Origin: Thermocoleostomius sinensis A174
GTDB taxonomy: Bacteria; Cyanobacteriota; Cyanobacteriia; Elainellales; Elainellaceae
Assembly (NCBI RefSeq): GCF_026802175.1
Contig: NZ_CP113797.1
Span: 5,495,026-5,559,025, forward strand
Reading direction: 5' to 3'
Length of the DNA stretch: 64,000 bases
The notes beneath the pieces were generated by a model. That model did not search any database and was not told where the DNA came from. It worked only from the letters and a program-made list of their open reading frames with translations. Numbering within the stretch: position 1 is the stretch's first letter; each line of letters opens with the position of its first letter. Positions 1 to 64,000 of the stretch are shown here, in pieces. The position numbers were made by a program, and so were the translations under genes.

Positions 1-23
1 AATTATTTCGCTTTTTTAAAGTC

Positions 24-1190
24 ATGAAACTGGCAGCACGACTAGCAGAGATTACTCCGTCCTTAACCTTGGCGATCGATTCGAAGGCAAAGGCCATGAA
101 ACGGGATGGAGTCGATGTGATTAGCTTCAGCGTGGGGGAACCGGATTTTGATACCCCGGCTCACATTCGCTCTGCGGCGGAAGCGGCGTTGGAAGCGGGC
201 AAAACTCGCTATGGACCGGTGGCAGGAGAACCTCAATTGCGCGAGGCGATCGCTCACAAGCTGCAAACAGATAACAATCTCTGCTACGGCCCTGACAGCA
301 TTCTTGTTACCAATGGTGGCAAACATTCGCTGTTTAACTTGATGCTGGTGCTGATTGATCCAGGTGATGAGGTAATTATTCCTGCTCCTTATTGGGTTAG
401 TTATCCAGAAATGGTGAAGCTGGCTGGAGGTACACCAGTGATTGTGCCCACCACGATCGACAGTGGCTTCAAAATTAGCCCAGAGCAACTTCGACAAGTG
501 ATTACGCCTAAAACGAAACTGTTTGTACTTAACTCACCGTCTAATCCAACGGGGATGGTATACAGCCCGGATGAAGTGCGCGCTTTGGCGGAGGTGATTG
601 TAGAGCACGATATTTGGGTTGTGTCCGATGAAATTTACGAAAAAATTCTCTACGACGGAGCCGAACATCTCAGCATTGGGGCAGTGGGACCCGACGCATA
701 CGATCGCACTATTGTCAGCAGCGGTTTTGCCAAAACCTATGCCATGACCGGATGGCGCGTGGGGTTCTTGGCAGGGCCTCCGGAAATTATCAAAGCTGCT
801 AGCAAAATTCAGGGACACAGCACCTCGAATGTCTGCACCTTTGCTCAGTATGGAGCGATCGCTGCCTATGAACAGCCCCAAGATTGTGTCACGGAAATGG
901 TGCAAGCCTTTGCCGAACGGCGTCAAGTAGTGTTGGAGTATTTGAACGCCATTCCAGGGTTTACCTGTCCTCGTCCTGATGGAGCATTCTATGTCTTTCC
1001 CAGCATTCACAAAACGGGCATGAAGTCGCTGGATTTTTGCGAGTCTTTATTGGAAACAAAACAGGTAGCGGCTGTACCAGGAATTGCCTTTGGAGCCGAT
1101 GATTGTATCCGGCTTTCCTATGCCACCAGTCTGGACAATATCCGCCAAGGCATGGAGCGCTTAGCAGACTTTGTGCAAGCGTTGCTGTAA
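24..1190 (+). CDS. aspC: Aspartate aminotransferase, PLP-dependent class I
   Basis: This 388-residue protein is a fold-type I PLP aminotransferase that interconverts aspartate/2-oxoglutarate and oxaloacetate/glutamate (cyanobacterial members may also accept prephenate) in the cytosol. It starts with the family pattern [16 protein letters not shown] and has the SNPTG motif near residue 173. The Schiff-base lysine is K237 in [14 protein letters not shown], and the carboxylate-binding Arg lies in CIRLSYA near the C-terminus. Full length matches the family (about 390 residues). The ATG at 24 is the first start after the window edge and fits the usual N-terminus. A hairpin at 1211-1235 follows the stop. 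The next gene lies 188 bases away, so it is probably monocistronic on this side. Confidence 0.95.
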
Positions 1191-1210
1191 AACAGATTGC
1201 CAACATGAAA

Positions 1211-1235
1211 GGGTATACGTCGCGATCGTATACCC
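1211..1235. terminator. Perfect hairpin after aspC
   Basis: GGGTATACG at 1211-1219 and CGTATACCC at 1227-1235 form a 9-bp perfect stem with a 7-base loop, 21 bases after the aspC stop. No T-run follows, so it is a candidate 3' stabilising hairpin or a weak terminator. The half GTATAC is itself palindromic, so a protein-binding site is an alternative. Confidence 0.45.
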
Positions 1236-1378
1236 CGTGCTTGCCGATGCCGTAGATTGTCATTGCAGATCCGTGGTGAGCAGCCCTCGCCTGCAACGAC
1301 AATTCATCCTTCATCGGTCATGCAGAACCCATTGCTGGGTTACAGTTTTTGACCTTAACCGTAGCTGGAGGTTCCCCG

Positions 1379-2062
1379 ATGAAATTCAATGGTTCGATGA
1401 AAAGCTCATTTGTGACGATCGGGCTTCTGGTTTCAGCCACGCTGATTGCGGCTCCAGTAGGGTTGGCGCAAGCTCCCACGGAAACACCCACTGAGCAAGC
1501 TCCAACAGAACCAGTACCCACGGATCAACAGCCCATTGATCAAACGCCAGTAGAACCAGATCCGGTAGAAGCTCCAATCGAACAAGCTCCGGCAGAACAG
1601 AACTCTACAAGTCCAATTCCCGCCGATTACCAGGTGATTATGGGCGATGGCTGGTCATTTGCAGTGCCTTCCGACTGGCAAAATGCTCTCTCTTCGACGG
1701 CTGAACTGGGCGACGCTAGCATCGTGGCGCAACTGAATGACAACCAGAAGCAAACGGTGGTGAATTTGGTGACGCAAACCTATGACGGTAGCGGAGAAGA
1801 GTACATTCAACGCAGTGTTGCTACCCTCAACGACTTAGGCTTCACCGTCCATGCCCAAGACCCCATTTCCGTTTCAGGCTTTTCAGGAATGGCATTAGAA
1901 GTTAGCTTAACGGCTAGCGAAACTACGGTACGGTTGTGGCAACGCATGGTTGTCCGCAATGGTATGAGCTTTGCGTTGACCTGCGGCGGACCAGAGGCAA
2001 ATCTGGAAGCGGCTCAACCCATTTGTGCCAATATTCTCAATTCCTTCCAAGTTATTCCCTGA
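1379..2062 (+). CDS. Secreted hypothetical protein with Pro/Thr/Glu-rich linker
   Basis: I do not recognise a named family. The ATG at 1379 is preferred over the in-frame upstream start at 1349, because it puts a signal peptide at the N-terminus: a basic start, then a hydrophobic stretch ending in a likely cleavage at GLAQA near residue 32. Residues about 33-80 are a low-complexity repeat of APTE/PVEP type units. A folded domain of about 145 residues follows, starting at YQVIMGDGWSFAVPSDW. Its pattern (amphipathic start, F.VP..W, closing ILNSFQV) resembles small periplasmic PsbP/Mog1/DcrB-like domains; that is inference from pattern only. It contains two Cys near the end that could form a disulfide. 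Probable location is the periplasm or thylakoid lumen. Confidence 0.8.
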   Translation: MKFNGSMKSSFVTIGLLVSATLIAAPVGLAQAPTETPTEQAPTEPVPTDQQPIDQTPVEPDPVEAPIEQAPAEQNSTSPIPADYQVIMGDGWSFAVPSDWQNALSSTAELGDASIVAQLNDNQKQTVVNLVTQTYDGSGEEYIQRSVATLNDLGFTVHAQDPISVSGFSGMALEVSLTASETTVRLWQRMVVRNGMSFALTCGGPEANLEAAQPICANILNSFQVIP

Positions 2063-2153
2063 ATTTCGCATATAATCAGTTTCTCGCTGCTAGTTCTCAC
2101 CGCATCTATTCTGCGATCGAGCAGTCGGGCGTCTATCGCGCAGATTCTTCACT

Positions 2154-3518
2154 ATGTTGATCGATAAAACTGGCTTACTCCTCGATAATCCCAGTCAGCT
2201 AAATTACGGTATTGCCGTTACCGATGTCGATGGAGATGGAGCCTTTGAACTGTTTGTTGCCGGGTTTGGCAAGCGCAACTTAGTCCTAAAGTGGCAAGGA
2301 ACAGGCTTTGTCGATATTGCCAATGAAAGACTCGCGGACGCTGAGCGGCAGGCGATCGGGGTAGCAGCGGGCGATTTGGATGGCGACGGCCGCGAAGAAA
2401 TTTATGTGCTCAACACCGATGTCTTTGCCGGACGCAAGCAGTTTGGCGATCGATTGTTTGACTGGCAAGACGGTGCCTGGCACGATTTGTTCTCACTGCC
2501 GCAAAACTTAGATGCCCTAAATTTAACGGCGGGTCGATCAGTGGCTTGGATCGATCGACATGGAAATGGTCGCTATGGTTGTTTAGTGGCGAACTATGGC
2601 GGACCGATTCGGCTCTATGAGTTAAACAGCGATGGTATGTTGGCTGACATAGCCCGCGATGCAGGATTAGCCTTTATCACAGGAGGGCGAGGCATTGTCG
2701 CGTCGCCACTGGTGACAGAACGCATGGACATTTTTATGGCCAATGAAAACGGTGCCAATTTTTTGTTTCGCAATCAAGGTGATGGTACGTATGTGGATAT
2801 TGCGGCGATCGCTGGGGTCAGTGACCCTTACGAACACGGGCGCGGCATTGCGGTACTGGATGCGGATGGTGACGGTCGCCTTGATTTGGTCTATGGCAAC
2901 TGGGAGGGCCCGCATCGGCTGTATGCTCAGTATGCACCAGGCAAATTTCGCGATTTGGCTGCCAATGTGATGTCAATGCCGTCGCGGATTCGCACGGTGA
3001 TTGCGGCTGATTTTGACAACGACGGCTACGAAGAAATTTTCTTCAACAACATTGGTCAACCCAACCGTTTATTTGGCTGGCGGGATGGCAAATGGACAGC
3101 ACTTGACATTGCCGATGGATTGGAACCAAGAGGCTTGGGCACAGGCGCAGCAGTGGGCGATTTTGATGGCGATGGCCGCTTGGAACTGGTTGTGTCTCAT
3201 GGCGAATCTGCGGCTCAACCCCTGTCGCTGTACCACGCAATACCGAATCACAACTTCTGGCTGCGAGTATTACCATTAACCCCGCAGGGTGCTCCAGCCC
3301 GGGGCGCGATCGTCACTCTAACAGCAAACCACCGCACCCAAATTCGATCGATTGATGCAGGCAGCGGTTATCTTTGTCAGATGGAACCCGTGGCCCATTT
3401 TGGTTTAGGGCAGGTAGAGGCGATCGATGCGATCGAAGTGCGCTGGTTGGATGGCAGGATCACGCGAATCATGACCCCTGAGCCGAACCAAACAATACGG
3501 GTGCCCTATCCTCGCTAA
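2154..3518 (+). CDS. CRTAC1-family FG-GAP/VCBS repeat protein with ASPIC/UnbV C-terminus
   Basis: A 454-residue beta-propeller-type protein. At least five FG-GAP/VCBS units carry calcium-binding DxDxDG loops: DVDGDGAFELF, DLDGDGREEIY, DADGDGRLDLV, DFDNDGYEEIF and DFDGDGRLELV. The last 110 residues match the ASPIC/UnbV pattern (GARGA.V.L, GSGYLCQ, HFGLG, IEVRWLDGR). Eukaryotic CRTAC1 is secreted, and bacterial homologues are of unknown function. No signal peptide is visible at the ATG at 2154, which is odd for this family and may mean a cytosolic location or a non-classical route. No clear ribosome-binding site precedes the start. It is transcribed in the same direction as the preceding secreted protein, 91 bases downstream. 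Confidence 0.85.
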   Translation: MLIDKTGLLLDNPSQLNYGIAVTDVDGDGAFELFVAGFGKRNLVLKWQGTGFVDIANERLADAERQAIGVAAGDLDGDGREEIYVLNTDVFAGRKQFGDRLFDWQDGAWHDLFSLPQNLDALNLTAGRSVAWIDRHGNGRYGCLVANYGGPIRLYELNSDGMLADIARDAGLAFITGGRGIVASPLVTERMDIFMANENGANFLFRNQGDGTYVDIAAIAGVSDPYEHGRGIAVLDADGDGRLDLVYGNWEGPHRLYAQYAPGKFRDLAANVMSMPSRIRTVIAADFDNDGYEEIFFNNIGQPNRLFGWRDGKWTALDIADGLEPRGLGTGAAVGDFDGDGRLELVVSHGESAAQPLSLYHAIPNHNFWLRVLPLTPQGAPARGAIVTLTANHRTQIRSIDAGSGYLCQMEPVAHFGLGQVEAIDAIEVRWLDGRITRIMTPEPNQTIRVPYPR

Positions 3519-3554
3519 GTTTTTCCAGGTTACTAGTGATGAGATGGCGTAGCC

Positions 3555-4502
3555 CTACACTGCATCCACCATCATCTGAGCCACTTCCCGCATCCTATAC
3601 TTGGCTTGCCAACCCAGTTTTGCTTTCGCTTTTGCCGCATTGCCCCGACTCACAGCAATATCTGTGGGTCGAAATAAACTGCAATCCACTTCGATATGCT
3701 CTCGCCAATTTAACCCCAAGTAGCTAAACACCTCTGCCACAAACTCCTCCAGCGTATGCGACGAGCCAGTGGCAATCACATAATCATCGGGGTGATCTTG
3801 TTGCAGCATCAAATACATGGCTTCCACATATTCCGGCGACCAGCCCCAATCGCGCTGAATCGAAATATTGCCCAAACAGAGTTTGTTGGTTTTACCCGCC
3901 GCAATTTCATGGGCACAAGCCACAATTTTTTGAGTCACAAACCGCTGGGGCCGCAGTGGCGATTCGTGGTTAAATAAAATGCCAGAACAGGTAAAGAGAT
4001 CGTAAGCTTCACGGTAGTTGGCCACTTGCCAAAAAGCGGCTGCCTTAGCCACCGCATAGGGACTGCGAGGGCGAAATGGAGTTTCTTCGTCGGCTGCATC
4101 AGTCCCCGTATCGCCAAAACATTCACTGGAACCGGCATTGTAGAGTTTGATCGGGTTTCCAATAAAGCGAATCGCTTCTAAGAGATTCAGCGTTCCCAGG
4201 GTAATGCTTTCCATTGTTTCTACGGGTAGCTCGAAGGAAAGCCCCACCGAGGTTTGCCCCGCAAGATTATAAATTTCATCCGGCTGAATTTTTTTGATGA
4301 CCTGAAGCACGCTGCGGAAGTCATTCAGAGCCATGGAGCAGGTTTTAATCCGATCGCGGATACCCAACCGCACCAAATTGCGGAACGTAGACATCTGGGC
4401 ATCTCGTGAAGTGCCATAGACGCAGTACCCCTGGTTGAGTAACAGTTGCGCTAGATAAGCACCATCTTGTCCAGAAATGCCACAAATCAGGGCTGTTTTC
4501 AT
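3555..4502 (-). CDS. gmd: GDP-mannose 4,6-dehydratase
   Basis: A 315-residue extended SDR enzyme that converts GDP-D-mannose to GDP-4-dehydro-6-deoxy-mannose, the first step to GDP-fucose/rhamnose for surface polysaccharides. The Rossmann NADP motif GISGQDGAYLA is at residues 8-18. The SSE motif (YNAGSSECFG) and the catalytic YAVAK (near residue 150) are intact, and RPTDIAVSRGNAAKAK is the usual C-terminal signature. It is slightly shorter than the 325-370 residues common in the family, with the shortening at the C-terminus. No fucose synthase neighbour is present here; the other sugar genes in the window are dispersed. The ATG at 4502 is the natural start. Confidence 0.93.
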   Translation of the reverse strand: MKTALICGISGQDGAYLAQLLLNQGYCVYGTSRDAQMSTFRNLVRLGIRDRIKTCSMALNDFRSVLQVIKKIQPDEIYNLAGQTSVGLSFELPVETMESITLGTLNLLEAIRFIGNPIKLYNAGSSECFGDTGTDAADEETPFRPRSPYAVAKAAAFWQVANYREAYDLFTCSGILFNHESPLRPQRFVTQKIVACAHEIAAGKTNKLCLGNISIQRDWGWSPEYVEAMYLMLQQDHPDDYVIATGSSHTLEEFVAEVFSYLGLNWREHIEVDCSLFRPTDIAVSRGNAAKAKAKLGWQAKYRMREVAQMMVDAV

Positions 4503-4531
4503 CGCTTAAATCGGGGGTAGACATGAAGAAT

Positions 4532-4567
4532 CAGAAGGGTAGACTCAGTTCGCCTTCAGCCCTTCTG
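4532..4567. terminator. Hairpin between the small membrane gene and gmd
   Basis: CAGAAGGG (4532-4539) and CCCTTCTG (4560-4567) form an 8-bp stem with a 20-base loop. It lies just downstream of the minus-strand gene ending at 4574 and 30 bases upstream of the gmd start, so it could end the upstream transcript or shape the gmd leader. There is no T-run on the minus strand. Confidence 0.35.
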
Positions 4568-4573
4568 TTCCTA

Positions 4574-4954
4574 TCATTCCCCTAGGTTCGGCTCTTCACT
4601 CAGCGGCTGAGCTTTCTCGATCGTAAACGAGATCGATCGCGGTGCTGGTGAAGTAAAGTTAGGCAATTGCACCCCCGGATAGTGGCGTGGCGGTGCGACT
4701 GTTGGCGGCGGAAAAGCGGGATGCGCAGAGGGTTGATCGATCGCTGGGGTCGATTTGGGTGGAGCAGCGGGTGGCATAGCCTGCCATTGGGTTTGTTTGG
4801 GCAAAACCTTGTTGGCGTTAGACGCCACCGCTAGCAGTGCTCCAGTGATCACAAACACAGGCATGGGCAATGTTACCCCTTGCAGCCATTGGTAAAGTTC
4901 TGCCGCTCCAAAGAAGGCCAAACAACACACGATCCACACTTGCATCAGTTTCAT
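4574..4954 (-). CDS. Small hypothetical membrane protein with proline-rich tail
   Basis: A 126-residue protein of no recognised family. Residues 4-20 and 28-48 are hydrophobic and could form two membrane spans separated by a short WLQG turn. Residues about 60-115 are rich in Pro and Ala (PPAAPPKS, PPPTVAPPRHYPG), typical of a flexible tail. The ATG start at 4954 gives the hydrophobic N-terminus directly. It lies upstream of gmd on the same strand, 71 bases away, and may be cotranscribed with it unless the intervening hairpin terminates. Function unknown. Confidence 0.65.
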   Translation of the reverse strand: MKLMQVWIVCCLAFFGAAELYQWLQGVTLPMPVFVITGALLAVASNANKVLPKQTQWQAMPPAAPPKSTPAIDQPSAHPAFPPPTVAPPRHYPGVQLPNFTSPAPRSISFTIEKAQPLSEEPNLGE

Positions 4955-5089
4955 GCGATCGATTCACACTCCCTTTATCCAGCGTCCAATCTAGAATAGA
5001 CGAGAGGCGGAGCCTTCAAACCGAAGCCCCAAAATTCTTCAATTTTGCTTATCATCTCTGTAGAGTCAGAATCATAGTTTTGGCATCTA

Positions 5090-7567
5090 CTAGATAGAAG
5101 GAGTCTCATCAGCAGATGGTTTTGGGGCTATCTGCTCTTCTGGGGGAAAAACCGGACTTGTTTCTGCACCCGGTTGGGCATCGATCGGGTTGCTGCTGCC
5201 GGGTTGGGGTGATCTGAGGGATGCATTGCTGCAAGCTGCTTTCAAAGCAGGATCACTGTTAAGTTGTAGGGCGCTACCAAGTGAAGCACGATATCGATTG
5301 CTCGGAATCCACCCTGCTTCTCCTACCAATAAATTTTGAGGTTCAGTTGAGATTGGCTGTTTTTGAGCTTTCTGAACCCGGTTAGAGTCTAGTGAATCTA
5401 TAAATTGTGCGCTATCGGACACATCGGGTCCAACATCTGGCGAAACATCTGTAACAGGTGTATCAGCAGGAGTTGCAGCCGAAACATCACACACCTTTAA
5501 CCGCACCCAATCTTCATTCCTAAAGCTTGTCCGGGCAATCTCATGCACAACGCTACCCGTCACAATCTGCCGATCGAATTGTTGGGTTGTCAAACTAGAC
5601 GCGACTAGAATATCCGTACTGGCTTGCAGCGGTTCAGTAAAGATGGGTGGTTCTTCTCTGCGAGCCGAAGAAGATGGCGATGAAGTAGTTCGATCGGACG
5701 GAGAATTAGCGGGGAATGGCGAATTTGGCGGCTCAGCATTCGTGACGGGAGAATTTGGGAAACGCAACAGTCGCATGGGTGCCATTAACAGGGCCGCGAT
5801 CGCCAGCAAAACCCCACCTGAGAGCAGAATGCCCAAAATCAGCGGCCACAAGCTTGACCGCTTACCATCTTTGGGTTCGATTTGTCGAGTCGGAATTGAG
5901 CTTAAAGTCGATGTAGGTTGCAACTCGGAAGGATGAGATGTTCGAGTCCCTACCGTGACTGGGGCAACCGCACGAGTGCGCAATGAAGGCGATTGCAGCG
6001 TTGTCGAAGACTGCGTCGTGGTTTGGAGGGCAGAAGATTTGGCGCCTGTCACTTTGCAGTGAATAATGCCAACCGTCGAGTTATCGTAGCCATTTTGAGT
6101 ATTGGCAATTTCAATCAACTGCTTGCTGACCGTTTGCAGATCCTTTCGACCATTGAGCAGCGGCAGAATTACGCTGTCCCAATGCTTTTCCACTTGATCG
6201 TTGTCACTGAGTCCATCCGAGCACAGCAGAAACACGCTGTCATCGTCCAAAATGAAGCGCTGCACCGTTGGATAGAGATTGCTGGCGCTGCCCATGCCCA
6301 ACGCTTGCACCAACGATCCTGCACTCGGTTGCTGTAATGCTTGAGGATAGCTACTATAGCCCAGTCGTACCTCTCGCGATGCCACATCATCATCCTGCGT
6401 AATCTGGTGGCATCCCCACCGGGTAATTAGGTAAGCGCGGCTGTCTCCCACATGGGTAATGTATAGCTCATGAGACCGTATCAAGGCCATAACCACAGTG
6501 GTGCCCATGCGCTGGCGATCAAACCGTTGTTCTTGATCGTTTTGTTGGCTGATTAAATCATTCGCAGTGGCAACGGCTCGTTCTAACCCCATTTCCAGCG
6601 CAACAGCATCGAGTTGATCGGAATTTAGCGCTTTTACAGTTTGTTCAAGCGATTTAATAGCCAGGCTAGATGCCACGTCGCCGCCTTGATGACCGCCAAT
6701 GCCATCACAAACGATCACCAGTGGGTCGGCCGGTGGAACTGTTGCTTGGGTTCCACTTTCCGGATAACAAGCGTCTTCATTCCGAGCACGGCTAGGGCCT
6801 TGATCGGTGCGAGTAGCAATGTAAATTTCGCGGGTTTGTTGCGAGTGCCCCAAGCTAGCGATCGAGCCATCTATGTACTCAATGAGGGTTTCTGCATTGC
6901 GAATACTTCCCTGGCTCAAGTCTTGAACAAGCTGCTGTAGTGGAGCTTGAACTTCAGGTTGCGCCGTTTTTACAAGCGGCAACAAAAAGTCTCCTAGGGC
7001 GGACAGTGAAACCGCATGCTGATCAAACTGTAGTTCTCGTAGCCGGACGATCGGGCCTTCGACTCGCAGCAAGTCCCAATTCAACAAACTAGAAGCAACT
7101 CCCTCAGTGCTCGCATAATCCCACAAAGTTGCTAACTGCCAGAGCCAATTTAACTGGCGTAGCGCCGAAGCCGTCTGCCACAGATCCGCCAAGCTGGGTA
7201 GAAGTTGAACGTCCGCTGCTGCGTCTATTGACGCTTGGTTTAGCACAACCCCTCGTTTTGCTAGGACCTTGGGTTCACAGAGAGGTGCTTGATCAAGCAG
7301 CAGCAACGTTGAACTGGGAGCATCCCCTGCAAACTCAATCCAATCGTAAACTTGAGGGATGTGCAGTTGATTCGGGGAAAGTTTCAAATATGGAATACAG
7401 AATTCAGGAATTTCATCTAAGTTACCAGGCAGCAACGCTGGCTTCGTGTCCAGGAAGATTTGCGGACCCTTGCACAAATAACGGTCAGCTAAGACATCCC
7501 CGGCGTTGAAGGTTGCGGCACTGTCACCGACCGCCCATAAGTAGCGACTCATTAATGGTGTGGACAC
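5090..7567 (-). CDS. PP2C-type Ser/Thr phosphatase with kinase-like N-terminus, TM segment and extracytoplasmic tail
   Basis: An 825-residue multidomain protein. Residues about 255-500 form a PPM/PP2C phosphatase with metal-binding and catalytic motifs: RARNEDACYP, VCDGIGGHQGGD, GTTVVMALI, HVGDSRAYLI, LLCSDGLSDND and DNSTVGII. It should dephosphorylate Ser/Thr proteins in an Mn/Mg-dependent way. The first 240 residues contain a pattern resembling a degenerate protein kinase: LADRYLCKGPQIF at the start, and later QLATLWDYASTEGV followed by LLNWDLLRVEG in place of a catalytic loop. This pseudokinase reading is inference. One membrane helix lies near residues 575-600 (LWPLILGILLSGG). It is followed by a Pro/Ser linker and a C-terminal region with an SH3-like pattern (GSVVHEIARTSFRNEDWVRLK). 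The ATG six codons in (7552) is an equally good start. Confidence 0.88.
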   Translation of the reverse strand: MSTPLMSRYLWAVGDSAATFNAGDVLADRYLCKGPQIFLDTKPALLPGNLDEIPEFCIPYLKLSPNQLHIPQVYDWIEFAGDAPSSTLLLLDQAPLCEPKVLAKRGVVLNQASIDAAADVQLLPSLADLWQTASALRQLNWLWQLATLWDYASTEGVASSLLNWDLLRVEGPIVRLRELQFDQHAVSLSALGDFLLPLVKTAQPEVQAPLQQLVQDLSQGSIRNAETLIEYIDGSIASLGHSQQTREIYIATRTDQGPSRARNEDACYPESGTQATVPPADPLVIVCDGIGGHQGGDVASSLAIKSLEQTVKALNSDQLDAVALEMGLERAVATANDLISQQNDQEQRFDRQRMGTTVVMALIRSHELYITHVGDSRAYLITRWGCHQITQDDDVASREVRLGYSSYPQALQQPSAGSLVQALGMGSASNLYPTVQRFILDDDSVFLLCSDGLSDNDQVEKHWDSVILPLLNGRKDLQTVSKQLIEIANTQNGYDNSTVGIIHCKVTGAKSSALQTTTQSSTTLQSPSLRTRAVAPVTVGTRTSHPSELQPTSTLSSIPTRQIEPKDGKRSSLWPLILGILLSGGVLLAIAALLMAPMRLLRFPNSPVTNAEPPNSPFPANSPSDRTTSSPSSSARREEPPIFTEPLQASTDILVASSLTTQQFDRQIVTGSVVHEIARTSFRNEDWVRLKVCDVSAATPADTPVTDVSPDVGPDVSDSAQFIDSLDSNRVQKAQKQPISTEPQNLLVGEAGWIPSNRYRASLGSALQLNSDPALKAACSNASLRSPQPGSSNPIDAQPGAETSPVFPPEEQIAPKPSADETPSI

Positions 7568-7828
7568 GTCTGGCAGAACTTAAAGGATCTTCAGAATGTA
7601 GGAGTCTAACTGCTGCATCGGGGCAAAAGAGTAGCGTGCTCGGCTCGGCTGAAATACCTTCTAGAACGATCGCAGTCATACCAGGATATCCCAGACTCTT
7701 GCCGTCTTGCAGTACTTACACTGAAGAATTTACAGGAAACACGCAAGTAGCACGCTCTCACCAACTTGCAACACGCGAACGTTGATCCCCAACCAATCAG
7801 TTGCCCCTCACTAGTATGTCTTCACAAG

Positions 7829-8206
7829 CTAACCCTCGTTCTTCGGAATGGCCAAGTGATTTCCTTCAGATGGCTCAGCGTCAACCCTCGGCAAACCCAA
7901 GCTATAGTTGAGGACGCGGCTGTTGAGATTGTAAGAAATTGCGCCAGCTTGTAAGAGCGATCGAACAAAATGTTCCAAATCAGAGCCAATTCGTCGCAAA
8001 TTATAATCTGTTAAATCGGCACCTGCGTAAGCCGCCACCAATTCTTCAAATTTTTGGTATACCTGTTTCAGGGCGTCGTCGTTCCAAAGTAGCTCATCGT
8101 CTGGATCGACATCGATCGTGAGCCGATCAGGACTAGGAACTAGTTCATCATTCTGAACTTCGGCCGCAAAGATGCGAATGTGACGAGTTGTTGACTTAAG
8201 CAGCAT
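7829..8206 (-). CDS. ndhM: NAD(P)H-quinone oxidoreductase subunit M
   Basis: A 125-residue hydrophilic subunit of the cyanobacterial/chloroplast NDH-1 complex. NdhM sits in the peripheral arm (subcomplex A) that docks ferredoxin, and serves respiration, cyclic electron flow and CO2 uptake. It was recognised from the strongly conserved blocks [47 protein letters not shown] and [17 protein letters not shown]. The ATG at 8206 gives the standard N-terminus MLLKSTTRH; the in-frame start at 8227 would add seven unconserved residues. It stands alone, facing away from the next plus-strand gene. The NDH-1MS operon of this genome lies 37 kb away at 44.8-50.0 kb. Confidence 0.93.
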
Positions 8207-8597
8207 AGAGTCTCGGATTGAACGCACTAATCATAACGTTATCTTACAGGTAGGTAGGCGGCGATTGCGTTGCATTTTCTGATAAAACTCATTCACGAAT
8301 CCACCATGAATCAAATTGCTGAGGACGATTCCCTCAATTGTCTCTAAATTTTATCCTTCTAAGGAAATATTGCCTAAGATAAAAAGGTGGTTAGACTGGT
8401 AGGTTGAAAATGATTTTAGTTAACCATCAGTGATGAAGATTGATTAGCTGTGGAACTGCAACAACATTCGAACCTGCACTATCCCAAGGAGTTGCTGAGA
8501 GCAATCACTTGATACTCAATCGATAGTCTCCTTTTGAACCCCAACGCCGCCTGTATATAAGCAATTGTTCTCAGTCCTGAACAAAGGAAAATTACGC
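8207..8597. other. Divergent intergenic region, ndhM / DUF4230 gene
   Basis: 390 bases carry the promoters of both flanking genes. I see no coding potential. The only structure noted is a 6-bp inverted repeat TGGTTA/TAACCA in the middle, too weak to call a site. A ribosome-binding site, AAAGGA, precedes the ATG at 8598. Confidence 0.5.
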
Positions 8598-9668
8598 ATG
8601 GGTACATATCGATATCAAGGTCATCAGGATGGTAAACTGCGAAACTACAGCAATGTTCAAGATCCTCCCCCTAAACCCATTCAAGAATTGCCTGACGATT
8701 CTTCGTCTCCCCATTCTTCCAATCAAGATTGGCATACCTATGAACTGCTCCAAGACTGGCAAGTTCAGGACAAGCCACAAACTCGCCGCAAACGTCATAA
8801 CTGGTTGAAAGTTGGAAAGCAGGTTGGGTCTACCATGAAAAACCTGTCTGTTGTTGTCACTGGGGGGGTTGTTGTTGTATCTACAGTGGCGTTGGTCAGC
8901 GTTTGGCGATCAGGATCACAGTTTTTAGATAGTGTTTTTGCCCGCTTCAACCAACCTCAGCCTGAGCCTACGATCGATATGCAGCCCGTTTTGGTGCAGC
9001 AATTACGTAACGCCAGCGAACTGACCACGGCTGTTTTCGCGATGCAAACCGTAGTGCCTGCTAGCCGCGATCGAACCTTTGGGGGATATGTGATTGGTCG
9101 TACAACTATGCTCTATATCGCCTATGGAGAGGTGCGAGCAGGTGTCGATTTGGGTAACTTACGCCCCGAAGATGTGCAAGTGAATGGCAGCAGCATTAGT
9201 GTGCTTTTACCGCCTCCACGCATCCTTGACAGCAAAGTCGATGTGACCCGTTCAAAAATTTACGATTACGATCGAGGATTTTTAGGTCTAGGTCCAGACG
9301 CCGCTCCACAACTGCAAGAATTTGCTCAGCAGGAAACGCTAGCACAAATTGTACAAACGGCGTGCAGTCATGGAGTATTACAAACAGCAAACGATCGAGC
9401 CAAGTTGACCGTTAGTCAGCTACTCATGACCGCAGGTTATACCACTTCTACCGTAGAAACTCAGGAACCAGCCGTAGACGCTTGTGCCACAGCGGTTCCA
9501 GCTACCACTGCGCCGATTGACCCAGCACCTTCAGATAATCCAGCGGCTCCTATGCCATCGGCTAACTCCACCCAGCCCAATTCGATCGAACCTGCAACAC
9601 CGCCCGAATCATCGATTCAGCCAAATGCTCTTGAGCCATCGCAACTGGAATCTGCCTCACCTCAATAA
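8598..9668 (+). CDS. DUF4230 family membrane-anchored protein
   Basis: A 356-residue protein. The ATG at 8598 is chosen over the upstream in-frame start at 8565, because AAAGGA lies 11-16 bases before it. Residues 1-80 are polar, and one membrane helix lies near residues 83-105 (VVVTGGVVVVSTVALVSVW). A DUF4230-like domain follows at about 125-285, with the family features RNASELTTAVF, MLYIAYGEVRAGVDL, VLLPPPRILDSKVD and YDYDRGFLGLGPDAAPQLQ. The C-terminal 70 residues are Pro/Ser/Asn-rich low complexity. DUF4230 proteins have no established activity. The stop codon is followed at once by a tandem 12-base repeat. Confidence 0.85.
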   Translation: MGTYRYQGHQDGKLRNYSNVQDPPPKPIQELPDDSSSPHSSNQDWHTYELLQDWQVQDKPQTRRKRHNWLKVGKQVGSTMKNLSVVVTGGVVVVSTVALVSVWRSGSQFLDSVFARFNQPQPEPTIDMQPVLVQQLRNASELTTAVFAMQTVVPASRDRTFGGYVIGRTTMLYIAYGEVRAGVDLGNLRPEDVQVNGSSISVLLPPPRILDSKVDVTRSKIYDYDRGFLGLGPDAAPQLQEFAQQETLAQIVQTACSHGVLQTANDRAKLTVSQLLMTAGYTTSTVETQEPAVDACATAVPATTAPIDPAPSDNPAAPMPSANSTQPNSIEPATPPESSIQPNALEPSQLESASPQ

Positions 9669-9670
9669 GC

Positions 9671-9694
9671 TTTGACACCAAATTTGACACCAAA
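9671..9694. repeat. Tandem 12-base direct repeat
   Basis: TTTGACACCAAA occurs twice head to tail, directly after the DUF4230 stop codon. Its two halves are not complementary, so it is a duplication rather than a hairpin. Function unknown. Confidence 0.6.
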
Positions 9695-9987
9695 GGAATT
9701 TGCTCAAGTCAATGATTTAGATCACCGAACATCATTAAATTAAAAAAATATTAATTTATTTGGTTTATAGCCATTGCCAACTGGCGGTCAGATTCTTTGT
9801 TAAATTGTCCGCTACGTTTTGCTAGGTTGTCGAATCCGTGTACTTAGAACATATGTGATCCAGATAACTCAATGAGAGATGATTCCTTGGTATAAACACG
9901 TAAGCACGATACTGTTGATTGAAAGGAGGTAATCTTTTCGCGTTTCTTGAGCGATCTTGTCTGTGTCAGGGAAAACTAGCCTTCGTA
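9695..9987. other. Intergenic region before the ELW-repeat protein
   Basis: AT-rich region with a hairpin TAAATTAA/TTAATTTA (9736-9743 and 9751-9758) that could terminate the DUF4230 transcript. A textbook Shine-Dalgarno AAAGGAGGT at 9922-9930 is followed by no usable start codon in the expected window. A TGTGATCCAGATAA stretch at 9854 resembles half of a CRP site. Confidence 0.4.
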
Positions 9988-12714
9988 ATGCTATTAGATC
10001 ACGCAGAAGCTATGGCAGACAGGGATAGCCGCCTGAGCAGAGCTAGAAGCTTGGGAGTTCTACCGATCGCTCGCAGAGATAAACTTGATCAAAAGGATTT
10101 AGATGATCTGTTTCGCTTCAATGTATTGGGCAGAAGCCGCCTCGATTTAAGCCTTTCTGGCATGAAGAAGGCTAATTTTGATGTGGAACTATACGCCTTT
10201 AGAGTGCCGCCTAGCCAAATTAGCAAAAAAGAAGGAAACATTGATTTTAGAAAGTTAAAAGCCAACGTTCGCAACAAATATCTGCAATTGCTGGGAGTTT
10301 CTAGAAACGGGGGAACTGCTAGTGAAAGCTTACAAGCGGATCTGGCGGCAGGAGAATATCTGGTTCGTGTTTCTCGGCGTCGGGGCAAGAGTCGGTATCT
10401 CTTGCAGTTAAACGGGGCACTGATTCCAGATCCCACCCCACTTCCCACCCCACTTCCCGCTCCAGCACCATCTCCGACTCCAGGTCCTACCCCACTTCCT
10501 ATTCCCACTCCGCTTCCTGTTCCAAACCCCTCTCCCGCCCCAGCGCCTAATCCGACCCCAAGCCCCCCTCCCGCACCCGGTAATTCTCTGGCAACTGCCT
10601 TTAACCTCTCGCTTCCTAGTGCTTTGGTAACTGGACGAGTGAACAACGACGATCGCAGAGACTACTACACCTTCACACTCGACAGGGCCGAAGATGCGCT
10701 ATTTGAATTAACCGGGTTGAAAAAATCTACCATCACACTCTTAGATGAACAAGGTCAAACCCTCTCTCAATTCACTCCTAAAACCAGTTTTGATCGCGAA
10801 AAATTTATTAAATCGCTAGAGGCTGGTAAGTACTATCTGTTATTCGAGCAGCAAGCGATCGGAACAACGGGTAATTACTCCATCAATGCCTCAGTTCTAA
10901 CAGATGCCGTTTCGGACGAGGTTCCTGCCACCCCCAATGTGACACTGAGGACGACAACCCAACGATTCAGCAACTATGTAGTAGATGGTGGCAAGCGATC
11001 CCAAGTAGACTACTACCGCTTCAGCGTGAATGCGACGAGTAGCCTCACGGTAGAAGTGAAAAATTTGTTTGGCAATCTGGACGTTCGCCTTGGCAAGGTG
11101 AGCGATCCGCAAGAACAATGGCGCGTGTTTGATGATGCCAGTAACAGCCCACCCGAAACCTATGGCCGAGGTACCGAAGCATTCCGAGGAAAACTATCAG
11201 CAGGCGAATATATCCTTCAGGTTTATGCACCCGAAGGACAAGGCTCAACTTACGATTTGTTTGCATCGCTCAGACCAACCTTCGATCAACCCGCTATTAG
11301 TCGTGATATCAACTTCAATGGCAATGCCCAAGCCAAGAACTTAATTAACGTAGGCAACTTTGCCTTCTTTTCTGCCAATGATGGAACCCGAACGTCCCTC
11401 TGGCGCACGGATGGAACTTTGACCGGAACTGAGCGCGTTCGTGATTTCACGTCTATCAGCGATACCGCCGTTTCAGCGAACAATGCCCTCTACTTTGTAG
11501 CGGATGGCGGAACTGGTAATGAGTTGTGGAGGAGTACAGCAGGCGGAACCATCAGGCAGCTAACCAACTTCACTGGCAACGGTGGTAGTTCTAGTTCTGA
11601 TATTTCTCAAATTACGGTAGTCGGCAGTCGCGTTTACTTTATGGCAAACCCAGGCGGCGGACAACGCTTTTATCGCACTAATCTTAATGGAGCGGGTGTA
11701 GAGGACATCACGCAGGTAACGGTCAATGGTCGCACTCTGCCGTTATTCACTGACCAAATTCGCAATTTAACGGTCGTAGGAGATCACCTTTTCTTTGTTG
11801 CAGACACGGATGGCGGTGACAGCGATATGGAACTGTGGCGAGTTCGGAACGCAGGCACAGCCGATCGAGCGGTCGAGAAAATCGATATTAACGCGCTAGG
11901 TTCTTCCAATCCTGCTAATCTCACGGTCGTTAATGGCAACACCCTCTACCTCACCGCTACGCGACCGAATCTAGCAACCTTTGTGCAAGAGCGCCGATTG
12001 GTGAAGCTGGAAAATATTCTGGATGACACAGACGATGACATCAACGACAATACCGGGATCAAAGCCATCAATATCAACATTCAAGGTTCGTTAACCGATA
12101 GCACGCTGTATTTATTGAAGGGGGATGCGGCCAATGAGGCGGATGATATCTTGTATCTTACTGCCGACGCCAATGATGGCAGCAGCAGAGGTCGGGAGTT
12201 GTTGAAACTGGAGAATCCTGTAGCAGCTACCAGTGCTTCCATAGCGACGATCGTCAAGGATATTGCCCCTGGGAATGCGGGTTCTAATCCGAGAAACTTC
12301 GCAGAGTACAATGGGCGTCTCTTCTTCACCGCCAATGATGGTACTGGTGAGAGGCTTTGGTATACCGATGCTACTGAAGGTGCGAGGTCGATCGACGTTG
12401 GCTTATTAAACAGCACTGACAATACTAGCCAGGTCGCCTATAGTAATGCCTCTCAGTTAACAGTGGTTGGCAATACGCTGTATCTTTCGGCAAGGAGCGA
12501 GCGGCAGGGCATAGAACTGTGGCAAATTCGGGGAACGACCTTGAGCCTGGTTCAAGATATTAATATGGTGCCGTCAGAAGATATTTCATCTGCGAACAAT
12601 AGCTCTAGCCCACAACAGCTTGTGTCGATTAATGAAACCCTATTTTTCGTAGCGGATAATGGCCCAAGTGGCTTGGAAGTTTGGTCTGTGACACCAGATG
12701 AGGAGCTTGCCTAG
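9988..12714 (+). CDS. Large PPC-domain / ELW-repeat protein with proline-rich hinge
   Basis: About 908 residues. The frame is open back to a TTG at 9919, but that codon overlaps the AAAGGAGGT motif. ATG at 9988 or 10012 is more plausible; neither has a good ribosome-binding site. Order of parts: a PPC-like beta domain (about 40-150, ending in [19 protein letters not shown]); a hinge of about 45 residues that is nearly all Pro plus Thr/Ala/Ser/Leu/Asn (PTPLP and PNPSP units); two more bacterial pre-peptidase C-terminal-like domains ([10 protein letters not shown] and [10 protein letters not shown], each closing with AGKYYLLF or AGEYILQVY); then about 450 residues of repeats with the signatures [21 protein letters not shown] and IELWQI, as in ELWxxDGT propellers. 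No signal peptide is visible. It is likely an extracellular or surface protein, perhaps a type I secretion substrate; that is inference. Confidence 0.82.
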
Positions 12715-12801
12715 ATTGAGTCTGGATTGAGAGGGTTGGGTGCTGGCTGCGCTCAGCCCTTCAACGTCTCTAAGCTGAGGGCATGGCTATTACAGAGTCG
12801 A

Positions 12802-12852
12802 GAGGCAACTGACTCCATCAAACTCATGAAAGGATGATTAAGCAGTTGCCTC
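12802..12852. terminator. Long inverted repeat between convergent genes
   Basis: GAGGCAACTG (12802-12811) and CAGTTGCCTC (12843-12852) form a 10-bp perfect stem with a 31-base loop. It lies between the ends of two convergent genes, so it could stop or protect both transcripts. No strong T-run on either side. Confidence 0.5.
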
Positions 12853-12873
12853 ATTTCAGATAATCTCACCTAC

Positions 12874-15168
12874 CTATGATTCATCAACCTGGTTGAGGCG
12901 GCGAATTTTCAATACATCGCTCATCTTGCGGATTTGGACAAAAATGCGTTCTAATTGGTCGTGGTCTACTATATCAATCCCTAAATTGATCACCGCTGTT
13001 TGTCCCGGAAATGTTTTAACCTGGGCACTGCGGACGTTGATGTTGTAGTCGCTTAGCCGTGACAAAATATCTTTTAACACCCCCACCCGATCGAAGACTT
13101 CAATATAGATTTGCACAGGATAGGTATGGGGGCGAGTATTGGTAGCACTATCAGCATTCCAGCGCACAGGAATTAGCCGATCGCCTGGAATATTATCGAT
13201 GTTGTGGCAGCCTTGACGATGAATAGAAATGCCGCGACTACCAAGTGTGACAACGCCAATAATCGGTTCTCCTGGAACTGGATTGCAGCAGCCAGCCAAG
13301 TTGTGCAACAACCCTTCTACTCCAACGATTGGAGATTCCTTGGCTCGGTTAGGAGCAATGGGAGTTGACAGCGTTGAAGATAGTAGGAGGGTTTCACCTT
13401 GGAGACTGGTAGGGGCTGGCTCGATGGGTTGTTTGGCTTTAATGGCTTCCCGTAGCCGATTAATCACTAGATTCAATGTCACTTCGCCATAGCCCAATGC
13501 TGCTAGCAAATCTTCTGGAGATTGATAATTACATCGCTCGGCTGTGACTTGCATAGGTTCTGATTTCAGCAAAGCTTCTAAGCCGCTTTTGCCCAATTCT
13601 TTCTCCAACATTTCCCGTCCGCGCAGTACATTCTCGTCGCGGTGCGATCGTTTGTACCACTGGCGAATGCGATTGCGAGCGCTGGGCGTCACAGTAAAAT
13701 TGAGCCAATCTAAACTAGGATGAGCGTTCTTTTGGGTCAAAATTTCGACAATATCGCCATTCTTGAGCGGGGTTTCCAGGGGAACCATACGTTCATTAAC
13801 CCGTGCTCCGGCACAATGATTCCCTACTTCTGTATGGATGCGATAGGCAAAATCAACGGTGGTGGCTCCTTGAGCAAGTGCTACAACATCTCCATTGGGA
13901 GTAAACACGTAAACATCGTCAGCAAACAAATTATCTTTGATGTTCTCTAAGTACTCCTGCGCATCTTTAAGATCGCTCTGCCACTCAAGCAATTGCCGCA
14001 ACCAGGTGAATTTTTCATCATCGGTGGTGAGTTTGCTATGGCTACCACCAGATTCCTTATACTTCCAATGGGCGGCGATCCCATACTCTGCCACATGATG
14101 CATTTCTAAGGTGCGGATTTGCACTTCGATCGGCCGTCCTGTGCTACCGATGACAACCGTGTGTAGCGATTGATAGCGATTGGGTTTTGGGAGACCAATA
14201 TAATCTTTAAAGCGGCCAGGAATTGGACGAAATTCATCGTGCACAACGGCCAATGCTCGATAGCATTCGTCATTACTTTGCACAATAATGCGAATGGCAG
14301 CAATATCGTAAATTTCTTGAAAGCTCTTTTGCTGCCGCTGCATTTTTTGATAGATACCATATAGGTGCTTAGGGCGACCGCTGATATCGTGACATCGAAT
14401 TCCCAATTGATTTAACCGTTCCCGCAATGTAACCGCCACTGCCGCCAGTCGAGCTTCTCGATCAGTGCGTTTGTCAGCCACAAGTTCCTGCATTTGCCGG
14501 TAAGCATCTGGCTCAAGATACTTGAAAGACAGATCTTCTAGTTCCCACTTAAACCGGCCGATCCCCAGACGGTTAGCCAGCGGAGCAAAAATTTCGCGGG
14601 TTTCTAGGGCAATGCGTCGGCGCTTATCATCCGGTAAATGTTCTAGGGTGCGCATATTGTGCAGCCGATCGGCCAACTTTACCACAATGACGCGAATATC
14701 CTGGGCCATGGCTAAAAACATCCGGCGGAAATTTTCAGCTTGGCGCTCCGTTTTGCTAGAAAAGTTGAATTTGGAGAGTTTGGTGACGCCTTCAACCAAA
14801 CATCTCACTTCAGGACCAAATCGCCGTTCAATTTCTTCGCCCGTCACATCGGTATCTTCAATGACATCATGGAGAAACCCGGCTGCAATCATTGCTGCAC
14901 TGCCCCCCAATTCGCGTAGTAGCCCAGCTACCGCCACCGGATGGGCAATGTACGGTTCACCAGAAGCGCGGGTTTGCCCTTTATGCAAGCAGTAGGCAAA
15001 TTCAAAGGCTTGACAGACTAACGTGGTGTCGGCAGGAGAGGCTTCAGTTCCATCGCAGGCAAGCGGCGATCGCTGATCGATGATGCATTCTGAAAGCCAG
15101 TCGGGCAGCGTAATGTCGTTAGGAATAGACAGAGCTTCTACGTTCATGCTGTTAAGCCCGGAAATCAT
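12874..15168 (-). CDS. spoT: Bifunctional (p)ppGpp synthase/hydrolase (RSH)
   Basis: A 764-residue long RelA/SpoT homologue that makes and degrades the stringent alarmone (p)ppGpp. The HD hydrolase domain is at about 50-200, with HPVAVAGLL, GFLHDVIEDTD and KLADRLHNMRT; the HD residues look intact. The synthetase domain is at about 255-375 (AIRIIVQSNDECY, RFKDYIGLPKPNRYQSLH, EVQIRTLEMHHVAEYG). The TGS domain follows (DVYVFTPNGDVVAL), then a conserved zinc-finger/CC region (LHNLAGCCNPVPGEPI) and a C-terminal ACT domain (VQIYIEVFDRVGVLKDIL). All catalytic blocks are present, so both activities are expected. The ATG at 15147 (seven codons in) is an alternative start. Confidence 0.95.
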   Translation of the reverse strand: MISGLNSMNVEALSIPNDITLPDWLSECIIDQRSPLACDGTEASPADTTLVCQAFEFAYCLHKGQTRASGEPYIAHPVAVAGLLRELGGSAAMIAAGFLHDVIEDTDVTGEEIERRFGPEVRCLVEGVTKLSKFNFSSKTERQAENFRRMFLAMAQDIRVIVVKLADRLHNMRTLEHLPDDKRRRIALETREIFAPLANRLGIGRFKWELEDLSFKYLEPDAYRQMQELVADKRTDREARLAAVAVTLRERLNQLGIRCHDISGRPKHLYGIYQKMQRQQKSFQEIYDIAAIRIIVQSNDECYRALAVVHDEFRPIPGRFKDYIGLPKPNRYQSLHTVVIGSTGRPIEVQIRTLEMHHVAEYGIAAHWKYKESGGSHSKLTTDDEKFTWLRQLLEWQSDLKDAQEYLENIKDNLFADDVYVFTPNGDVVALAQGATTVDFAYRIHTEVGNHCAGARVNERMVPLETPLKNGDIVEILTQKNAHPSLDWLNFTVTPSARNRIRQWYKRSHRDENVLRGREMLEKELGKSGLEALLKSEPMQVTAERCNYQSPEDLLAALGYGEVTLNLVINRLREAIKAKQPIEPAPTSLQGETLLLSSTLSTPIAPNRAKESPIVGVEGLLHNLAGCCNPVPGEPIIGVVTLGSRGISIHRQGCHNIDNIPGDRLIPVRWNADSATNTRPHTYPVQIYIEVFDRVGVLKDILSRLSDYNINVRSAQVKTFPGQTAVINLGIDIVDHDQLERIFVQIRKMSDVLKIRRLNQVDES

Positions 15169-15288
15169 AAGGTAAAGGGCTAGAATTTAAAGGGCTAAAA
15201 AGTAGATGTTTGCTGATTTTACGGTATTTAGCCTTCATCAGAACAGGAAACAAATCGAAAGGGTTTGAGCTTCCGCCCGGAGCAACGC

Positions 15289-15530
15289 CTATCTTGTCTC
15301 ACGTAGGGACAAACTAGAACTCAACTGCTCGTTCGGCATTACTTTTAATCCATCAATAACCAAGTGCAAATGATCCCAAAGAGTATTGCCAAAAGCCTGC
15401 TCGAACTCAATCCACCAGATAGGCTTTGAATTCAATGAACGTTGCCCACTCTACGAAAGGATTTTCGGATAGGCGTAAATATTGACCCTTAAAAGATGGA
15501 GACGCTGAGAAGGCACGCCACTACAAACTG
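15289..15530 (-). pseudogene. Possible decayed coding fragment, frameshifted
   Basis: Two short minus-strand frames read like protein but are broken. One, from TTG at 15435 to the stop at 15289 (48 codons), contains KPIWWIEFEQAFGNTLWDH and HLVIDGLKVMPNEQ. The other lies just upstream and overlaps it, with no start codon, and reads SPSFKGQYLRLSENPFVEW then FIEFKAYLVD before a stop. The composition (W, F, E, D in amphipathic spacing) suggests remnants of one gene split by a frameshift. I do not recognise the family. Chance reading is possible, so confidence is low. Confidence 0.25.
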
Positions 15531-15550
15531 TCACCCTTCGTGTAACGGAA

Positions 15551-15572
15551 TGTATGACTAAACCCTCATACA
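15551..15572. repeat. Inverted repeat upstream of the patD-like gene
   Basis: TGTATGA (15551-15557) and TCATACA (15566-15572) form a 7-bp inverted repeat with an 8-base spacer, 93 bases before the patD-like start. It could be an operator or a small hairpin. It does not fit the NtcA pattern GTA-N8-TAC. Confidence 0.4.
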
Positions 15573-15664
15573 ACACTTTTTAACATTACTTTAACCAATT
15601 GTGTAACCGAAACGAGATTTTTGTTCAAATTTTGCTTAATTAATTTCCTACTTACCTTATTCCT

Positions 15665-16042
15665 ATGGTGTTAGACGCTCAGCGACGTTCCTACTTCAAC
15701 TTTCAGCGTGATTTGTTGCAACTTCAAGACATTTTGCAAAAACGGGTGTCTGGTACGGTCTTGCAATCTGCGTTTCAAGATTTGCAGCAAAGCTGGCAAT
15801 CCTTACTGGAAATGGATGTCAGTCAGAATGAAGGTCAACTGGCTCAAGGTTTGACAGCCAATGTGCAAACCTATCAAACCGAGATGAGTCGATTGATGCG
15901 TTTGTTAGGTATGGATATTTTGTTTCTGAAAGCTGCTCGGCAATCTGCTACCACTCAGCAACGGTTACAGCAAGCAAGCGATCGAGTGGCTCAGCTACTT
16001 CAGTATTGTGAGGGAATACTCGGCATGGAGAATGAAGCATAA
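15665..16042 (+). CDS. patD: PatD-like heterocyst frequency control protein
   Basis: A 125-residue, mostly helical cytosolic protein. The block QTEMSRLMRLLGMDILFL followed by AARQSATTQQR, and the closing LLQYCEGIL, match what I know of PatD, a small Anabaena protein that affects heterocyst frequency. The first two thirds (QLQDILQKRV, FQDLQQSWQSLLEMDV) also fit. PatD relatives occur outside clear heterocyst formers, so the molecular role here is uncertain. The start is ATG at 15665 with only weak upstream purines. An inverted repeat sits 93 bases upstream. A zinc-ribbon gene follows 80 bases downstream on the same strand. Confidence 0.75.
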   Translation: MVLDAQRRSYFNFQRDLLQLQDILQKRVSGTVLQSAFQDLQQSWQSLLEMDVSQNEGQLAQGLTANVQTYQTEMSRLMRLLGMDILFLKAARQSATTQQRLQQASDRVAQLLQYCEGILGMENEA

Positions 16043-16122
16043 TCAAGGATCTTCGGAACTCTATCCTGACGTTCCTGTTCTTTGAGTGATTTAATAAGAA
16101 AAACCTGTCGGGAAAGTGGGCT

Positions 16123-16677
16123 GTGCGCTGTCCGAAAAATAAAAAAATTGAGTTGCTAGACGATCGCCTAAGCGTGGATTTGGCAGTAAAACGCTGTCCA
16201 GACTGCAAAGGTATATGGATTCCATCCAATGAGTACGAAGTGTGGCAACAGCGACACGTTCAAGATTCTCTGGAGCAGTTGCCATCTACGTTAAATGTGG
16301 ATTATGTACAGTCGCCCTTAGATGCCAAAGCCGCATTTTGCCCTGAGTGTCATCGTTATTTAGCGCGTGCCAAAGTTGCAATCAAAACGCCTTTTTATGT
16401 TGAACGTTGCTCTCAATGTGGTGGGATTTGGTGTGACCATGGCGAGTGGGATGTTTTGACACAACTAGGGTTAAATACGATTGTGCAACAGCTATTTACT
16501 AGTGAATGGCAAGCGCGATCGAAACAACGAGAGCAGTCTGAGCGTGAACGGCAAGCTACGATTGATAAACTAGGTCAGGAATTAGCAGATTTGGTATTTG
16601 AGTTAGCTGAACGCCTGGAAAAACATCCAAATGGCGATTTTGGCATGGCGTATCTAATGCGACGATTCAACCCATGA
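16123..16677 (+). CDS. TFIIB-type zinc-ribbon protein
   Basis: A 184-residue protein with two zinc ribbons of the zf-TFIIB type. The first is MRCPKNKK...VKRCPDCKGIWIP (residues 1-30). The second is FCPECHRYLARAKV...VERCSQCGGIWCDHGEW (about 68-108). Each supplies CxxC-type pairs for one zinc. Residues 125-165 are a charged helix (EQSERERQATIDKLGQE), probably a coiled coil. GTG at 16123 is the start because it places the first CP at residue 3, as in the family. Function unknown; nucleic-acid or protein binding is inferred. Confidence 0.82.
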   Translation: MRCPKNKKIELLDDRLSVDLAVKRCPDCKGIWIPSNEYEVWQQRHVQDSLEQLPSTLNVDYVQSPLDAKAAFCPECHRYLARAKVAIKTPFYVERCSQCGGIWCDHGEWDVLTQLGLNTIVQQLFTSEWQARSKQREQSERERQATIDKLGQELADLVFELAERLEKHPNGDFGMAYLMRRFNP

Positions 16678-16730
16678 CGAGGGCCCGAATCGAACTGCTA
16701 GTGAGTGGCTTTGCACTTAAAGCTTCAAGC

Positions 16731-17042
16731 TTAAAGATCTAGGCTAGCTAACCAGTACATCGCCGCAATCGCTCCTGCCAAACACACTCCAACAGCAATT
16801 AAGGCAATTGCAGCCCCAAACCCTGCCGCCATGGCCACAGCCATGATAATTGTCAGGTAAGTTGCACCAAACCCTATGGCAGTTAAGGCAATAGTTTGAG
16901 GCGTCCAATGAATAAATTTGGTGTAATCACGGTTGAAGTTCAGTTTGGCTCGCTTGGTATGAGGGCGATACACATGACCCCGATCGCCAATAATAGGTTT
17001 GCGGGATGGGCGGTACACAGAATCAGGTTTGTGAGATGGCAT
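16731..17042 (-). CDS. Small hypothetical membrane protein
   Basis: A 103-residue protein of no recognised family. The first 45 residues are basic and polar (MPSHKPDSVYRPSRK). Two hydrophobic segments follow at about 50-70 (TIALTAIGFGATYLTIIMAVA) and 75-98 (GFGAAIALIAVGVCLAGAIAA), so it is probably a two-helix membrane protein with the basic N-terminus in the cytosol. It converges with the zinc-ribbon gene, whose stop is 54 bases away, and diverges from the GT2 gene. Confidence 0.6.
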   Translation of the reverse strand: MPSHKPDSVYRPSRKPIIGDRGHVYRPHTKRAKLNFNRDYTKFIHWTPQTIALTAIGFGATYLTIIMAVAMAAGFGAAIALIAVGVCLAGAIAAMYWLASLDL

Positions 17043-17185
17043 AAAATGCTGACACAGCGACAGAATAAGTCTGGCTAAATAAGTCTTGCTAAATTACTGT
17101 ACCCACGCTGACAACGATGATTAAAATAGCTCTGCTCTTGCTTAACGGTTTTTGCCGATCGCCGGGTTAGGAGTGAATTAGCTCT

Positions 17186-18154
17186 ATGGTTACACCGCCC
17201 CCCCACCAACCACTGGTCAGTGTCATCATTCCAGCCCACAATGGTGAACAGTTCATTGGGCAAGCGGTGGAAAGTGTATTGGGGCAAACCTATCGACCCA
17301 TTGAACTGATTGTTATTAACGATGGTTCTACCGATCGCACTGCAAACGTACTACAGCCATATCTTCGCAACCTTCGGTATATAGAGCAGCGCAATGGTGG
17401 AGTAGCCATGGCTCGCAATCGTGGGTTAGCGATGGCTCAGGGTGAGTTCATTGCGTTTCTAGATCAAGACGATTGGTTCGCTGCCGATAAACTGGCGGTT
17501 CAAACTGCCTGTATGCGAACAGATAGGGCAGTGGGGATGCTTCACAGTAGCTGGCACATTGGCGACGAACAAGGACAGATTCGAGGCACGATTGCTCCGT
17601 GGCAAACAATGCTGACCCTTGATTTAGCTGGTTGGGTGCAGTGGAAACCTGTCTTTTTGGGTGCTATGTTGTTTCGTCGCGACTGGCTATTGCGATCGGG
17701 TGGGTTTGATTCTCGTTGGCAGCAAACCAATGATGTCGATTTAGTTTTGCGCCTTGCCCGCTTGGGCTGTCGAGCAAAATGGGTACAGCAAGCGACCGTT
17801 TGTTATCGACAACATGCAAACAATGTCTCGCGGCAGGCATTGCAACAAGCGATCGAACTACAACAGGTATTAGATAATTTTTTTGCGTCTTCAAATTTAC
17901 CTACGGTCATTCGACAATTGGAACCGGCCTCACGGTATCAAAGTTTAGTTTGGAGTGCCTGGCGGCTTTACCGTAACGAGTGTGTCAGTGAAGCGATCGA
18001 CTATTTGAACCAATCACGACAGTATACGACACAACTCCGATCGGAAGTGATATTAGATTGGATTGAGGCATTCAGGCGCTATGAAGCAGAGTATGGCCAG
18101 CAATTTCATCCTCAGTCGCTTAACGTTCCAGCGCTTTGGCACCTATTGACTTAA
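17186..18154 (+). CDS. Glycosyltransferase family 2
   Basis: A 322-residue GT-A fold transferase. It starts with [20 protein letters not shown], has the nucleotide-sugar motif INDGSTDRT, and the DxD-like FLDQDDWF near residue 95. [17 protein letters not shown] (about 175) matches the acceptor-side ED/DVD region, with LRLARLG in the usual place. No membrane segment is visible, so it is a soluble or peripherally attached enzyme acting on a surface polysaccharide or glycolipid; the acceptor is unknown. ATG at 17186 follows a purine-rich AGGAGTG at 17168. A psbK gene lies downstream on the same strand. Confidence 0.9.
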
Positions 18155-18309
18155 CATTTTGCCCCATGAATCCTTGCTTTAATGACCTTGATAGACGAAC
18201 CAAACGAACTTTCCTTCTCTATCCTTGGATACAGGCAATGATTCTGTCCCCCCCCTATGTTAAGATGCGTAGCAATTATGAGTTTTGTGTTGGAGAGGTA
18301 GAGTCACAC

Positions 18310-18447
18310 ATGGAAGCCGCATTGCTGTTGGCAAAGTTGCCCGAAGCCTACGCGATTTTTGATCCCCTGGTAGACGTTCTGCCAGTGATTCCTGTCTTCT
18401 TCCTGTTGCTCGCCTTTGTATGGCAAGCAGCCGTTGGTTTCAGATAA
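18310..18447 (+). CDS. psbK: Photosystem II protein K
   Basis: A 45-residue single-span thylakoid protein bound next to CP43 in photosystem II. The precursor begins [20 protein letters not shown], and mature PsbK starts at KLPEAYAIF after a processing step. The conserved helix [22 protein letters not shown] closes the protein. The ATG at 18310 is preceded by GGAGAGGTAGAG. The in-frame open region extends upstream to 18136 but has no PsbK similarity there. Neighbours are unrelated. Confidence 0.95.
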
Positions 18448-18519
18448 GTTGCAAAACAAACCTCTATTGTCCACCCTGATCCCTATCTCTTTTTTCATAA
18501 GTGGGGGATGAGGGTGAAT

Positions 18520-18545
18520 TTTACTATTACACATTTACTATTACA
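18520..18545. repeat. Direct repeat TTTACTATTACA x2
   Basis: TTTACTATTACA is repeated at 18520-18531 and 18534-18545 between psbK and the convergent tenA. A related ATATTACA follows at once. It looks like local slippage duplication. Confidence 0.5.
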
Positions 18546-18575
18546 AAATATTACATGGCGGGCAAAATTACTCTG

Positions 18576-19208
18576 CTAGTCCGAGGGTTCTTTTTGCCAA
18601 GCTGCTTGAAAGAAATCTAATTCACATCGCATGGCGTAACGATAAGTCGATCGCACTAAATCAGTCAAGGTGGCGTATCGGTCAGCGAGTTCAGCAAGTT
18701 GAACAGTCAACGGTGCAAATTCGTCGCTGCTATAGGTACGAATCCAGTCAGCATAGCAATGTTCAGGAATACCATTTTGGGCTAGGCGTTGTCCTAAAAA
18801 AGCGTAGAGTTTCATACAGGGCAGCATGGCAGCGGTAGTGGTGCCAACATCTTGGCTCCAAGCGGTTGCCAGCAGAAAATCTGTGTAGCGTCGAGTGGCA
18901 GTTCCTGGCTCCACCGATTGCCAATCGACTGCCCAGTTAGAGGCGTAAGACTGATGCAGTTGCAGTTCTTGTAGAACGCCGCTTGCTAGAGCGTGAAATG
19001 TGCCAAATCCTTGCCAGTCAGGAGCTTTTGCGGCAGCAATGCTGTAAGCCCGTGCAAAAGCTTCTAGAAAAAAGGCGTCTTGTCCCACATAATAAGCAAA
19101 CTTGTATTGAGGTAAGCTTCCCGTGGCAAGTCCTTGCACGAATGGATTTTCAAGACAGGCGATCGCCAGATCTTGGTTTGCTTGCCACAATGATTCAGCA
19201 ATAGACAT
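18576..19208 (-). CDS. tenA: TenA-family thiaminase II / aminopyrimidine aminohydrolase
   Basis: A 210-residue helical enzyme that hydrolyses degraded thiamin or amino-HMP for thiamin salvage. Family features in order: LWQANQDLAIACLENPFVQGL at the start, LPQYKFAYYVGQDAFFLEAF (residues 32-51), the catalytic Cys in MLPCMKLYAFLG near residue 127, and the C-terminal Glu in CELDFFQAAW. The length is typical. There are no thiamin genes nearby and no TPP riboswitch-like sequence was evident upstream. ATG at 19208 is used. Confidence 0.9.
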   Translation of the reverse strand: MSIAESLWQANQDLAIACLENPFVQGLATGSLPQYKFAYYVGQDAFFLEAFARAYSIAAAKAPDWQGFGTFHALASGVLQELQLHQSYASNWAVDWQSVEPGTATRRYTDFLLATAWSQDVGTTTAAMLPCMKLYAFLGQRLAQNGIPEHCYADWIRTYSSDEFAPLTVQLAELADRYATLTDLVRSTYRYAMRCELDFFQAAWQKEPSD

Positions 19209-19322
19209 GGAACATAAAGAAAAAACAGGAATAACGGATCAAACGGCAGACCGGCTTCTGGAGGGTCAATGAGATGGGGCTGCTTTTAATTTTTACGTTC
19301 AACCATTCTGGTCATCTATTCG

Positions 19323-19520
19323 TTAATCCATCACAGCATGATCAACCGCTCGAGGATTATCCACTAATTTGGAGGCTGCTTGAATTTCTAGCGCCACAAT
19401 CTGGTCATCTGCATCGTAATCGATAGTCACACCCGATCGGTCTTCGCTGAAATATTCAACTGGCGCATCTTTAAAAACAATCTGCAAAATATCTTTGGTT
19501 GCGTCGTAAATTACTTTCAT
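19323..19520 (-). CDS. DUF2283 small protein
   Basis: A 65-residue protein starting MKVIYDATKDILQIVFKD, with GVTIDYDADDQIVALEIQAAS, the DUF2283 pattern. Members are often encoded beside a small DUF4258-type partner and are suspected antitoxin-like; no activity is proven. Upstream on the same strand there is only a short open frame, ending TTATGA over this ATG. It reads PIQRLDYREAAETSG and has no full-length domain, so any partner here is missing or decayed. Confidence 0.8.
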   Translation of the reverse strand: MKVIYDATKDILQIVFKDAPVEYFSEDRSGVTIDYDADDQIVALEIQAASKLVDNPRAVDHAVMD

Positions 19521-19694
19521 AAGCGACTTTCCTGACTCTCTCGTTGAAATGTCAGCATCATACCCGATGTCTCGGCTGCTTCACGGTAATCTAGACGCTG
19601 AATAGGAACTGAGTTCCCTCAATTCCACGATGGGTAGCTCTACAATCGGTAGCCATTCATTCTAATAAGGAAAGCAGGGGGCGTTCTGTCCGAA

Positions 19695-19723
19695 GCCCAC
19701 CCACTTTACGGGCATGGGTGGGC
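19695..19723. repeat. Strong hairpin 3' of glgB
   Basis: GCCCACCCA (19695-19703) and TGGGTGGGC (19715-19723) form a 9-bp GC-rich stem with loop CTTTACGGGCA. It lies 33 bases beyond the glgB stop on the minus strand. With no T-run it may be an mRNA-protecting hairpin. The shape is also like the imperfect-palindrome ends of IS200/IS605 elements, so an element relic is possible. Confidence 0.5.
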
Positions 19724-19755
19724 AAAGCTCACCAACAATCGGGAATGCTACCCTC

Positions 19756-22062
19756 CTAGTTGGCATCTTGATCTGACTTACCCGGTAGATCCTTTGTGCG
19801 ATCGAGCTTCAGCACCAATACCCCCAATGGAGGTAAGCAGAGGTCGATCGAGTAGGGACGGTTGTGGAACGTCCACTCCTCAGCCCACTTACCGCCCAAA
19901 TTGCCCATGTTGCTGCCGCCATACTCACGCGCATCGCTGTTAAATAGCTCGGTGTAGAAGCCCATTTCCGGCACCCCAACCCGATAGTGAGAATGGGGCT
20001 GTGGCGTGAAATTGCACACCACTACCACATACTCTTCTGGATCGTCCTTGGCTCGACGAATAAACGAAACAACACTATGGCGTTGATCGTTGCAGTCAAT
20101 CCATTCAAACCCGTCGTAGGAGAAATCCTGGGTATATAGGGCCGGCTGGCTCTTGTATAGCTCATTCAAGCGGCTCATGAAATACTTCAGTCGTTGGTGA
20201 GGTTCATAGTTAAGCAGATGCCATTCCAGATCGCCCCACACATTCCACTCGCTCCACTGCCCAAACTCCATGCTCATAAACAACGTCTTTTTGCCGGGGT
20301 GGGTAAACATATACGAGTAGAGGGCCCGCAAGTTGGCGTACTTCTGCCACTCGTCGCCAGGCATTTTACCGATCATGGGACTCTTGCCATGCACAACTTC
20401 ATCGTGTGACAGAGCTAGCATAAAGTTCTCGGTAAAGGCATACATAATGCTGAACGTGACATTGTTCTGATGAAACTGCCGGAACCATGGGTCCATATGG
20501 AAATAGTCCAGCATATCGTGCATCCAGCCCATATTCCACTTCAGGTTGAAGCCCAAGCCGCCCACATAGGTCGGCCAGGATACCATTGGCCAGGTTGTGG
20601 ACTCTTCGGCAATACTGAGGATGCCGGGGAAGTAACTGAAAATCACGTGGTTGGTTTGGCGAAGAAAGTCAGCCGCTTCAATATTTTCTCGACCACCATA
20701 CTGGTTAGCCACCCACTCTCCATCTGGTCGCAGATAGTCGCGGTACAACATAGACGCTACGGCATCGACGCGAATACCATCAATGTGGTACTTGTCGAAC
20801 CAGAACAGGGCATTGGCAACTAGAAAGTTGCGGACTTCGTGGCGAGCATAATTAAAAACTAGCGTTCCCCATTCTTTATGTTCGCCAATTCTGGGGTCGC
20901 CGTACTCGTACAACGCCGTGCCATCAAAGAAAGCCAAGCCGTGTCCGTCTTTAGGGAAGTGACCGGGAACCCAGTCGAGAATCACGCCAATCCCGTTTTG
21001 GTGGCATTGATCCACAAAATACATGAAGTCTTGTGGCGTGCCAAACCGAGACGTAGCGGCATAGTATCCTGTCACTTGGTAGCCCCAAGAACCATCGAAG
21101 GGGTGTTCGGCGATCGGCAGTAGCTCAAGATGGGTGAACCCCAGTTCTTTGACATAGGGTATCAATTTATCGGCTAATTCACGGTAAGTAAGAAAGCGAG
21201 CGCCAGGCTTGAGGTCGGCCACAATCACTGGCGGAATTGGATTGCCCTCCGCATCAATTGCTGGTTCCGAAGCGCTACCGTGCATCCACGACCCTAAGTG
21301 CACCTCATACACTGAAATGGGTTGAGTGAGTGGCTCGGTGTGACGGCGCTTTTCCATCCAGTCACTGTCGTGCCAGTGATAGGAATCCAAGTCTGCCACG
21401 ATCGATGCTGTTTTGGGACGCACTTCTTGCTGAAATCCGTAGGGATCAGACTTTTCGTAAATGTGCCCGTGATGATTTTTAATTTCGTACTTGTAAGCAG
21501 CCCCATAGGTCAGCCCTGGAATGAACAGTTCCCAAATGCCATTGTTGCGAATCCGCATCTGGTGCTGGCGGCCATCCCAGTGGTTGAAATCGCCTAGAAC
21601 CGAGACGTTGCGAGCATTGGGGGCCCAAACTGCAAAATAGACTCCCTGTACTCCGTCAATTTCAGTGACGTGGGCACCCATCTTTTCATAAATACGGTGG
21701 TGATTGCCTTCCCCGAATAAATAAATGTCATAGTCGGTGAGCAAGGGAGACCGAAAAGCATAGGGATCATAAATTACTCGTTCGTGATCCCCTTCCTTAA
21801 TACGAAGTTGGTAGTTCTTCAGATGCTCTCGCTCTAAAATACACTCGAAGAAATGAGGATTATGTACCACCTGCATCGGATATTCTTGCCGTTCTTCTGG
21901 GCACACAACCCAGGCTTCTGTCGCTTTGGGAAGGTAGGCTCTTACCGCCCAGACGGATTTCCCGTTTTGATGGATCTGGTGCGGGCCAAGAACTTCAAAA
22001 GGGTCATGGTGCTGGTTCCAAACAATTCGGTCAATCTGTTCTGGAGCAACGGTCATGGGCAT
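19756..22062 (-). CDS. glgB: 1,4-alpha-glucan branching enzyme
   Basis: A 768-residue GH13 enzyme that forms alpha-1,6 branches in glycogen. The N-terminal region (about 1-115) and CBM48 domain ([20 protein letters not shown]) precede the catalytic barrel. The four GH13 regions are visible: [17 protein letters not shown] (Asp nucleophile), EESTTWP (Glu acid) and [10 protein letters not shown]. The C-terminal beta domain has [10 protein letters not shown] and the closing PLGVLVLKL. Length is usual for cyanobacterial GlgB. ATG at 22056 (two codons in) is an equally good start. Monocistronic; a GC-rich hairpin follows the stop. Confidence 0.97.
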
Positions 22063-22688
22063 GAAATCACCTACCTTACCTATGTAAAAAAGCTACTGAA
22101 AGAACGACAAGAAAAAGAAATAAGGCAACACCCGGAATGATTCCAAGGGGAAACGGCTGATGCTATCGAGGATTCTCTATAACGTGAGTGTATGAAGAAT
22201 TATAGAAACTTTAGATGCATAATTTTGACGCATTGATGGTAAATTGCTGAATTGCTGGTTTTGATTAACGGTGCGATCGGCAACTGGGGCAGAGGGTAGG
22301 GGATCAAAGAAGATCATGGGTCGGACAGCACTAAATTATGAAGAAACCACAACAAGACTTAACAAAGCGTAGCAAATTGCGGCATAACACTCAAATCCTA
22401 CCCGTCTCGCGACGGATTCTCAAGTCATTTGCTCCGTAATTCCCTGGGTTCTGATGCGACTCCGGCAAACGGGTGTTCAGGAATCTATTTAAGTAGATAC
22501 TTTCAAACTAATAAGTTTTTATTAAGCTGCATTTGTCATCCGGTGTTAACGCTGATGAATTAGTCACTATGAATTCTCTGCAAAACGATTTATTTTTTTA
22601 TTGATTGAACTTTTCCTTGGTTCACTACGTTCGTTGTTTTACTGCAAGCAGTGTTCTCCTGAACTCAATCTTTTTCTGAACTAGTACC
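22063..22688. other. Divergent intergenic region, glgB / MscS-like gene
   Basis: 626 bases with promoters for both neighbours and no convincing gene. I found no tRNA, terminator or repeat of note. AT-rich tracts near 22500-22600 (TTATTTTTTTATTG) could belong to the promoter of the plus-strand gene. Confidence 0.45.
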
Positions 22689-24368
22689 ATGAACGACGTT
22701 TCGTGTATTACGACTGTCTTACCACGCGGGGAACTCGCGAGTTCTTTGCGGTTTGCCCAATTGCGACCGATCGATCAACCGGCCACGTTTGGGCAATATT
22801 TCACTCAAATCGGTGCATTTCTCCCAAATTTGCTGGCTGCCCTGGCCATCCTGATTGTCGGGTGGCTGATTGCCACGATCGTTGCATCAGTAATTCAAGG
22901 CTTATTAAGGCGTACGGATCTGGATAATCGCTTAGCGGCATCCATTACAGGTCGTCCCGAAGATGCTCGCAATCTCGCCGTCGAGAAGTGGATTTCGGCT
23001 GCCATCTTTTGGATCATTATGGCGTTTGTGTTGGTGGCGTTTCTCAACGCCCTCAACTTGCAGGTCGTTTCTGCACCGCTTAATGGATTCCTCCAGCAAA
23101 TTTTTAATTACTTACCTCGTCTGGGTGGGGCGGCCCTACTGTTGCTAGTCGCCTGGGCAGTTGCCTCACTGGCAAAACTCATCCTGACGCGAGGTTTGGC
23201 GCGGTTCGATTTAGACAATCGGTTGGCGGCTCAAACTGGTAATCAAACCAGCCCATTTTTGCTCAGCGAAACCCTGGGCAACGCAGTGTATTGGTTTATT
23301 TTTCTATTTTTTCTGCCAATCATCCTGGATGCGTTGCAGCTTCGAGGGCCGCTTCAGCCCGTACAAAATCTACTGAATGATATTGTGACGTTCTTGCCCA
23401 ATATCATTTATGCCATTGTGATTGCGGCGGTGGGTTGGTTGATTGCGCGAATTGTACGTGGCATTGTCACCAACTTGTTGGCGGCTGTTGGCACTGATCA
23501 AATTGGGGCACGGGTTGGGCTAACCCAAGCCAGAGGTGGGCTGTCGTTGTCAGCGTTATTAGGCACGATCGTCTATGTGTTAATTTTGATTCCCACGGCA
23601 ATTGCGGCCCTTGACGCTTTACAAATTGCCGCTATTTCCGCCCCAGCCACTAATATGCTGCAAGAGTTTCTCTTGACGCTGCCTCGCATTTTTACGGCGG
23701 CTCTGATTTTGGTGGTGTTTTACATCATTGGACGATTTGTGGCAGATCTAGTGGCCAATATTCTCACAAGCCTTGGCTTCAATAACATTTTTAGCTGGTT
23801 AGGACTGCCAAGAACCGTTCGTCCTACTCCTGCTGATTTGCCACCACCAGCCACAATGTCTGATGTTCCACCGCCAGGGGGCACTCCAACCACGATTCAG
23901 CCGACCCCACCCGTTCCATCCCGGACTCCGTCAGAGATTGCGGGGATTGTGGTGCTGGTTGGAATTCTGCTGTTTGGAGCCGTCGCGGCCACGGAAGTGC
24001 TCGGCTTTGCTGTGTTGACGGCGATCGTCAATGGCATTTTACGAATTTCGGCTCAGGTACTCAGTGGCTTAATTGTGTTTGGCATTGGCTTGTACTTGGC
24101 AACGTTGGCCTACAACCTGATTACCAGTTCTGGCGGCCGACAAGCCCGGATTTTGGGACAGGTCGCTCGTGTGGCCATTATTGCCCTCGTGACAGCCATG
24201 GCATTACAGCAAATGGGGATTGCTAGCAACATTGTGAACTTAGCGTTTGGGTTGCTGGTGGGAGCCATTGCCGTTGCAATCGCCATTGCCTTTGGGTTGG
24301 GCGGCCGCGATGTTGCCTCCGACCAACTGCGCGATTGGGTCGCTTCCTTCCGACAACAGCGACCATAA
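22689..24368 (+). CDS. MscS-type TM-helix repeat membrane protein
   Basis: A 559-residue integral membrane protein made of at least four repeats of the conserved TM-helix unit found in mechanosensitive channel relatives: FLPNLLAALAILIVGWLIA, YLPRLGGAALLLLVAWAVA, FLPNIIYAIVIAAVGWLIA and TLPRIFTAALILVVFYIIG. Each of the first two is followed by a charged helix ending DLDNRLAA. A Pro-rich linker (about 380-415) separates two more hydrophobic segments near the C-terminus, ending GLGGRDVASDQLRDW. The beta domain of true MscS is absent, so channel activity is unproven. ATG at 22689 is the first start. Confidence 0.85.
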   Translation: MNDVSCITTVLPRGELASSLRFAQLRPIDQPATFGQYFTQIGAFLPNLLAALAILIVGWLIATIVASVIQGLLRRTDLDNRLAASITGRPEDARNLAVEKWISAAIFWIIMAFVLVAFLNALNLQVVSAPLNGFLQQIFNYLPRLGGAALLLLVAWAVASLAKLILTRGLARFDLDNRLAAQTGNQTSPFLLSETLGNAVYWFIFLFFLPIILDALQLRGPLQPVQNLLNDIVTFLPNIIYAIVIAAVGWLIARIVRGIVTNLLAAVGTDQIGARVGLTQARGGLSLSALLGTIVYVLILIPTAIAALDALQIAAISAPATNMLQEFLLTLPRIFTAALILVVFYIIGRFVADLVANILTSLGFNNIFSWLGLPRTVRPTPADLPPPATMSDVPPPGGTPTTIQPTPPVPSRTPSEIAGIVVLVGILLFGAVAATEVLGFAVLTAIVNGILRISAQVLSGLIVFGIGLYLATLAYNLITSSGGRQARILGQVARVAIIALVTAMALQQMGIASNIVNLAFGLLVGAIAVAIAIAFGLGGRDVASDQLRDWVASFRQQRP

Positions 24369-24470
24369 TTGAGGATTGTTTTAGCCCATCAAACCTCGCA
24401 CTCAAACTTGAGTTACTTCAGTTACTTCGTTTTCAATTGGGATAAACATAATCAGAACAGGCGTGGGCAA

Positions 24471-25475
24471 CTACGCCTCTTTTTGTGACGGCGGGGACAT
24501 GGATGGATTACTTCCACTCACATTCTGCGCAAACTGCCGCAGGCGCTCCCATACCTGATGGACTAAATCTGGGGCATCTGCCTCGAACCATGCGATCGAT
24601 CGATCGGCTCGAAACCAAGTGCGCTGCTGCTTGGCAAACTGGCGTGTATGCAAGACGATTTGGGCTTCAGCCTCCGATCGCGACAGATGCCCTGCTAAAT
24701 ACTGCTTGATTTCCTGGTAGCCCAATGTATCGAGCAAGGGCAAATCGGCTCCGTAGGTTTGGCACAGGTATTTCACCTCCTCCACAAATCCGGCAGCTAA
24801 CATCTGCTTAGTGCGCCGCTCAATTCGTCGAGTTAACCCATCGGGATCACGTAGGCAATCTAAGCCAATTTGTAAAATTGGATAGGGCGGCGGCGCTTCA
24901 CCTTGCTGTTGTGAAATCGGTTGCCCCGTTACATAAAACACTTCTAAGGCTCTCAGGGTTCGCACCTGATCGTGAGGATGAATTTTATGGGCAGCGCTGG
25001 CATCAACCTGCTGCAAGAAGGCATAACACTGAGCTTGACCAAGGGCTTGAAGCTGCGATCGCAAGATTGGCTGGGGAGCTACTCGAGGAATATGTAGTCC
25101 ACGCACAATTGATTTGATATAGAGTCCTGTCCCGCCAACGAGGAGGGGAATTGGGGATTGGGGATTGGGCACTGAGTGCAGGTCATTGATCAGGGTTTGG
25201 GCTTGCTGTTGATAACTTGCCAGGGTGAGGGTCTCAGTGGGATCACAAATATCAATCAAATAATGAGGAACTTGCTGGCGATCGTGTTGAGTCGGTTTGG
25301 CTGTGCCAATATTAAATTCGCGATAGACCTGTCGTGAATCGGCACTGAGAATAACACAAGGGAAGCGCTGAGCTAATTGCATCGCTAACCCTGATTTCCC
25401 AGTTGCAGTCGGCCCGCAAATAACAATTAGAATAGGAACAGGAAGATGTAGTACAAAAGTATTAGCTGAATTCAC
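24471..25475 (-). CDS. miaA: tRNA dimethylallyltransferase
   Basis: MiaA transfers a dimethylallyl group to A37 of UNN-reading tRNAs. It shows the P-loop ICGPTATGKSGLA, the motif LSADSRQVYREFNIGTAKPT, LLVGGTGLYI and LDTLGYQEIKQYL; the C-terminal domain ends with TRQFAKQQRTWFR. The frame is open to a TTG at 25559, but no ATG exists before the P-loop. GTG at 25475 (or 25496) gives a more usual length (334 residues), so the start is uncertain. Inside the gene, the segment encoding PNPQSPIP just before LLVGGTG is made of CCCCAAT heptamers (25145-25169), an apparent repeat insertion that keeps the frame. Confidence 0.93.
   Translation of the reverse strand: MNSANTFVLHLPVPILIVICGPTATGKSGLAMQLAQRFPCVILSADSRQVYREFNIGTAKPTQHDRQQVPHYLIDICDPTETLTLASYQQQAQTLINDLHSVPNPQSPIPLLVGGTGLYIKSIVRGLHIPRVAPQPILRSQLQALGQAQCYAFLQQVDASAAHKIHPHDQVRTLRALEVFYVTGQPISQQQGEAPPPYPILQIGLDCLRDPDGLTRRIERRTKQMLAAGFVEEVKYLCQTYGADLPLLDTLGYQEIKQYLAGHLSRSEAEAQIVLHTRQFAKQQRTWFRADRSIAWFEADAPDLVHQVWERLRQFAQNVSGSNPSMSPPSQKEA
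25145..25169. repeat. CCCCAAT heptamer repeat (STRR1-like) inside miaA
   Basis: On the plus strand the sequence is GGGG-AATT-GGGG-ATT-GGGG-ATT-GGG, i.e. tandem CCCCAAT on the miaA strand. This matches the STRR1 heptanucleotide CCCCRAT described in cyanobacteria. The four G-runs also satisfy the G-quadruplex pattern on the plus strand. Confidence 0.7.
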
Positions 25476-25672
25476 AGAAGAAGTCTTTGAGATCACGGGT
25501 AAATCACTAGAACCACTGAACGGCAAACTTTGGAACGCGATCGATGCTTTATATATCAAGTATTCCTAACAAACAATTTGATCCATCCCCTTAGTAAACT
25601 TCACCTGAGGCTGCGTTAAAATCGCCTTCAACCCTTTTGTGCTAAAATTTTGGTATATTTTGATATTTATAA

Positions 25673-27677
<2,005 letters not shown>

Positions 27678-27778
27678 GGTGGAGACTGATTTGTATTCTA
27701 GTGCCTGGCAGGGGCAAGAATTGAATGAAAACCGCAGATTGATAGGCACACTGAATCGGGCTTCGTTCAGTTTGCTCC

Positions 27779-28714
27779 TCACCGTCGCACGGCTCGAAAC
27801 ATACCAAATCGACATAAGCCAGTGCCAAATGCCAACCGCATTAGCAGCAGTGTGGGGACTTCTCGTAACGATTTAATCAATCCAGATAGACCAAACTTCA
27901 CCAATCCCCTCGGTCGAGCGATGCCTTGCCAAATCGAGTCAAGCCAAGAAGGCAGTGTCGGTTCAGTCCAATCGGCTGTGATGACTGATCCTTCCACTAA
28001 GCCCGTTGCTTCTAAATGTTCGGCAAACTCTTCAATGCTGGCAAAGGCAGGATGAGACCATTGATCCAACAGTTGTCGCATCACTGGCCGCTCCCAGAAA
28101 TTCAGTGGCTTTTGGCGATCGTCTCGTTGGTTCCAATCTGCCACAACTAAAATGCCGCCGGGTTTTAGCACCCGCATCAGTTCTTTAGCAAAGACTGCCT
28201 TATCGGGCATGTGTGGGCCCGCTTCGATCGACCAGACCACATCAAAACTAGCATCGGGAAACGACAAATTCATGGCATCATCGACCAAAAACCGAACACT
28301 GAGGTCTGCGGGTGACAATTCCTGTGCCCGCTGTACTTGCTGAGGGCTAATGGTAATACCAGTTACATCGAAGCCATAGTCCTGTGCTAGGATGCGACTG
28401 CTGCCGCCAATGCCACAACCGACATCTAAAACCGTTGTGCTGGCTGGAAGCAAGTCTAAACCACCCCAATGCACCATTTCATGCACAAAATCCGCTTTTG
28501 CAGCTAGAAAATCCTTGCGCCGTGGTGGTGAACCATAATGCCCCAAGTGAATATGCTCACCCCAGTAAAATTCCAGAATGCCGTCTTCTGTCCATTGGTC
28601 GTAGGAGGTTGCCACCGAATCAGAGGATTGATAGCGACGAGCCGTAACTAAATACAGCACAATCCCGATCGTCAGAGATATTAGAAAAATTCCAACTACT
28701 ACAAGAAAACTCAT
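27779..28714 (-). CDS. MPBQ/MSBQ methyltransferase (tocopherol/plastoquinone pathway)
   Basis: A 311-residue SAM-dependent C-methyltransferase. It matches what I remember of Synechocystis sll0418, which methylates 2-methyl-6-phytyl- and 2-methyl-6-solanyl-benzoquinol on the way to tocopherol and plastoquinone. Features: an N-terminal membrane helix (about 3-24), YDQWTEDGILEFYWGEHIHL, SAM motif VLDVGCGIGGSS (near 96), VVWSIEAGPHMPDKAVF, LKPGGILVVADWNQRDDR and the C-terminal LLMRLAFGTGLCRFGMF. The strong identity of these blocks favours this over gamma-tocopherol methyltransferase. It shares its strand with the upstream GT4 gene, 132 bases away. Confidence 0.93.
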   Translation of the reverse strand: MSFLVVVGIFLISLTIGIVLYLVTARRYQSSDSVATSYDQWTEDGILEFYWGEHIHLGHYGSPPRRKDFLAAKADFVHEMVHWGGLDLLPASTTVLDVGCGIGGSSRILAQDYGFDVTGITISPQQVQRAQELSPADLSVRFLVDDAMNLSFPDASFDVVWSIEAGPHMPDKAVFAKELMRVLKPGGILVVADWNQRDDRQKPLNFWERPVMRQLLDQWSHPAFASIEEFAEHLEATGLVEGSVITADWTEPTLPSWLDSIWQGIARPRGLVKFGLSGLIKSLREVPTLLLMRLAFGTGLCRFGMFRAVRR

Positions 28715-28846
28715 GAGACCCTGAAGTCAGTGATTTGAGCGACAAAGGCAATGTAACAAACAATGAATTCGCCCTTTCATTATGAAAGGGCACGCCTCAG
28801 CAGGCAAGGTGAGTTGTAGCTAATAGTCTGTCATACTGCTGTCTTG

Positions 28847-30034
28847 CTACCACGCGACCTGCTTGCGCTCATGTAATACGCGGCCGTATACAGCTTCGGT
28901 TTGCTGTGCCAGCTTTGCCCAATTAAAGCGTTTGTCGAGGTCTTCATAGGCGGTTTCAACAAGCTGCCTAGCGTAGTCTGGATTTTTTAAAATTTCCAGA
29001 ATGCCCCAGGCGATCGAATCTGGATTTCCTGCCCGCGTTACAATCCCCGTCTTTCCATGTTGCACCACTTCAGGAAAACCGCCCGTATCAGATACCACGA
29101 CTGGAATGCGAGCGGCAAAGCTTTCTAATGCGACAATGCCAAACGGCTCATAGAGGCTGGGAAATACTGCGCAATCCGCCACATGGCGAAATTGGTTTAA
29201 ATCATCCTCTGGCATAAACCCCGTGAAATAGCATTGCTCCCAGATGCCCAGATGCCAAGCTTGATGCTTGAGTGGTTCCAAATTGCCGCCGCCAATGATG
29301 ACAAACTTTGCCTGCCCTGCCATTTCCCACAGCACTTTGGGAGCCGCGCTCAACAGTAAGTTGATGCCTTTTTCGTAGGTCATGCGCCCAACATAATAGA
29401 CAATCTTTTCGCCATCTGCCGCGAAGCGCCGCCGAAACCGCCAATAATCAAAATCGGGGGTTGGCTCTCGCTTTTTCACGCAGATGCCATTGTAAACCAC
29501 ATCAATTTTGTCCCATGCACACTGTAGCGCCCGTTCCATTTCCAACCGCATATAGTTGGTGCAAACAATCACTCGCCAGGCTTCAGCCGCCAAATTAGTC
29601 TCTTTACCATGAATATAGCGATGAGTGTCTGTGTAAATGCCGTTGTATCGCCCGTACTCCGTTGCGTGAATGGTGGCGACAAGGGGAATTTTGAAAATGT
29701 GTTTGAGGGCGATCGCCGCATCACCCACAAGCCAATCGTGGGCATGAATCAAATCAAACGGTCCATCTTCCATCAGCAGTTTGCCGCCGTGTTGCCCCAT
29801 ACTTTCGTTCATATTGGCAACCCAATGGAAGAAATTGTGGCTTTCTCCTACATGGACACGATGAACGCGAATGCCATCTACAACTTCATAGCGAGGAGCT
29901 TGTCCAAACTCGACCGTTAGCAAATGAATTTCATGACCCAGGTCAACCAATTCAGGATAAAGCTCTGCTACATGCCGAGAGATTCCTCCTACAATCCGTG
30001 GTGGAAACTCCCAAGCTAGTACCAGAATCTTCAT
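28847..30034 (-). CDS. Glycosyltransferase family 4 (GT-B)
   Basis: A 395-residue GT-B transferase related to glycogen/sucrose-synthase-like GT4 enzymes. The N-terminal Rossmann domain begins ILVLAWEFPPRIVGGISRHV, and FDLIHAHDWLV lies near 98. The C-terminal donor domain has YYVGRMTYEKGINLLL, FVIIGGGNLEPL and the E-x7-E motif EPFGIVALESFAA. The WEFPP start and HAHDW are typical of starch/glycogen-synthase relatives, but at 395 residues it is shorter than GlgA, so the acceptor is unknown. ATG at 30034 is used. Confidence 0.9.
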   Translation of the reverse strand: MKILVLAWEFPPRIVGGISRHVAELYPELVDLGHEIHLLTVEFGQAPRYEVVDGIRVHRVHVGESHNFFHWVANMNESMGQHGGKLLMEDGPFDLIHAHDWLVGDAAIALKHIFKIPLVATIHATEYGRYNGIYTDTHRYIHGKETNLAAEAWRVIVCTNYMRLEMERALQCAWDKIDVVYNGICVKKREPTPDFDYWRFRRRFAADGEKIVYYVGRMTYEKGINLLLSAAPKVLWEMAGQAKFVIIGGGNLEPLKHQAWHLGIWEQCYFTGFMPEDDLNQFRHVADCAVFPSLYEPFGIVALESFAARIPVVVSDTGGFPEVVQHGKTGIVTRAGNPDSIAWGILEILKNPDYARQLVETAYEDLDKRFNWAKLAQQTEAVYGRVLHERKQVAW

Positions 30035-30493
30035 TCCCTATGCCTCGCGCTGCTAAAGTTATCGTGGACTATTGTTACCAGACTATTGTTACCAAGCTAT
30101 TGTATGCGGCTCACTTAATGATGATAGGCAGCTTTGTACAGCCCTAGCTCAATCCTCAATAATTCATGAAATTATCCTATAGCGTGGCTATTTTTACGGC
30201 TGCTTTGTGAAGTCTTTTCCAACCCTATGGCAATTCTGTACAGCGTTATCAGATTCCTATTCAGATTCCTATGATGAAATTTCGGTCAATCGATCGCATG
30301 TGTAACATATGTAATCTGTATCGGCGATCGACAAAATCGTTGAAATTAAGCAGATTGGTGCAGCAAAACAGAGAAATTGACAGGAAACCCTCGACCATAC
30401 CTTTGCAACTTTCGATAATCCGTGAGTAAATCTGTCAAAATAATTAAGAAAACCTGCTAGGTATTAAACCCCGTCACTATTGAGCGAATTCTC
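30035..30493. other. Divergent intergenic region, GT4 / sasA
   Basis: 459 bases without a gene. Short direct repeats occur near 30070 (GACTATTGTTACCA repeated) and near 30250 (AGATTCCTAT repeated). A palindromic CATATG lies in TGTAACATATGTAATC (30300-30316); it does not meet the NtcA spacing. The sasA promoter must lie here. Confidence 0.4.
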
Positions 30494-31675
30494 ATGGAGG
30501 CATTGCCCAAACAGCCCGTTAATCCTGAAACGCCGTTACAACTCTTGCTGTTTGTAGACAAGCGCCCCTCCTCGGGTGAGAGGATTCGTCAAATTCGCCA
30601 CTGTCTCAAAGAGTTGGCTGCCGAGGATGTCTATGAACTTCAAGTTGTCGATGTCAGCGAACAGCCCCATTTGGCTGAACATTTCAAGATTGTAGCAACG
30701 CCTTCGCTGATTAAGATTCATCCAGAGCCGCACCAAACCCTTGCGGGCAGCAATTTAGTGGCTCAGCTAAAGATCTGGTGGCCCCGTTGGCAACGATCGA
30801 TCGAAGAGTATCAGTCGCTGATAGAACGAGGCACGGTCGCAGAGGTTGCCTCTCTCAATCAGATTCAGTCGATCGCTCAATCTGCTGAAGTGATTCGCTT
30901 GTCCGATGAAATTTTTCGACTGCAACGCGAACGCGAAGAATTACAATCGCAGCTTCAATTTAAAGATCAATTAATCGAAATGTTGGCTCACGATCTACGC
31001 AATCCGTTGACGGCCGTTTCGATTGCGTTAGAAACCCTGGAACAGTTGGGCCACGCTTCTAAACAAGAAATTGTCTGCTCTAATCCACAGCTAATGGGGC
31101 AACTGGTGCGTCATGCCCGTATGCAAACCAAGGCCATCGATCGCATGATTACCGATGTGTTGCAGGCGGCCCGTGACAAAAGTGCTGAACTGCACATTCA
31201 ACCAAAAGAATTAGAGTTGGGACACCTATGTCTAGAGGTGATCGATCGCTTGCGAGAACAGTTTCAGGCAAAATTTCAGCAGCTAAAAACTGATATTCCC
31301 TCAGACTTACCTAAGGTTCATGCTGATCGGGAACGGGTGAGGCAAGTATTGATCAACCTGCTGGATAATGCTATTAAATACACCCCCGAACATGGCACGA
31401 TCGAAATTGCTATTTTGCATCGCACCACCCAAAAAGTGCAGGTCAGCATTTGTGACACTGGCCCAGGAATTCCATTAGAAAATCAAAAATCGATTTTTGA
31501 AGAACGCTTCCGCCTCAAACGCGATGAAGCTAAAGAAGGATATGGCATTGGGCTGGCACTATGTCGGCGCGTTATTCGAGCACATTATGGGCAGATCTGG
31601 GTCGATTCAGAACCGAATCATGGCAGTTGCTTTCACTTTACCTTGCCTGTCTATCGATCGATCCGATCTACCTAA
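30494..31675 (+). CDS. sasA: Circadian adaptive-response sensor kinase SasA
   Basis: A 393-residue histidine kinase that reads the KaiC clock state and phosphorylates RpaA. The N-terminal KaiB-like thioredoxin-fold domain (about 15-105) starts [17 protein letters not shown] and includes [14 protein letters not shown] and [13 protein letters not shown] coiled linker ([16 protein letters not shown]) leads to the HisKA domain with phospho-acceptor His166 in [13 protein letters not shown]. The ATPase domain has N-box [15 protein letters not shown]1 DTGPGIP and G2 [13 protein letters not shown]. No membrane segment, so soluble. The kaiABC genes are not in this window. Confidence 0.96.
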
Positions 31676-32285
31676 AGGATGCTGATATCCGGAGTTTGGC
31701 TAATACAAGGCTGAGGATTACGGTTATTCTGATTGAAATAAGCGCAGGTATTGGGAATGGGTAATCGATAATGGGAATGGGTACTCAATCGTAACAGTGC
31801 TATGGCAAAACCAATTCTCTAATTCGTTTCATTAATAATTGCAATTGATTCTTCATATAACTCCTGATTTAGGTACAACACTGAATCATGGTTTGAGTAG
31901 TTTGAACTGATTGGGTAGTGACTTTGAGCAATAGCCCTTACGATTTTTGTTCTTATATGATGTGATACCACTTTCAAAAATCTTCGCGACAAACGAACTC
32001 TCGTTAGGGCAATTCGCGCTTCGCCCCGACTCAATCTGCCACATTCTCAATTTCAATGCGGATAAGATCGAGTTTCAACTTCGTTCAGCAATCAGGTTGA
32101 TATGGGTTGCGCTGCGGTTAACTCAATATCCCTAGAATCTCAGGAAAAAAGATAGCCTTAAAGAATCGATCGCAGTGCCACAACAGTTTCAACCCGTGGC
32201 ATGAGAATTTGGTCGCTTCCCAAGCAGTACATGACACTAACAAACTTCTCTAACAAACTTCTATCGAACTATTCAGGAGAAGCAG
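31676..32285. other. Intergenic region with short direct repeats
   Basis: 610 bases without a convincing gene. TGGGAATGGGTA occurs at 31752-31763 and 31772-31783 (20-base period). A 71-codon minus-strand frame (31819-32034) is open but has no family pattern and no ribosome-binding site. GGAG just before 32286 serves the next gene. Confidence 0.45.
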
Positions 32286-33119
32286 ATGGCATCCTTTCCA
32301 AGCATTTTTGTATCTCACGGTGCGCCTGACCTATTGCTAACCGCAAGCCCAGCGCTGGAATTTTTTCAGCAATTGGGAGCGCAATTGGGTCAACCAAAGG
32401 CAATTTTGGTGATCTCGGCTCACTGGACAACGCCTCTACCGACGGTGAGTTTGGCGACGCAGCCTGAAACGATTCATGATTTCTGGGGATTCCCAGCTCC
32501 GTTGTACGAGCTAACCTATCCTGCCCCCGGTGCGCCTGAGTTGGCTGATCGGGTAAGCAAACAGTTAATCGAAGCGGGGATGAGCTGTGAACTGGCGGCC
32601 GATCGCGGCTTAGATCATGGCGCATGGGAACCGCTGATGGCAATGTATCCAGATGCCAAAATTCCTGTGACGCAACTTTCGGTGCAGCCGCATCTGGGCC
32701 CAGCCCATCATGTGCAAATGGGACGAGCACTGGCAGCACTGCGGCAAGAGGGGGTATTGGTATTAGCCAGCGGAGCCATCACGCATAATCTAAGCAAATT
32801 TCGGGGTCATGCCTTTGATGCCCAACCGCCAACTTGGGTGACGCAGTTTGATGATTGGCTGACAGAGATCATTACGGCATCTGAACTTACGGCGTCTAGT
32901 CTCGATCGCCTGTTGGAGTATCGTCGTTTAGCCCCCTACGCGGTCGAGAACCATCCTACGGAAGAACATTTTCTGCCGTTGTTTGTGGCGATCGGGGCAG
33001 GCGGTCTAAAACCACAAGGTCAACGCCTACACTCCAGTTTCACCTATGGCATTCTCAGCATGGCGGCCTATGCGTTTAATGAGGCAATGACAATCCCTGT
33101 AGTTTTTAAAACAAAATAG
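32286..33119 (+). CDS. Class III extradiol dioxygenase, LigB / 4,5-DOPA dioxygenase-like
   Basis: A 277-residue cytosolic iron enzyme of the LigB/YgiD/DODA family, which cleaves catechol rings. Key pieces: FVSHGAPDLL (metal His), VISAHWTTPLPTV (second His), DHGAWEPLMAMYPDA (third, catalytic) and LASGAITHNL near residue 165. The length matches the family (about 260-280). The true substrate in cyanobacteria is unknown. The ATG at 32286 has AGGAG at 32275-32279. Confidence 0.9.
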   Translation: MASFPSIFVSHGAPDLLLTASPALEFFQQLGAQLGQPKAILVISAHWTTPLPTVSLATQPETIHDFWGFPAPLYELTYPAPGAPELADRVSKQLIEAGMSCELAADRGLDHGAWEPLMAMYPDAKIPVTQLSVQPHLGPAHHVQMGRALAALRQEGVLVLASGAITHNLSKFRGHAFDAQPPTWVTQFDDWLTEIITASELTASSLDRLLEYRRLAPYAVENHPTEEHFLPLFVAIGAGGLKPQGQRLHSSFTYGILSMAAYAFNEAMTIPVVFKTK

Positions 33120-33232
33120 AAAAATTTACACTCTTGTTAAGTAATGTCGAGAAGCTGGTACAAAGACTTGGATTTTGTCAAGGTGTGCTCATATTTTAGA
33201 CATCAGTACACATTAAGTTGAATAGAGCCAAT

Positions 33233-33670
33233 ATGGGTCTTACCGAGAAAATTAGCGATCAACACACACAAGCAACGGTGGCGGCAGATTGTGCCAAGTT
33301 GATAGACGAGCAGGTGGCAGCTAAAAATGGCATTTCCGGCTTGGCGCTGAAAGCAGCCTATGGTGTTGTTAAAGGAGTTGAGCCTAGCTACATTCCAGGG
33401 GCCATTCAACGGCTATTACCAGATGCTCTTGTGGCGCTTGATCCACTGTGGAATGAGGGGGTTCAATCGGGCGATCCTGTCCAACACTTGATCCAAAATC
33501 GATCGCGCACAGCAGAAACCTTGCTGAGCATTACCGATGCCAAAATTAGCAAAACCAAAAATGGCGTCGTACGTTCGTCCTACAACAAGCTGCGTAAGTC
33601 CGTAAAGAATGATGTGGAAGAGGCAGTTCCAGGCTTAGCTAAAATCTTGGCAACCCATGCCCAAGCTTAG
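33233..33670 (+). CDS. Conserved hypothetical protein (DUF6918-like)
   Basis: A 145-residue soluble protein; no function is known to me. The start is the ATG at 33233 (MGLTEKISDQHT), not the upstream TTG at 33218. The pattern DCAKLIDEQVAAKNGISGLALKAAY, GVEPSYIPGAI, LLPDALVALDPLWNEG and a basic helix SSYNKLRKSVKNDVEEAVPG resembles a family I recall as DUF6918, but this is from memory. It lies between the dioxygenase and glpK, 112 bases before glpK, on the same strand. Confidence 0.75.
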   Translation: MGLTEKISDQHTQATVAADCAKLIDEQVAAKNGISGLALKAAYGVVKGVEPSYIPGAIQRLLPDALVALDPLWNEGVQSGDPVQHLIQNRSRTAETLLSITDAKISKTKNGVVRSSYNKLRKSVKNDVEEAVPGLAKILATHAQA

Positions 33671-33781
33671 CGTTGCATTGCTTTTAATCTATCTAATCCA
33701 GCCCTGGGTCTGATTGTCAGGCTCAGGGTAAGTTGTACCTGTATCATGGATGACAGTACGCCAGTCGGTTAAGACGCAGCC

Positions 33782-35284
<1,503 letters not shown>

Positions 35285-35302
35285 CTCTACGATGCCTACC
35301 GT

Positions 35303-35346
35303 TTGACAGTCTTGACAAGCGCCAATTATATGTATATACATATTTT
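35303..35346 (+). promoter_or_regulatory. MarR promoter with perfect operator palindrome
   Basis: A 16-bp perfect palindrome (ATATGTATATACATAT) lies at 35328-35343, ending 3 bases before the MarR ATG. TTGACA occurs at 35303-35308 and at 35312-35317. Each has a plausible -10 exactly 17 bases on (TTATAT at 35326 or TATACA at 35335), and both of these fall in the palindrome. A bound dimer would block the promoter, so autorepression is expected. Confidence 0.75.
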
Positions 35347-35808
35347 ATGAACGATCGACCCTTTGAGCCAAATTTTGCAGTGCTGAATCAGGTTCCCACG
35401 GTCTGCATGGGAATGCATATTCGTCGGGCTTCCCGGATCATCACGCAGGTGTACGATGCTGCATTGTATCCAGCAGGATTGGCATTGAACCAATTTACGC
35501 TGCTTGTATCCATCTACTTAGCAGAATTCATTACCATTACTCGCTTGGCTCAGGAGTTATTCACTGACCAAACTACCCTGACTCGCAATCTCAAAGTCTT
35601 GGAAAAACGGGGCTGGGTGGCGATCGAACCGGGAGACGATCGGCGGGTGCGGTTGGTGTCTTTGACGGCAGAAGGGCGAACCGTCCTGGCGCAAGCCTTG
35701 CCGCTTTGGCAACAAGCTCAAACCGAAGTCATGCAGCATTTTGCCTCAGAGCAATGGCAAACGTTGCTATCACTGTTGTCTGAGGTGAGGGCGATGAAAG
35801 GCGATTAA
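35347..35808 (+). CDS. MarR-family transcriptional regulator
   Basis: A 153-residue winged-helix regulator. The ATG at 35347 (MNDRPFEPNF) is chosen because the 39 codons upstream overlap glpK and the promoter. The domain shows the usual order: an N-terminal dimer helix (CMGMHIRRASRIITQVYDA), FTLLVSIYLAEF, the recognition region TLTRNLKVLEKRGWVAI and the wing EPGDDRRVRLVSLT. Cys20, in PTVCMG, could be redox sensitive (inference). The palindrome around its promoter recurs before the next gene at 35880-35891, so this protein very probably controls both itself and the downstream 4Fe-4S/SCP2 gene. Confidence 0.92.
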   Translation: MNDRPFEPNFAVLNQVPTVCMGMHIRRASRIITQVYDAALYPAGLALNQFTLLVSIYLAEFITITRLAQELFTDQTTLTRNLKVLEKRGWVAIEPGDDRRVRLVSLTAEGRTVLAQALPLWQQAQTEVMQHFASEQWQTLLSLLSEVRAMKGD

Positions 35809-35879
35809 AAGAGATTAGCCGTCAAATGGGCTCAAAGTTTTAGTCTCTAGCCTTTCTCTCGTCTTTACTTAGGAAAAAC

Positions 35880-35891
35880 ATGTATATACAT
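35880..35891. promoter_or_regulatory. Second MarR operator before the 4Fe-4S/SCP2 gene
   Basis: A 12-bp perfect palindrome (ATGTATATACAT), identical to the core of the 16-bp palindrome at the MarR promoter, lies 16 bases before the ATG at 35908. Two copies of the same core in a 0.6 kb stretch are unlikely by chance. Confidence 0.75.
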
Positions 35892-35907
35892 AAAAATAGA
35901 GGTGAAC

Positions 35908-37248
35908 ATGGCAAAGTTCGATACCCATCCTACTGTGCAGTGGTGGCGGCAACAGGCGGTAGTCCAATCCTCGGTAAGGCCAGCAAGCTTGAATGCGGAG
36001 TCGTTGCGATCGCTGTGCCTGGAAGCTGGGGCAGATGATGTGGGGTTTGTGGAAATTGCCCGTCCGGCCGTTGAGGATCAGCGATCGGAGATTTTGGCGG
36101 CGTTTCCGTCTACCAAAACGCTGGTTAGCTTTGTCTGTCGCATGAATCGAGAAAATATTCGCACGCCGGCTCGCTCTGCCACGAATGTTGAATTTCATGC
36201 TAGCTACGATCACACGAATGAGGTAGCCCGCCGCATTGCCAAAACCTTGGAACAAGTCGGCATTCGGGCAATGGTTCCGGGGGCAAGTTTTCCGATGGAA
36301 ATGGATCAGTTTCCGGGGAAGGTGTGGGTGGTGTCGCATAAACCGATCGCCGTTGCCGCGGGATTAGGCCATATGGGCATTCATCGGTTGGTGATTCATC
36401 CCAAGTTTGGCAATTTCATTTCGCTAGGAACGGTGCTGCTGGATGCTGAGGTCACAAGCTACACTTATCCGATCGATTACAATCCTTGCTTGGAGTGCAA
36501 ACTTTGTGTGGCGGCCTGTCCGGTGGGGGCGATCGGTGCAGATGGTCACTTCAATTTCTCTGCCTGTTACACCCACAACTATCGAGAGTTTATGAGCGGA
36601 TTCACCGACTGGGTAGGAACAATCGCTGACAGTAAAAGCGCTCGCGATTATCGTCAAAAGGTCAGTGATGCCGAATCGGCGTCGATGTGGCAAAGCTTGT
36701 CGTTCAAGGCAAACTACAAAGCCGCCTACTGCATGGCCGCCTGCCCCGCCGGAGAAGACGTGATTGCGCCGTTTTTAACCGATCGCAAAGCCTTTGTGCA
36801 AGCGGTCGTTAAACCTTTGCAAGACAAACCCGAAACCATCTATGTAGTGCCTGGCTCGGATGCAGAAACCTATGTGGCGCGACGCTTCCCGCATAAAACA
36901 GTGAAACGAGTCAGCAGCGGCATTCGTCCCAAATCCATTCAAGGATTTTTGTTTGGATTACCCTTACTGTTTCAGCGAGAACAGGCAGAGGGCTTGAATG
37001 CGGTGTACCATTTCACCTTCACCGGAGCGGAAGCCCGCCGCGCCACTGTCATCATTCGAGACAAAACGGTGCAGGTGCAAACCGAGCATGTAGGGAGAGC
37101 CAATCTATTGGTGACAGCCGACAGCAAAACTTGGTTGCGGTTTCTTGCCAAAGAATACAATCTGCTCTGGGCACTGTTGCAAGGCAAAATTCGACTCAGT
37201 GGCTCACCGAAGTTGCTTCTGGCGTTTGGCAAGTGTTTTCCTGCTTGA
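35908..37248 (+). CDS. 2[4Fe-4S] reductive-dehalogenase-like protein fused to SCP2 domain
   Basis: A 446-residue fusion. Residues about 1-190 resemble the N-terminal part of QueG/reductive-dehalogenase-like proteins (LCLEAGADDVGFVEIARP, KTLVSFVCRMN, VSHKPIAVAAGLGHMGIHR, HPKFGNFISLGTVLL). Cluster ligands: C194-x2-C197-x2-C200-x3-C204-P, then C220, and C275-x3-C279-P, enough for two cubane clusters. Residues about 350-446 match an SCP2-type lipid-binding domain (VYHFTFTGAEARRATVII, KTWLRFLAKEYNLLWALLQG, KIRLSGSPKLLLAFGKCFP). The likely role is an electron-transfer or reductive reaction on a hydrophobic substrate; the substrate is unknown. ATG at 35908 has AGAGG at 35898-35902; GTG at 35902 is an alternative. 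It is regulated by the upstream MarR protein (inferred). Confidence 0.88.
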   Translation: MAKFDTHPTVQWWRQQAVVQSSVRPASLNAESLRSLCLEAGADDVGFVEIARPAVEDQRSEILAAFPSTKTLVSFVCRMNRENIRTPARSATNVEFHASYDHTNEVARRIAKTLEQVGIRAMVPGASFPMEMDQFPGKVWVVSHKPIAVAAGLGHMGIHRLVIHPKFGNFISLGTVLLDAEVTSYTYPIDYNPCLECKLCVAACPVGAIGADGHFNFSACYTHNYREFMSGFTDWVGTIADSKSARDYRQKVSDAESASMWQSLSFKANYKAAYCMAACPAGEDVIAPFLTDRKAFVQAVVKPLQDKPETIYVVPGSDAETYVARRFPHKTVKRVSSGIRPKSIQGFLFGLPLLFQREQAEGLNAVYHFTFTGAEARRATVIIRDKTVQVQTEHVGRANLLVTADSKTWLRFLAKEYNLLWALLQGKIRLSGSPKLLLAFGKCFPA

Positions 37249-37507
37249 TTGTTTTGGGGCTGAATCTGGTAGGATATCCTAATCCTTTTTTAGAAAGAGC
37301 GATTCCCTCATCGTTTCAGTGAGTTCCCTGCTGACATCACCCCATTACATTCATTAAAAATCAGTTGGTTCGACTGATCGGTTGGCTCAATCATCCGATC
37401 GCGCCCGATGTGATCTGAGGTTTTCGTTATTTCCCAATTCTCGACTGAACCACAAAGCTTTGGCAGTTGTGGGAATTCTGAGCTAGTTATCCAAGACAGT
37501 GCCTTCG

Positions 37508-38764
37508 ATGGTTCAACCGCTTGTTCCTTCTCCCACGGGTTCACTGCAAGTTTCTGCCCGAGCCGCAGAACCGAGTGTTTGCAGACATCCTGCGTCTTTG
37601 CAACCAGGACAACCTCTGCTCTCACTGGTCATTCCCACCTTCAATGAAGGGCAGAACATTCAAAGTATGATTCATCAGTTAAGCGATCGCCTCGATCGGG
37701 TGTTGCCGGGGCAGTATGAGCTAATTGTGGTGGATGATGATAGCCCAGACTACACCTGGAAATTGGCGCAAGAGCTAGCACCAATCTATTCCCACCTGCG
37801 GGTGATGCGACGCCAACAGGAACGGGGGCTATCAACCGCGGTGATTCGTGGCTGGCAGGTGGCGCGAGGACAAGTGTTAGGAGTTATCGATGGCGATCTG
37901 CAACATCCTCCAGAGGTGCTGCTGAGGTTGTTGGCGGCAATCGACCAAGGAGCCGACTTAGCCGTGGCCAGTCGTCATGTCCAAACCGGGGGCGTCAGCG
38001 AGTGGAACTTGCTACGGCGGGTGTTATCGCGAGGCGCACAAATTTTGGGATTGCTGATTCTGCCAGGAGTTGTGGGGCGTGTCTCAGACCCCATGAGTGG
38101 CTATTTTTTGGTGCAACGGGCTGCCATTGCCGATCGGGTGCTGAGTCCGGTGGGATACAAAATTTTGCTGGAAGTGTTGGGACGCGGCACTGTTCAACGC
38201 ATTGCGGAAGTTGGCTATGTCTTTCAAGAGCGACAAGAGGGCGAAAGTAAAGTGACGTGGAAGCAATATGTGCAGTACCTCCAGCATTTGTGGCGATTGC
38301 GATCATCCCCTACTCAAGCTGCCCGCCCCGCCTTGTCATTACCCGTGTTGCGCTTTTTCCGCTTTGGCTTAGTGGGCTTGAGCGGTGTGTTAGTGGACAT
38401 GGCGCTGCTCTATGTGCTCAGCGATCCAACCGCCTTAGGGTGGGGACTGACTCGCAGCAAAATCATTGCCTCTGAGTTCGCCATCATCAACAACTTTCTC
38501 TGGAACGATCGCTGGACGTTTGGCGACATTGCCCGGCAGCAAACCGGCTGGAACAAACGCCTCAAACGCTTCTTGAAGTTTAATTTCATTTGCTTAGCTG
38601 GCCTAGTGCTCAATGTCTTGATTCTGAATGGGCTGTTTAATCTTTTTGGCATCAATCGCTATATAGCCAATCTGCTGGCGATCGCCGCTGTCACTCTTTG
38701 GAACTTTTGGCTGAACCTGAAGCTCAGTTGGCGCGTCACGGATGCCAACTCTTTGCCTCGGTAG
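37508..38764 (+). CDS. GT2 polyprenyl-phosphate sugar synthase fused to GtrA membrane domain
   Basis: A 418-residue fusion. The N-terminal GT2 domain is DPM1-like: LVIPTFNEGQNI, VVDDDSPDYTWKLA, GVIDGDLQHPPEVLL and SDPMSGYFLVQRAAI. It should load a sugar (mannose or glucose) on dolichyl/polyprenyl phosphate. The C-terminal GtrA-type domain (about 280-415) has four hydrophobic helices: FFRFGLVGLSGVLVDMALLY, FAIINNFLWNDRWTF, FICLAGLVLNVLILNGLF and LAIAAVTLWNFWLNLKLS. Such fusions are common in cyanobacteria and supply flipped lipid-linked sugars for surface glycans. ATG at 37508 is chosen over GTG at 37499. Confidence 0.92.
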   Translation: MVQPLVPSPTGSLQVSARAAEPSVCRHPASLQPGQPLLSLVIPTFNEGQNIQSMIHQLSDRLDRVLPGQYELIVVDDDSPDYTWKLAQELAPIYSHLRVMRRQQERGLSTAVIRGWQVARGQVLGVIDGDLQHPPEVLLRLLAAIDQGADLAVASRHVQTGGVSEWNLLRRVLSRGAQILGLLILPGVVGRVSDPMSGYFLVQRAAIADRVLSPVGYKILLEVLGRGTVQRIAEVGYVFQERQEGESKVTWKQYVQYLQHLWRLRSSPTQAARPALSLPVLRFFRFGLVGLSGVLVDMALLYVLSDPTALGWGLTRSKIIASEFAIINNFLWNDRWTFGDIARQQTGWNKRLKRFLKFNFICLAGLVLNVLILNGLFNLFGINRYIANLLAIAAVTLWNFWLNLKLSWRVTDANSLPR

Positions 38765-38835
38765 CACTACGGAGGTTTGTTAACCGGGGGAGGAGCTATG
38801 CTAAGACTGACTCAACGTTTCCTCCAAACTCAGCG

Positions 38836-39192
38836 ATGAAATTTATATTTGTGATCGCCACAACCGTTTCAGGGCTAGTTGGTTCAGGACTTGTTGGAGT
38901 GATGTCCACTGCATGGGCAGATACACTCCCTCCTCTGGAGATTCATCATTCCGAAACTCAGATTTCGGAAACGCCGATCTTGTCAGACCCGTCATCACAG
39001 GGTGCTTCCCAAACTAATCCACAGCACCTCGATCGGTTAGAAATGCAAATCAATCAAGAGGTGGGCAGCGATCGTCGTACCAACCAACCCCAAACTCCAC
39101 TTGCCGAACTAGATGAGGTACTGGATTTGCCCGAAGGTGTAGTAGTGCGCGGCACACAGCGGGGAGGATTGGCGATTGGAGGAGAGTTTTAA
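38836..39192 (+). CDS. Small secreted hypothetical protein
   Basis: A 118-residue protein. The ATG at 38836 gives a clear signal peptide (MKFIFVIATTVSGLVGSG, then a cleavage near STAWA-DT at about residue 31). The mature part is polar, rich in Ser/Gln/Glu/Pro, with no Cys; the ordered end LDEVLDLPEGVVVRGTQRGG is the most conserved-looking part. The open frame extends upstream into the end of the GT2-GtrA gene, but that is shadow. Family unknown. Confidence 0.7.
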   Translation: MKFIFVIATTVSGLVGSGLVGVMSTAWADTLPPLEIHHSETQISETPILSDPSSQGASQTNPQHLDRLEMQINQEVGSDRRTNQPQTPLAELDEVLDLPEGVVVRGTQRGGLAIGGEF

Positions 39193-39241
39193 CAACCTAT
39201 ACTTTTATTTTTTTACTTTCTTTACTTACCGATAGCTGTCC

Positions 39242-40552
39242 TTACCGACCCAATCGATTGGGAATGCCTTCGCACCCCCCCGGAATTGTGGCTCTAGTGG
39301 CGGAACCGCCCCAAGCGCAGCAGTAATAATGCTGCTCTTCAGATAGGCGTTGGACGCCCGTAAAATCAGCATTCTCGATCACGGCTCCCGTAAATTCACC
39401 TGTTTTATAGTTGGGCAAATCTTCGCGGGTGCGGGGTGTAGCAGTTTCAACAGAGCCATAAAACAAACGGCTACCCATCATATCAGAGCCAGCCAATGTT
39501 GTACCGTATAAAATAGTTCGCGCAAAATTGGCCTTGACGAGATCGCAACCATTCAGGTTGGCTCGAATCAGGTTGATATCACTCAGATCTACCCAGCGCA
39601 AATCCGTTCCAGCTAAATCACTACCCGCCAACATCACGCCTAAATCAATCACCTTAGTGCCATAGTCGCGATCTTCAGCATAACCACCCAGCCCATCTAG
39701 AATCGCTCGCCCCAGCCGACCATCGCGTTTCAGCGGCGTCAACAGGCGTGATTGCGATAAAAACCGCAGCACCTTGGCTTTTCCTTGCGCGTCTACGCTG
39801 CCCAAAATTGCGGCGGTGCGTCCTTCGGCAATGGCGCGTTCCAACGGCAAATCTTCCAACAGTCCTTCTTCATCCAGCACTAGCTCAGAAATGCCCTGAA
39901 AAAACGAGTCAATCGTCTGCTGCTGGGTAATGATATTTTGCTGAATCGTTAAGTCCTTGGAAATCACATATTGCCGCCAGGCAACATAGACTGCCAGAAT
40001 TGCAATCAAGATTTGTCCAACTGCGCCGATAACTTCCCCAGTGGCCCCCACTGCGTCCCAGTTAAGCCGTTCATACCAGAAGCGAATCCACTGTCCAGCA
40101 CCGCTCAGCTTCAGTAGCCCCACACTGGCCGACACAAACCCAACGATGCTAATCGTTAGAGTGCGCTGTGGGGGGGAAAACAATTCAAGCACGACCGATC
40201 GCAAGTCTGCCCAAATGACTTGCAGCGACACCAGCAGCGCTACGATCGCCCCAGCAAATCCGATCCAGAGGCTGCCAATGGATAGCCCGATTGTCATCAC
40301 AATCAGCGCCACGATGATAATCAAACCCAACGGCGGCATCTCCAAGGGGGCAGGTTTTGCCGAGGCTGGCAGGGTTGTTAAAGTTTGGGGCGGTGTTGTA
40401 TCAGTTTGAGAGAGGAGCATTTCAGACGTTTGAACCGGAAACCCATCATCGTCGATTTGAACCTCTAATCGATTGGGCTGAACAGGTTCAGTAGGACCAG
40501 ATGCTCCATTTGGCGGGGTAGACGGGAACGATCGGTGGTTTGGTGCAGTCAT
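39242..40552 (-). CDS. Pentapeptide-repeat membrane protein
   Basis: A 436-residue protein. Residues 1-75 are polar. Hydrophobic segments follow at about 75-118 (GLIIIVALIVMTIGLSIGS and WIGFAGAIVALLVSLQVIW), near 132-150 and near 175-190. The central cytosolic part is helical (LERAIAEGRTAAILGSVD, QGKAKVLRFLSQSRLL). The C-terminal region (about 310-410) carries pentapeptide repeats (DLAGTDLRWVDLSDINLI, ANLNGCDLVKANFA, VIENADFTGV), which fold as a right-handed beta-helix. It ends with an unusual CCAWGGSATRA stretch. Function unknown; it converges with the small secreted gene. Confidence 0.85.
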   Translation of the reverse strand: MTAPNHRSFPSTPPNGASGPTEPVQPNRLEVQIDDDGFPVQTSEMLLSQTDTTPPQTLTTLPASAKPAPLEMPPLGLIIIVALIVMTIGLSIGSLWIGFAGAIVALLVSLQVIWADLRSVVLELFSPPQRTLTISIVGFVSASVGLLKLSGAGQWIRFWYERLNWDAVGATGEVIGAVGQILIAILAVYVAWRQYVISKDLTIQQNIITQQQTIDSFFQGISELVLDEEGLLEDLPLERAIAEGRTAAILGSVDAQGKAKVLRFLSQSRLLTPLKRDGRLGRAILDGLGGYAEDRDYGTKVIDLGVMLAGSDLAGTDLRWVDLSDINLIRANLNGCDLVKANFARTILYGTTLAGSDMMGSRLFYGSVETATPRTREDLPNYKTGEFTGAVIENADFTGVQRLSEEQHYYCCAWGGSATRATIPGGCEGIPNRLGR

Positions 40553-40677
40553 TGCAAGGGGGGTGGGGCAGTCAAAACCCCTATCCTAACAGTAGCGTTA
40601 CGAATTCCTACTGTTCCCGAAATTTCTTGTTGTGTCAATCTGGGTCAAGCGGTTTTGATGAAGCTTTGATTGAGTAT

Positions 40678-40896
40678 TTAAAGCGGAGGCACAGTAAATA
40701 ACTCGGTAAACAACTCGGTGTTCGATCGAGCTTCTCGCTGAATTTCTCCAGTCTGTAAAGCTTGACGCAACTTTTGTAGTGCAATGAGGTCAGCGGGTTG
40801 ATAGCCACGCATAGCCAACATTTGCCGGATTAGTCCTTCTGATTCGACACTGAGATATCCGGTTTGAAAAGCAGAATGCACAAGACGGTGAAGCAT
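40678..40896 (-). CDS. Small conserved hypothetical protein
   Basis: A 72-residue soluble protein: MLHRLVHSAFQTGYLSVESE, then GLIRQMLAMRGYQPADLIAL and a C-terminal helix. The pattern (one helix-turn, LIRQ.L...Y...DL.AL) recurs in small cyanobacterial proteins as I recall, but no function is known to me. Its start is 167 bases from a perfect CRP-type site at 41063-41080, which could regulate it. Confidence 0.6.
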   Translation of the reverse strand: MLHRLVHSAFQTGYLSVESEGLIRQMLAMRGYQPADLIALQKLRQALQTGEIQREARSNTELFTELFTVPPL

Positions 40897-41597
40897 AGCA
40901 GATTTCTAAGGACAGGAAGCGTGTTGCGCTATGGGTGAGCGCGTGACCGATATTAACCCGATCGCTGTATCATTTTGTTTCTAGCAATTCCAGTGTCAGC
41001 GATTGTGACGTTGCAACAATTGATGCAGATCTAAGCGGTTGCGTGATCTTGACGGTCAATTTATGTGATATCAATCACATATTGTTCGCGGGATCAAGGT
41101 GGTGGCACGCGATGGTAACCAATTTTGAAATTGCGAATAACTAACCATCCGGTCATCAGCGCAGCAGCACTCATTAAACAGTTCATCTAAACAGTTAATC
41201 TGAATTTTTTGTTCGAGATTAAAACTCCCAAGAAAATTGAGTCAATTTTTTTTTCTAGAGCTAAAATTTCCTGAGCCAATCTCACAGGAGGAAATTACGG
41301 AATCGATTACACCCGACAACCCAAGTTAGTGGAGCGAGAAGATGGTGGTGTGATTGGAGTTAGGTCAGGCGTTGAAGTCACTGTTTGGAACAAGTGTTTG
41401 TCGCTCGGATAACACCTGGTGTGAGCGCGATTTTTACGGATCAATACATAATTCTTCGCAACTGATAGTTGACCCTGAATATGGTGATTAGAACCGTATT
41501 CAGAAATATAAACCAGGTAACGTGGCAAGCGATGAATTAGACAGAGTTGAGAACGTGAAGCGGAATTGAGTGAATGAGTGGAATGAGGATAGAGTCG
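40897..41597. other. Long divergent intergenic region
   Basis: About 700 bases with a CRP-type site (41063-41080) and an orphan AGGAGG at 41287 that has no start codon at the right distance. Several short open frames are present but none has protein-like composition. No tRNA or repeat found. It may hold a long 5' leader for the CapA-like gene. Confidence 0.45.
41063..41080. promoter_or_regulatory. Perfect CRP/SyCRP1-type binding site
   Basis: ATGTGATATCAATCACAT contains TGTGA-N6-TCACA at 41064-41079 with matching A/T flanks, the consensus of cAMP receptor proteins including cyanobacterial SyCRP1. It lies 167 bases upstream of the minus-strand gene starting at 40896 and 518 bases upstream of the CapA-like gene. 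Which gene it serves is not clear. Confidence 0.6.
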
Positions 41598-43730
41598 ATG
41601 GTACAAGCTGAGAGTTCTTCATGGCAGACTTCGGTCGTTGAACTGGCCCGGGCTGGAAATTTACGGGCGATCGCCTTTTGGATCAATCGCTATTTAGTGC
41701 CCCAAGGCATTTGTGCCCAAGTTTTGTCAGATAAGCCGGGATATCTGCTGGTTCGGGTGGTGTGTCATCGCGTTCCCGATCGCGATCGATTGGTAGATTT
41801 CATCTGTTATCGTTTGAGTCATCTCAACTCGCAGGTGATTCGTGCTATTCGTGTGACAGCCCAACTAGTGGGACATTCCAAACTGCTCTGGGAAAAAACA
41901 GCCGTTGTGCCGTCGGCACCCCAAGCTTCAGCCACTATGAAGCTGCATCCGGCTCAATCCGTTTTGTCATCTCCACGTCAAACCATTCCACCTCATGCCT
42001 CTAGGTCGTCGCCTGCTGTTCAAACTGTGTCCTCTACCAAACCAGCGAGCCACACTCCCCAACCACTGACTACAACGGTTGCTTCTGAGTCGGTATCTGA
42101 ACAAGCTGTACCGTCACCTCGTCCAGCGGTGCGCAAGAAGAAACTGAAGCCAAAGCGCCCAATTTTCGTGCAGTGGTCTCGATCGGCAGTGCGGCAGGCG
42201 ATTGTACTGCCTGAAACCGTGCGGCAATTGTCGGTACAATCGGTGGATTGGTTTAGCGAGCAAACGTTGCCTGTGCGGGCCTTGACGGTGGGTGGCTCAG
42301 CCATTGCCATATTTTTTGTAGGCTGTGGCTTTGAACTGATGCGACAATATACGATCGATCCAGGCTTTGGGCAATCGGGTACTCCGTTTCAGGCGTCATT
42401 TATCCGCAATAAGCCCGGAATGGTTCAAGCGGCGTTGGATCAAGTTCCTGTGATTCGTCCGACAGTGGCCAATCCAACTGATCCCAGTGTGACGCTCTTG
42501 TTCAGCAATCGTGCGGCTTTGGGGCGTGTATCTGAAACAGCGGCTCTAGCAAATCGAGCAAATTCTAAACTCAATCCGTCAGACCCTACTCCGTCAGAGG
42601 CAACCCCTGCTCTTGAAGGTGGACTAGACGCTTACCATCAAGCAGACTTGGTGATGACCAGCTTAGATCATTCGCTGTCGCTTCAGCAATTACTTGCGGT
42701 TCCTCGTGATTCTAGCAATCGAGCTAGTGCTGAGCAACTTGTGTTGCCCTCTCCAGAACAGGAAATGGCGGCTTCCGGCTTAGGACACGATCGATCCAAT
42801 CAATCCCAGGTGACTCAGGATAATACCCGCCAATCGGCTGGAACTGAAACCACCATTCACGAGTTACTTGCTAACGGAGTGGATGTAGTTAATTTGGCCA
42901 ATGATCTGTCGGTTCAACCTCAATCAGCTGAAGTGGTGCAAACGATCGAGGTGTTGCAGCGCAGCAACATTCAGTTTGTAGGAACCGGAGATAGTGAGCG
43001 AGAAGCTCGGCAACCCCGAATTTTTGATGTGAAGGGACAGCGAATTGCTTACCTAGGATATGCTGATCCAACCTTGACTGGAGCATTGGCGATCGAAACG
43101 GGTATGGCTGCAAGTTTAAAAGAACAGATGGTTGAAGACATTCAATCATTGCGGGATCAGGTGGATTGGATCGTGGTTAGCTTCCGCTGGCAGCGCGAAC
43201 TAAGAGCGTATCCAGAAGCTTGGCAGGTAGAACTTGCTCATTTGGCGGTTGATCAAGGAGCGGATTTGGTTGTGGGCTATCATCCTCATCTTACCCAAGG
43301 AGCCGAAGTCTACAAAGGACGACCGATTGCTTATTCGTTGGGCAGTTCAGTTGAAGAAATGGCTGAACATACTGAGTATGGTGATGATGAGTGGGATGAG
43401 TATAGTGAGGAGTCTGAGGTTGAGCAGGGCATCGAGGAGCTAGGGGGCGATCGCCGCACGGTTTCTTTGAAGGTGACGCTGCACGATCAGCAGATGAAGG
43501 TAGAGTTCTTGCCAGTGCAGTTACGTTCAACCCACGTTGCCCTTGCGACAGGAGAGGACGCCGCCAAGACACTGGGCTATTTGGAACGAGCTTCTAGCTT
43601 GTTTGAACAACCGCTGCGATCAGCGATAACTCTGGATGCACGGGTGCGGATGTCGTTGCCCTCGGCTCCAGATTCGGATTTGCCCACAGAGCCGTTTCTT
43701 GCCTATCCAGAATCGCCCACAGACGAGTAG
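41598..43730 (+). CDS. CapA-like protein with degenerate metal site
   Basis: About 710 residues. The N-terminal domain (MVQAESSSWQTSVVELARAGN, residues 1-90) precedes a long Pro/Ser/Ala-rich linker and a membrane helix near 230-248 (VGGSAIAIFFVGCGFELM). The C-terminal half follows the CapA/PgsA polyglutamate-capsule fold. The late block VVGYHPHLTQGAEVYKGR with IAYSLGSSVEE is well kept. The early metal motifs are lost: the family GD start is LLFSNRAA, NNH is VVNLANDLSV, and the WG-E block is VVSFRWQREL. The usual catalytic residues therefore seem missing. The tail (after 600) is acidic (YGDDEWDEYSEESE). The start could also be the ATG at 41574 or 41583. Confidence 0.82.
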   Translation: MVQAESSSWQTSVVELARAGNLRAIAFWINRYLVPQGICAQVLSDKPGYLLVRVVCHRVPDRDRLVDFICYRLSHLNSQVIRAIRVTAQLVGHSKLLWEKTAVVPSAPQASATMKLHPAQSVLSSPRQTIPPHASRSSPAVQTVSSTKPASHTPQPLTTTVASESVSEQAVPSPRPAVRKKKLKPKRPIFVQWSRSAVRQAIVLPETVRQLSVQSVDWFSEQTLPVRALTVGGSAIAIFFVGCGFELMRQYTIDPGFGQSGTPFQASFIRNKPGMVQAALDQVPVIRPTVANPTDPSVTLLFSNRAALGRVSETAALANRANSKLNPSDPTPSEATPALEGGLDAYHQADLVMTSLDHSLSLQQLLAVPRDSSNRASAEQLVLPSPEQEMAASGLGHDRSNQSQVTQDNTRQSAGTETTIHELLANGVDVVNLANDLSVQPQSAEVVQTIEVLQRSNIQFVGTGDSEREARQPRIFDVKGQRIAYLGYADPTLTGALAIETGMAASLKEQMVEDIQSLRDQVDWIVVSFRWQRELRAYPEAWQVELAHLAVDQGADLVVGYHPHLTQGAEVYKGRPIAYSLGSSVEEMAEHTEYGDDEWDEYSEESEVEQGIEELGGDRRTVSLKVTLHDQQMKVEFLPVQLRSTHVALATGEDAAKTLGYLERASSLFEQPLRSAITLDARVRMSLPSAPDSDLPTEPFLAYPESPTDE

Positions 43731-43860
43731 ATGGGAAAAGCTATAGGCTACAGTAAAACTAAAAACTAAGGCTAAATGACGATGACAGCTAGTTATCGAT
43801 CGCTTAGCCTTCTATAGCAGATAAGGCAGGCTACACCCTTTTCTTCCCAGGAGGTTATTC

Positions 43861-44730
43861 GTGTTTGCAATCGCCCAAGAACATCAACAATATACAACCT
43901 ACGTTCTCACAGATGCGACGGCTCAATCGCGTTTGGAAGTTGTACCAGAGCGAGGTGGCATCATCACGCGATGGCAAGTACAGGGACAAGATTTACTCTA
44001 CCTAGATGCGGAACGGTTCGCCAATCCGTCCATGTCGGTTCGCGGTGGTATTCCTATTCTTTTTCCAATCTGTGGAAACTTACCTGATAATGCTTATACG
44101 CACAATGGGCAAACGTATACACTGAAACAGCATGGGTTTGCGCGTGATTTGCCGTGGCAAGTGGTGGATCAAGAAACGCAGGAGGGGGTGGCGATTACGT
44201 TGGTGCTAGAGAGTGACGATCGAACTCGTGCAGTGTATCCGTTTGATTTCCATCTGCAATTCACCTATCGGTTGCAAAATAATTCTCTAGAAATTCACCA
44301 GACATATACTAACCGTTCTTCAAAACCAATGCCCTTTTCAACAGGGCTGCATCCCTACTTTTCGGTGTTCGATAAAACGCAACTGAGCTTTGATATCCCC
44401 GCCACGAAATACCAAGATCAAATTAATAAAACAACGCACTCGTACACAGGCAGCTTTGATTTTGACGTGGACGAAATTGATATTGCCTTTCGAGACGTGT
44501 CGAGGCAATTTGCTGTTGTGACCGACCCCAACCGCAAGTCGCGGCTGACGATCGATTATGATCTGGTCTACTCGACGCTAGTGTTTTGGACTGTGAAGGG
44601 TAAAGATTACTATTGCTTGGAGCCATGGACAGCCCCTCGCAATGCCCTTAATACGGGTGAAGCCCTAATCCAACTAGAACCTGGAGCTAGCCTTAATACC
44701 TTAGTTGGCTTCTCGGTGGCGTTTCTTTAG
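43861..44730 (+). CDS. Aldose 1-epimerase family protein
   Basis: A 289-residue GalM-like mutarotase, most similar in layout to hexose-6-phosphate/galactose mutarotases: LEVVPERGGIITRW, GGIPILFPICGNLPDN, KQHGFARDLPW (catalytic His), THSYTGSFD and the catalytic Glu region CLEPWTAPRNAL (near 255). Full length. The start is GTG at 43861 with a strong AGGAGG at 43849-43854. The substrate (galactose, glucose or a sugar phosphate) is not determined. It converges with the CO2-uptake operon. Confidence 0.9.
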   Translation: MFAIAQEHQQYTTYVLTDATAQSRLEVVPERGGIITRWQVQGQDLLYLDAERFANPSMSVRGGIPILFPICGNLPDNAYTHNGQTYTLKQHGFARDLPWQVVDQETQEGVAITLVLESDDRTRAVYPFDFHLQFTYRLQNNSLEIHQTYTNRSSKPMPFSTGLHPYFSVFDKTQLSFDIPATKYQDQINKTTHSYTGSFDFDVDEIDIAFRDVSRQFAVVTDPNRKSRLTIDYDLVYSTLVFWTVKGKDYYCLEPWTAPRNALNTGEALIQLEPGASLNTLVGFSVAFL

Positions 44731-44757
44731 TAGTTCCTAAATAGTTCTAGGGTCTAT

Positions 44758-45159
44758 CTAGCCCATGAGAATCACATTATCAATGACATGAATCACACCG
44801 TTGTCGGCTTCAATATCAGCAGCAATTACCGTTGCATTCTTCACCTCAAAGCCCTTTGCCAATTTCACAGGAATCGTTGAGCCTTCCGCTGAGGTTAATA
44901 CGGTTTGATCTGCCAAATCCTGTTGTTTTAGCTTGCCCGGTACTACGTGGTATTTCAAAATTCGGGCAAGCTGTGGTGGATTCTGTACCAAGGTTTGCAC
45001 GGTTCCAGGTGGAAGTTTGGCAAATGCCTCATCGTTTGGTGCAAATACCGTGAACGGGCCCGGACTCTTCAACGTTTCAACCAATCCAGCCGCTTTGACG
45101 GCAGCGACCAAGGTTTCAAATGAACCAGCACTGACTGCAATATCAACAATATCAGGCAT
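44758..45159 (-). CDS. cupS: FAS1-domain subunit CupS of NDH-1MS
   Basis: A 133-residue single fasciclin (FAS1) domain: [46 protein letters not shown] and [12 protein letters not shown]. By position, last gene after ndhF3-ndhD3-cupA, it matches CupS (Synechocystis sll1735), the small FAS1-like subunit of the low-CO2 NDH-1MS complex. The ATG at 45159 (MPDIVDIA) is used because no signal peptide is needed on the cytosolic side; the frame extends to 45210 without FAS1 similarity. It lies 76 bases after cupA. Confidence 0.9.
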
Positions 45160-45235
45160 AGGGGGGTAACAAATAAGGGACAAAGAGATTGTAGGGTGGG
45201 CAGTGCCCACCTGACAGAGTTATTGAGTTCGATCG

Positions 45236-46552
45236 TCACCGATAGTCTTGGCTTTGAATTGCGCGGAGTCGCGCTTCTGGGCGCAGGAATCGATCCATCT
45301 GTGCTTCAAAGAATTTGCGATTGGACATGAGGTGATCGGGATTAGGATCATCTAGTGGATACAACAACGCTGTTCGTAAGGCTTGAATGACCGCAGAGGT
45401 GACGTTATACATCGATCGCTGAAAGGTAATTCCCAACTGGATCAGCATGTCATCCTCACCACGACAATGCTGTTTATAATAATCCACTAGGTAAGGCGGC
45501 AAGAAATGCAGCATGTCTTGCATCAGTAAGGTAGGCGGAATTCCAGCGCTGCCGACTGGAAATACATCAGCGTATAAAATGCCATAATGAAAATCCTTTT
45601 GGTCGGCTGGCACTTCATTCGCTTGGGCATTGTAAGATTTCGTTCCCCGGAACGGCGAGGTACGGTAAAACACTGCTTCTACATACGGTAATGCAGCCTC
45701 GTACAACCAGGTAAAACCTTTAGATTTGGGAATGATTTCATAGCATTCTCCATCAATATAAACATGATGATAAATGGGGCGTCCGGCGATCGCAAAAATA
45801 CCATTCACCAGAAAATTCATAGCATCAGGAACGCCCTTGAACCCACCTTCATCGTAGATATCACTCATCTCAAAGAAGACAGGAGCCATCACTTCCCAGA
45901 ACAGTCCCAAATTAGAGTAATAAGACAATTGCCGCACTTGTTCCAAAAACATATCTGGAAACAGCTTGTACAGCCCCAGCATCAATGGGTTCTTTTTGAA
46001 ATAGGCGCGAATCGCTCGATCGGCATTTTGTTTGTATTCTTCTGAATCTAGATACGCATCAAACTGATTCACTGGCGCATACATATGGCGGTGCCAAAGC
46101 ATAGCCCGCATACATTCTTCGGCAAACTCCATATTGATGCGATCGTGCCACCAGTGGTGTAACAGCTTCGGCAGCTTTTTCTTGACCTCGCCTTTAGCCA
46201 TGAACTCTAAGAGTTCTGGATGGGCAGTTGCTTCACCGCGCCAAATGCGTAGATCGGCATCATCGCCTGCATAGTGATTATGTCGCTGTAGATATTCCTC
46301 AGAAATAAAGTATTTGAAGAACGGCAGCGGATTCAAAAACACTTGCTCGGCAATGTAGAGCAGATCGCGCCAGTAAAAATCCATCGGCACTGCATAGGCT
46401 TTGTAGATGCCGATAATTTGCATCAGATTTTCTGGTGTATCTGGCAACATCGAGCCACCTGCTTCTAGGCGATGGATGATGTCCGCAAATTCATGATTGG
46501 AAGGAGGGATACTTGTCGTAGATTGGGCGATTGTTGTTGCAGTCATAGTCAC
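45236..46552 (-). CDS. cupA: CO2 hydration protein CupA/ChpY
   Basis: A 438-residue protein of the ChpX/ChpY (CupB/CupA) family, which couples NDH-1 to CO2-to-bicarbonate conversion at the thylakoid. Recognised blocks: MPDTPENLMQ-like (LPDTPENLMQIIGIYKAY), VPMDFYWRDLLYIAEQVFL, PLLMLGLYKLFP-like (NPLMLGLYKLFPDMFLEQV), IFAIAGRPIYHHVYIDG and LLMQDMLHFLPPYLVDYY. Genomic order with ndhF3 and ndhD3, rather than ndhF4/D4, identifies the low-CO2-inducible CupA version. A G-rich tract lies between it and ndhD3. Confidence 0.95.
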   Translation of the reverse strand: MTMTATTIAQSTTSIPPSNHEFADIIHRLEAGGSMLPDTPENLMQIIGIYKAYAVPMDFYWRDLLYIAEQVFLNPLPFFKYFISEEYLQRHNHYAGDDADLRIWRGEATAHPELLEFMAKGEVKKKLPKLLHHWWHDRINMEFAEECMRAMLWHRHMYAPVNQFDAYLDSEEYKQNADRAIRAYFKKNPLMLGLYKLFPDMFLEQVRQLSYYSNLGLFWEVMAPVFFEMSDIYDEGGFKGVPDAMNFLVNGIFAIAGRPIYHHVYIDGECYEIIPKSKGFTWLYEAALPYVEAVFYRTSPFRGTKSYNAQANEVPADQKDFHYGILYADVFPVGSAGIPPTLLMQDMLHFLPPYLVDYYKQHCRGEDDMLIQLGITFQRSMYNVTSAVIQALRTALLYPLDDPNPDHLMSNRKFFEAQMDRFLRPEARLRAIQSQDYR

Positions 46553-46584
46553 GGTTGAGATTGGGGGTTAGGAATTGGAGGTTC

Positions 46585-46607
46585 GGGGGTTGGGTTTAGG
46601 GGGTGGG
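46585..46607 (+). repeat. G-quadruplex motif at the ndhD3-cupA junction
   Basis: G5-TT-G3-TTTA-G5-T-G3 on the plus strand satisfies four runs of at least three G with loops of 1-4. It overlaps the ndhD3 stop codon (46596-46598) on the template strand. The C-rich mRNA side could not form the same structure. Confidence 0.6.
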
Positions 46608-48107
46608 AAGCGTTAGGGGCGCAATGGCGATCGATTCGGTTCGATTTGAGGGTGCAGCCGCGACAAATGCGGTTGTAGTGGTTTCAGTCCAACGTACTAA
46701 CCAAGTGGGCTGAATCCCTAAAAACAGAATCAGAATCGCTAAAACTAGGGCTGGAACTTTCTCAAGTAGAGACACTTGGGGATAGTAAGCCGTCGCGTTA
46801 TCGAGTTTGCCGAAACAAGTACGGTTAAGCAGAATCACAAAATAGACAGCGGTCATTCCAGTGCCCAACACAGCGAGGAGGGTTTGTACGGGAAACACAG
46901 AATAGCTGCCCTGGAAGATTAGAAACTCTGCTACAAATCCTGCTAACCCAGGAATGCCCGCGCTGGCCATTGCTCCTAGAATCAACAGCGCACTGACAAA
47001 TGGCAGTCCTCGAATCGGGTTGAGTAGCCCATTCAATACATCCAACTCGCGGCTACCCACTTTCGCTTCAATTACACCAACGAGGTGAAACAGAATTGCC
47101 AGAATCAATCCGTGCGCCAACATCTGGGAAACAGATCCCACTAGTGCCAGCGGCGTTAAGGCAGCAGCCCCTAGCAAAATATAGCCCATGTGCCCCACGG
47201 AGCTATAGGCAACCATGCGCTTGATGTCTTTCTGAGCGATCGCTGCAATTGCCCCATACAGAATGCTAACACTCCCCCACGTAGCCAAAAATGGCGACAG
47301 CACCGACCATGCTTCGGGAAATAGCTGTAAGCCAAATCGAAAAATGCCATACGCACCCAATTTTGCCAAGATGCCGCCTAGCAAAATGACCACGGGAGTT
47401 GACGCTGCTACGTAGGTGTCCGGCAACCAGGTATGAAATGGAACCAGCGGCATTTTAATTCCAAATCCGACCAGCAGTACACCCAGCAGCGTGATTTGCA
47501 AGCCCAGCGGTAACGTCTGTCCTAACACAGATTGGTAGCTGAAGTCAGGTGCTTCTCCTAGCCAAACTAAGCCCAGGAACCCGGCCAAAATTAACACACC
47601 TGAAAGGGCTGTATAGATCAGAAACTTGATGGCTGCATACTCGCGTTTTTCACCGCCCCAAATGGCAATTAGCAAGTAGAAAGGAACTAACTCTAGCTCA
47701 TAGAACAAGAAGAACAAGAGCAGATTTTGAGCCAAGAATGCACCTGCCACGCCACCACTGACTAGCAGAATCAGCGAGTAAAACAACCGGGGACGCTCGA
47801 TCGTGGCAGTACTGCTGAAGATAGCAATCCAGGTTAGTAAGCTGTTTAAAGCCAGCATTACCAACGACAGTCCATCCACCCCCAATTCATAGTGGAGTCC
47901 CAGTGCTTCTAGCCAAGGGACGTATTCTTGAAACTGAAGGGCGGAATTGTGAATATCAAATTGAGTGAGCAACCAGATTGTCCACAATAAGACGCCACCA
48001 GCAAGCCATGTCGCCCCTGCCCGAATCTGATAGGCAGATAGGTGGATAGGCAGGAAGCCAACAATCGCAGCGCTCACAATGGGTAGCCAGATGAGAAGAC
48101 TGAGCAT
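46596..48107 (-). CDS. ndhD3: NDH-1MS subunit NdhD3
   Basis: A 503-residue proton-pumping antiporter-like subunit (NuoM/ND4 type) of the low-CO2 NDH-1 complex in the thylakoid. About 13-14 hydrophobic helices. Family blocks: ALGLHYELGVDGLSLVMLAL, FFLFYELELVPFYLLI (conserved Glu), PLVPFHTWLPDTYVAA and KRMVAYSSVGHMGYIL. The ATG at 48107 gives MLSLLIWLPIVSAAIVGFLP, the standard N-terminus; the open frame to 48167 is not conserved. The operon position right after ndhF3 assigns it to D3. Confidence 0.95.
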   Translation of the reverse strand: MLSLLIWLPIVSAAIVGFLPIHLSAYQIRAGATWLAGGVLLWTIWLLTQFDIHNSALQFQEYVPWLEALGLHYELGVDGLSLVMLALNSLLTWIAIFSSTATIERPRLFYSLILLVSGGVAGAFLAQNLLLFFLFYELELVPFYLLIAIWGGEKREYAAIKFLIYTALSGVLILAGFLGLVWLGEAPDFSYQSVLGQTLPLGLQITLLGVLLVGFGIKMPLVPFHTWLPDTYVAASTPVVILLGGILAKLGAYGIFRFGLQLFPEAWSVLSPFLATWGSVSILYGAIAAIAQKDIKRMVAYSSVGHMGYILLGAAALTPLALVGSVSQMLAHGLILAILFHLVGVIEAKVGSRELDVLNGLLNPIRGLPFVSALLILGAMASAGIPGLAGFVAEFLIFQGSYSVFPVQTLLAVLGTGMTAVYFVILLNRTCFGKLDNATAYYPQVSLLEKVPALVLAILILFLGIQPTWLVRWTETTTTAFVAAAPSNRTESIAIAPLTLPTP

Positions 48108-48196
48108 AGCAAGGATAGGGAGAACAGAGGACGGATGAAGAAAGAAGCAGGAAAAGCAAGCGATCAATTAGCTGAGAAGAAATGATCAAGCAGTGG

Positions 48197-50041
48197 CTAT
48201 AGGTGTCCCAGGAATGACCAACTCATAAGGATCACCAGCGCGACTGTACCGACGGCGATCGTCAATACGTAAAATTGGCTCTGCCCAGAGTTGGCATACT
48301 TTAGGGCCGCTCCGCTGAGCATCGAGGACAAGCCCACCAAGTTAACGAAGCCATCTACTAGATAGCGATCGAACCAGTCCGTTACTCGCGACACGATGTC
48401 TACACTGCCTACAATACTAGAGCGGTATAGGGTGGGTGTGTAGAAATCGTAAGCAAACAGGTCTTGCAGCGGCTTCCAGGGAAGGCGAATTGGCTTGGAC
48501 ACAACATTCCCCATATAGAGAATGGCTCCAAGGCTGAACCCAAATATACTGGACCAAGTTAGCAATAAGGCGAGATCCTTATTGAGGTCAGCCCACGCAG
48601 GCAGGAGGGAAAAACTTTGCAAGATCATGGGCACATGCAGTGTAAACCCTGCCAAAATCGTCATCGGTAACGTCACAGACCAAATGTTTTCAGGGGCCCG
48701 TTCGCTCATGGGTTGAGCCTTGCCAGCAAACACAAGGCTAAAGGTGCGGGTGACACTGAAAGCCGCTAATCCGTTGATTAGCAAGATCAAACCTACTAGC
48801 CAGGGGCGATCGTTCCACAATCCATCGACCAGCTTCAGCATCGCCCAGAAGCTTCCTAGGGGTGGAAGGGCCGCAAGACCCAGCGCACCTGCAATAAATG
48901 ACAATCCAGTGATAGGTCGGCGACTCCAAAGTCCTCCTAGTTGAGTTAAATCCTGACTGATGCAGTTGAGGACAATCGATCCAGTGCTTGCCACCAAGGT
49001 AGCCATTGCCAATGCATAGGTTAAAACTATCAGCAGCGCCGCTTCTGTTTGCTGAGCACCGACCGCAATAAACACAATTCCCATGTAAGCGCTGACCAAA
49101 TAGGAAAGCGATCGCTTGATGTCAATTTGGGCAATCGCAATTAGGGTTCCGCCAATGGCGGTGACGGCTCCGATTGCGATTGTGGCATTCAATACTACTG
49201 GCGATAAAGCCAGGACTGGAGCCAGTTTTACTAGTACCCAGGCTCCCGTAGTGACAACGACTGAATTTCTCAGAATTGTGCTGGGGAAGGGCCCTTCCAT
49301 GGCTTCATCAAGCCACAGATGTAGCGGAAACTGAGCACATTTACCCATTGGCCCAGCAATCAGGGCAAATCCCACTAAGGTAGCCACCTTCGGATCAACT
49401 ACAGCGGTCTGGCTCCACAGCGCCAAGTCGTGATAGTTCCAAGTTCCAGCTAACGGGTAAATGGCCAAAACTCCCATCAGCAAGAACAAGTCCCCTACCC
49501 GCTTGGTTAAGAAAGCATCGCGTGCACCCGTTACTACCAAGGATTGGTTAAACCAAACACCAATTAGCAAGTAGGTTCCAAGGGTAAGAATTTCTAGAAC
49601 CATGTAGCTGAAAAACAGCGAATCCGAGAGCACTAAGGCACACATCCCCGCTTCAAATAGGGCCAGCAGGCTAAAGAATCGGGCCCAGGCCCAATCCATT
49701 TCTAGATAGCCAACGGCATAGATTTGAGCCAAGAAATTTAGCCCAGTAATCAGCACGATCGCTCCCAAGGTCAGGGACGACAGTTCAACCGGAATTGCCA
49801 AATTCAAACCAGCTACCTGAAGCCAGGGGAATTCAAAATACTGTGGTGGTTGTCCGAACGTATCAATCAACGCGAGCAGTCCATGACCAAATGCCAGAAA
49901 CGTTGTAATGGCATTGACATATCCAGCGGGGCGGGGTCCTGTGCGTCGAGTGATTGAAGGAAACCACAAAATAGACAACACCATGCCCACGATCGGGTAG
50001 AACGGAATGAACCAAGCCGATTGCAGAAGAAACTGAGTCAT
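48197..50041 (-). CDS. ndhF3: NDH-1MS subunit NdhF3
   Basis: A 614-residue NuoL/ND5-type subunit. Blocks: FIPFYPIVGMVLSILW at the N-terminus, VGYLEMDWAWARFFSLLALF, MVLEILTLGTYLLIGVWF, GPMGKCAQFPLHLWLDEAMEGP and IDIKRSLSYLVSAYMGIVF. The acidic and Lys residues of the pumping helices look conserved. It is first in the operon ndhF3-ndhD3-cupA-cupS; the gap to ndhD3 is 89 bases. An inverted repeat TATGC-N6-GCATA 86 bases upstream of its start (50127-50142) may bind an NdhR/CcmR-type regulator. Confidence 0.95.
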   Translation of the reverse strand: MTQFLLQSAWFIPFYPIVGMVLSILWFPSITRRTGPRPAGYVNAITTFLAFGHGLLALIDTFGQPPQYFEFPWLQVAGLNLAIPVELSSLTLGAIVLITGLNFLAQIYAVGYLEMDWAWARFFSLLALFEAGMCALVLSDSLFFSYMVLEILTLGTYLLIGVWFNQSLVVTGARDAFLTKRVGDLFLLMGVLAIYPLAGTWNYHDLALWSQTAVVDPKVATLVGFALIAGPMGKCAQFPLHLWLDEAMEGPFPSTILRNSVVVTTGAWVLVKLAPVLALSPVVLNATIAIGAVTAIGGTLIAIAQIDIKRSLSYLVSAYMGIVFIAVGAQQTEAALLIVLTYALAMATLVASTGSIVLNCISQDLTQLGGLWSRRPITGLSFIAGALGLAALPPLGSFWAMLKLVDGLWNDRPWLVGLILLINGLAAFSVTRTFSLVFAGKAQPMSERAPENIWSVTLPMTILAGFTLHVPMILQSFSLLPAWADLNKDLALLLTWSSIFGFSLGAILYMGNVVSKPIRLPWKPLQDLFAYDFYTPTLYRSSIVGSVDIVSRVTDWFDRYLVDGFVNLVGLSSMLSGAALKYANSGQSQFYVLTIAVGTVALVILMSWSFLGHL

Positions 50042-50126
50042 GCAACTAATCCTCGGAACAGCGCAGGGTTAGCTCGCACAGATAATATTTTATCTATGCT
50101 TTGAAAATTGAAAATAGACTAAATTC

Positions 50127-50142
50127 TATGCTTTTCAGCATA
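50127..50142 (-). promoter_or_regulatory. Inverted repeat upstream of ndhF3
   Basis: TATGC (50127-50131) and GCATA (50138-50142) flank TTTTCA, in an AT-rich region 86-101 bases upstream of the ndhF3 ATG. A LysR-type regulator (NdhR/CcmR) is known to control ndhF3 operons in other cyanobacteria; that this repeat is its site is inference. Confidence 0.4.
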
Positions 50143-50206
50143 ACTTAAAGATTGTTCTCTGCAAACTAATTTAGAGATTACTCTTTTGAAAAAGATCTAT
50201 AAGAAA

Positions 50207-50240
50207 AAGCTGTAGGTGGTCAAAGCCTTATCTACAGCTT
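50207..50240 (-). terminator. Intrinsic terminator after the cyclophilin gene
   Basis: On the minus strand, AAGCTGTAG pairs with CTACAGCTT (9 bp, 16-base loop), and the second arm runs into TTTTTCTT. It lies 95 bases beyond the stop of the minus-strand cyclophilin gene and before the ndhF3 promoter, so it isolates the two transcripts. Confidence 0.7.
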
Positions 50241-50334
50241 ATTCTAGTTTGGTCATTCAGCTACGATCGAGCGGAGCATTTTTAAGCTCTATCTAGGGTT
50301 GGTTGCCAATCGGTTCTCATTTTTTTCATGTTTG

Positions 50335-51081
50335 TTAGCTCTCTGATTTAAGGTTATTCAAGCCAGAAATTACCCGCGCTGTATCAATTCGATCGCCCGG
50401 CTGGATTTGATCCACCACATTCATGCCCTCGGTGACATAGCCAAACACCGCATAGCTGCCGTCGAGAAAATTGAGATCGGCTAACGCAATGTAGAACTGG
50501 GACGAGGCAGAATCGGGAACGTTCGATCGAGCCATCGCAACGGCTCCGCGTGTATGCCGCAACTTAGGAGCAGTACTGATGCCTGCTGTTTCGAAGGTTT
50601 GGCTATAAATGGGCTGTTCAGCCTCAGTGGGTTGAATTTCCAAGGGAATGTAGCGGGGTTGTCCGGTGGCTGGATCAATGAAGCTTCCAGTGCCTAATTG
50701 ATTAATGGGAACATTCGGATCTTGACTTTGCGGATCACCGCCCTGTACTACAAAAGGCTGAGGATCGCGTACCACTCGGTGAAAAGATAGCCCATTGTAG
50801 ACCCCTCGATTGACCAGATCCACAAAGTTTCCGGCTGTGATGGGCGCATCAACACCGTTTACTAGAATGCGAATGGGACTGCCCTTCACTACTAGCTCAA
50901 CGATCGCTTCTCCCTCTAAACGCGGCAGATTTCTGAAAGCTGAATCTGCGGTTGACGCTTGAGCCACATCTGGGCTTGCTGAATTAGCCGTATCTCGACT
51001 GGCGGTGCATCCACCCAAAATCAGTGTTCCCACAAGAAACAAAGCCATCAGACTGCTGTAAAGTTTCGTTCGTACTTTCAT
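50335..51081 (-). CDS. Lipoprotein peptidyl-prolyl cis-trans isomerase, cyclophilin type
   Basis: A 248-residue protein. The N-terminal signal peptide ends in the lipobox LILGGC-TAS, so the mature protein is lipid-anchored at Cys25, probably facing the periplasm. A short Ser/Ala linker leads to a cyclophilin domain (from about 60): [55 protein letters not shown] and [18 protein letters not shown]. The FHRV, QGGDP and SSQFYI blocks carry the isomerase site. It folds exported proteins at prolines. The start codon lies inside one arm of a 14-base inverted repeat. Confidence 0.93.
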
Positions 51082-51210
51082 ATCCGTTGTTCATTTCCAT
51101 GATGTTTTGGTTGCCCAAGCTACAAGACTAACGAATCCTGATGCGCTCCTTTGCTGACGCACCGCAATTTTTTTGTAAATCTTTTTTGTCTATCTCTGAA
51201 CAACGGATAT
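51080..51210. repeat. 14-base inverted repeat at the cyclophilin promoter
   Basis: ATATCCGTTGTTCA at 51080-51093 and its exact complement TGAACAACGGATAT at 51197-51210 face each other across 103 bases. The first arm overlaps the cyclophilin start codon (51079-51081). Confidence 0.8.
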
Positions 51211-51322
51211 TAATGGTGTGTAAGCAGCAGTAGGCTGGGAGTGCGTTACTTCTAGCAAAGAAATGGGCAATCTAAGGCTGTGCCTCTTGCAAGTGCCCGT
51301 TCTAGCAACATTCCTAACCCCA

Positions 51323-52423
51323 ATGAATATTCTTCTGATTGGTTACTATGGCAAACGCAATATTGGGGATGACTTGTTTGTGCAGCAATTAACTCATCAT
51401 CTAGCGCAGCAAGAGAATGTCGAGTCCATCTTTGTGTTTTGTCAAGAAGCCTATTACCCACCAATCAGTTCTAAAGTTCACTATTTGCCATCAGAAACGC
51501 TATCAAAGTTTAAGAAAATTGAAATACTTCTTAAAACAGACTGCATTGCCTGGGGAGGTGGCACATTAAATATTTCTAGTAAGCCGACTAGTTTGCTGCG
51601 GCTGCAAACCTTGGCAACAATACTGCGGAAACAATTTTGTTTTCTGGGGATTGGGTTAGAAGGAACAGAGTCTGGTAGTACAGCGGTAGCTCGTTTGTTT
51701 GAGCGCTCGAGTTTGCTCTATTTGCGCGATCGTCACTCTTACAACGTTGCCACTCAGCAGTTATCGAGTGCCCATCAGATTTGCCTGGGAGGAGACCTAG
51801 CTTTTCTAGATGTGTCGTTGTATGAGAACTTTATTAAGTCTCCATTGGTCAAGAGCGATCGGCTTAAGCATGTTGCCTTTTGCGGCAAATTTTGGTGGGG
51901 CGAGGGACGGGCAGAATTCTATGCCAGATACTTGAATGCTTTGATTGACGCTTATCAAACCACCATTCATTTGCTGCCAGGACACATGGGTGCCGAGCGC
52001 AATGACAACCAATTTCACCAACTTTTGCAAAAGTATCTACCTATCAGCCATTGCCAAATTCACGAATGGCAGCAGCCAGCAGACTTTCTCACGATTCTTA
52101 GCCAGATGGATTGTTGCATCAGTAATCGGTTGCATTCCCTGGTTACTGCCGATCTGCTGGGGGTTCCCAATCTTGGCATTGGCAGTCATCACTCCAAAAT
52201 TGGTCATTATGTGATGAAAAGCGGCATGATACCTAGTTTGCGGATTGCCGACCTGATGGAACCGCTGTTGCTCGATCGCATTGAGGCCTTGGTCAATCAC
52301 TATCAGCGCCCAACCGCTTTTATTACTAACGAGTCGCAAACGGCTCGGCTTAATCTGCACAAGCTTTTTACCTATAGCCCTTCTAGAGGCACACCCAAAA
52401 ATCGAGCGAGTTCGGCTCCCTGA
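51323..52423 (+). CDS. Polysaccharide pyruvyl transferase family protein
   Basis: A 366-residue protein. The ATG at 51323 is preferred ([19 protein letters not shown]); the upstream frame to 51263 is unconserved. Family pattern: [11 protein letters not shown] at the N-terminus, [12 protein letters not shown] near 80, [33 protein letters not shown], and [23 protein letters not shown], the conserved RLHS block near 285. These enzymes add pyruvate ketals to polysaccharides (CsaB-like); the acceptor here is unknown. Its last 52 bases overlap the end of the convergent ycf4 gene. Confidence 0.87.
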
Positions 52424-52953
52424 TTTTCTAATTCAGACAGCGGCAAGGGTTGACCAACTCGCGTCAGGGGCAAATCGCCTTTGCCTTTAACGCGTAGATA
52501 CAAAGCTCGACGGGGATTCAATCCTTCTTTGATGTCTGCCTTGATTGCTTGAACATCGTCTAGTGGGTAAACCAACTCAATTCGGCGATTTTTGCCAGGA
52601 AATCCTTGACGAAAGATCGTGGCAGTTCCCTGTTCCTTATTGAATTCGTTATAGCCACCGCCCACATCCCATAGAATAATTAACCACAAATAAAGCGCCA
52701 GCAGTGTTCCTGCAATGCCATAGAACGTCATGGCAATGCCTTGTGGAATAAACACAAGCTGAACCGGATCTGAAAACGGCAGCAGATTAACTTTGAAATA
52801 GCTAGAAAGCCCAGACAGTAGAAAGCCGACTCCTCCAATGGTCGAGATTACAGCCCAGAAATAGTTGCTGAATCGCCGCGCTCCTAGAATCGATCGCCGT
52901 AGAATCAAATGATTCTCATGTTTAGAAGGATTGGATGTTGTGGGTGCTGCCAT
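52372..52953 (-). CDS. ycf4: Photosystem I assembly protein Ycf4
   Basis: A 193-residue thylakoid protein needed for photosystem I assembly. Two membrane helices lie at about 28-50 ([20 protein letters not shown]) and 68-92 ([19 protein letters not shown]). Blocks: [56 protein letters not shown] and [17 protein letters not shown]. Length normal. The 3' end overlaps the convergent pyruvyl-transferase gene by 52 bases; ycf4 diverges from psbD. Confidence 0.96.
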
Positions 52954-53371
52954 AGAGTTGCCTAAATTGAAGATTACTGAAGTGGAATGCTATGCAAACG
53001 TCAAAGAGCCTAACAAAGTTCATCGAGAGCTAACAACGACAGCGCCTTAGCGAAAAAAGCGCGATCCTAAATCTGCCAAGATCCTAAAACAATGTCATCT
53101 AAAATTGCTTTCTGAGAATGGGACGTATCAGATTGTAAAATTTCTCAGATATACCTATCATATAGAAACGTTAAATCCTCTCTCAGCAAGCTGGAGCAAC
53201 GGCCAGCTACACGCTTGAGTAGAGGAGATATGGAACCAACACCATAGTTTGATTCCATATTGACTAACGTAACATTCAACGATCGTTTCATCCTCTCAAC
53301 AGAATGTTCTTAGGCTCTGAGAGCAGGTGGTTGATTCAAGAGGATGTCATGTCATATTAAGAGGTTATGAA
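52954..53371. promoter_or_regulatory. ycf4/psbD divergent promoter region and psbD leader
   Basis: 418 bases between divergent genes. Two inverted repeats stand out. TCTGAGAA (53111-53118) pairs with TTCTCAGA (53142-53149). ATATGGAA (53228-53235) pairs with TTCCATAT (53253-53260). AT-rich -10-like elements (TATCAT, TATAGA) follow the first repeat near 53156-53166. If transcription starts there, the second repeat would be a hairpin in a psbD leader of roughly 200 bases; this is inference. Confidence 0.45.
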
Positions 53372-54430
53372 ATGACCATAGCAATGGGACGAGCGCAAGC
53401 AGAGCGAGGATGGTTCGACGTCCTCGACGACTGGCTCAAGCGCGACCGATTCGTCTTCGTCGGCTGGTCGGGACTTTTGCTGTTCCCGTGCGCCTACCTG
53501 GCTCTGGGCGGCTGGCTGACTGGCACCACCTTCGTCACCTCCTGGTACACCCACGGCATCGCCTCGAGCTACCTGGAGGGCTGCAACTTTCTGACCGTGG
53601 CAGTGTCAACGCCCCCCAACGCACTCGGACACTCCCTGCTGTTTCTGTGGGGACCTGAAGCCCAGTGGGACTTCACCCGCTGGTGCCAACTGGGCGGGTT
53701 GTGGACGTTTGTCGCCCTGCACGGTGCGTTCGGACTGATTGGCTTCATGCTGCGGCAGTTTGAGATCGCTCGCTTGGTGGGCATCCGCCCGTACAACGCC
53801 ATCGCCTTTTCGGCGCCGATTGCGGTGTTTGTCAGTGTGTTTCTGATGTACCCGCTGGGACAGTCGAGTTGGTTTTTTGCCCCCAGCTTTGGGGTAGCGG
53901 CGATATTCCGGTTTCTGCTGTTTTTCCAAGGGTTCCACAACTGGACGCTGAATCCGTTCCACATGATGGGAGTTGCCGGAGTGTTGGGCGGTGCGCTGTT
54001 GTGTGCGATTCATGGTGCGACCGTGGAGAACACGCTGTTTGAGGACGGCGAGGGTGCCAACACCTTCCGCGCCTTCGAGCCGACCCAAGCGGAAGAGACC
54101 TACTCGATGGTGACAGCGAACCGCTTCTGGTCACAGATATTCGGGATTGCCTTCTCGAACAAGCGGTGGTTGCACTTTTTCATGTTGTTCGTGCCGGTAA
54201 CGGGCTTGTGGATGAGTGCGGTCGGTGTGGTCGGACTTGGGTTGAACCTGCGGGCGTATGACTTTGTGTCGCAGGAGATTCGAGCGGCAGAAGACCCGGA
54301 GTTTGAGACGTTCTACACCAAGAACATCTTGTTGAACGAGGGCATCCGTGCTTGGATGGCTCCTCAAGACCAACCCCACGAAAACTTTGTATTCCCTGAA
54401 GAGGTATTGCCCCGTGGTAACGCTCTCTAA
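53372..54430 (+). CDS. psbD: Photosystem II D2 protein
   Basis: A 352-residue PSII reaction-centre subunit with five membrane helices that binds P680 chlorophylls, pheophytin and QA. ATG at 53372 gives [20 protein letters not shown], and AAGAGG at 53359-53364 precedes it. Diagnostic blocks: [83 protein letters not shown] and [10 protein letters not shown]. Codon use is strikingly C/G-ending, unlike psbC and most neighbours, until about 54350. It overlaps psbC by 17 bases. Confidence 0.97.
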
Positions 54431-55799
54431 TAGTCCAATCATGATGAGCAACCGCGACCAGGAATCATCTGGATTCGCTTGGTGGTCCGGTAATGCTCGC
54501 TTAATCAATCTATCTGGTAAGCTTTTGGGTGCCCATGTTGCCCACGCTGGTCTGATTGTTTTCTGGGCTGGAGCCATGACCTTGTTTGAGGTGGCTCACT
54601 TCATCCCTGAGAAGCCCATGTATGAGCAAGGATTGATCCTGCTGCCTCATCTGGCAACGCTAGGCTGGGGCGTCGGCCCTGGTGGTGAAGTAATTGATAC
54701 GTTCCCCTATTTTGTGGTGGGCGTACTTCACCTAATTTCTTCAGCCGTTCTCGGTTTTGGCGGTATTTATCACGCTATTCGTGGCCCTGAAACGTTAGAA
54801 GAGTATTCTGCGTTCTTTGGCTATGATTGGAAAGATAAAAATCAAATGACCAACATCATCGGATATCACCTGATCCTGTTGGGGGTAGGCGCATTCCTGT
54901 TGGTTTTCAAAGCCATGTTCTTTGGCGGTGTATATGACACTTGGGCGCCAGGTGGTGGGGACGTGCGAGTAATTACGAATCCCACGCTGAACCCTGTGAC
55001 TATCTTCGGTTATCTGCTGAAAGCACCGTTTGGTGGCGAGGGTTGGATCATCAGTGTCAACAATATGGAAGACATCATTGGTGGTCACATCTGGGTTGGC
55101 TTCATTTGTATTGCTGGTGGTGTTTGGCATATTCTGACAAAACCCTTTGGTTGGGTACGTCGTGCCTTTATCTGGTCGGGTGAAGCGTACCTCTCCTACA
55201 GCTTGGGTGCATTGTCGCTGATGGGATTCATTGCTTCCACCATGGTATGGTATAACAACACTGCTTATCCCAGCGAGTTCTATGGACCGACAGCGGCTGA
55301 AGCGTCTCAAGCGCAAGCACTAACCTTCTTGATTCGTGACCAGCGCTTAGGTGCAAATGTTGGCTCGGCCCAAGGTCCAACAGGTCTGGGTAAATATTTG
55401 ATGCGCTCTCCGACGGGTGAAATCATCTTCGGTGGTGAAACCATGCGCTTCTGGGACTTCCAAGGGCCCTGGTTAGAGCCATTGCGCGGGCCAAATGGCT
55501 TAGATCTAGACAAGATTAAGAATGACATTCAACCGTGGCAAGCTCGTCGTGCGGCTGAGTATATGACTCATGCACCTTTGGGTTCGTTGAACTCGGTAGG
55601 TGGTGTGGCTACTGAGATTAACTCAGTGAACTTTGTCTCTCCTCGCGCTTGGTTGGCGACTTCCCACTTTGTTCTTGCCTTTTTCTTTCTGGTTGGTCAT
55701 TTATGGCATGCAGGTCGTGCCCGGGCAGCGGCGGCTGGTTTTGAGAAAGGGATCGATCGCGAGAATGAACCAGTATTGTCCATGCCAGATATCGACTAA
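54414..55799 (+). CDS. psbC: Photosystem II CP43 antenna protein
   Basis: A 461-residue chlorophyll-binding inner antenna of PSII. The start is GTG at 54414 inside psbD (17-base overlap), with GAAGAGGT at 54398-54405; this is the usual cyanobacterial arrangement of translational coupling. Blocks: [77 protein letters not shown] (extrinsic-loop region) and [20 protein letters not shown]-like ([20 protein letters not shown]). The Mn-cluster ligand Glu lies in the GGETMRFWD block. Followed by a strong terminator. Confidence 0.97.
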
Positions 55800-55847
55800 G
55801 CTTGATCAAACCAATTCAGTCATGATTTAGTCAAACGCTTTTAATTC

Positions 55848-55876
55848 AAAGGCTCCTGTCCACCAGGAGCCTTTTT
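55848..55876 (+). terminator. Intrinsic terminator of psbDC
   Basis: GGCTCCTG (55851-55858) and CAGGAGCC (55864-55871) with a 5-base loop, extended by AAA/TTT pairing to 11 bp and followed by five T. A textbook Rho-independent terminator 49 bases after the psbC stop. Confidence 0.9.
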
Positions 55877-55927
55877 GTTTAGCTAAGGGATTTTGTGATT
55901 TATTTGTGACTTATACCTACGCTTGAC

Positions 55928-56533
55928 TTACTCGCGAACACGGTAGCTGTTGACGATCGCTTGAGCATCAGTCAAATAATCGAGATAAGGTTTGTTGATA
56001 CCAGAGAGCGTCAGGATATAAATTGTATCACCCCGTTGTTCAATAAAGCTTTCAGCATCTAGCACATTACCCTGCGGATCTTTACCTACCCAATCAATCC
56101 GCAAACTGCCATCAGGTTGGGTTTCCGTTTTCTGCCATTCTACTTCCGTCAATTTTAAGTTGGTTCGATAGGCTTCTTTAAGGAACGATTCAAGCTGGTC
56201 GCTGGTATATTTGCCACCTTGAGCCGAGCCAAACACAACTTCTCCGCGAAAGGCTTCATCTTCCGATCGAAAAATAACACCCTTATCAGATTGCTCGAAT
56301 TGATACCCCTGAGGAAACGAGATGGTAAAAGAACCTTGCGGTTCTTCGTAGGTTTGCGTCAATTCAGTTGACGGTGGAGGAGACGCAGAGGCTTTCACCG
56401 TGGGGGGGGCAGCATTGGGAGGGGTTACAGTCGCTGGAGGCTGAATCGTATTGGTCAAGTTTGTTTTGCTACAGGCAGCCAGAATCAAACTCGATAGGAG
56501 CAAAAGAGAAATGAGACGCACGGCGTGATTCAT
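55928..56533 (-). CDS. Hypothetical lipoprotein, PsbP/DcrB-like fold
   Basis: About 201 residues. The start at 56533 (MNHAVRLISLLLLSSLILAAC) gives a lipoprotein signal with lipobox LAAC; ATG at 56539 is equally possible and the frame extends to 56575. A Pro/Thr linker (TIQPPATVTPPNAAPP) leads to a domain from about 65 (YEEPQGSFTISFPQGYQFEQ). It closes with YLTDAQAIVNSYRV, a pattern like that of small PsbP- or DcrB-like domains; this is inference from shape only. It would be membrane-anchored on the lumen or periplasm side. It converges with psbDC. Confidence 0.72.
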   Translation of the reverse strand: MNHAVRLISLLLLSSLILAACSKTNLTNTIQPPATVTPPNAAPPTVKASASPPPSTELTQTYEEPQGSFTISFPQGYQFEQSDKGVIFRSEDEAFRGEVVFGSAQGGKYTSDQLESFLKEAYRTNLKLTEVEWQKTETQPDGSLRIDWVGKDPQGNVLDAESFIEQRGDTIYILTLSGINKPYLDYLTDAQAIVNSYRVRE

Positions 56534-56849
56534 GGGCATGGTTAGTCGTTCAAAACAAGTTGGTGAAGCATTCAAGTTCCGCAGATTAAGAGAGATTCTG
56601 CTGCACAGTAACTTGATCTAGGCTTTGAGAACAGAACCATTGGTCGGTTAGTCGAACCCTCACCGTTTTCTGTTGTAACGTATCTCAAAGTTAAAGTAGT
56701 GGCTGTGATCTTTAAAGGAATTAAAAGCAACCAAGTAGCAGCTTATTCATTTAGATTCGCTATAGATACGAATCGTTCCCGTTCTGGTAGTCATTGCATG
56801 AACTAGCACTCAGTCAGGGAGAGACAAGTGTCCTCTTATGGATTATGGC

Positions 56850-58361
56850 TCATGAATCATGGGTGATTTCGGGCTTCAGCAGCGGAAAAGCGATCGCATC
56901 TCGAATACTGGCACAATCGCACAGCAGCATTACCAAGCGATCGATTCCCATCCCCATCCCTACCGTAGGCGGTAGCCCATATTCCAAAGCCGTCAGAAAA
57001 TCTTCATCAACACCTGGTGCTTCCAAATCACCCGCCGCTTTACGAGCCGCCTGTGCCTCAAATCGCTCGCGTTGATCAATCGGATCGGTCAACTCTGAAA
57101 AGCCATTAGCGGTTTCCCGTCCTACGATAAATAGCTCGAATCGCTCCACCAGACCGGGCTTACTGCGATGGGGCTTAGAAAGGGGTGAGATTTCGATCGG
57201 GTAGTCCATCACAAAAGTGGGCTGGATCAAGGTCTGTTCCACCGTTTGCTCAAAGGCTTCATTCAAAAGCTTACCGATCGATTCACAACTTTTTACCTCG
57301 GTAATTCCCGCTGCCGCCGCCGCCTGCTGCGCCTCCTCTAGGGTTTTGAACTGAGTAAAATCTAACCCAGTGCGTTCCAGCACTAACTCATGCATTGTCA
57401 CCCGTCGCCATGGGGGAGTGAGATCAATCTCCTGTCCTTGGTAACTAATTTGCAGCGTTCCCAGCACTTCTTGAGCCGGGGTGACAATCAGCGCCTCGGT
57501 TAACTCCATCATGTCATGGTAATCGCCGTAGGCTTGATAAACCTCGATCGAGGTGAATTCCGGATTGTGCCGCGTAGAGATGCCTTCATTGCGGAAAATC
57601 CGTCCCATTTCATACACTCGCTCAAACCCACCGACTACCAAACGCTTTAGATGAAGTTCAGTAGCAATACGCAGATACAGATTCATCTCCAAGGCATTGT
57701 GATAGGTAATGAACGGACGGGCCTCTGCACCGCCTGCTTCTGCTTGTAGTACCGGAGTTTCAATTTCAATAAAGCCACGCTGATCCAAATAGCGACGGAT
57801 GGCTGCCATAATCAACGCCCGTCGCCGAAAGGTTTCACGAACTTCAGGATTAACAATCAAATCCACGTAGCGCTGACGATAACGCTTCTCCACATCAGTC
57901 AGCCCGTGCCACTTATCCGGCAACGGCAACAATGATTTAGTGAGGACGGCATACGATCGCACATTCACAGACAGTTCACCCTTTTCCGTACGGCGAATCG
58001 AGCCTTTAGCTCCCAAAATATCCCCCACATCCGTCAATTGCTTCAGATGCTCAAACGCTTCCGCATCGACATCCGCCATCCCCGCTTGCACGGTCTTTTT
58101 GTCGAGATAAAGCTGAATCGCCCCCGTTTCGTCTTGTAGCGTGAAGAACGCCAGCTTACCGAACACCCGCCGCGCCATAATGCGCCCAGCGATCGATACC
58201 TCGATCTCGACCTCTTCACCGTTGGGCAAGTCTGCATATTTGGCTTGGAGATCAGCTGCATGGTGTGTCACATCCCAGCGATAGGCATAAGGGTTGAAAC
58301 CAAGCTGTCGCAGTTGATTGGCTTTTTCAAGTCGCGTAGCACGGAGATCGTCAGAGGACAT
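56850..58361 (-). CDS. lysS: Lysyl-tRNA synthetase, class II
   Basis: A 503-residue enzyme that charges tRNA-Lys. The OB-fold anticodon domain is at about 50-150 ([31 protein letters not shown]). Class II motifs: motif 1 region [20 protein letters not shown], motif 2 [20 protein letters not shown], and motif 3 [18 protein letters not shown]. The conserved insertion [18 protein letters not shown] is present. Full length. ATG at 58361 is used. Confidence 0.97.
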
Positions 58362-58492
58362 GAGTGGAAAGGATAACGTCTAAAAGATTGAAAGATAAAG
58401 GATAAACCATGGAATCAGAACCTAGAGATCCGCAACCGAAGAATAGAGGGTCAACAATCTTCAGTCGTTAGCCTTGCTCTATTAGCCTTGCT

Positions 58493-59311
58493 CTAGTCTT
58501 GCTGATGGGCAAACTGGTACGCACCAATCGCTGATAAAACAACCGCGATGATCAACAAAATCGGGATGCTATACCAGGGAAATTCAGAAAGGGATTGAAA
58601 CACGATCGCCCGTAAGCCAATGCTAGTATAGGTCAACGGCAGCAAATAGACGATCGCTTTGAGAGCGATGGGCAAGGTGGCTGGATCAAAAAACGTAGCG
58701 CCTAGGAAGGACATAGGCACAATTAAAAAGTTGTTGAGCAACCCTACCCCTTCTAAAGATTTGACATTTAACCCAACAATCACACCTAACCCTGAGAAGA
58801 CGGCACAGTTAAGCACCAGCAGCAGCAGAAACAGAGGATGCAGAAACGCAAAATTGCGCGTGAACAGCACCGCGATCAATAACACTGACCCAGAGGTCAT
58901 TAACCCCCGCACTACGCCCGCCAACATTTTGCCGAGAAACAGGGAAAGGGGATGAACGGGCAGCAGCAAGATTTCTTCAAACGTTTTGGAATAAAGCCGC
59001 TCGCCGCAAATGGAAAAAGTGGTACCGCCAAAACCAATGGTCATGGATGACAGTGCTACCATCCCTGGCAGGATAAATTCGAGGTAACTATTGCCGATCG
59101 GCGGTTGAATTTGCATAGCACTGCCCAGTCCTAACCCAAATCCCAGGATATAAATCAAGGGCGAAACCAACCCCGAGGCCACCACTTGGGGAAGGCGAAC
59201 GCGCAAATCTAACCAATCTCCCCAAAAAACGGTCAAGCTATCTGCGAAAATACCGCGCAACAGAGCGCCTCTATACGACTGCCCTACCTGAAGTGAAGAC
59301 TGAGAAGCCAC
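58493..59311 (-). CDS. ABC-2 type transporter permease
   Basis: A 272-residue integral membrane permease with six hydrophobic helices and the ABC-2 signature in the middle: GNSYLEFILPGMVALSSMTIG, FEEILLLPVHPLSLFLGKML and FLIVPMSFLGATFFDPATLP, ending YQFAHQQD. It would pair with an ATPase to export a drug, lipid or polysaccharide. No ABC ATPase gene is in the window, so the partner is encoded elsewhere. ATG at 59311. Confidence 0.9.
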   Translation of the reverse strand: MASQSSLQVGQSYRGALLRGIFADSLTVFWGDWLDLRVRLPQVVASGLVSPLIYILGFGLGLGSAMQIQPPIGNSYLEFILPGMVALSSMTIGFGGTTFSICGERLYSKTFEEILLLPVHPLSLFLGKMLAGVVRGLMTSGSVLLIAVLFTRNFAFLHPLFLLLLVLNCAVFSGLGVIVGLNVKSLEGVGLLNNFLIVPMSFLGATFFDPATLPIALKAIVYLLPLTYTSIGLRAIVFQSLSEFPWYSIPILLIIAVVLSAIGAYQFAHQQD

Positions 59312-59460
59312 AGGACACCATCTAAATCATTAAGAAATTTTTCCTTTTCCCTATTGTGGCACTTCTCAGGCCAGTTCAAAAGCCTAAAGGTCAAAGTCTC
59401 CACAATATCCCCCAAACCCATTACCGGATTAAGTTCTTTGTAGCCTTTAACTTTGAGCCT

Positions 59461-60558
59461 TTAGCGCTTTAAGTACCCTTCTATCAGCAAATCCATACCG
59501 ATCGATTGCCATGTCACCCGGTCTAGCGTCAAGGCATTCGTCATTTCAGTGAGTCCTAAATCACCAATTGGGGAAGGAGCAGTTACGCCTCCAATAATTT
59601 TGGGTGCTACAAACGCCAGAATTTTCTGAACAGCGTTCTCTAGAATGGCCTGGGCTGCCAATGTTCCACCGCATTCCCACAGCACCGACATCAAGCCCCG
59701 ATCGTATAAATCGCTCATAACAGCGGCAGGCGTTAGAGTGGACAACTCAATGACTTCGACGCCTTGTTTTTGCAAGTGGTGTTGCATCGTTGGGTTCACC
59801 AAAGGTTGGGTAAAAACCACGGTGGCAACCTCCTGAGTCTGCCAAAGCTGGGCCTCGAGCGGTAAATTTAAGGTGCGACTCATCACAACTCGTAGTGGGT
59901 CATGTCCCAATCCGTGGCTTGTCAGCAGAGGGTCATCGCGTCGGACGGTATTGCCGCCAACAATAACCGCATCACAACTCGATCGCAGTTGATGCACCAG
60001 CGATCGGGCAGGCGGACTTGTCACCCAAGCGCTGTGCCCGGTGGTTGCCGCAATTTTGCCATCTAAGGTCATCGCATATTTAAAAATGCCAAACGGACGC
60101 TGATGCAGAATTCGGTGGACAAACGCTTCATTAAGAAGCTGGCAGTCAGCTTCTTCAACCCCGACGATTACCTCAACTCCTGCGGCTTGCAGGCGGGCAA
60201 TGCCGCTTCCTGCTACCTTAGGGTTGGGATCGACCATACCCACTACAACCTTGGAGACTCCAGCGGCGATTAGGGCATCTGCACAAGGAGGAGTGCGCCC
60301 ATAATGGCTGCATGGTTCTAAATTGACGTACATTGTGGCTCCTTGCGCTCGATCGCCTGCTGCACGAAGGGCGAACACCTCGGCGTGGGGTTGTCCAGCT
60401 TGAGGGTGAAACCCCTCGCCCACAATCTCTCCGGCTTGCACAACGACGGCTCCGACTAATGGATTGGGTGCCGTTTTTCCCAGTGCTTGGCGCGCCAAGG
60501 TCAAGCAGCGCTGCATCATTTGTCGATCGAAGGAAGTCACAAGATTAGGCTGTGTCAT
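59461..60558 (-). CDS. ribD: Riboflavin biosynthesis bifunctional deaminase/reductase
   Basis: A 365-residue two-domain enzyme for steps 2 and 3 of riboflavin synthesis. The N-terminal zinc deaminase has HAEVFALRAAGDRAQGATMY and the PCSHYGRTPPC zinc site (near 77-95), preceded by TAPNPLVGAVVV. The C-terminal reductase has FGIFKYAMTLDGKIAAT, VIVGGNTVRRDDPLLTSHGL and LMSVLWECGGTLAAQAI. ATG at 60558 (MTQPNLVTSFDRQMMQRCL) is preferred; the open frame to 60618 is unconserved. No FMN riboswitch seen upstream. Confidence 0.95.
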   Translation of the reverse strand: MTQPNLVTSFDRQMMQRCLTLARQALGKTAPNPLVGAVVVQAGEIVGEGFHPQAGQPHAEVFALRAAGDRAQGATMYVNLEPCSHYGRTPPCADALIAAGVSKVVVGMVDPNPKVAGSGIARLQAAGVEVIVGVEEADCQLLNEAFVHRILHQRPFGIFKYAMTLDGKIAATTGHSAWVTSPPARSLVHQLRSSCDAVIVGGNTVRRDDPLLTSHGLGHDPLRVVMSRTLNLPLEAQLWQTQEVATVVFTQPLVNPTMQHHLQKQGVEVIELSTLTPAAVMSDLYDRGLMSVLWECGGTLAAQAILENAVQKILAFVAPKIIGGVTAPSPIGDLGLTEMTNALTLDRVTWQSIGMDLLIEGYLKR

Positions 60559-61064
60559 AGCGTAGGAAACTGAAATGAAACTCTTGGACAGCGAGTATTC
60601 AATTAGACAGAACTTCATTATCCTTGCAGCAAAACTTTATGCTTTTTGAGAAAACTTTGTTGCACCATGCAATTTGGCGGGTATCTTAAGGAAGCTTCTT
60701 TCGGAAGGATGAAGAACAAAGGGAGAGGATCGAGGATAAAGAATGAAGAATCAATTCAAAATGTTTGAGAATCTAGAGAAAATCAGTTGGAAAATCCCAC
60801 CTCCTTTCCCTCTTCTCTACACTTAGGTGCCCAACTTGAATCGCCTTGTGTGAGGCATTAGCTGTTTACAAAAACTGGTTTCAGAATTTGATATGGCGAT
60901 CGTCCAGCCATTCGTTAGAATTTAACCCAAATGCCGACATCTTACTTATCACACCTGTATCACACCTTTAAATTTCTAACCAATGTGTTGGCTCACACTC
61001 ACTTCTTCAGATCTGCTGTTATCCTTGCTTGCTAATTCAACCTAATGTTCTGCCAACTGCCCTA
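60559..61064. other. Divergent intergenic region, ribD / SpoIIE-type gene
   Basis: 506 bases without a gene. A purine-rich tract (about 60705-60760, GAAGAACAAAGGGAGAGG type) is the only notable composition. No hairpin, FMN riboswitch-like box or repeat was found. Confidence 0.4.
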
Positions 61065-62504
61065 ATGACTGCTGTGCCCGCCCCTAGACAGCCATCTCAA
61101 TCCTCAGACATGACTGGTGGTAGTAGTCCACCAGACATTACCCCCGTTTTTGCGCTGAAGGAATTGGTCTCACGGCTCCACCGTGAGCAAAACAAAATTC
61201 AAGATTTGCTGAGTTCATTGGGGTTTGCGCTGCGCAGCTTCAAGAACCTCAATCAGTTTTTGGAACTGACACCGCTCATTGCCAGCCGGGTGACGGATGC
61301 AGATGGGGGGGCACTTGTTTTATTCAAGCCCAACGGGCAAATGCGGCTAGAGCGGTTGCACTGCCAAGACAACCAGTGTCAGGATATTCGCATGGCGATC
61401 GAGAACGCCGCTCGGCAGTTAACTGTGGGCAAATCGACGTATGGGGGTAAGCTTGTCACCCTTGCTAATCGCACAGCAGCGCTCGACCATCAGGTCAATC
61501 ACCTACTGGGGGCATCCGTGCAGTTGTTTGGTACGGCGATTCTCACCAAAAATGTTGAGCGCGGACGACTCTATGTGTTCAGTCGTGATCCAGACTATAG
61601 CTGGACTGAAACCCGCCAAAAGCTGATTCGGTTAGTAGCCGACCAAACGGCTGTTGCAATCGAAAACGATGAACTAACCGTAGAACTGCGCAAGAAAGAG
61701 CGCCTCGATCGTGAGCTAGAAATTGGAGCCGAAATTCAACTGCAACTACTGCCACGTCAATGTCCTAAGGTAGATGGCATGGAGCTTGCCGCCCGCTGTA
61801 AGACCGCTAATCGCGTCGGTGGAGACTACTATGACTTCATTCCGGCTAATTACGATCAATTTCGCAAAAAGGCAACCCGTCCCGAATCCGATCGCTGGAG
61901 TGTAGCCATTGGAGATGTCATGGGGAAGGGGGTTCCCGCTGGCTTGATCATGACTATGCTGCGCGGCATGTTGCGGGCAGAAGTGCTGAATGCTCACTCA
62001 CCAGCCCGAATTTTGCAGCATCTTAATCACGTTATGTATGCCGATTTGGAAAATTCCAACCGCTTTGTGACGCTATTTTATTCGGAATACAACGCTAAAA
62101 CCCGCATTCTGTCTTATAGCAACGCTGCTCATAATCCGCCGCTGCTATGGCAAGCTGCTACTGGAACCATCAAGCGCCTAGACACCTTGGGAATGCTGAT
62201 TGGACTGGATATGGACAGCAAATATCACGAAGCCAAAGTGCAGCTTCATCCGGGTGATACGGTCATGTATTACACCGATGGCTTTACAGATGCTGCGAAT
62301 CAAAGTGGCGATCGGTTCAATGAAGAAAATCTGGAGCGTCACTTCCGACTTGCTTGTCGTACCTGTGACGGTCCGCAAGCCATTCTAGATTACCTGTTTG
62401 ACCAAGTGCAGCAGTTCATTGGGGCCGATCGCCACAACGAGGATGATATGACCTTGATTGTGATGCAGGTAAAGCCAGATGGCTCGGTTGATACCGGGGC
62501 TTAG
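61065..62504 (+). CDS. GAF - SpoIIE-type PP2C phosphatase
   Basis: A 479-residue RsbU/SpoIIE-type Ser/Thr phosphatase, likely part of a partner-switching pathway with an anti-sigma-antagonist. Residues about 50-210 form a GAF-like sensor (FLELTPLIASRVTDADGGALV, LVADQTAVAIENDEL). A short coiled linker (LRKKERLDRELEIGAEIQLQ) leads to the PP2C domain (about 235-475), which has VGGDYYDFIP, AIGDVMGKGVPAGLIM, YSNAAHNPPLLW, YYTDGFTDAANQSGD and NEDDMTLIVMQV with metal Asp residues intact. The ATG at 61065 is chosen over an upstream TTG at 61029. Confidence 0.92.
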   Translation: MTAVPAPRQPSQSSDMTGGSSPPDITPVFALKELVSRLHREQNKIQDLLSSLGFALRSFKNLNQFLELTPLIASRVTDADGGALVLFKPNGQMRLERLHCQDNQCQDIRMAIENAARQLTVGKSTYGGKLVTLANRTAALDHQVNHLLGASVQLFGTAILTKNVERGRLYVFSRDPDYSWTETRQKLIRLVADQTAVAIENDELTVELRKKERLDRELEIGAEIQLQLLPRQCPKVDGMELAARCKTANRVGGDYYDFIPANYDQFRKKATRPESDRWSVAIGDVMGKGVPAGLIMTMLRGMLRAEVLNAHSPARILQHLNHVMYADLENSNRFVTLFYSEYNAKTRILSYSNAAHNPPLLWQAATGTIKRLDTLGMLIGLDMDSKYHEAKVQLHPGDTVMYYTDGFTDAANQSGDRFNEENLERHFRLACRTCDGPQAILDYLFDQVQQFIGADRHNEDDMTLIVMQVKPDGSVDTGA

Positions 62505-62512
62505 AAATGGGC

Positions 62513-63178
62513 TTATAAATTAAAAACGGGCAGAATAAAGGCCAACAGAATTCCGCCGATCACGATCGCCTCGATAATTCTAAGAATGGAACTAGAATGA
62601 CGAGTTTTGAAGCCTTGCAACCAAGTGCGCGGAGTATCATCTTCCCGTCTGCTCCAATTAAACATTGAGGCTATTAGCGGCACTCCGCCCACTTTGACGC
62701 CTAGCAATATATGTAGAGCAAGACTAAGAAACAGCACGGCCCAAGCTACCAAATGTGCCAAATACCAGGAGCGGTTGACTTCACCCGCAGGCAGCCATTC
62801 TTCTTTCATCATGCGACCTGTCACCACGGAAAATGTAGCGGCAAGCAGCATTAGCGTATTGGCAACGCGGTGCATTGTCACCCACCATATGGGTTTGCCA
62901 AGCTGGTTTAACTGTCCGAACGACTGTTGCACCAATCGCCGATCGCCAAGCCGAAAACTGTAGAGTGCAAAAAACGGAAAGAGCAACAGAAATGTGAGGG
63001 CAATCGTGCCATGAATTCCCTGAATATCACCTAGCGTCGGCAAGGCAAGTCCACCCCAGCGTTTGTCATAGGTGTTATACACCCAAAAGCCGGTGATGAG
63101 TGCTAGAACGATGAGAATCGCAGCAGCACTGTGCAATATTCGTAGCAGAACTGGTTGATAAGGACTAGACTGCGGCAT
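62513..63178 (-). CDS. Membrane b-type cytochrome (cytochrome b/b6-like domain)
   Basis: A 221-residue protein with four core hydrophobic helices, each carrying a His that could ligate heme: RILHSAAAILIVLALITGFW, IHGTIALTFLLLFPFF, MHRVANTLMLLAATFSVV and AHLVAWAVLFLSLALHILLG. A fifth hydrophobic segment lies at the C-terminus (IIEAIVIGGILLAFILPV). This fits the prokaryotic cytochrome b561 / Ni-Fe-hydrogenase-type b subunit fold, with electron transfer in the membrane. The partner is unknown. Stops only 8 bases from the convergent phosphatase gene. Confidence 0.85.
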   Translation of the reverse strand: MPQSSPYQPVLLRILHSAAAILIVLALITGFWVYNTYDKRWGGLALPTLGDIQGIHGTIALTFLLLFPFFALYSFRLGDRRLVQQSFGQLNQLGKPIWWVTMHRVANTLMLLAATFSVVTGRMMKEEWLPAGEVNRSWYLAHLVAWAVLFLSLALHILLGVKVGGVPLIASMFNWSRREDDTPRTWLQGFKTRHSSSILRIIEAIVIGGILLAFILPVFNL

Positions 63179-63360
63179 CAGAAAAAGCCCGATTGTGAAG
63201 CTAAAGGAAATCAGGAGGGTGACCTCCCCGGATCAATTCCATAATGCTCTGACTTGTAAGAAGTTGGTGAAACTTGCATTATTTAATTTATTTTTGGGAA
63301 TCCTGTCACACTAGCGGCTCGTTGAAAACCGCCAGCTTTTCTAAACAGGATCTTCTTGAA

Positions 63361-63609
63361 ATGGCAACATTTGAGTTATTTCAGCATCCATGGCTCTGGT
63401 CAAGTGATTTGGGTGGATGCGATTTGATGCAGCAGGGTTTACTCTGGCATGGCACGATCGTCCACAGCGTATTCGCTCAGTTTGACACCGACGTGTTTAA
63501 GCCCGTGCGCGGTTTTTTCAATTACTTCATCCAATCTGGACAGATTTGGGCATTACTGATTGGCACAGCAGTAGGGTATCTATTCCGTAGCCTAACTAGC
63601 TACGGTTAG
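63361..63609 (+). CDS. Small conserved hypothetical protein with C-terminal hydrophobic segment
   Basis: An 82-residue protein: MATFELFQHPWLWSSDLGG, CDLMQQGLLWHGTIVHSV, DTDVFKPVRGFFNYFIQSG and a C-terminal helix IWALLIGTAVGYLFRSLTSYG. The last part could be a membrane anchor. Trp and aromatic density is high. No function is known to me. The start is the ATG at 63361 (the upstream frame to 63274 is not protein-like). The last bases form a GCCTAAC/GTTAGGC hairpin. Confidence 0.65.
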   Translation: MATFELFQHPWLWSSDLGGCDLMQQGLLWHGTIVHSVFAQFDTDVFKPVRGFFNYFIQSGQIWALLIGTAVGYLFRSLTSYG

Positions 63610-63611
63610 GC
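63590..63611. terminator. Hairpin at the end of the small membrane gene
   Basis: GCCTAAC (63590-63596) and GTTAGGC (63605-63611) form a 7-bp stem with an 8-base loop, overlapping the stop codon at 63607. No T-run follows. Confidence 0.35.
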
Positions 63612-63746
63612 AACAACGTGAGAGAGTAGGGAAGTAAAGCGAAGGCTGCATTCTGTGTCGGTACGACAACCGACTCCCAGCGGCTGCTTCCTTAAAATTC
63701 AGAACTTACACTTCTGACGTTCAACTCTCAAAACACGATTGCGCCA

Positions 63747-64000
63747 TGGTCAATACATCTTCACAACCTCAAACTTGGAGCCAACGGTTTGAATCGGCGC
63801 TGCATCCAGCGATCGCCCGCTTTAATGCCAGCATTGGGTTTGACATTGAACTAATTGAATACGACCTGACGGGTTCCCAAGCCCATGCCAACATGCTGGC
63901 CCATACAGGCATTCTTTCAGTAGAAGAAGGAGAAAAACTGATTGAAGGATTAGAACAAATTCGGCAAGAATATCGGCGAGGCGAGTTCAATCCGGGTGTT
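63747..64000 (+). CDS. argH: Argininosuccinate lyase (5' end only)
   Basis: The window ends inside this gene; 84 codons are visible. The start ([21 protein letters not shown]) and the blocks [34 protein letters not shown] and GLEQIRQEY match the N-terminal domain of ArgH, the fumarase-superfamily enzyme that releases fumarate from argininosuccinate in arginine synthesis. The conserved catalytic part lies beyond the window. ATG at 63747. Confidence 0.93.

Follow-up and report, generated by a model that had tools for sequence, protein, structure and literature searches.

What do a MarR-family repressor and the unusual iron-sulfur enzyme encoded next to it accomplish together in the cyanobacterium Thermocoleostomius sinensis A174? 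We examined this question in a stretch of 64,000 nucleotides (contig NZ_CP113797.1, positions 5,495,026 to 5,559,025; hereafter the window). A preliminary description of this DNA had proposed that matching palindromes serve as operators for both genes, and that the two genes constitute a one-regulator, one-enzyme system for sensing and reducing a hydrophobic compound. The analysis reported here makes it probable that the pair is an inducible reduction cassette in which MarR controls a class-III-like reductase acting on a hydrophobic compound.

Layout of the Locus

The features of the locus are collected in Table 1. We placed the start of the enzyme gene at the ATG at 35908 rather than at an upstream GTG because the ATG fits the family alignment. 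Domain searches place a gene for an FGGY-family kinase (most likely glycerol kinase) upstream of the MarR gene and a glycosyltransferase gene downstream of the fusion reductase gene; neither is obviously related to the MarR/enzyme pair. Shortly upstream of the pair, the window also encodes a LigB-type aromatic-ring dioxygenase family protein (32286-33119) and a DUF6918 protein (33218-33670). No Rfam RNA element matched at either promoter. Scans of the locus for intrinsic terminators and generic promoters performed no better than on shuffled sequence, and the generic promoter scan missed the TTGACA/TATACA promoter of the MarR gene.

Table 1. Features of the MarR/enzyme locus, numbered from the first letter of the window
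Feature	Position	Strand	Remarks
Second TTGACA ahead of MarR gene	35303-35308		from the sequence
MarR gene promoter	35312..35340	+	TTGACA 35312-35317, 17 nt, -10-like TATACA 35335-35340 inside operator O1
Operator O1 (predicted), ATATGTATATACATAT	35328..35343	no strand	over -10 region, ends 3 nt before MarR ATG
MarR-family repressor gene	35347..35808	+	153 aa
Operator O2 (predicted), ATGTATATACAT	35880..35891	no strand	in output-gene promoter, 16 nt before enzyme ATG
Fusion reductase gene	35908..37248	+	446 aa
Fusion reductase domains			QueG/reductive-dehalogenase-like core ~residues 28-310; SCP2 ~345-446
Iron-sulfur cysteines C194, C197, C200, C204, C220, C275, C279	36487..36744	+	from invariant columns, diverged relatives and QueG profile-profile alignment
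SCP2-type hydrophobic-ligand domain	36976..37245	+	PF02036; invariant C443-F444 near C-terminus

Operators Shared by MarR and the Enzyme

The sequence confirmed the preliminary description with respect to the palindromes themselves: O1 is a perfect 16-bp palindrome at the -10 region of the MarR gene, and its 12-bp core recurs as O2 ahead of the enzyme gene. Two matches with up to two mismatches are not unusual within 64 kb, which makes statistics on the window weak. Since palindrome counts from the window are uninformative, we used whole-genome and cross-locus counts instead. The exact 12-mer ATGTATATACAT occurs twice in the whole 5.81-Mb genome, both times at the MarR/enzyme promoters, and a reversed control pattern does not occur in this genome. 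Allowing one mismatch adds two genomic places for the 12-mer, as compared to three for the control. The looser core TGYATATRCA has six further genomic matches (G000:C1 518582, 623115, 715982, 2099988, 2711913 and 5332566).

For a wider comparison we retrieved 80 loci that carry a relative of the enzyme gene; with the window added, the set comprises 81 loci (786 kb). Of the 80 retrieved loci, 55 contain a homologous MarR gene, mostly immediately upstream of the enzyme gene. TGYATATRCA was observed 94 times in the 81 loci, an approximately 65-fold enrichment over the ~1.4 occurrences expected from a first-order Markov model. Most of these sites (88 of 94) flank MarR, with 38 located within 60 bp upstream and 50 just behind the gene; two of the six sites found elsewhere directly precede a PEMT-type methyltransferase gene. 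A core site lies no more than 60 bp from the enzyme gene in 39 of the 56 loci with a MarR homologue, but in only one of the 25 loci without (Fisher p=1.7e-8, an indicative value since related sequences are non-independent). This operator pattern was seen in Cyanobacteria, Acidobacteria, Nitrospirota, Planctomycetota, Chloroflexota and Alphaproteobacteria. We also asked whether relatives with the MarR/enzyme pair have lost the palindromes, the outcome named as refuting in the preliminary description. The palindromes are conserved, so the reading as shared MarR operators survived, strongly supported by conservation, position and dependence on MarR. Based on the uniqueness of the 12-mer, the enrichment of the 94 sites around MarR, and the contrast between loci with and without a MarR homologue, we conclude that MarR very probably represses its own gene and the output gene. 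As a computational prediction this regulatory claim is solid.

An alignment of relatives' sites revealed a TTGACA hexamer 12-13 nt ahead of the MarR-side core, conserved in nearly all of 36 sites. In nearly all relatives a TATACA -10 hexamer follows 16-17 nt after TTGACA, inside the MarR operator. At the output-side site, about seven consecutive Ts occupy the -35 position. The natural reading is that MarR would block RNA polymerase at these promoters. The overlap of the operator with the -10 hexamer could also suggest that the palindromes are AT-rich -10 elements, palindromic by accident, and not MarR operators. This explanation is very improbable because the exact 12-mer is found nowhere else in the genome, both half-sites are conserved, and the site is largely confined to loci with MarR. 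Moreover, in loci with an insertion or other genes between MarR and the enzyme (L013, L015, L017, L047), the second site remains behind MarR and does not follow the enzyme. In L013 a 453-aa ORF on the minus strand (3537-4895), transposase-like by eye, lies between a MarR reading frame with its second operator and the enzyme, which is thereby left without an operator.

Other Outputs and Other Regulators

T. sinensis A174 contains two exact sites and one copy of the enzyme, and for this genome the idea of one regulator serving one enzyme holds. For the relatives it is too narrow: the unit of MarR and twin operators also precedes NmrA-like, SDR, methyltransferase, GST or membrane-protein genes. 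In cyanobacteria, the gene behind MarR and its twin sites can also encode an NmrA-like protein, an SDR or a membrane protein of ~200 aa. The latter contains the motif LHLNYLTLFHLWRIPAALVFFYYGSQHLLP, has no Pfam match and is found behind MarR with twin operators in the MarR loci L132-L146 (in L132 its gene spans 514-1113 bases after the MarR start); it may represent an unnamed family driven by the MarR switch. The surroundings of the enzyme gene in relatives include NmrA, GST, PEMT/ICMT methyltransferase, SnoaL, SDR and alpha/beta-hydrolase genes. In L020 and L021 the intervening genes resemble, by eye, an ABC exporter.

Enzyme genes without MarR stand beside genes for TetR (L023, L046, L084) or PadR (L028, L048) and, in Actinobacteria, beside HxlR, often together with AGTTGCTTCATGAAACT repeats and an alpha/beta-hydrolase gene. 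In Streptomyces and Lentzea, one to two exact copies of AGTTGCTTCATGAAACT precede the enzyme gene (L074:4914-4964, L086:4908-4958, L079:4938-4954, L090:4939-4955). These repeats beside HxlR probably form a second operator system for the enzyme, unrelated to that of MarR. ORFs called on the reverse strand beside the Streptomyces loci (cluster c40) were discarded as spurious; the real neighbour is HxlR. The pairing with four repressor families of the small-molecule type (MarR, HxlR, TetR, PadR) provides the best evidence for an inducible role of the enzyme.

In the titles and abstracts of open-licence PMC papers we found no earlier description of TGTATATACA as an operator, of a cyanobacterial MarR/NmrA operator system, or of a combination of SCP2 with QueG or a dehalogenase.

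The MarR Protein

The regulator is matched by the MarR domain PF01047 (E=6e-9, 36.1 bits, cut-off 24.6), and PF12802 is also over its cut-off. The closest solved structure is Rv2887 from M. tuberculosis (4fx0: E=3e-20; profile comparison E=1.5e-35). Cys20 is invariant in all 52 aligned rows that cover this position. A CxC segment is common among MarR relatives, and the protein in the window has Gly at residue 22. The second Cys of this segment (residue 22) aligns in a profile match with a Cys of the OhrR-type structure 5hli that we take to be the sensing residue. Thiol sensing by this MarR protein is therefore possible, with the invariant Cys20 being suggestive only.

The Enzyme

Sequence comparison identifies the enzyme as a member of a real, widespread and uncharacterised family, mostly 63-84% identical between phyla (family alignment A1: 64 sequences, mean column identity 73%). 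The C-terminus is matched by the SCP2 model PF02036 (E=1.2e-7, 32.5 bits, cut-off 21.3), and this domain is present in 60 of the 64 aligned relatives. The core is matched by QueG (TIGR00276: E=1.5e-13, 50.5 bits) and by reductive dehalogenase (TIGR02486: E=6e-12, 46 bits), in both cases far under the cut-offs of 200 and 160. Comparison of the enzyme-family profile with QueG by hhalign gave 99.6% probability (E=1e-23, 299 columns). Such a QueG-like core could mean that the enzyme serves as the housekeeping tRNA epoxyqueuosine reductase of this genome and has gained a domain. We rejected this identity, the chance of which is practically nil, because a genuine QueG is encoded elsewhere in the genome (G000:C1:139684, 310 bits, over the cut-off) and the enzyme stays far under this mark.

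An AlphaFold prediction from close relatives only was poor in the cluster region (pLDDT 68.8), and the rerun included diverged members. The model from this diverse alignment reached pLDDT 93.6 and pTM 0.89. Its best Foldseek matches are reductive dehalogenases and QueG (8q4h, 4ur3, 5d6s; prob 1.00) with E ~1e-10 to 1e-7. TM-scores of the model to known structures are moderate because only ~200-250 of the 446 residues align. The earlier model matched SCP2 structures in Foldseek, and alkylsulfatases were matched in both searches. According to AlphaFold, Foldseek and hhalign, the enzyme model has the class III fold, namely a nitroreductase-like core followed by a ferredoxin-like domain. Hence, a QueG/reductive-dehalogenase-like core fused to SCP2, as first described from the letters, is supported by both sequence and fold.

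The assignment of two [4Fe-4S] clusters in the same description is not certain: the cluster cysteines occur in QueG order, but only seven of the eight canonical residues are present. Ala272 replaces the QueG residue Cys236, a cluster ligand (PMC4646009), across the whole family, including members without SCP2. A Cys still stands at this position in one diverged member (L194) and in relatives further removed from the family. QueG and dehalogenases also have an active-site Tyr in common (PMC4646009). Sequence alignments disagree on the corresponding position, which is Phe96 according to MAFFT with intermediates or Thr103 according to hhalign; neither is Tyr. All 64 aligned relatives share Cys443 (37234-37236), which lies almost at the end of the SCP2 domain and may extend to the active site or to a cluster.

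Six members of ~340 aa (L169, L170, L172, L173, L174, L206) lack SCP2 and keep the core; the Ala272 substitution is kept as well, with Ser in L170. Since such members occur in Actinobacteria and Chloroflexota, SCP2 is predicted not to be essential to the core chemistry. The architecture of the class is present, but the eighth Cys is absent and the Tyr was not found by alignment. For this reason the enzyme, as judged from sequence and model, should best be called class-III-like, and neither QueG nor a dehalogenase.

These substitutions raise the alternative that regulation works as proposed while the core has lost its corrinoid and class-III chemistry. The protein would then be a corrinoid-free iron-sulfur reductase of the electron-transfer or hydride type, or a [4Fe-4S] enzyme whose cluster is left with an open site by the missing cysteine, acting on an SCP2-held lipid. 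The family-wide loss of one cluster cysteine, the Tyr missing in alignments, and the invariance of Phe96-His97, Glu131 and Cys443 in its place point in this direction. We consider this alternative unlikely since the segment AGLGxMGxHRNVIHPKFGNF, which matches the cofactor-binding core of QueG and dehalogenases, counts among the most strongly conserved stretches of the protein, and the overall fold matches specifically class-III enzymes.

Electron Supply

The enzymes from a planctomycete (L057, Planctomycetota) and from Methylobacter (L087) continue C-terminally into an FAD/NAD/2Fe-2S reductase module. The two modules share 59% identity, and their matches are phthalate dioxygenase reductase (2pia) as well as the reductase half of self-sufficient P450s. 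L074 carries a separate gene of the phthalate-dioxygenase-reductase type next door, and L071 a ferredoxin/flavoprotein gene. Fused and adjacent modules of this kind, in the arrangement of self-sufficient dehalogenases, argue that the enzyme core would be a reductase fed from NAD(P)H. Because no reductase-module gene adjoins the enzyme in the window, cellular ferredoxin is the likely donor in this genome.

Self-sufficient catabolic reductive dehalogenases carry such a reductase module (PMC10463259), and PceA and NpRdhA are among the best fold matches. Along with the match to TIGR02486, these similarities would fit a true reductive dehalogenase for hydrophobic organohalides. With a score of 46 bits against a cut-off of 160, and with the dehalogenase Tyr absent in the alignments made, we regard this identity as distinctly improbable.

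Distribution

The enzyme is patchily distributed, being present in 26 of 291 cyanobacterial genomes, and full or SCP2-less members were found in a few of the ~350 genomes sampled from each of Actinobacteria, Proteobacteria and Chloroflexota. In the enzyme tree the sequences group largely by phylum, and families intermix within Cyanobacteria; nine changes suffice to explain the MarR linkage on this tree. The patchy distribution and the tree indicate that the enzyme is an accessory trait that was probably transferred. One contig filed as Candidatus Gracilibacteria (L018) encodes a typically cyanobacterial copy and is probably mis-binned.

Proposed Function

As a working model, we propose that a MarR dimer binds TGYATATRCA palindromes over both promoters and would thereby keep its own gene and the output gene off. 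A small hydrophobic, aromatic or electrophilic compound may free the repressor via the MarR pocket or via Cys20; the pocket route has a precedent in the relative Rv2887, which salicylate dislodges from its DNA (PMC5526998). Electrons from NAD(P)H could then pass through a flavin/2Fe-2S reductase or ferredoxin to two iron-sulfur clusters and on to the active site, which probably holds a corrinoid. There, the enzyme would reduce a hydrophobic substrate that SCP2 presents or shields. The reaction would likely serve to detoxify a xenobiotic or an endogenous lipophilic metabolite, or to process it in a first step. The NmrA, SDR, GST, methyltransferase, SnoaL and alpha/beta-hydrolase genes near the enzyme and the alternative HxlR, TetR and PadR neighbours fit a theme of inducible detoxification, and the patchy accessory distribution also speaks for the model.

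The best reading of the enzyme is therefore an inducible NAD(P)H- or ferredoxin-driven reductase, probably corrinoid, for a hydrophobic aromatic or electrophilic compound, although we infer the substrate, the inducer and corrinoid binding. The reductase fusions, together with the four repressor families that recur beside the enzyme, raise the plausibility of the idea, originally proposed for this locus, that a hydrophobic compound is sensed and reduced. More tentatively, and with some reservation, the family could be placed beside QueG and the reductive dehalogenases as a third functional branch of their class. Its members would be reductases that rely on a corrinoid or on altered iron-sulfur chemistry, differ in the active site, have a proximal cluster with an open ligand position, and receive lipophilic substrates from the fused SCP2 domain. 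Interchangeable ligand-sensing repressors (MarR, HxlR, TetR, PadR) would control this accessory cassette, which would have spread to at least six phyla.

The MarR/enzyme pairing is kept in at least six bacterial phyla, suggestive of an inducible and portable system that reduces an oily or aromatic compound. The literature cited here on the B12-dependent QueG/reductive-dehalogenase class describes two functions, queuosine maturation and dehalogenation. The chemistry of this class would be widened by a third family that is widespread and highly conserved, contains a lipid-binding domain, occurs in fusions to oxygenase-type reductases and answers to a readable switch. The operator also provides a handle on this chemistry, as compounds that free MarR from TGTATATACA should be, or resemble, the enzyme substrate. 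In addition, the MarR and twin-operator unit could serve as a compact biosensor part.

Comparison with Known Systems

Among known MarR proteins, Rv2887 is the nearest solved relative of the regulator in the window, including the N-terminal CxC segment, and is likewise a one-component repressor of a modifying enzyme, the SAM methyltransferase Rv0560c. The target enzyme is a different one, and the DNA site of Rv2887, a 27-bp region of high G+C recognized by indirect readout (PMC5526998), is unlike TGTATATACA. The redox-sensing proteins OhrR, AbfR and SarZ are related by profile matches and by the residue-22 Cys of the relatives; in contrast, the invariant Cys20 of this MarR family lies two residues earlier, and the protein in the window has no Cys at residue 22.

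The enzyme shares with QueG the core fold, the order of iron-sulfur cysteines and the GLGxxGxH segment. It differs from QueG by having seven instead of eight cysteines, by the catalytic Tyr not found by alignment, by SCP2 in the place of the C-terminal helical repeats, and by being encoded by a predicted inducible accessory gene. With the self-sufficient dehalogenases BhbA and JtRdhA (PMC10463259) it has in common the class-III-like core and, in L057 and L087, the C-terminal module of the phthalate-dioxygenase-reductase type. Unlike these dehalogenases, the family has no detected catalytic Tyr and no family-level dehalogenase score, and in the fused enzymes SCP2 sits between the core and the reductase module. 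Finally, the C-terminal domain resembles SCP2 and the lipid-binding domains at the C-terminus of alkylsulfatases, as indicated by PF02036 and by Foldseek matches to both, but here it is fused behind an iron-sulfur core and contains the invariant Cys443.
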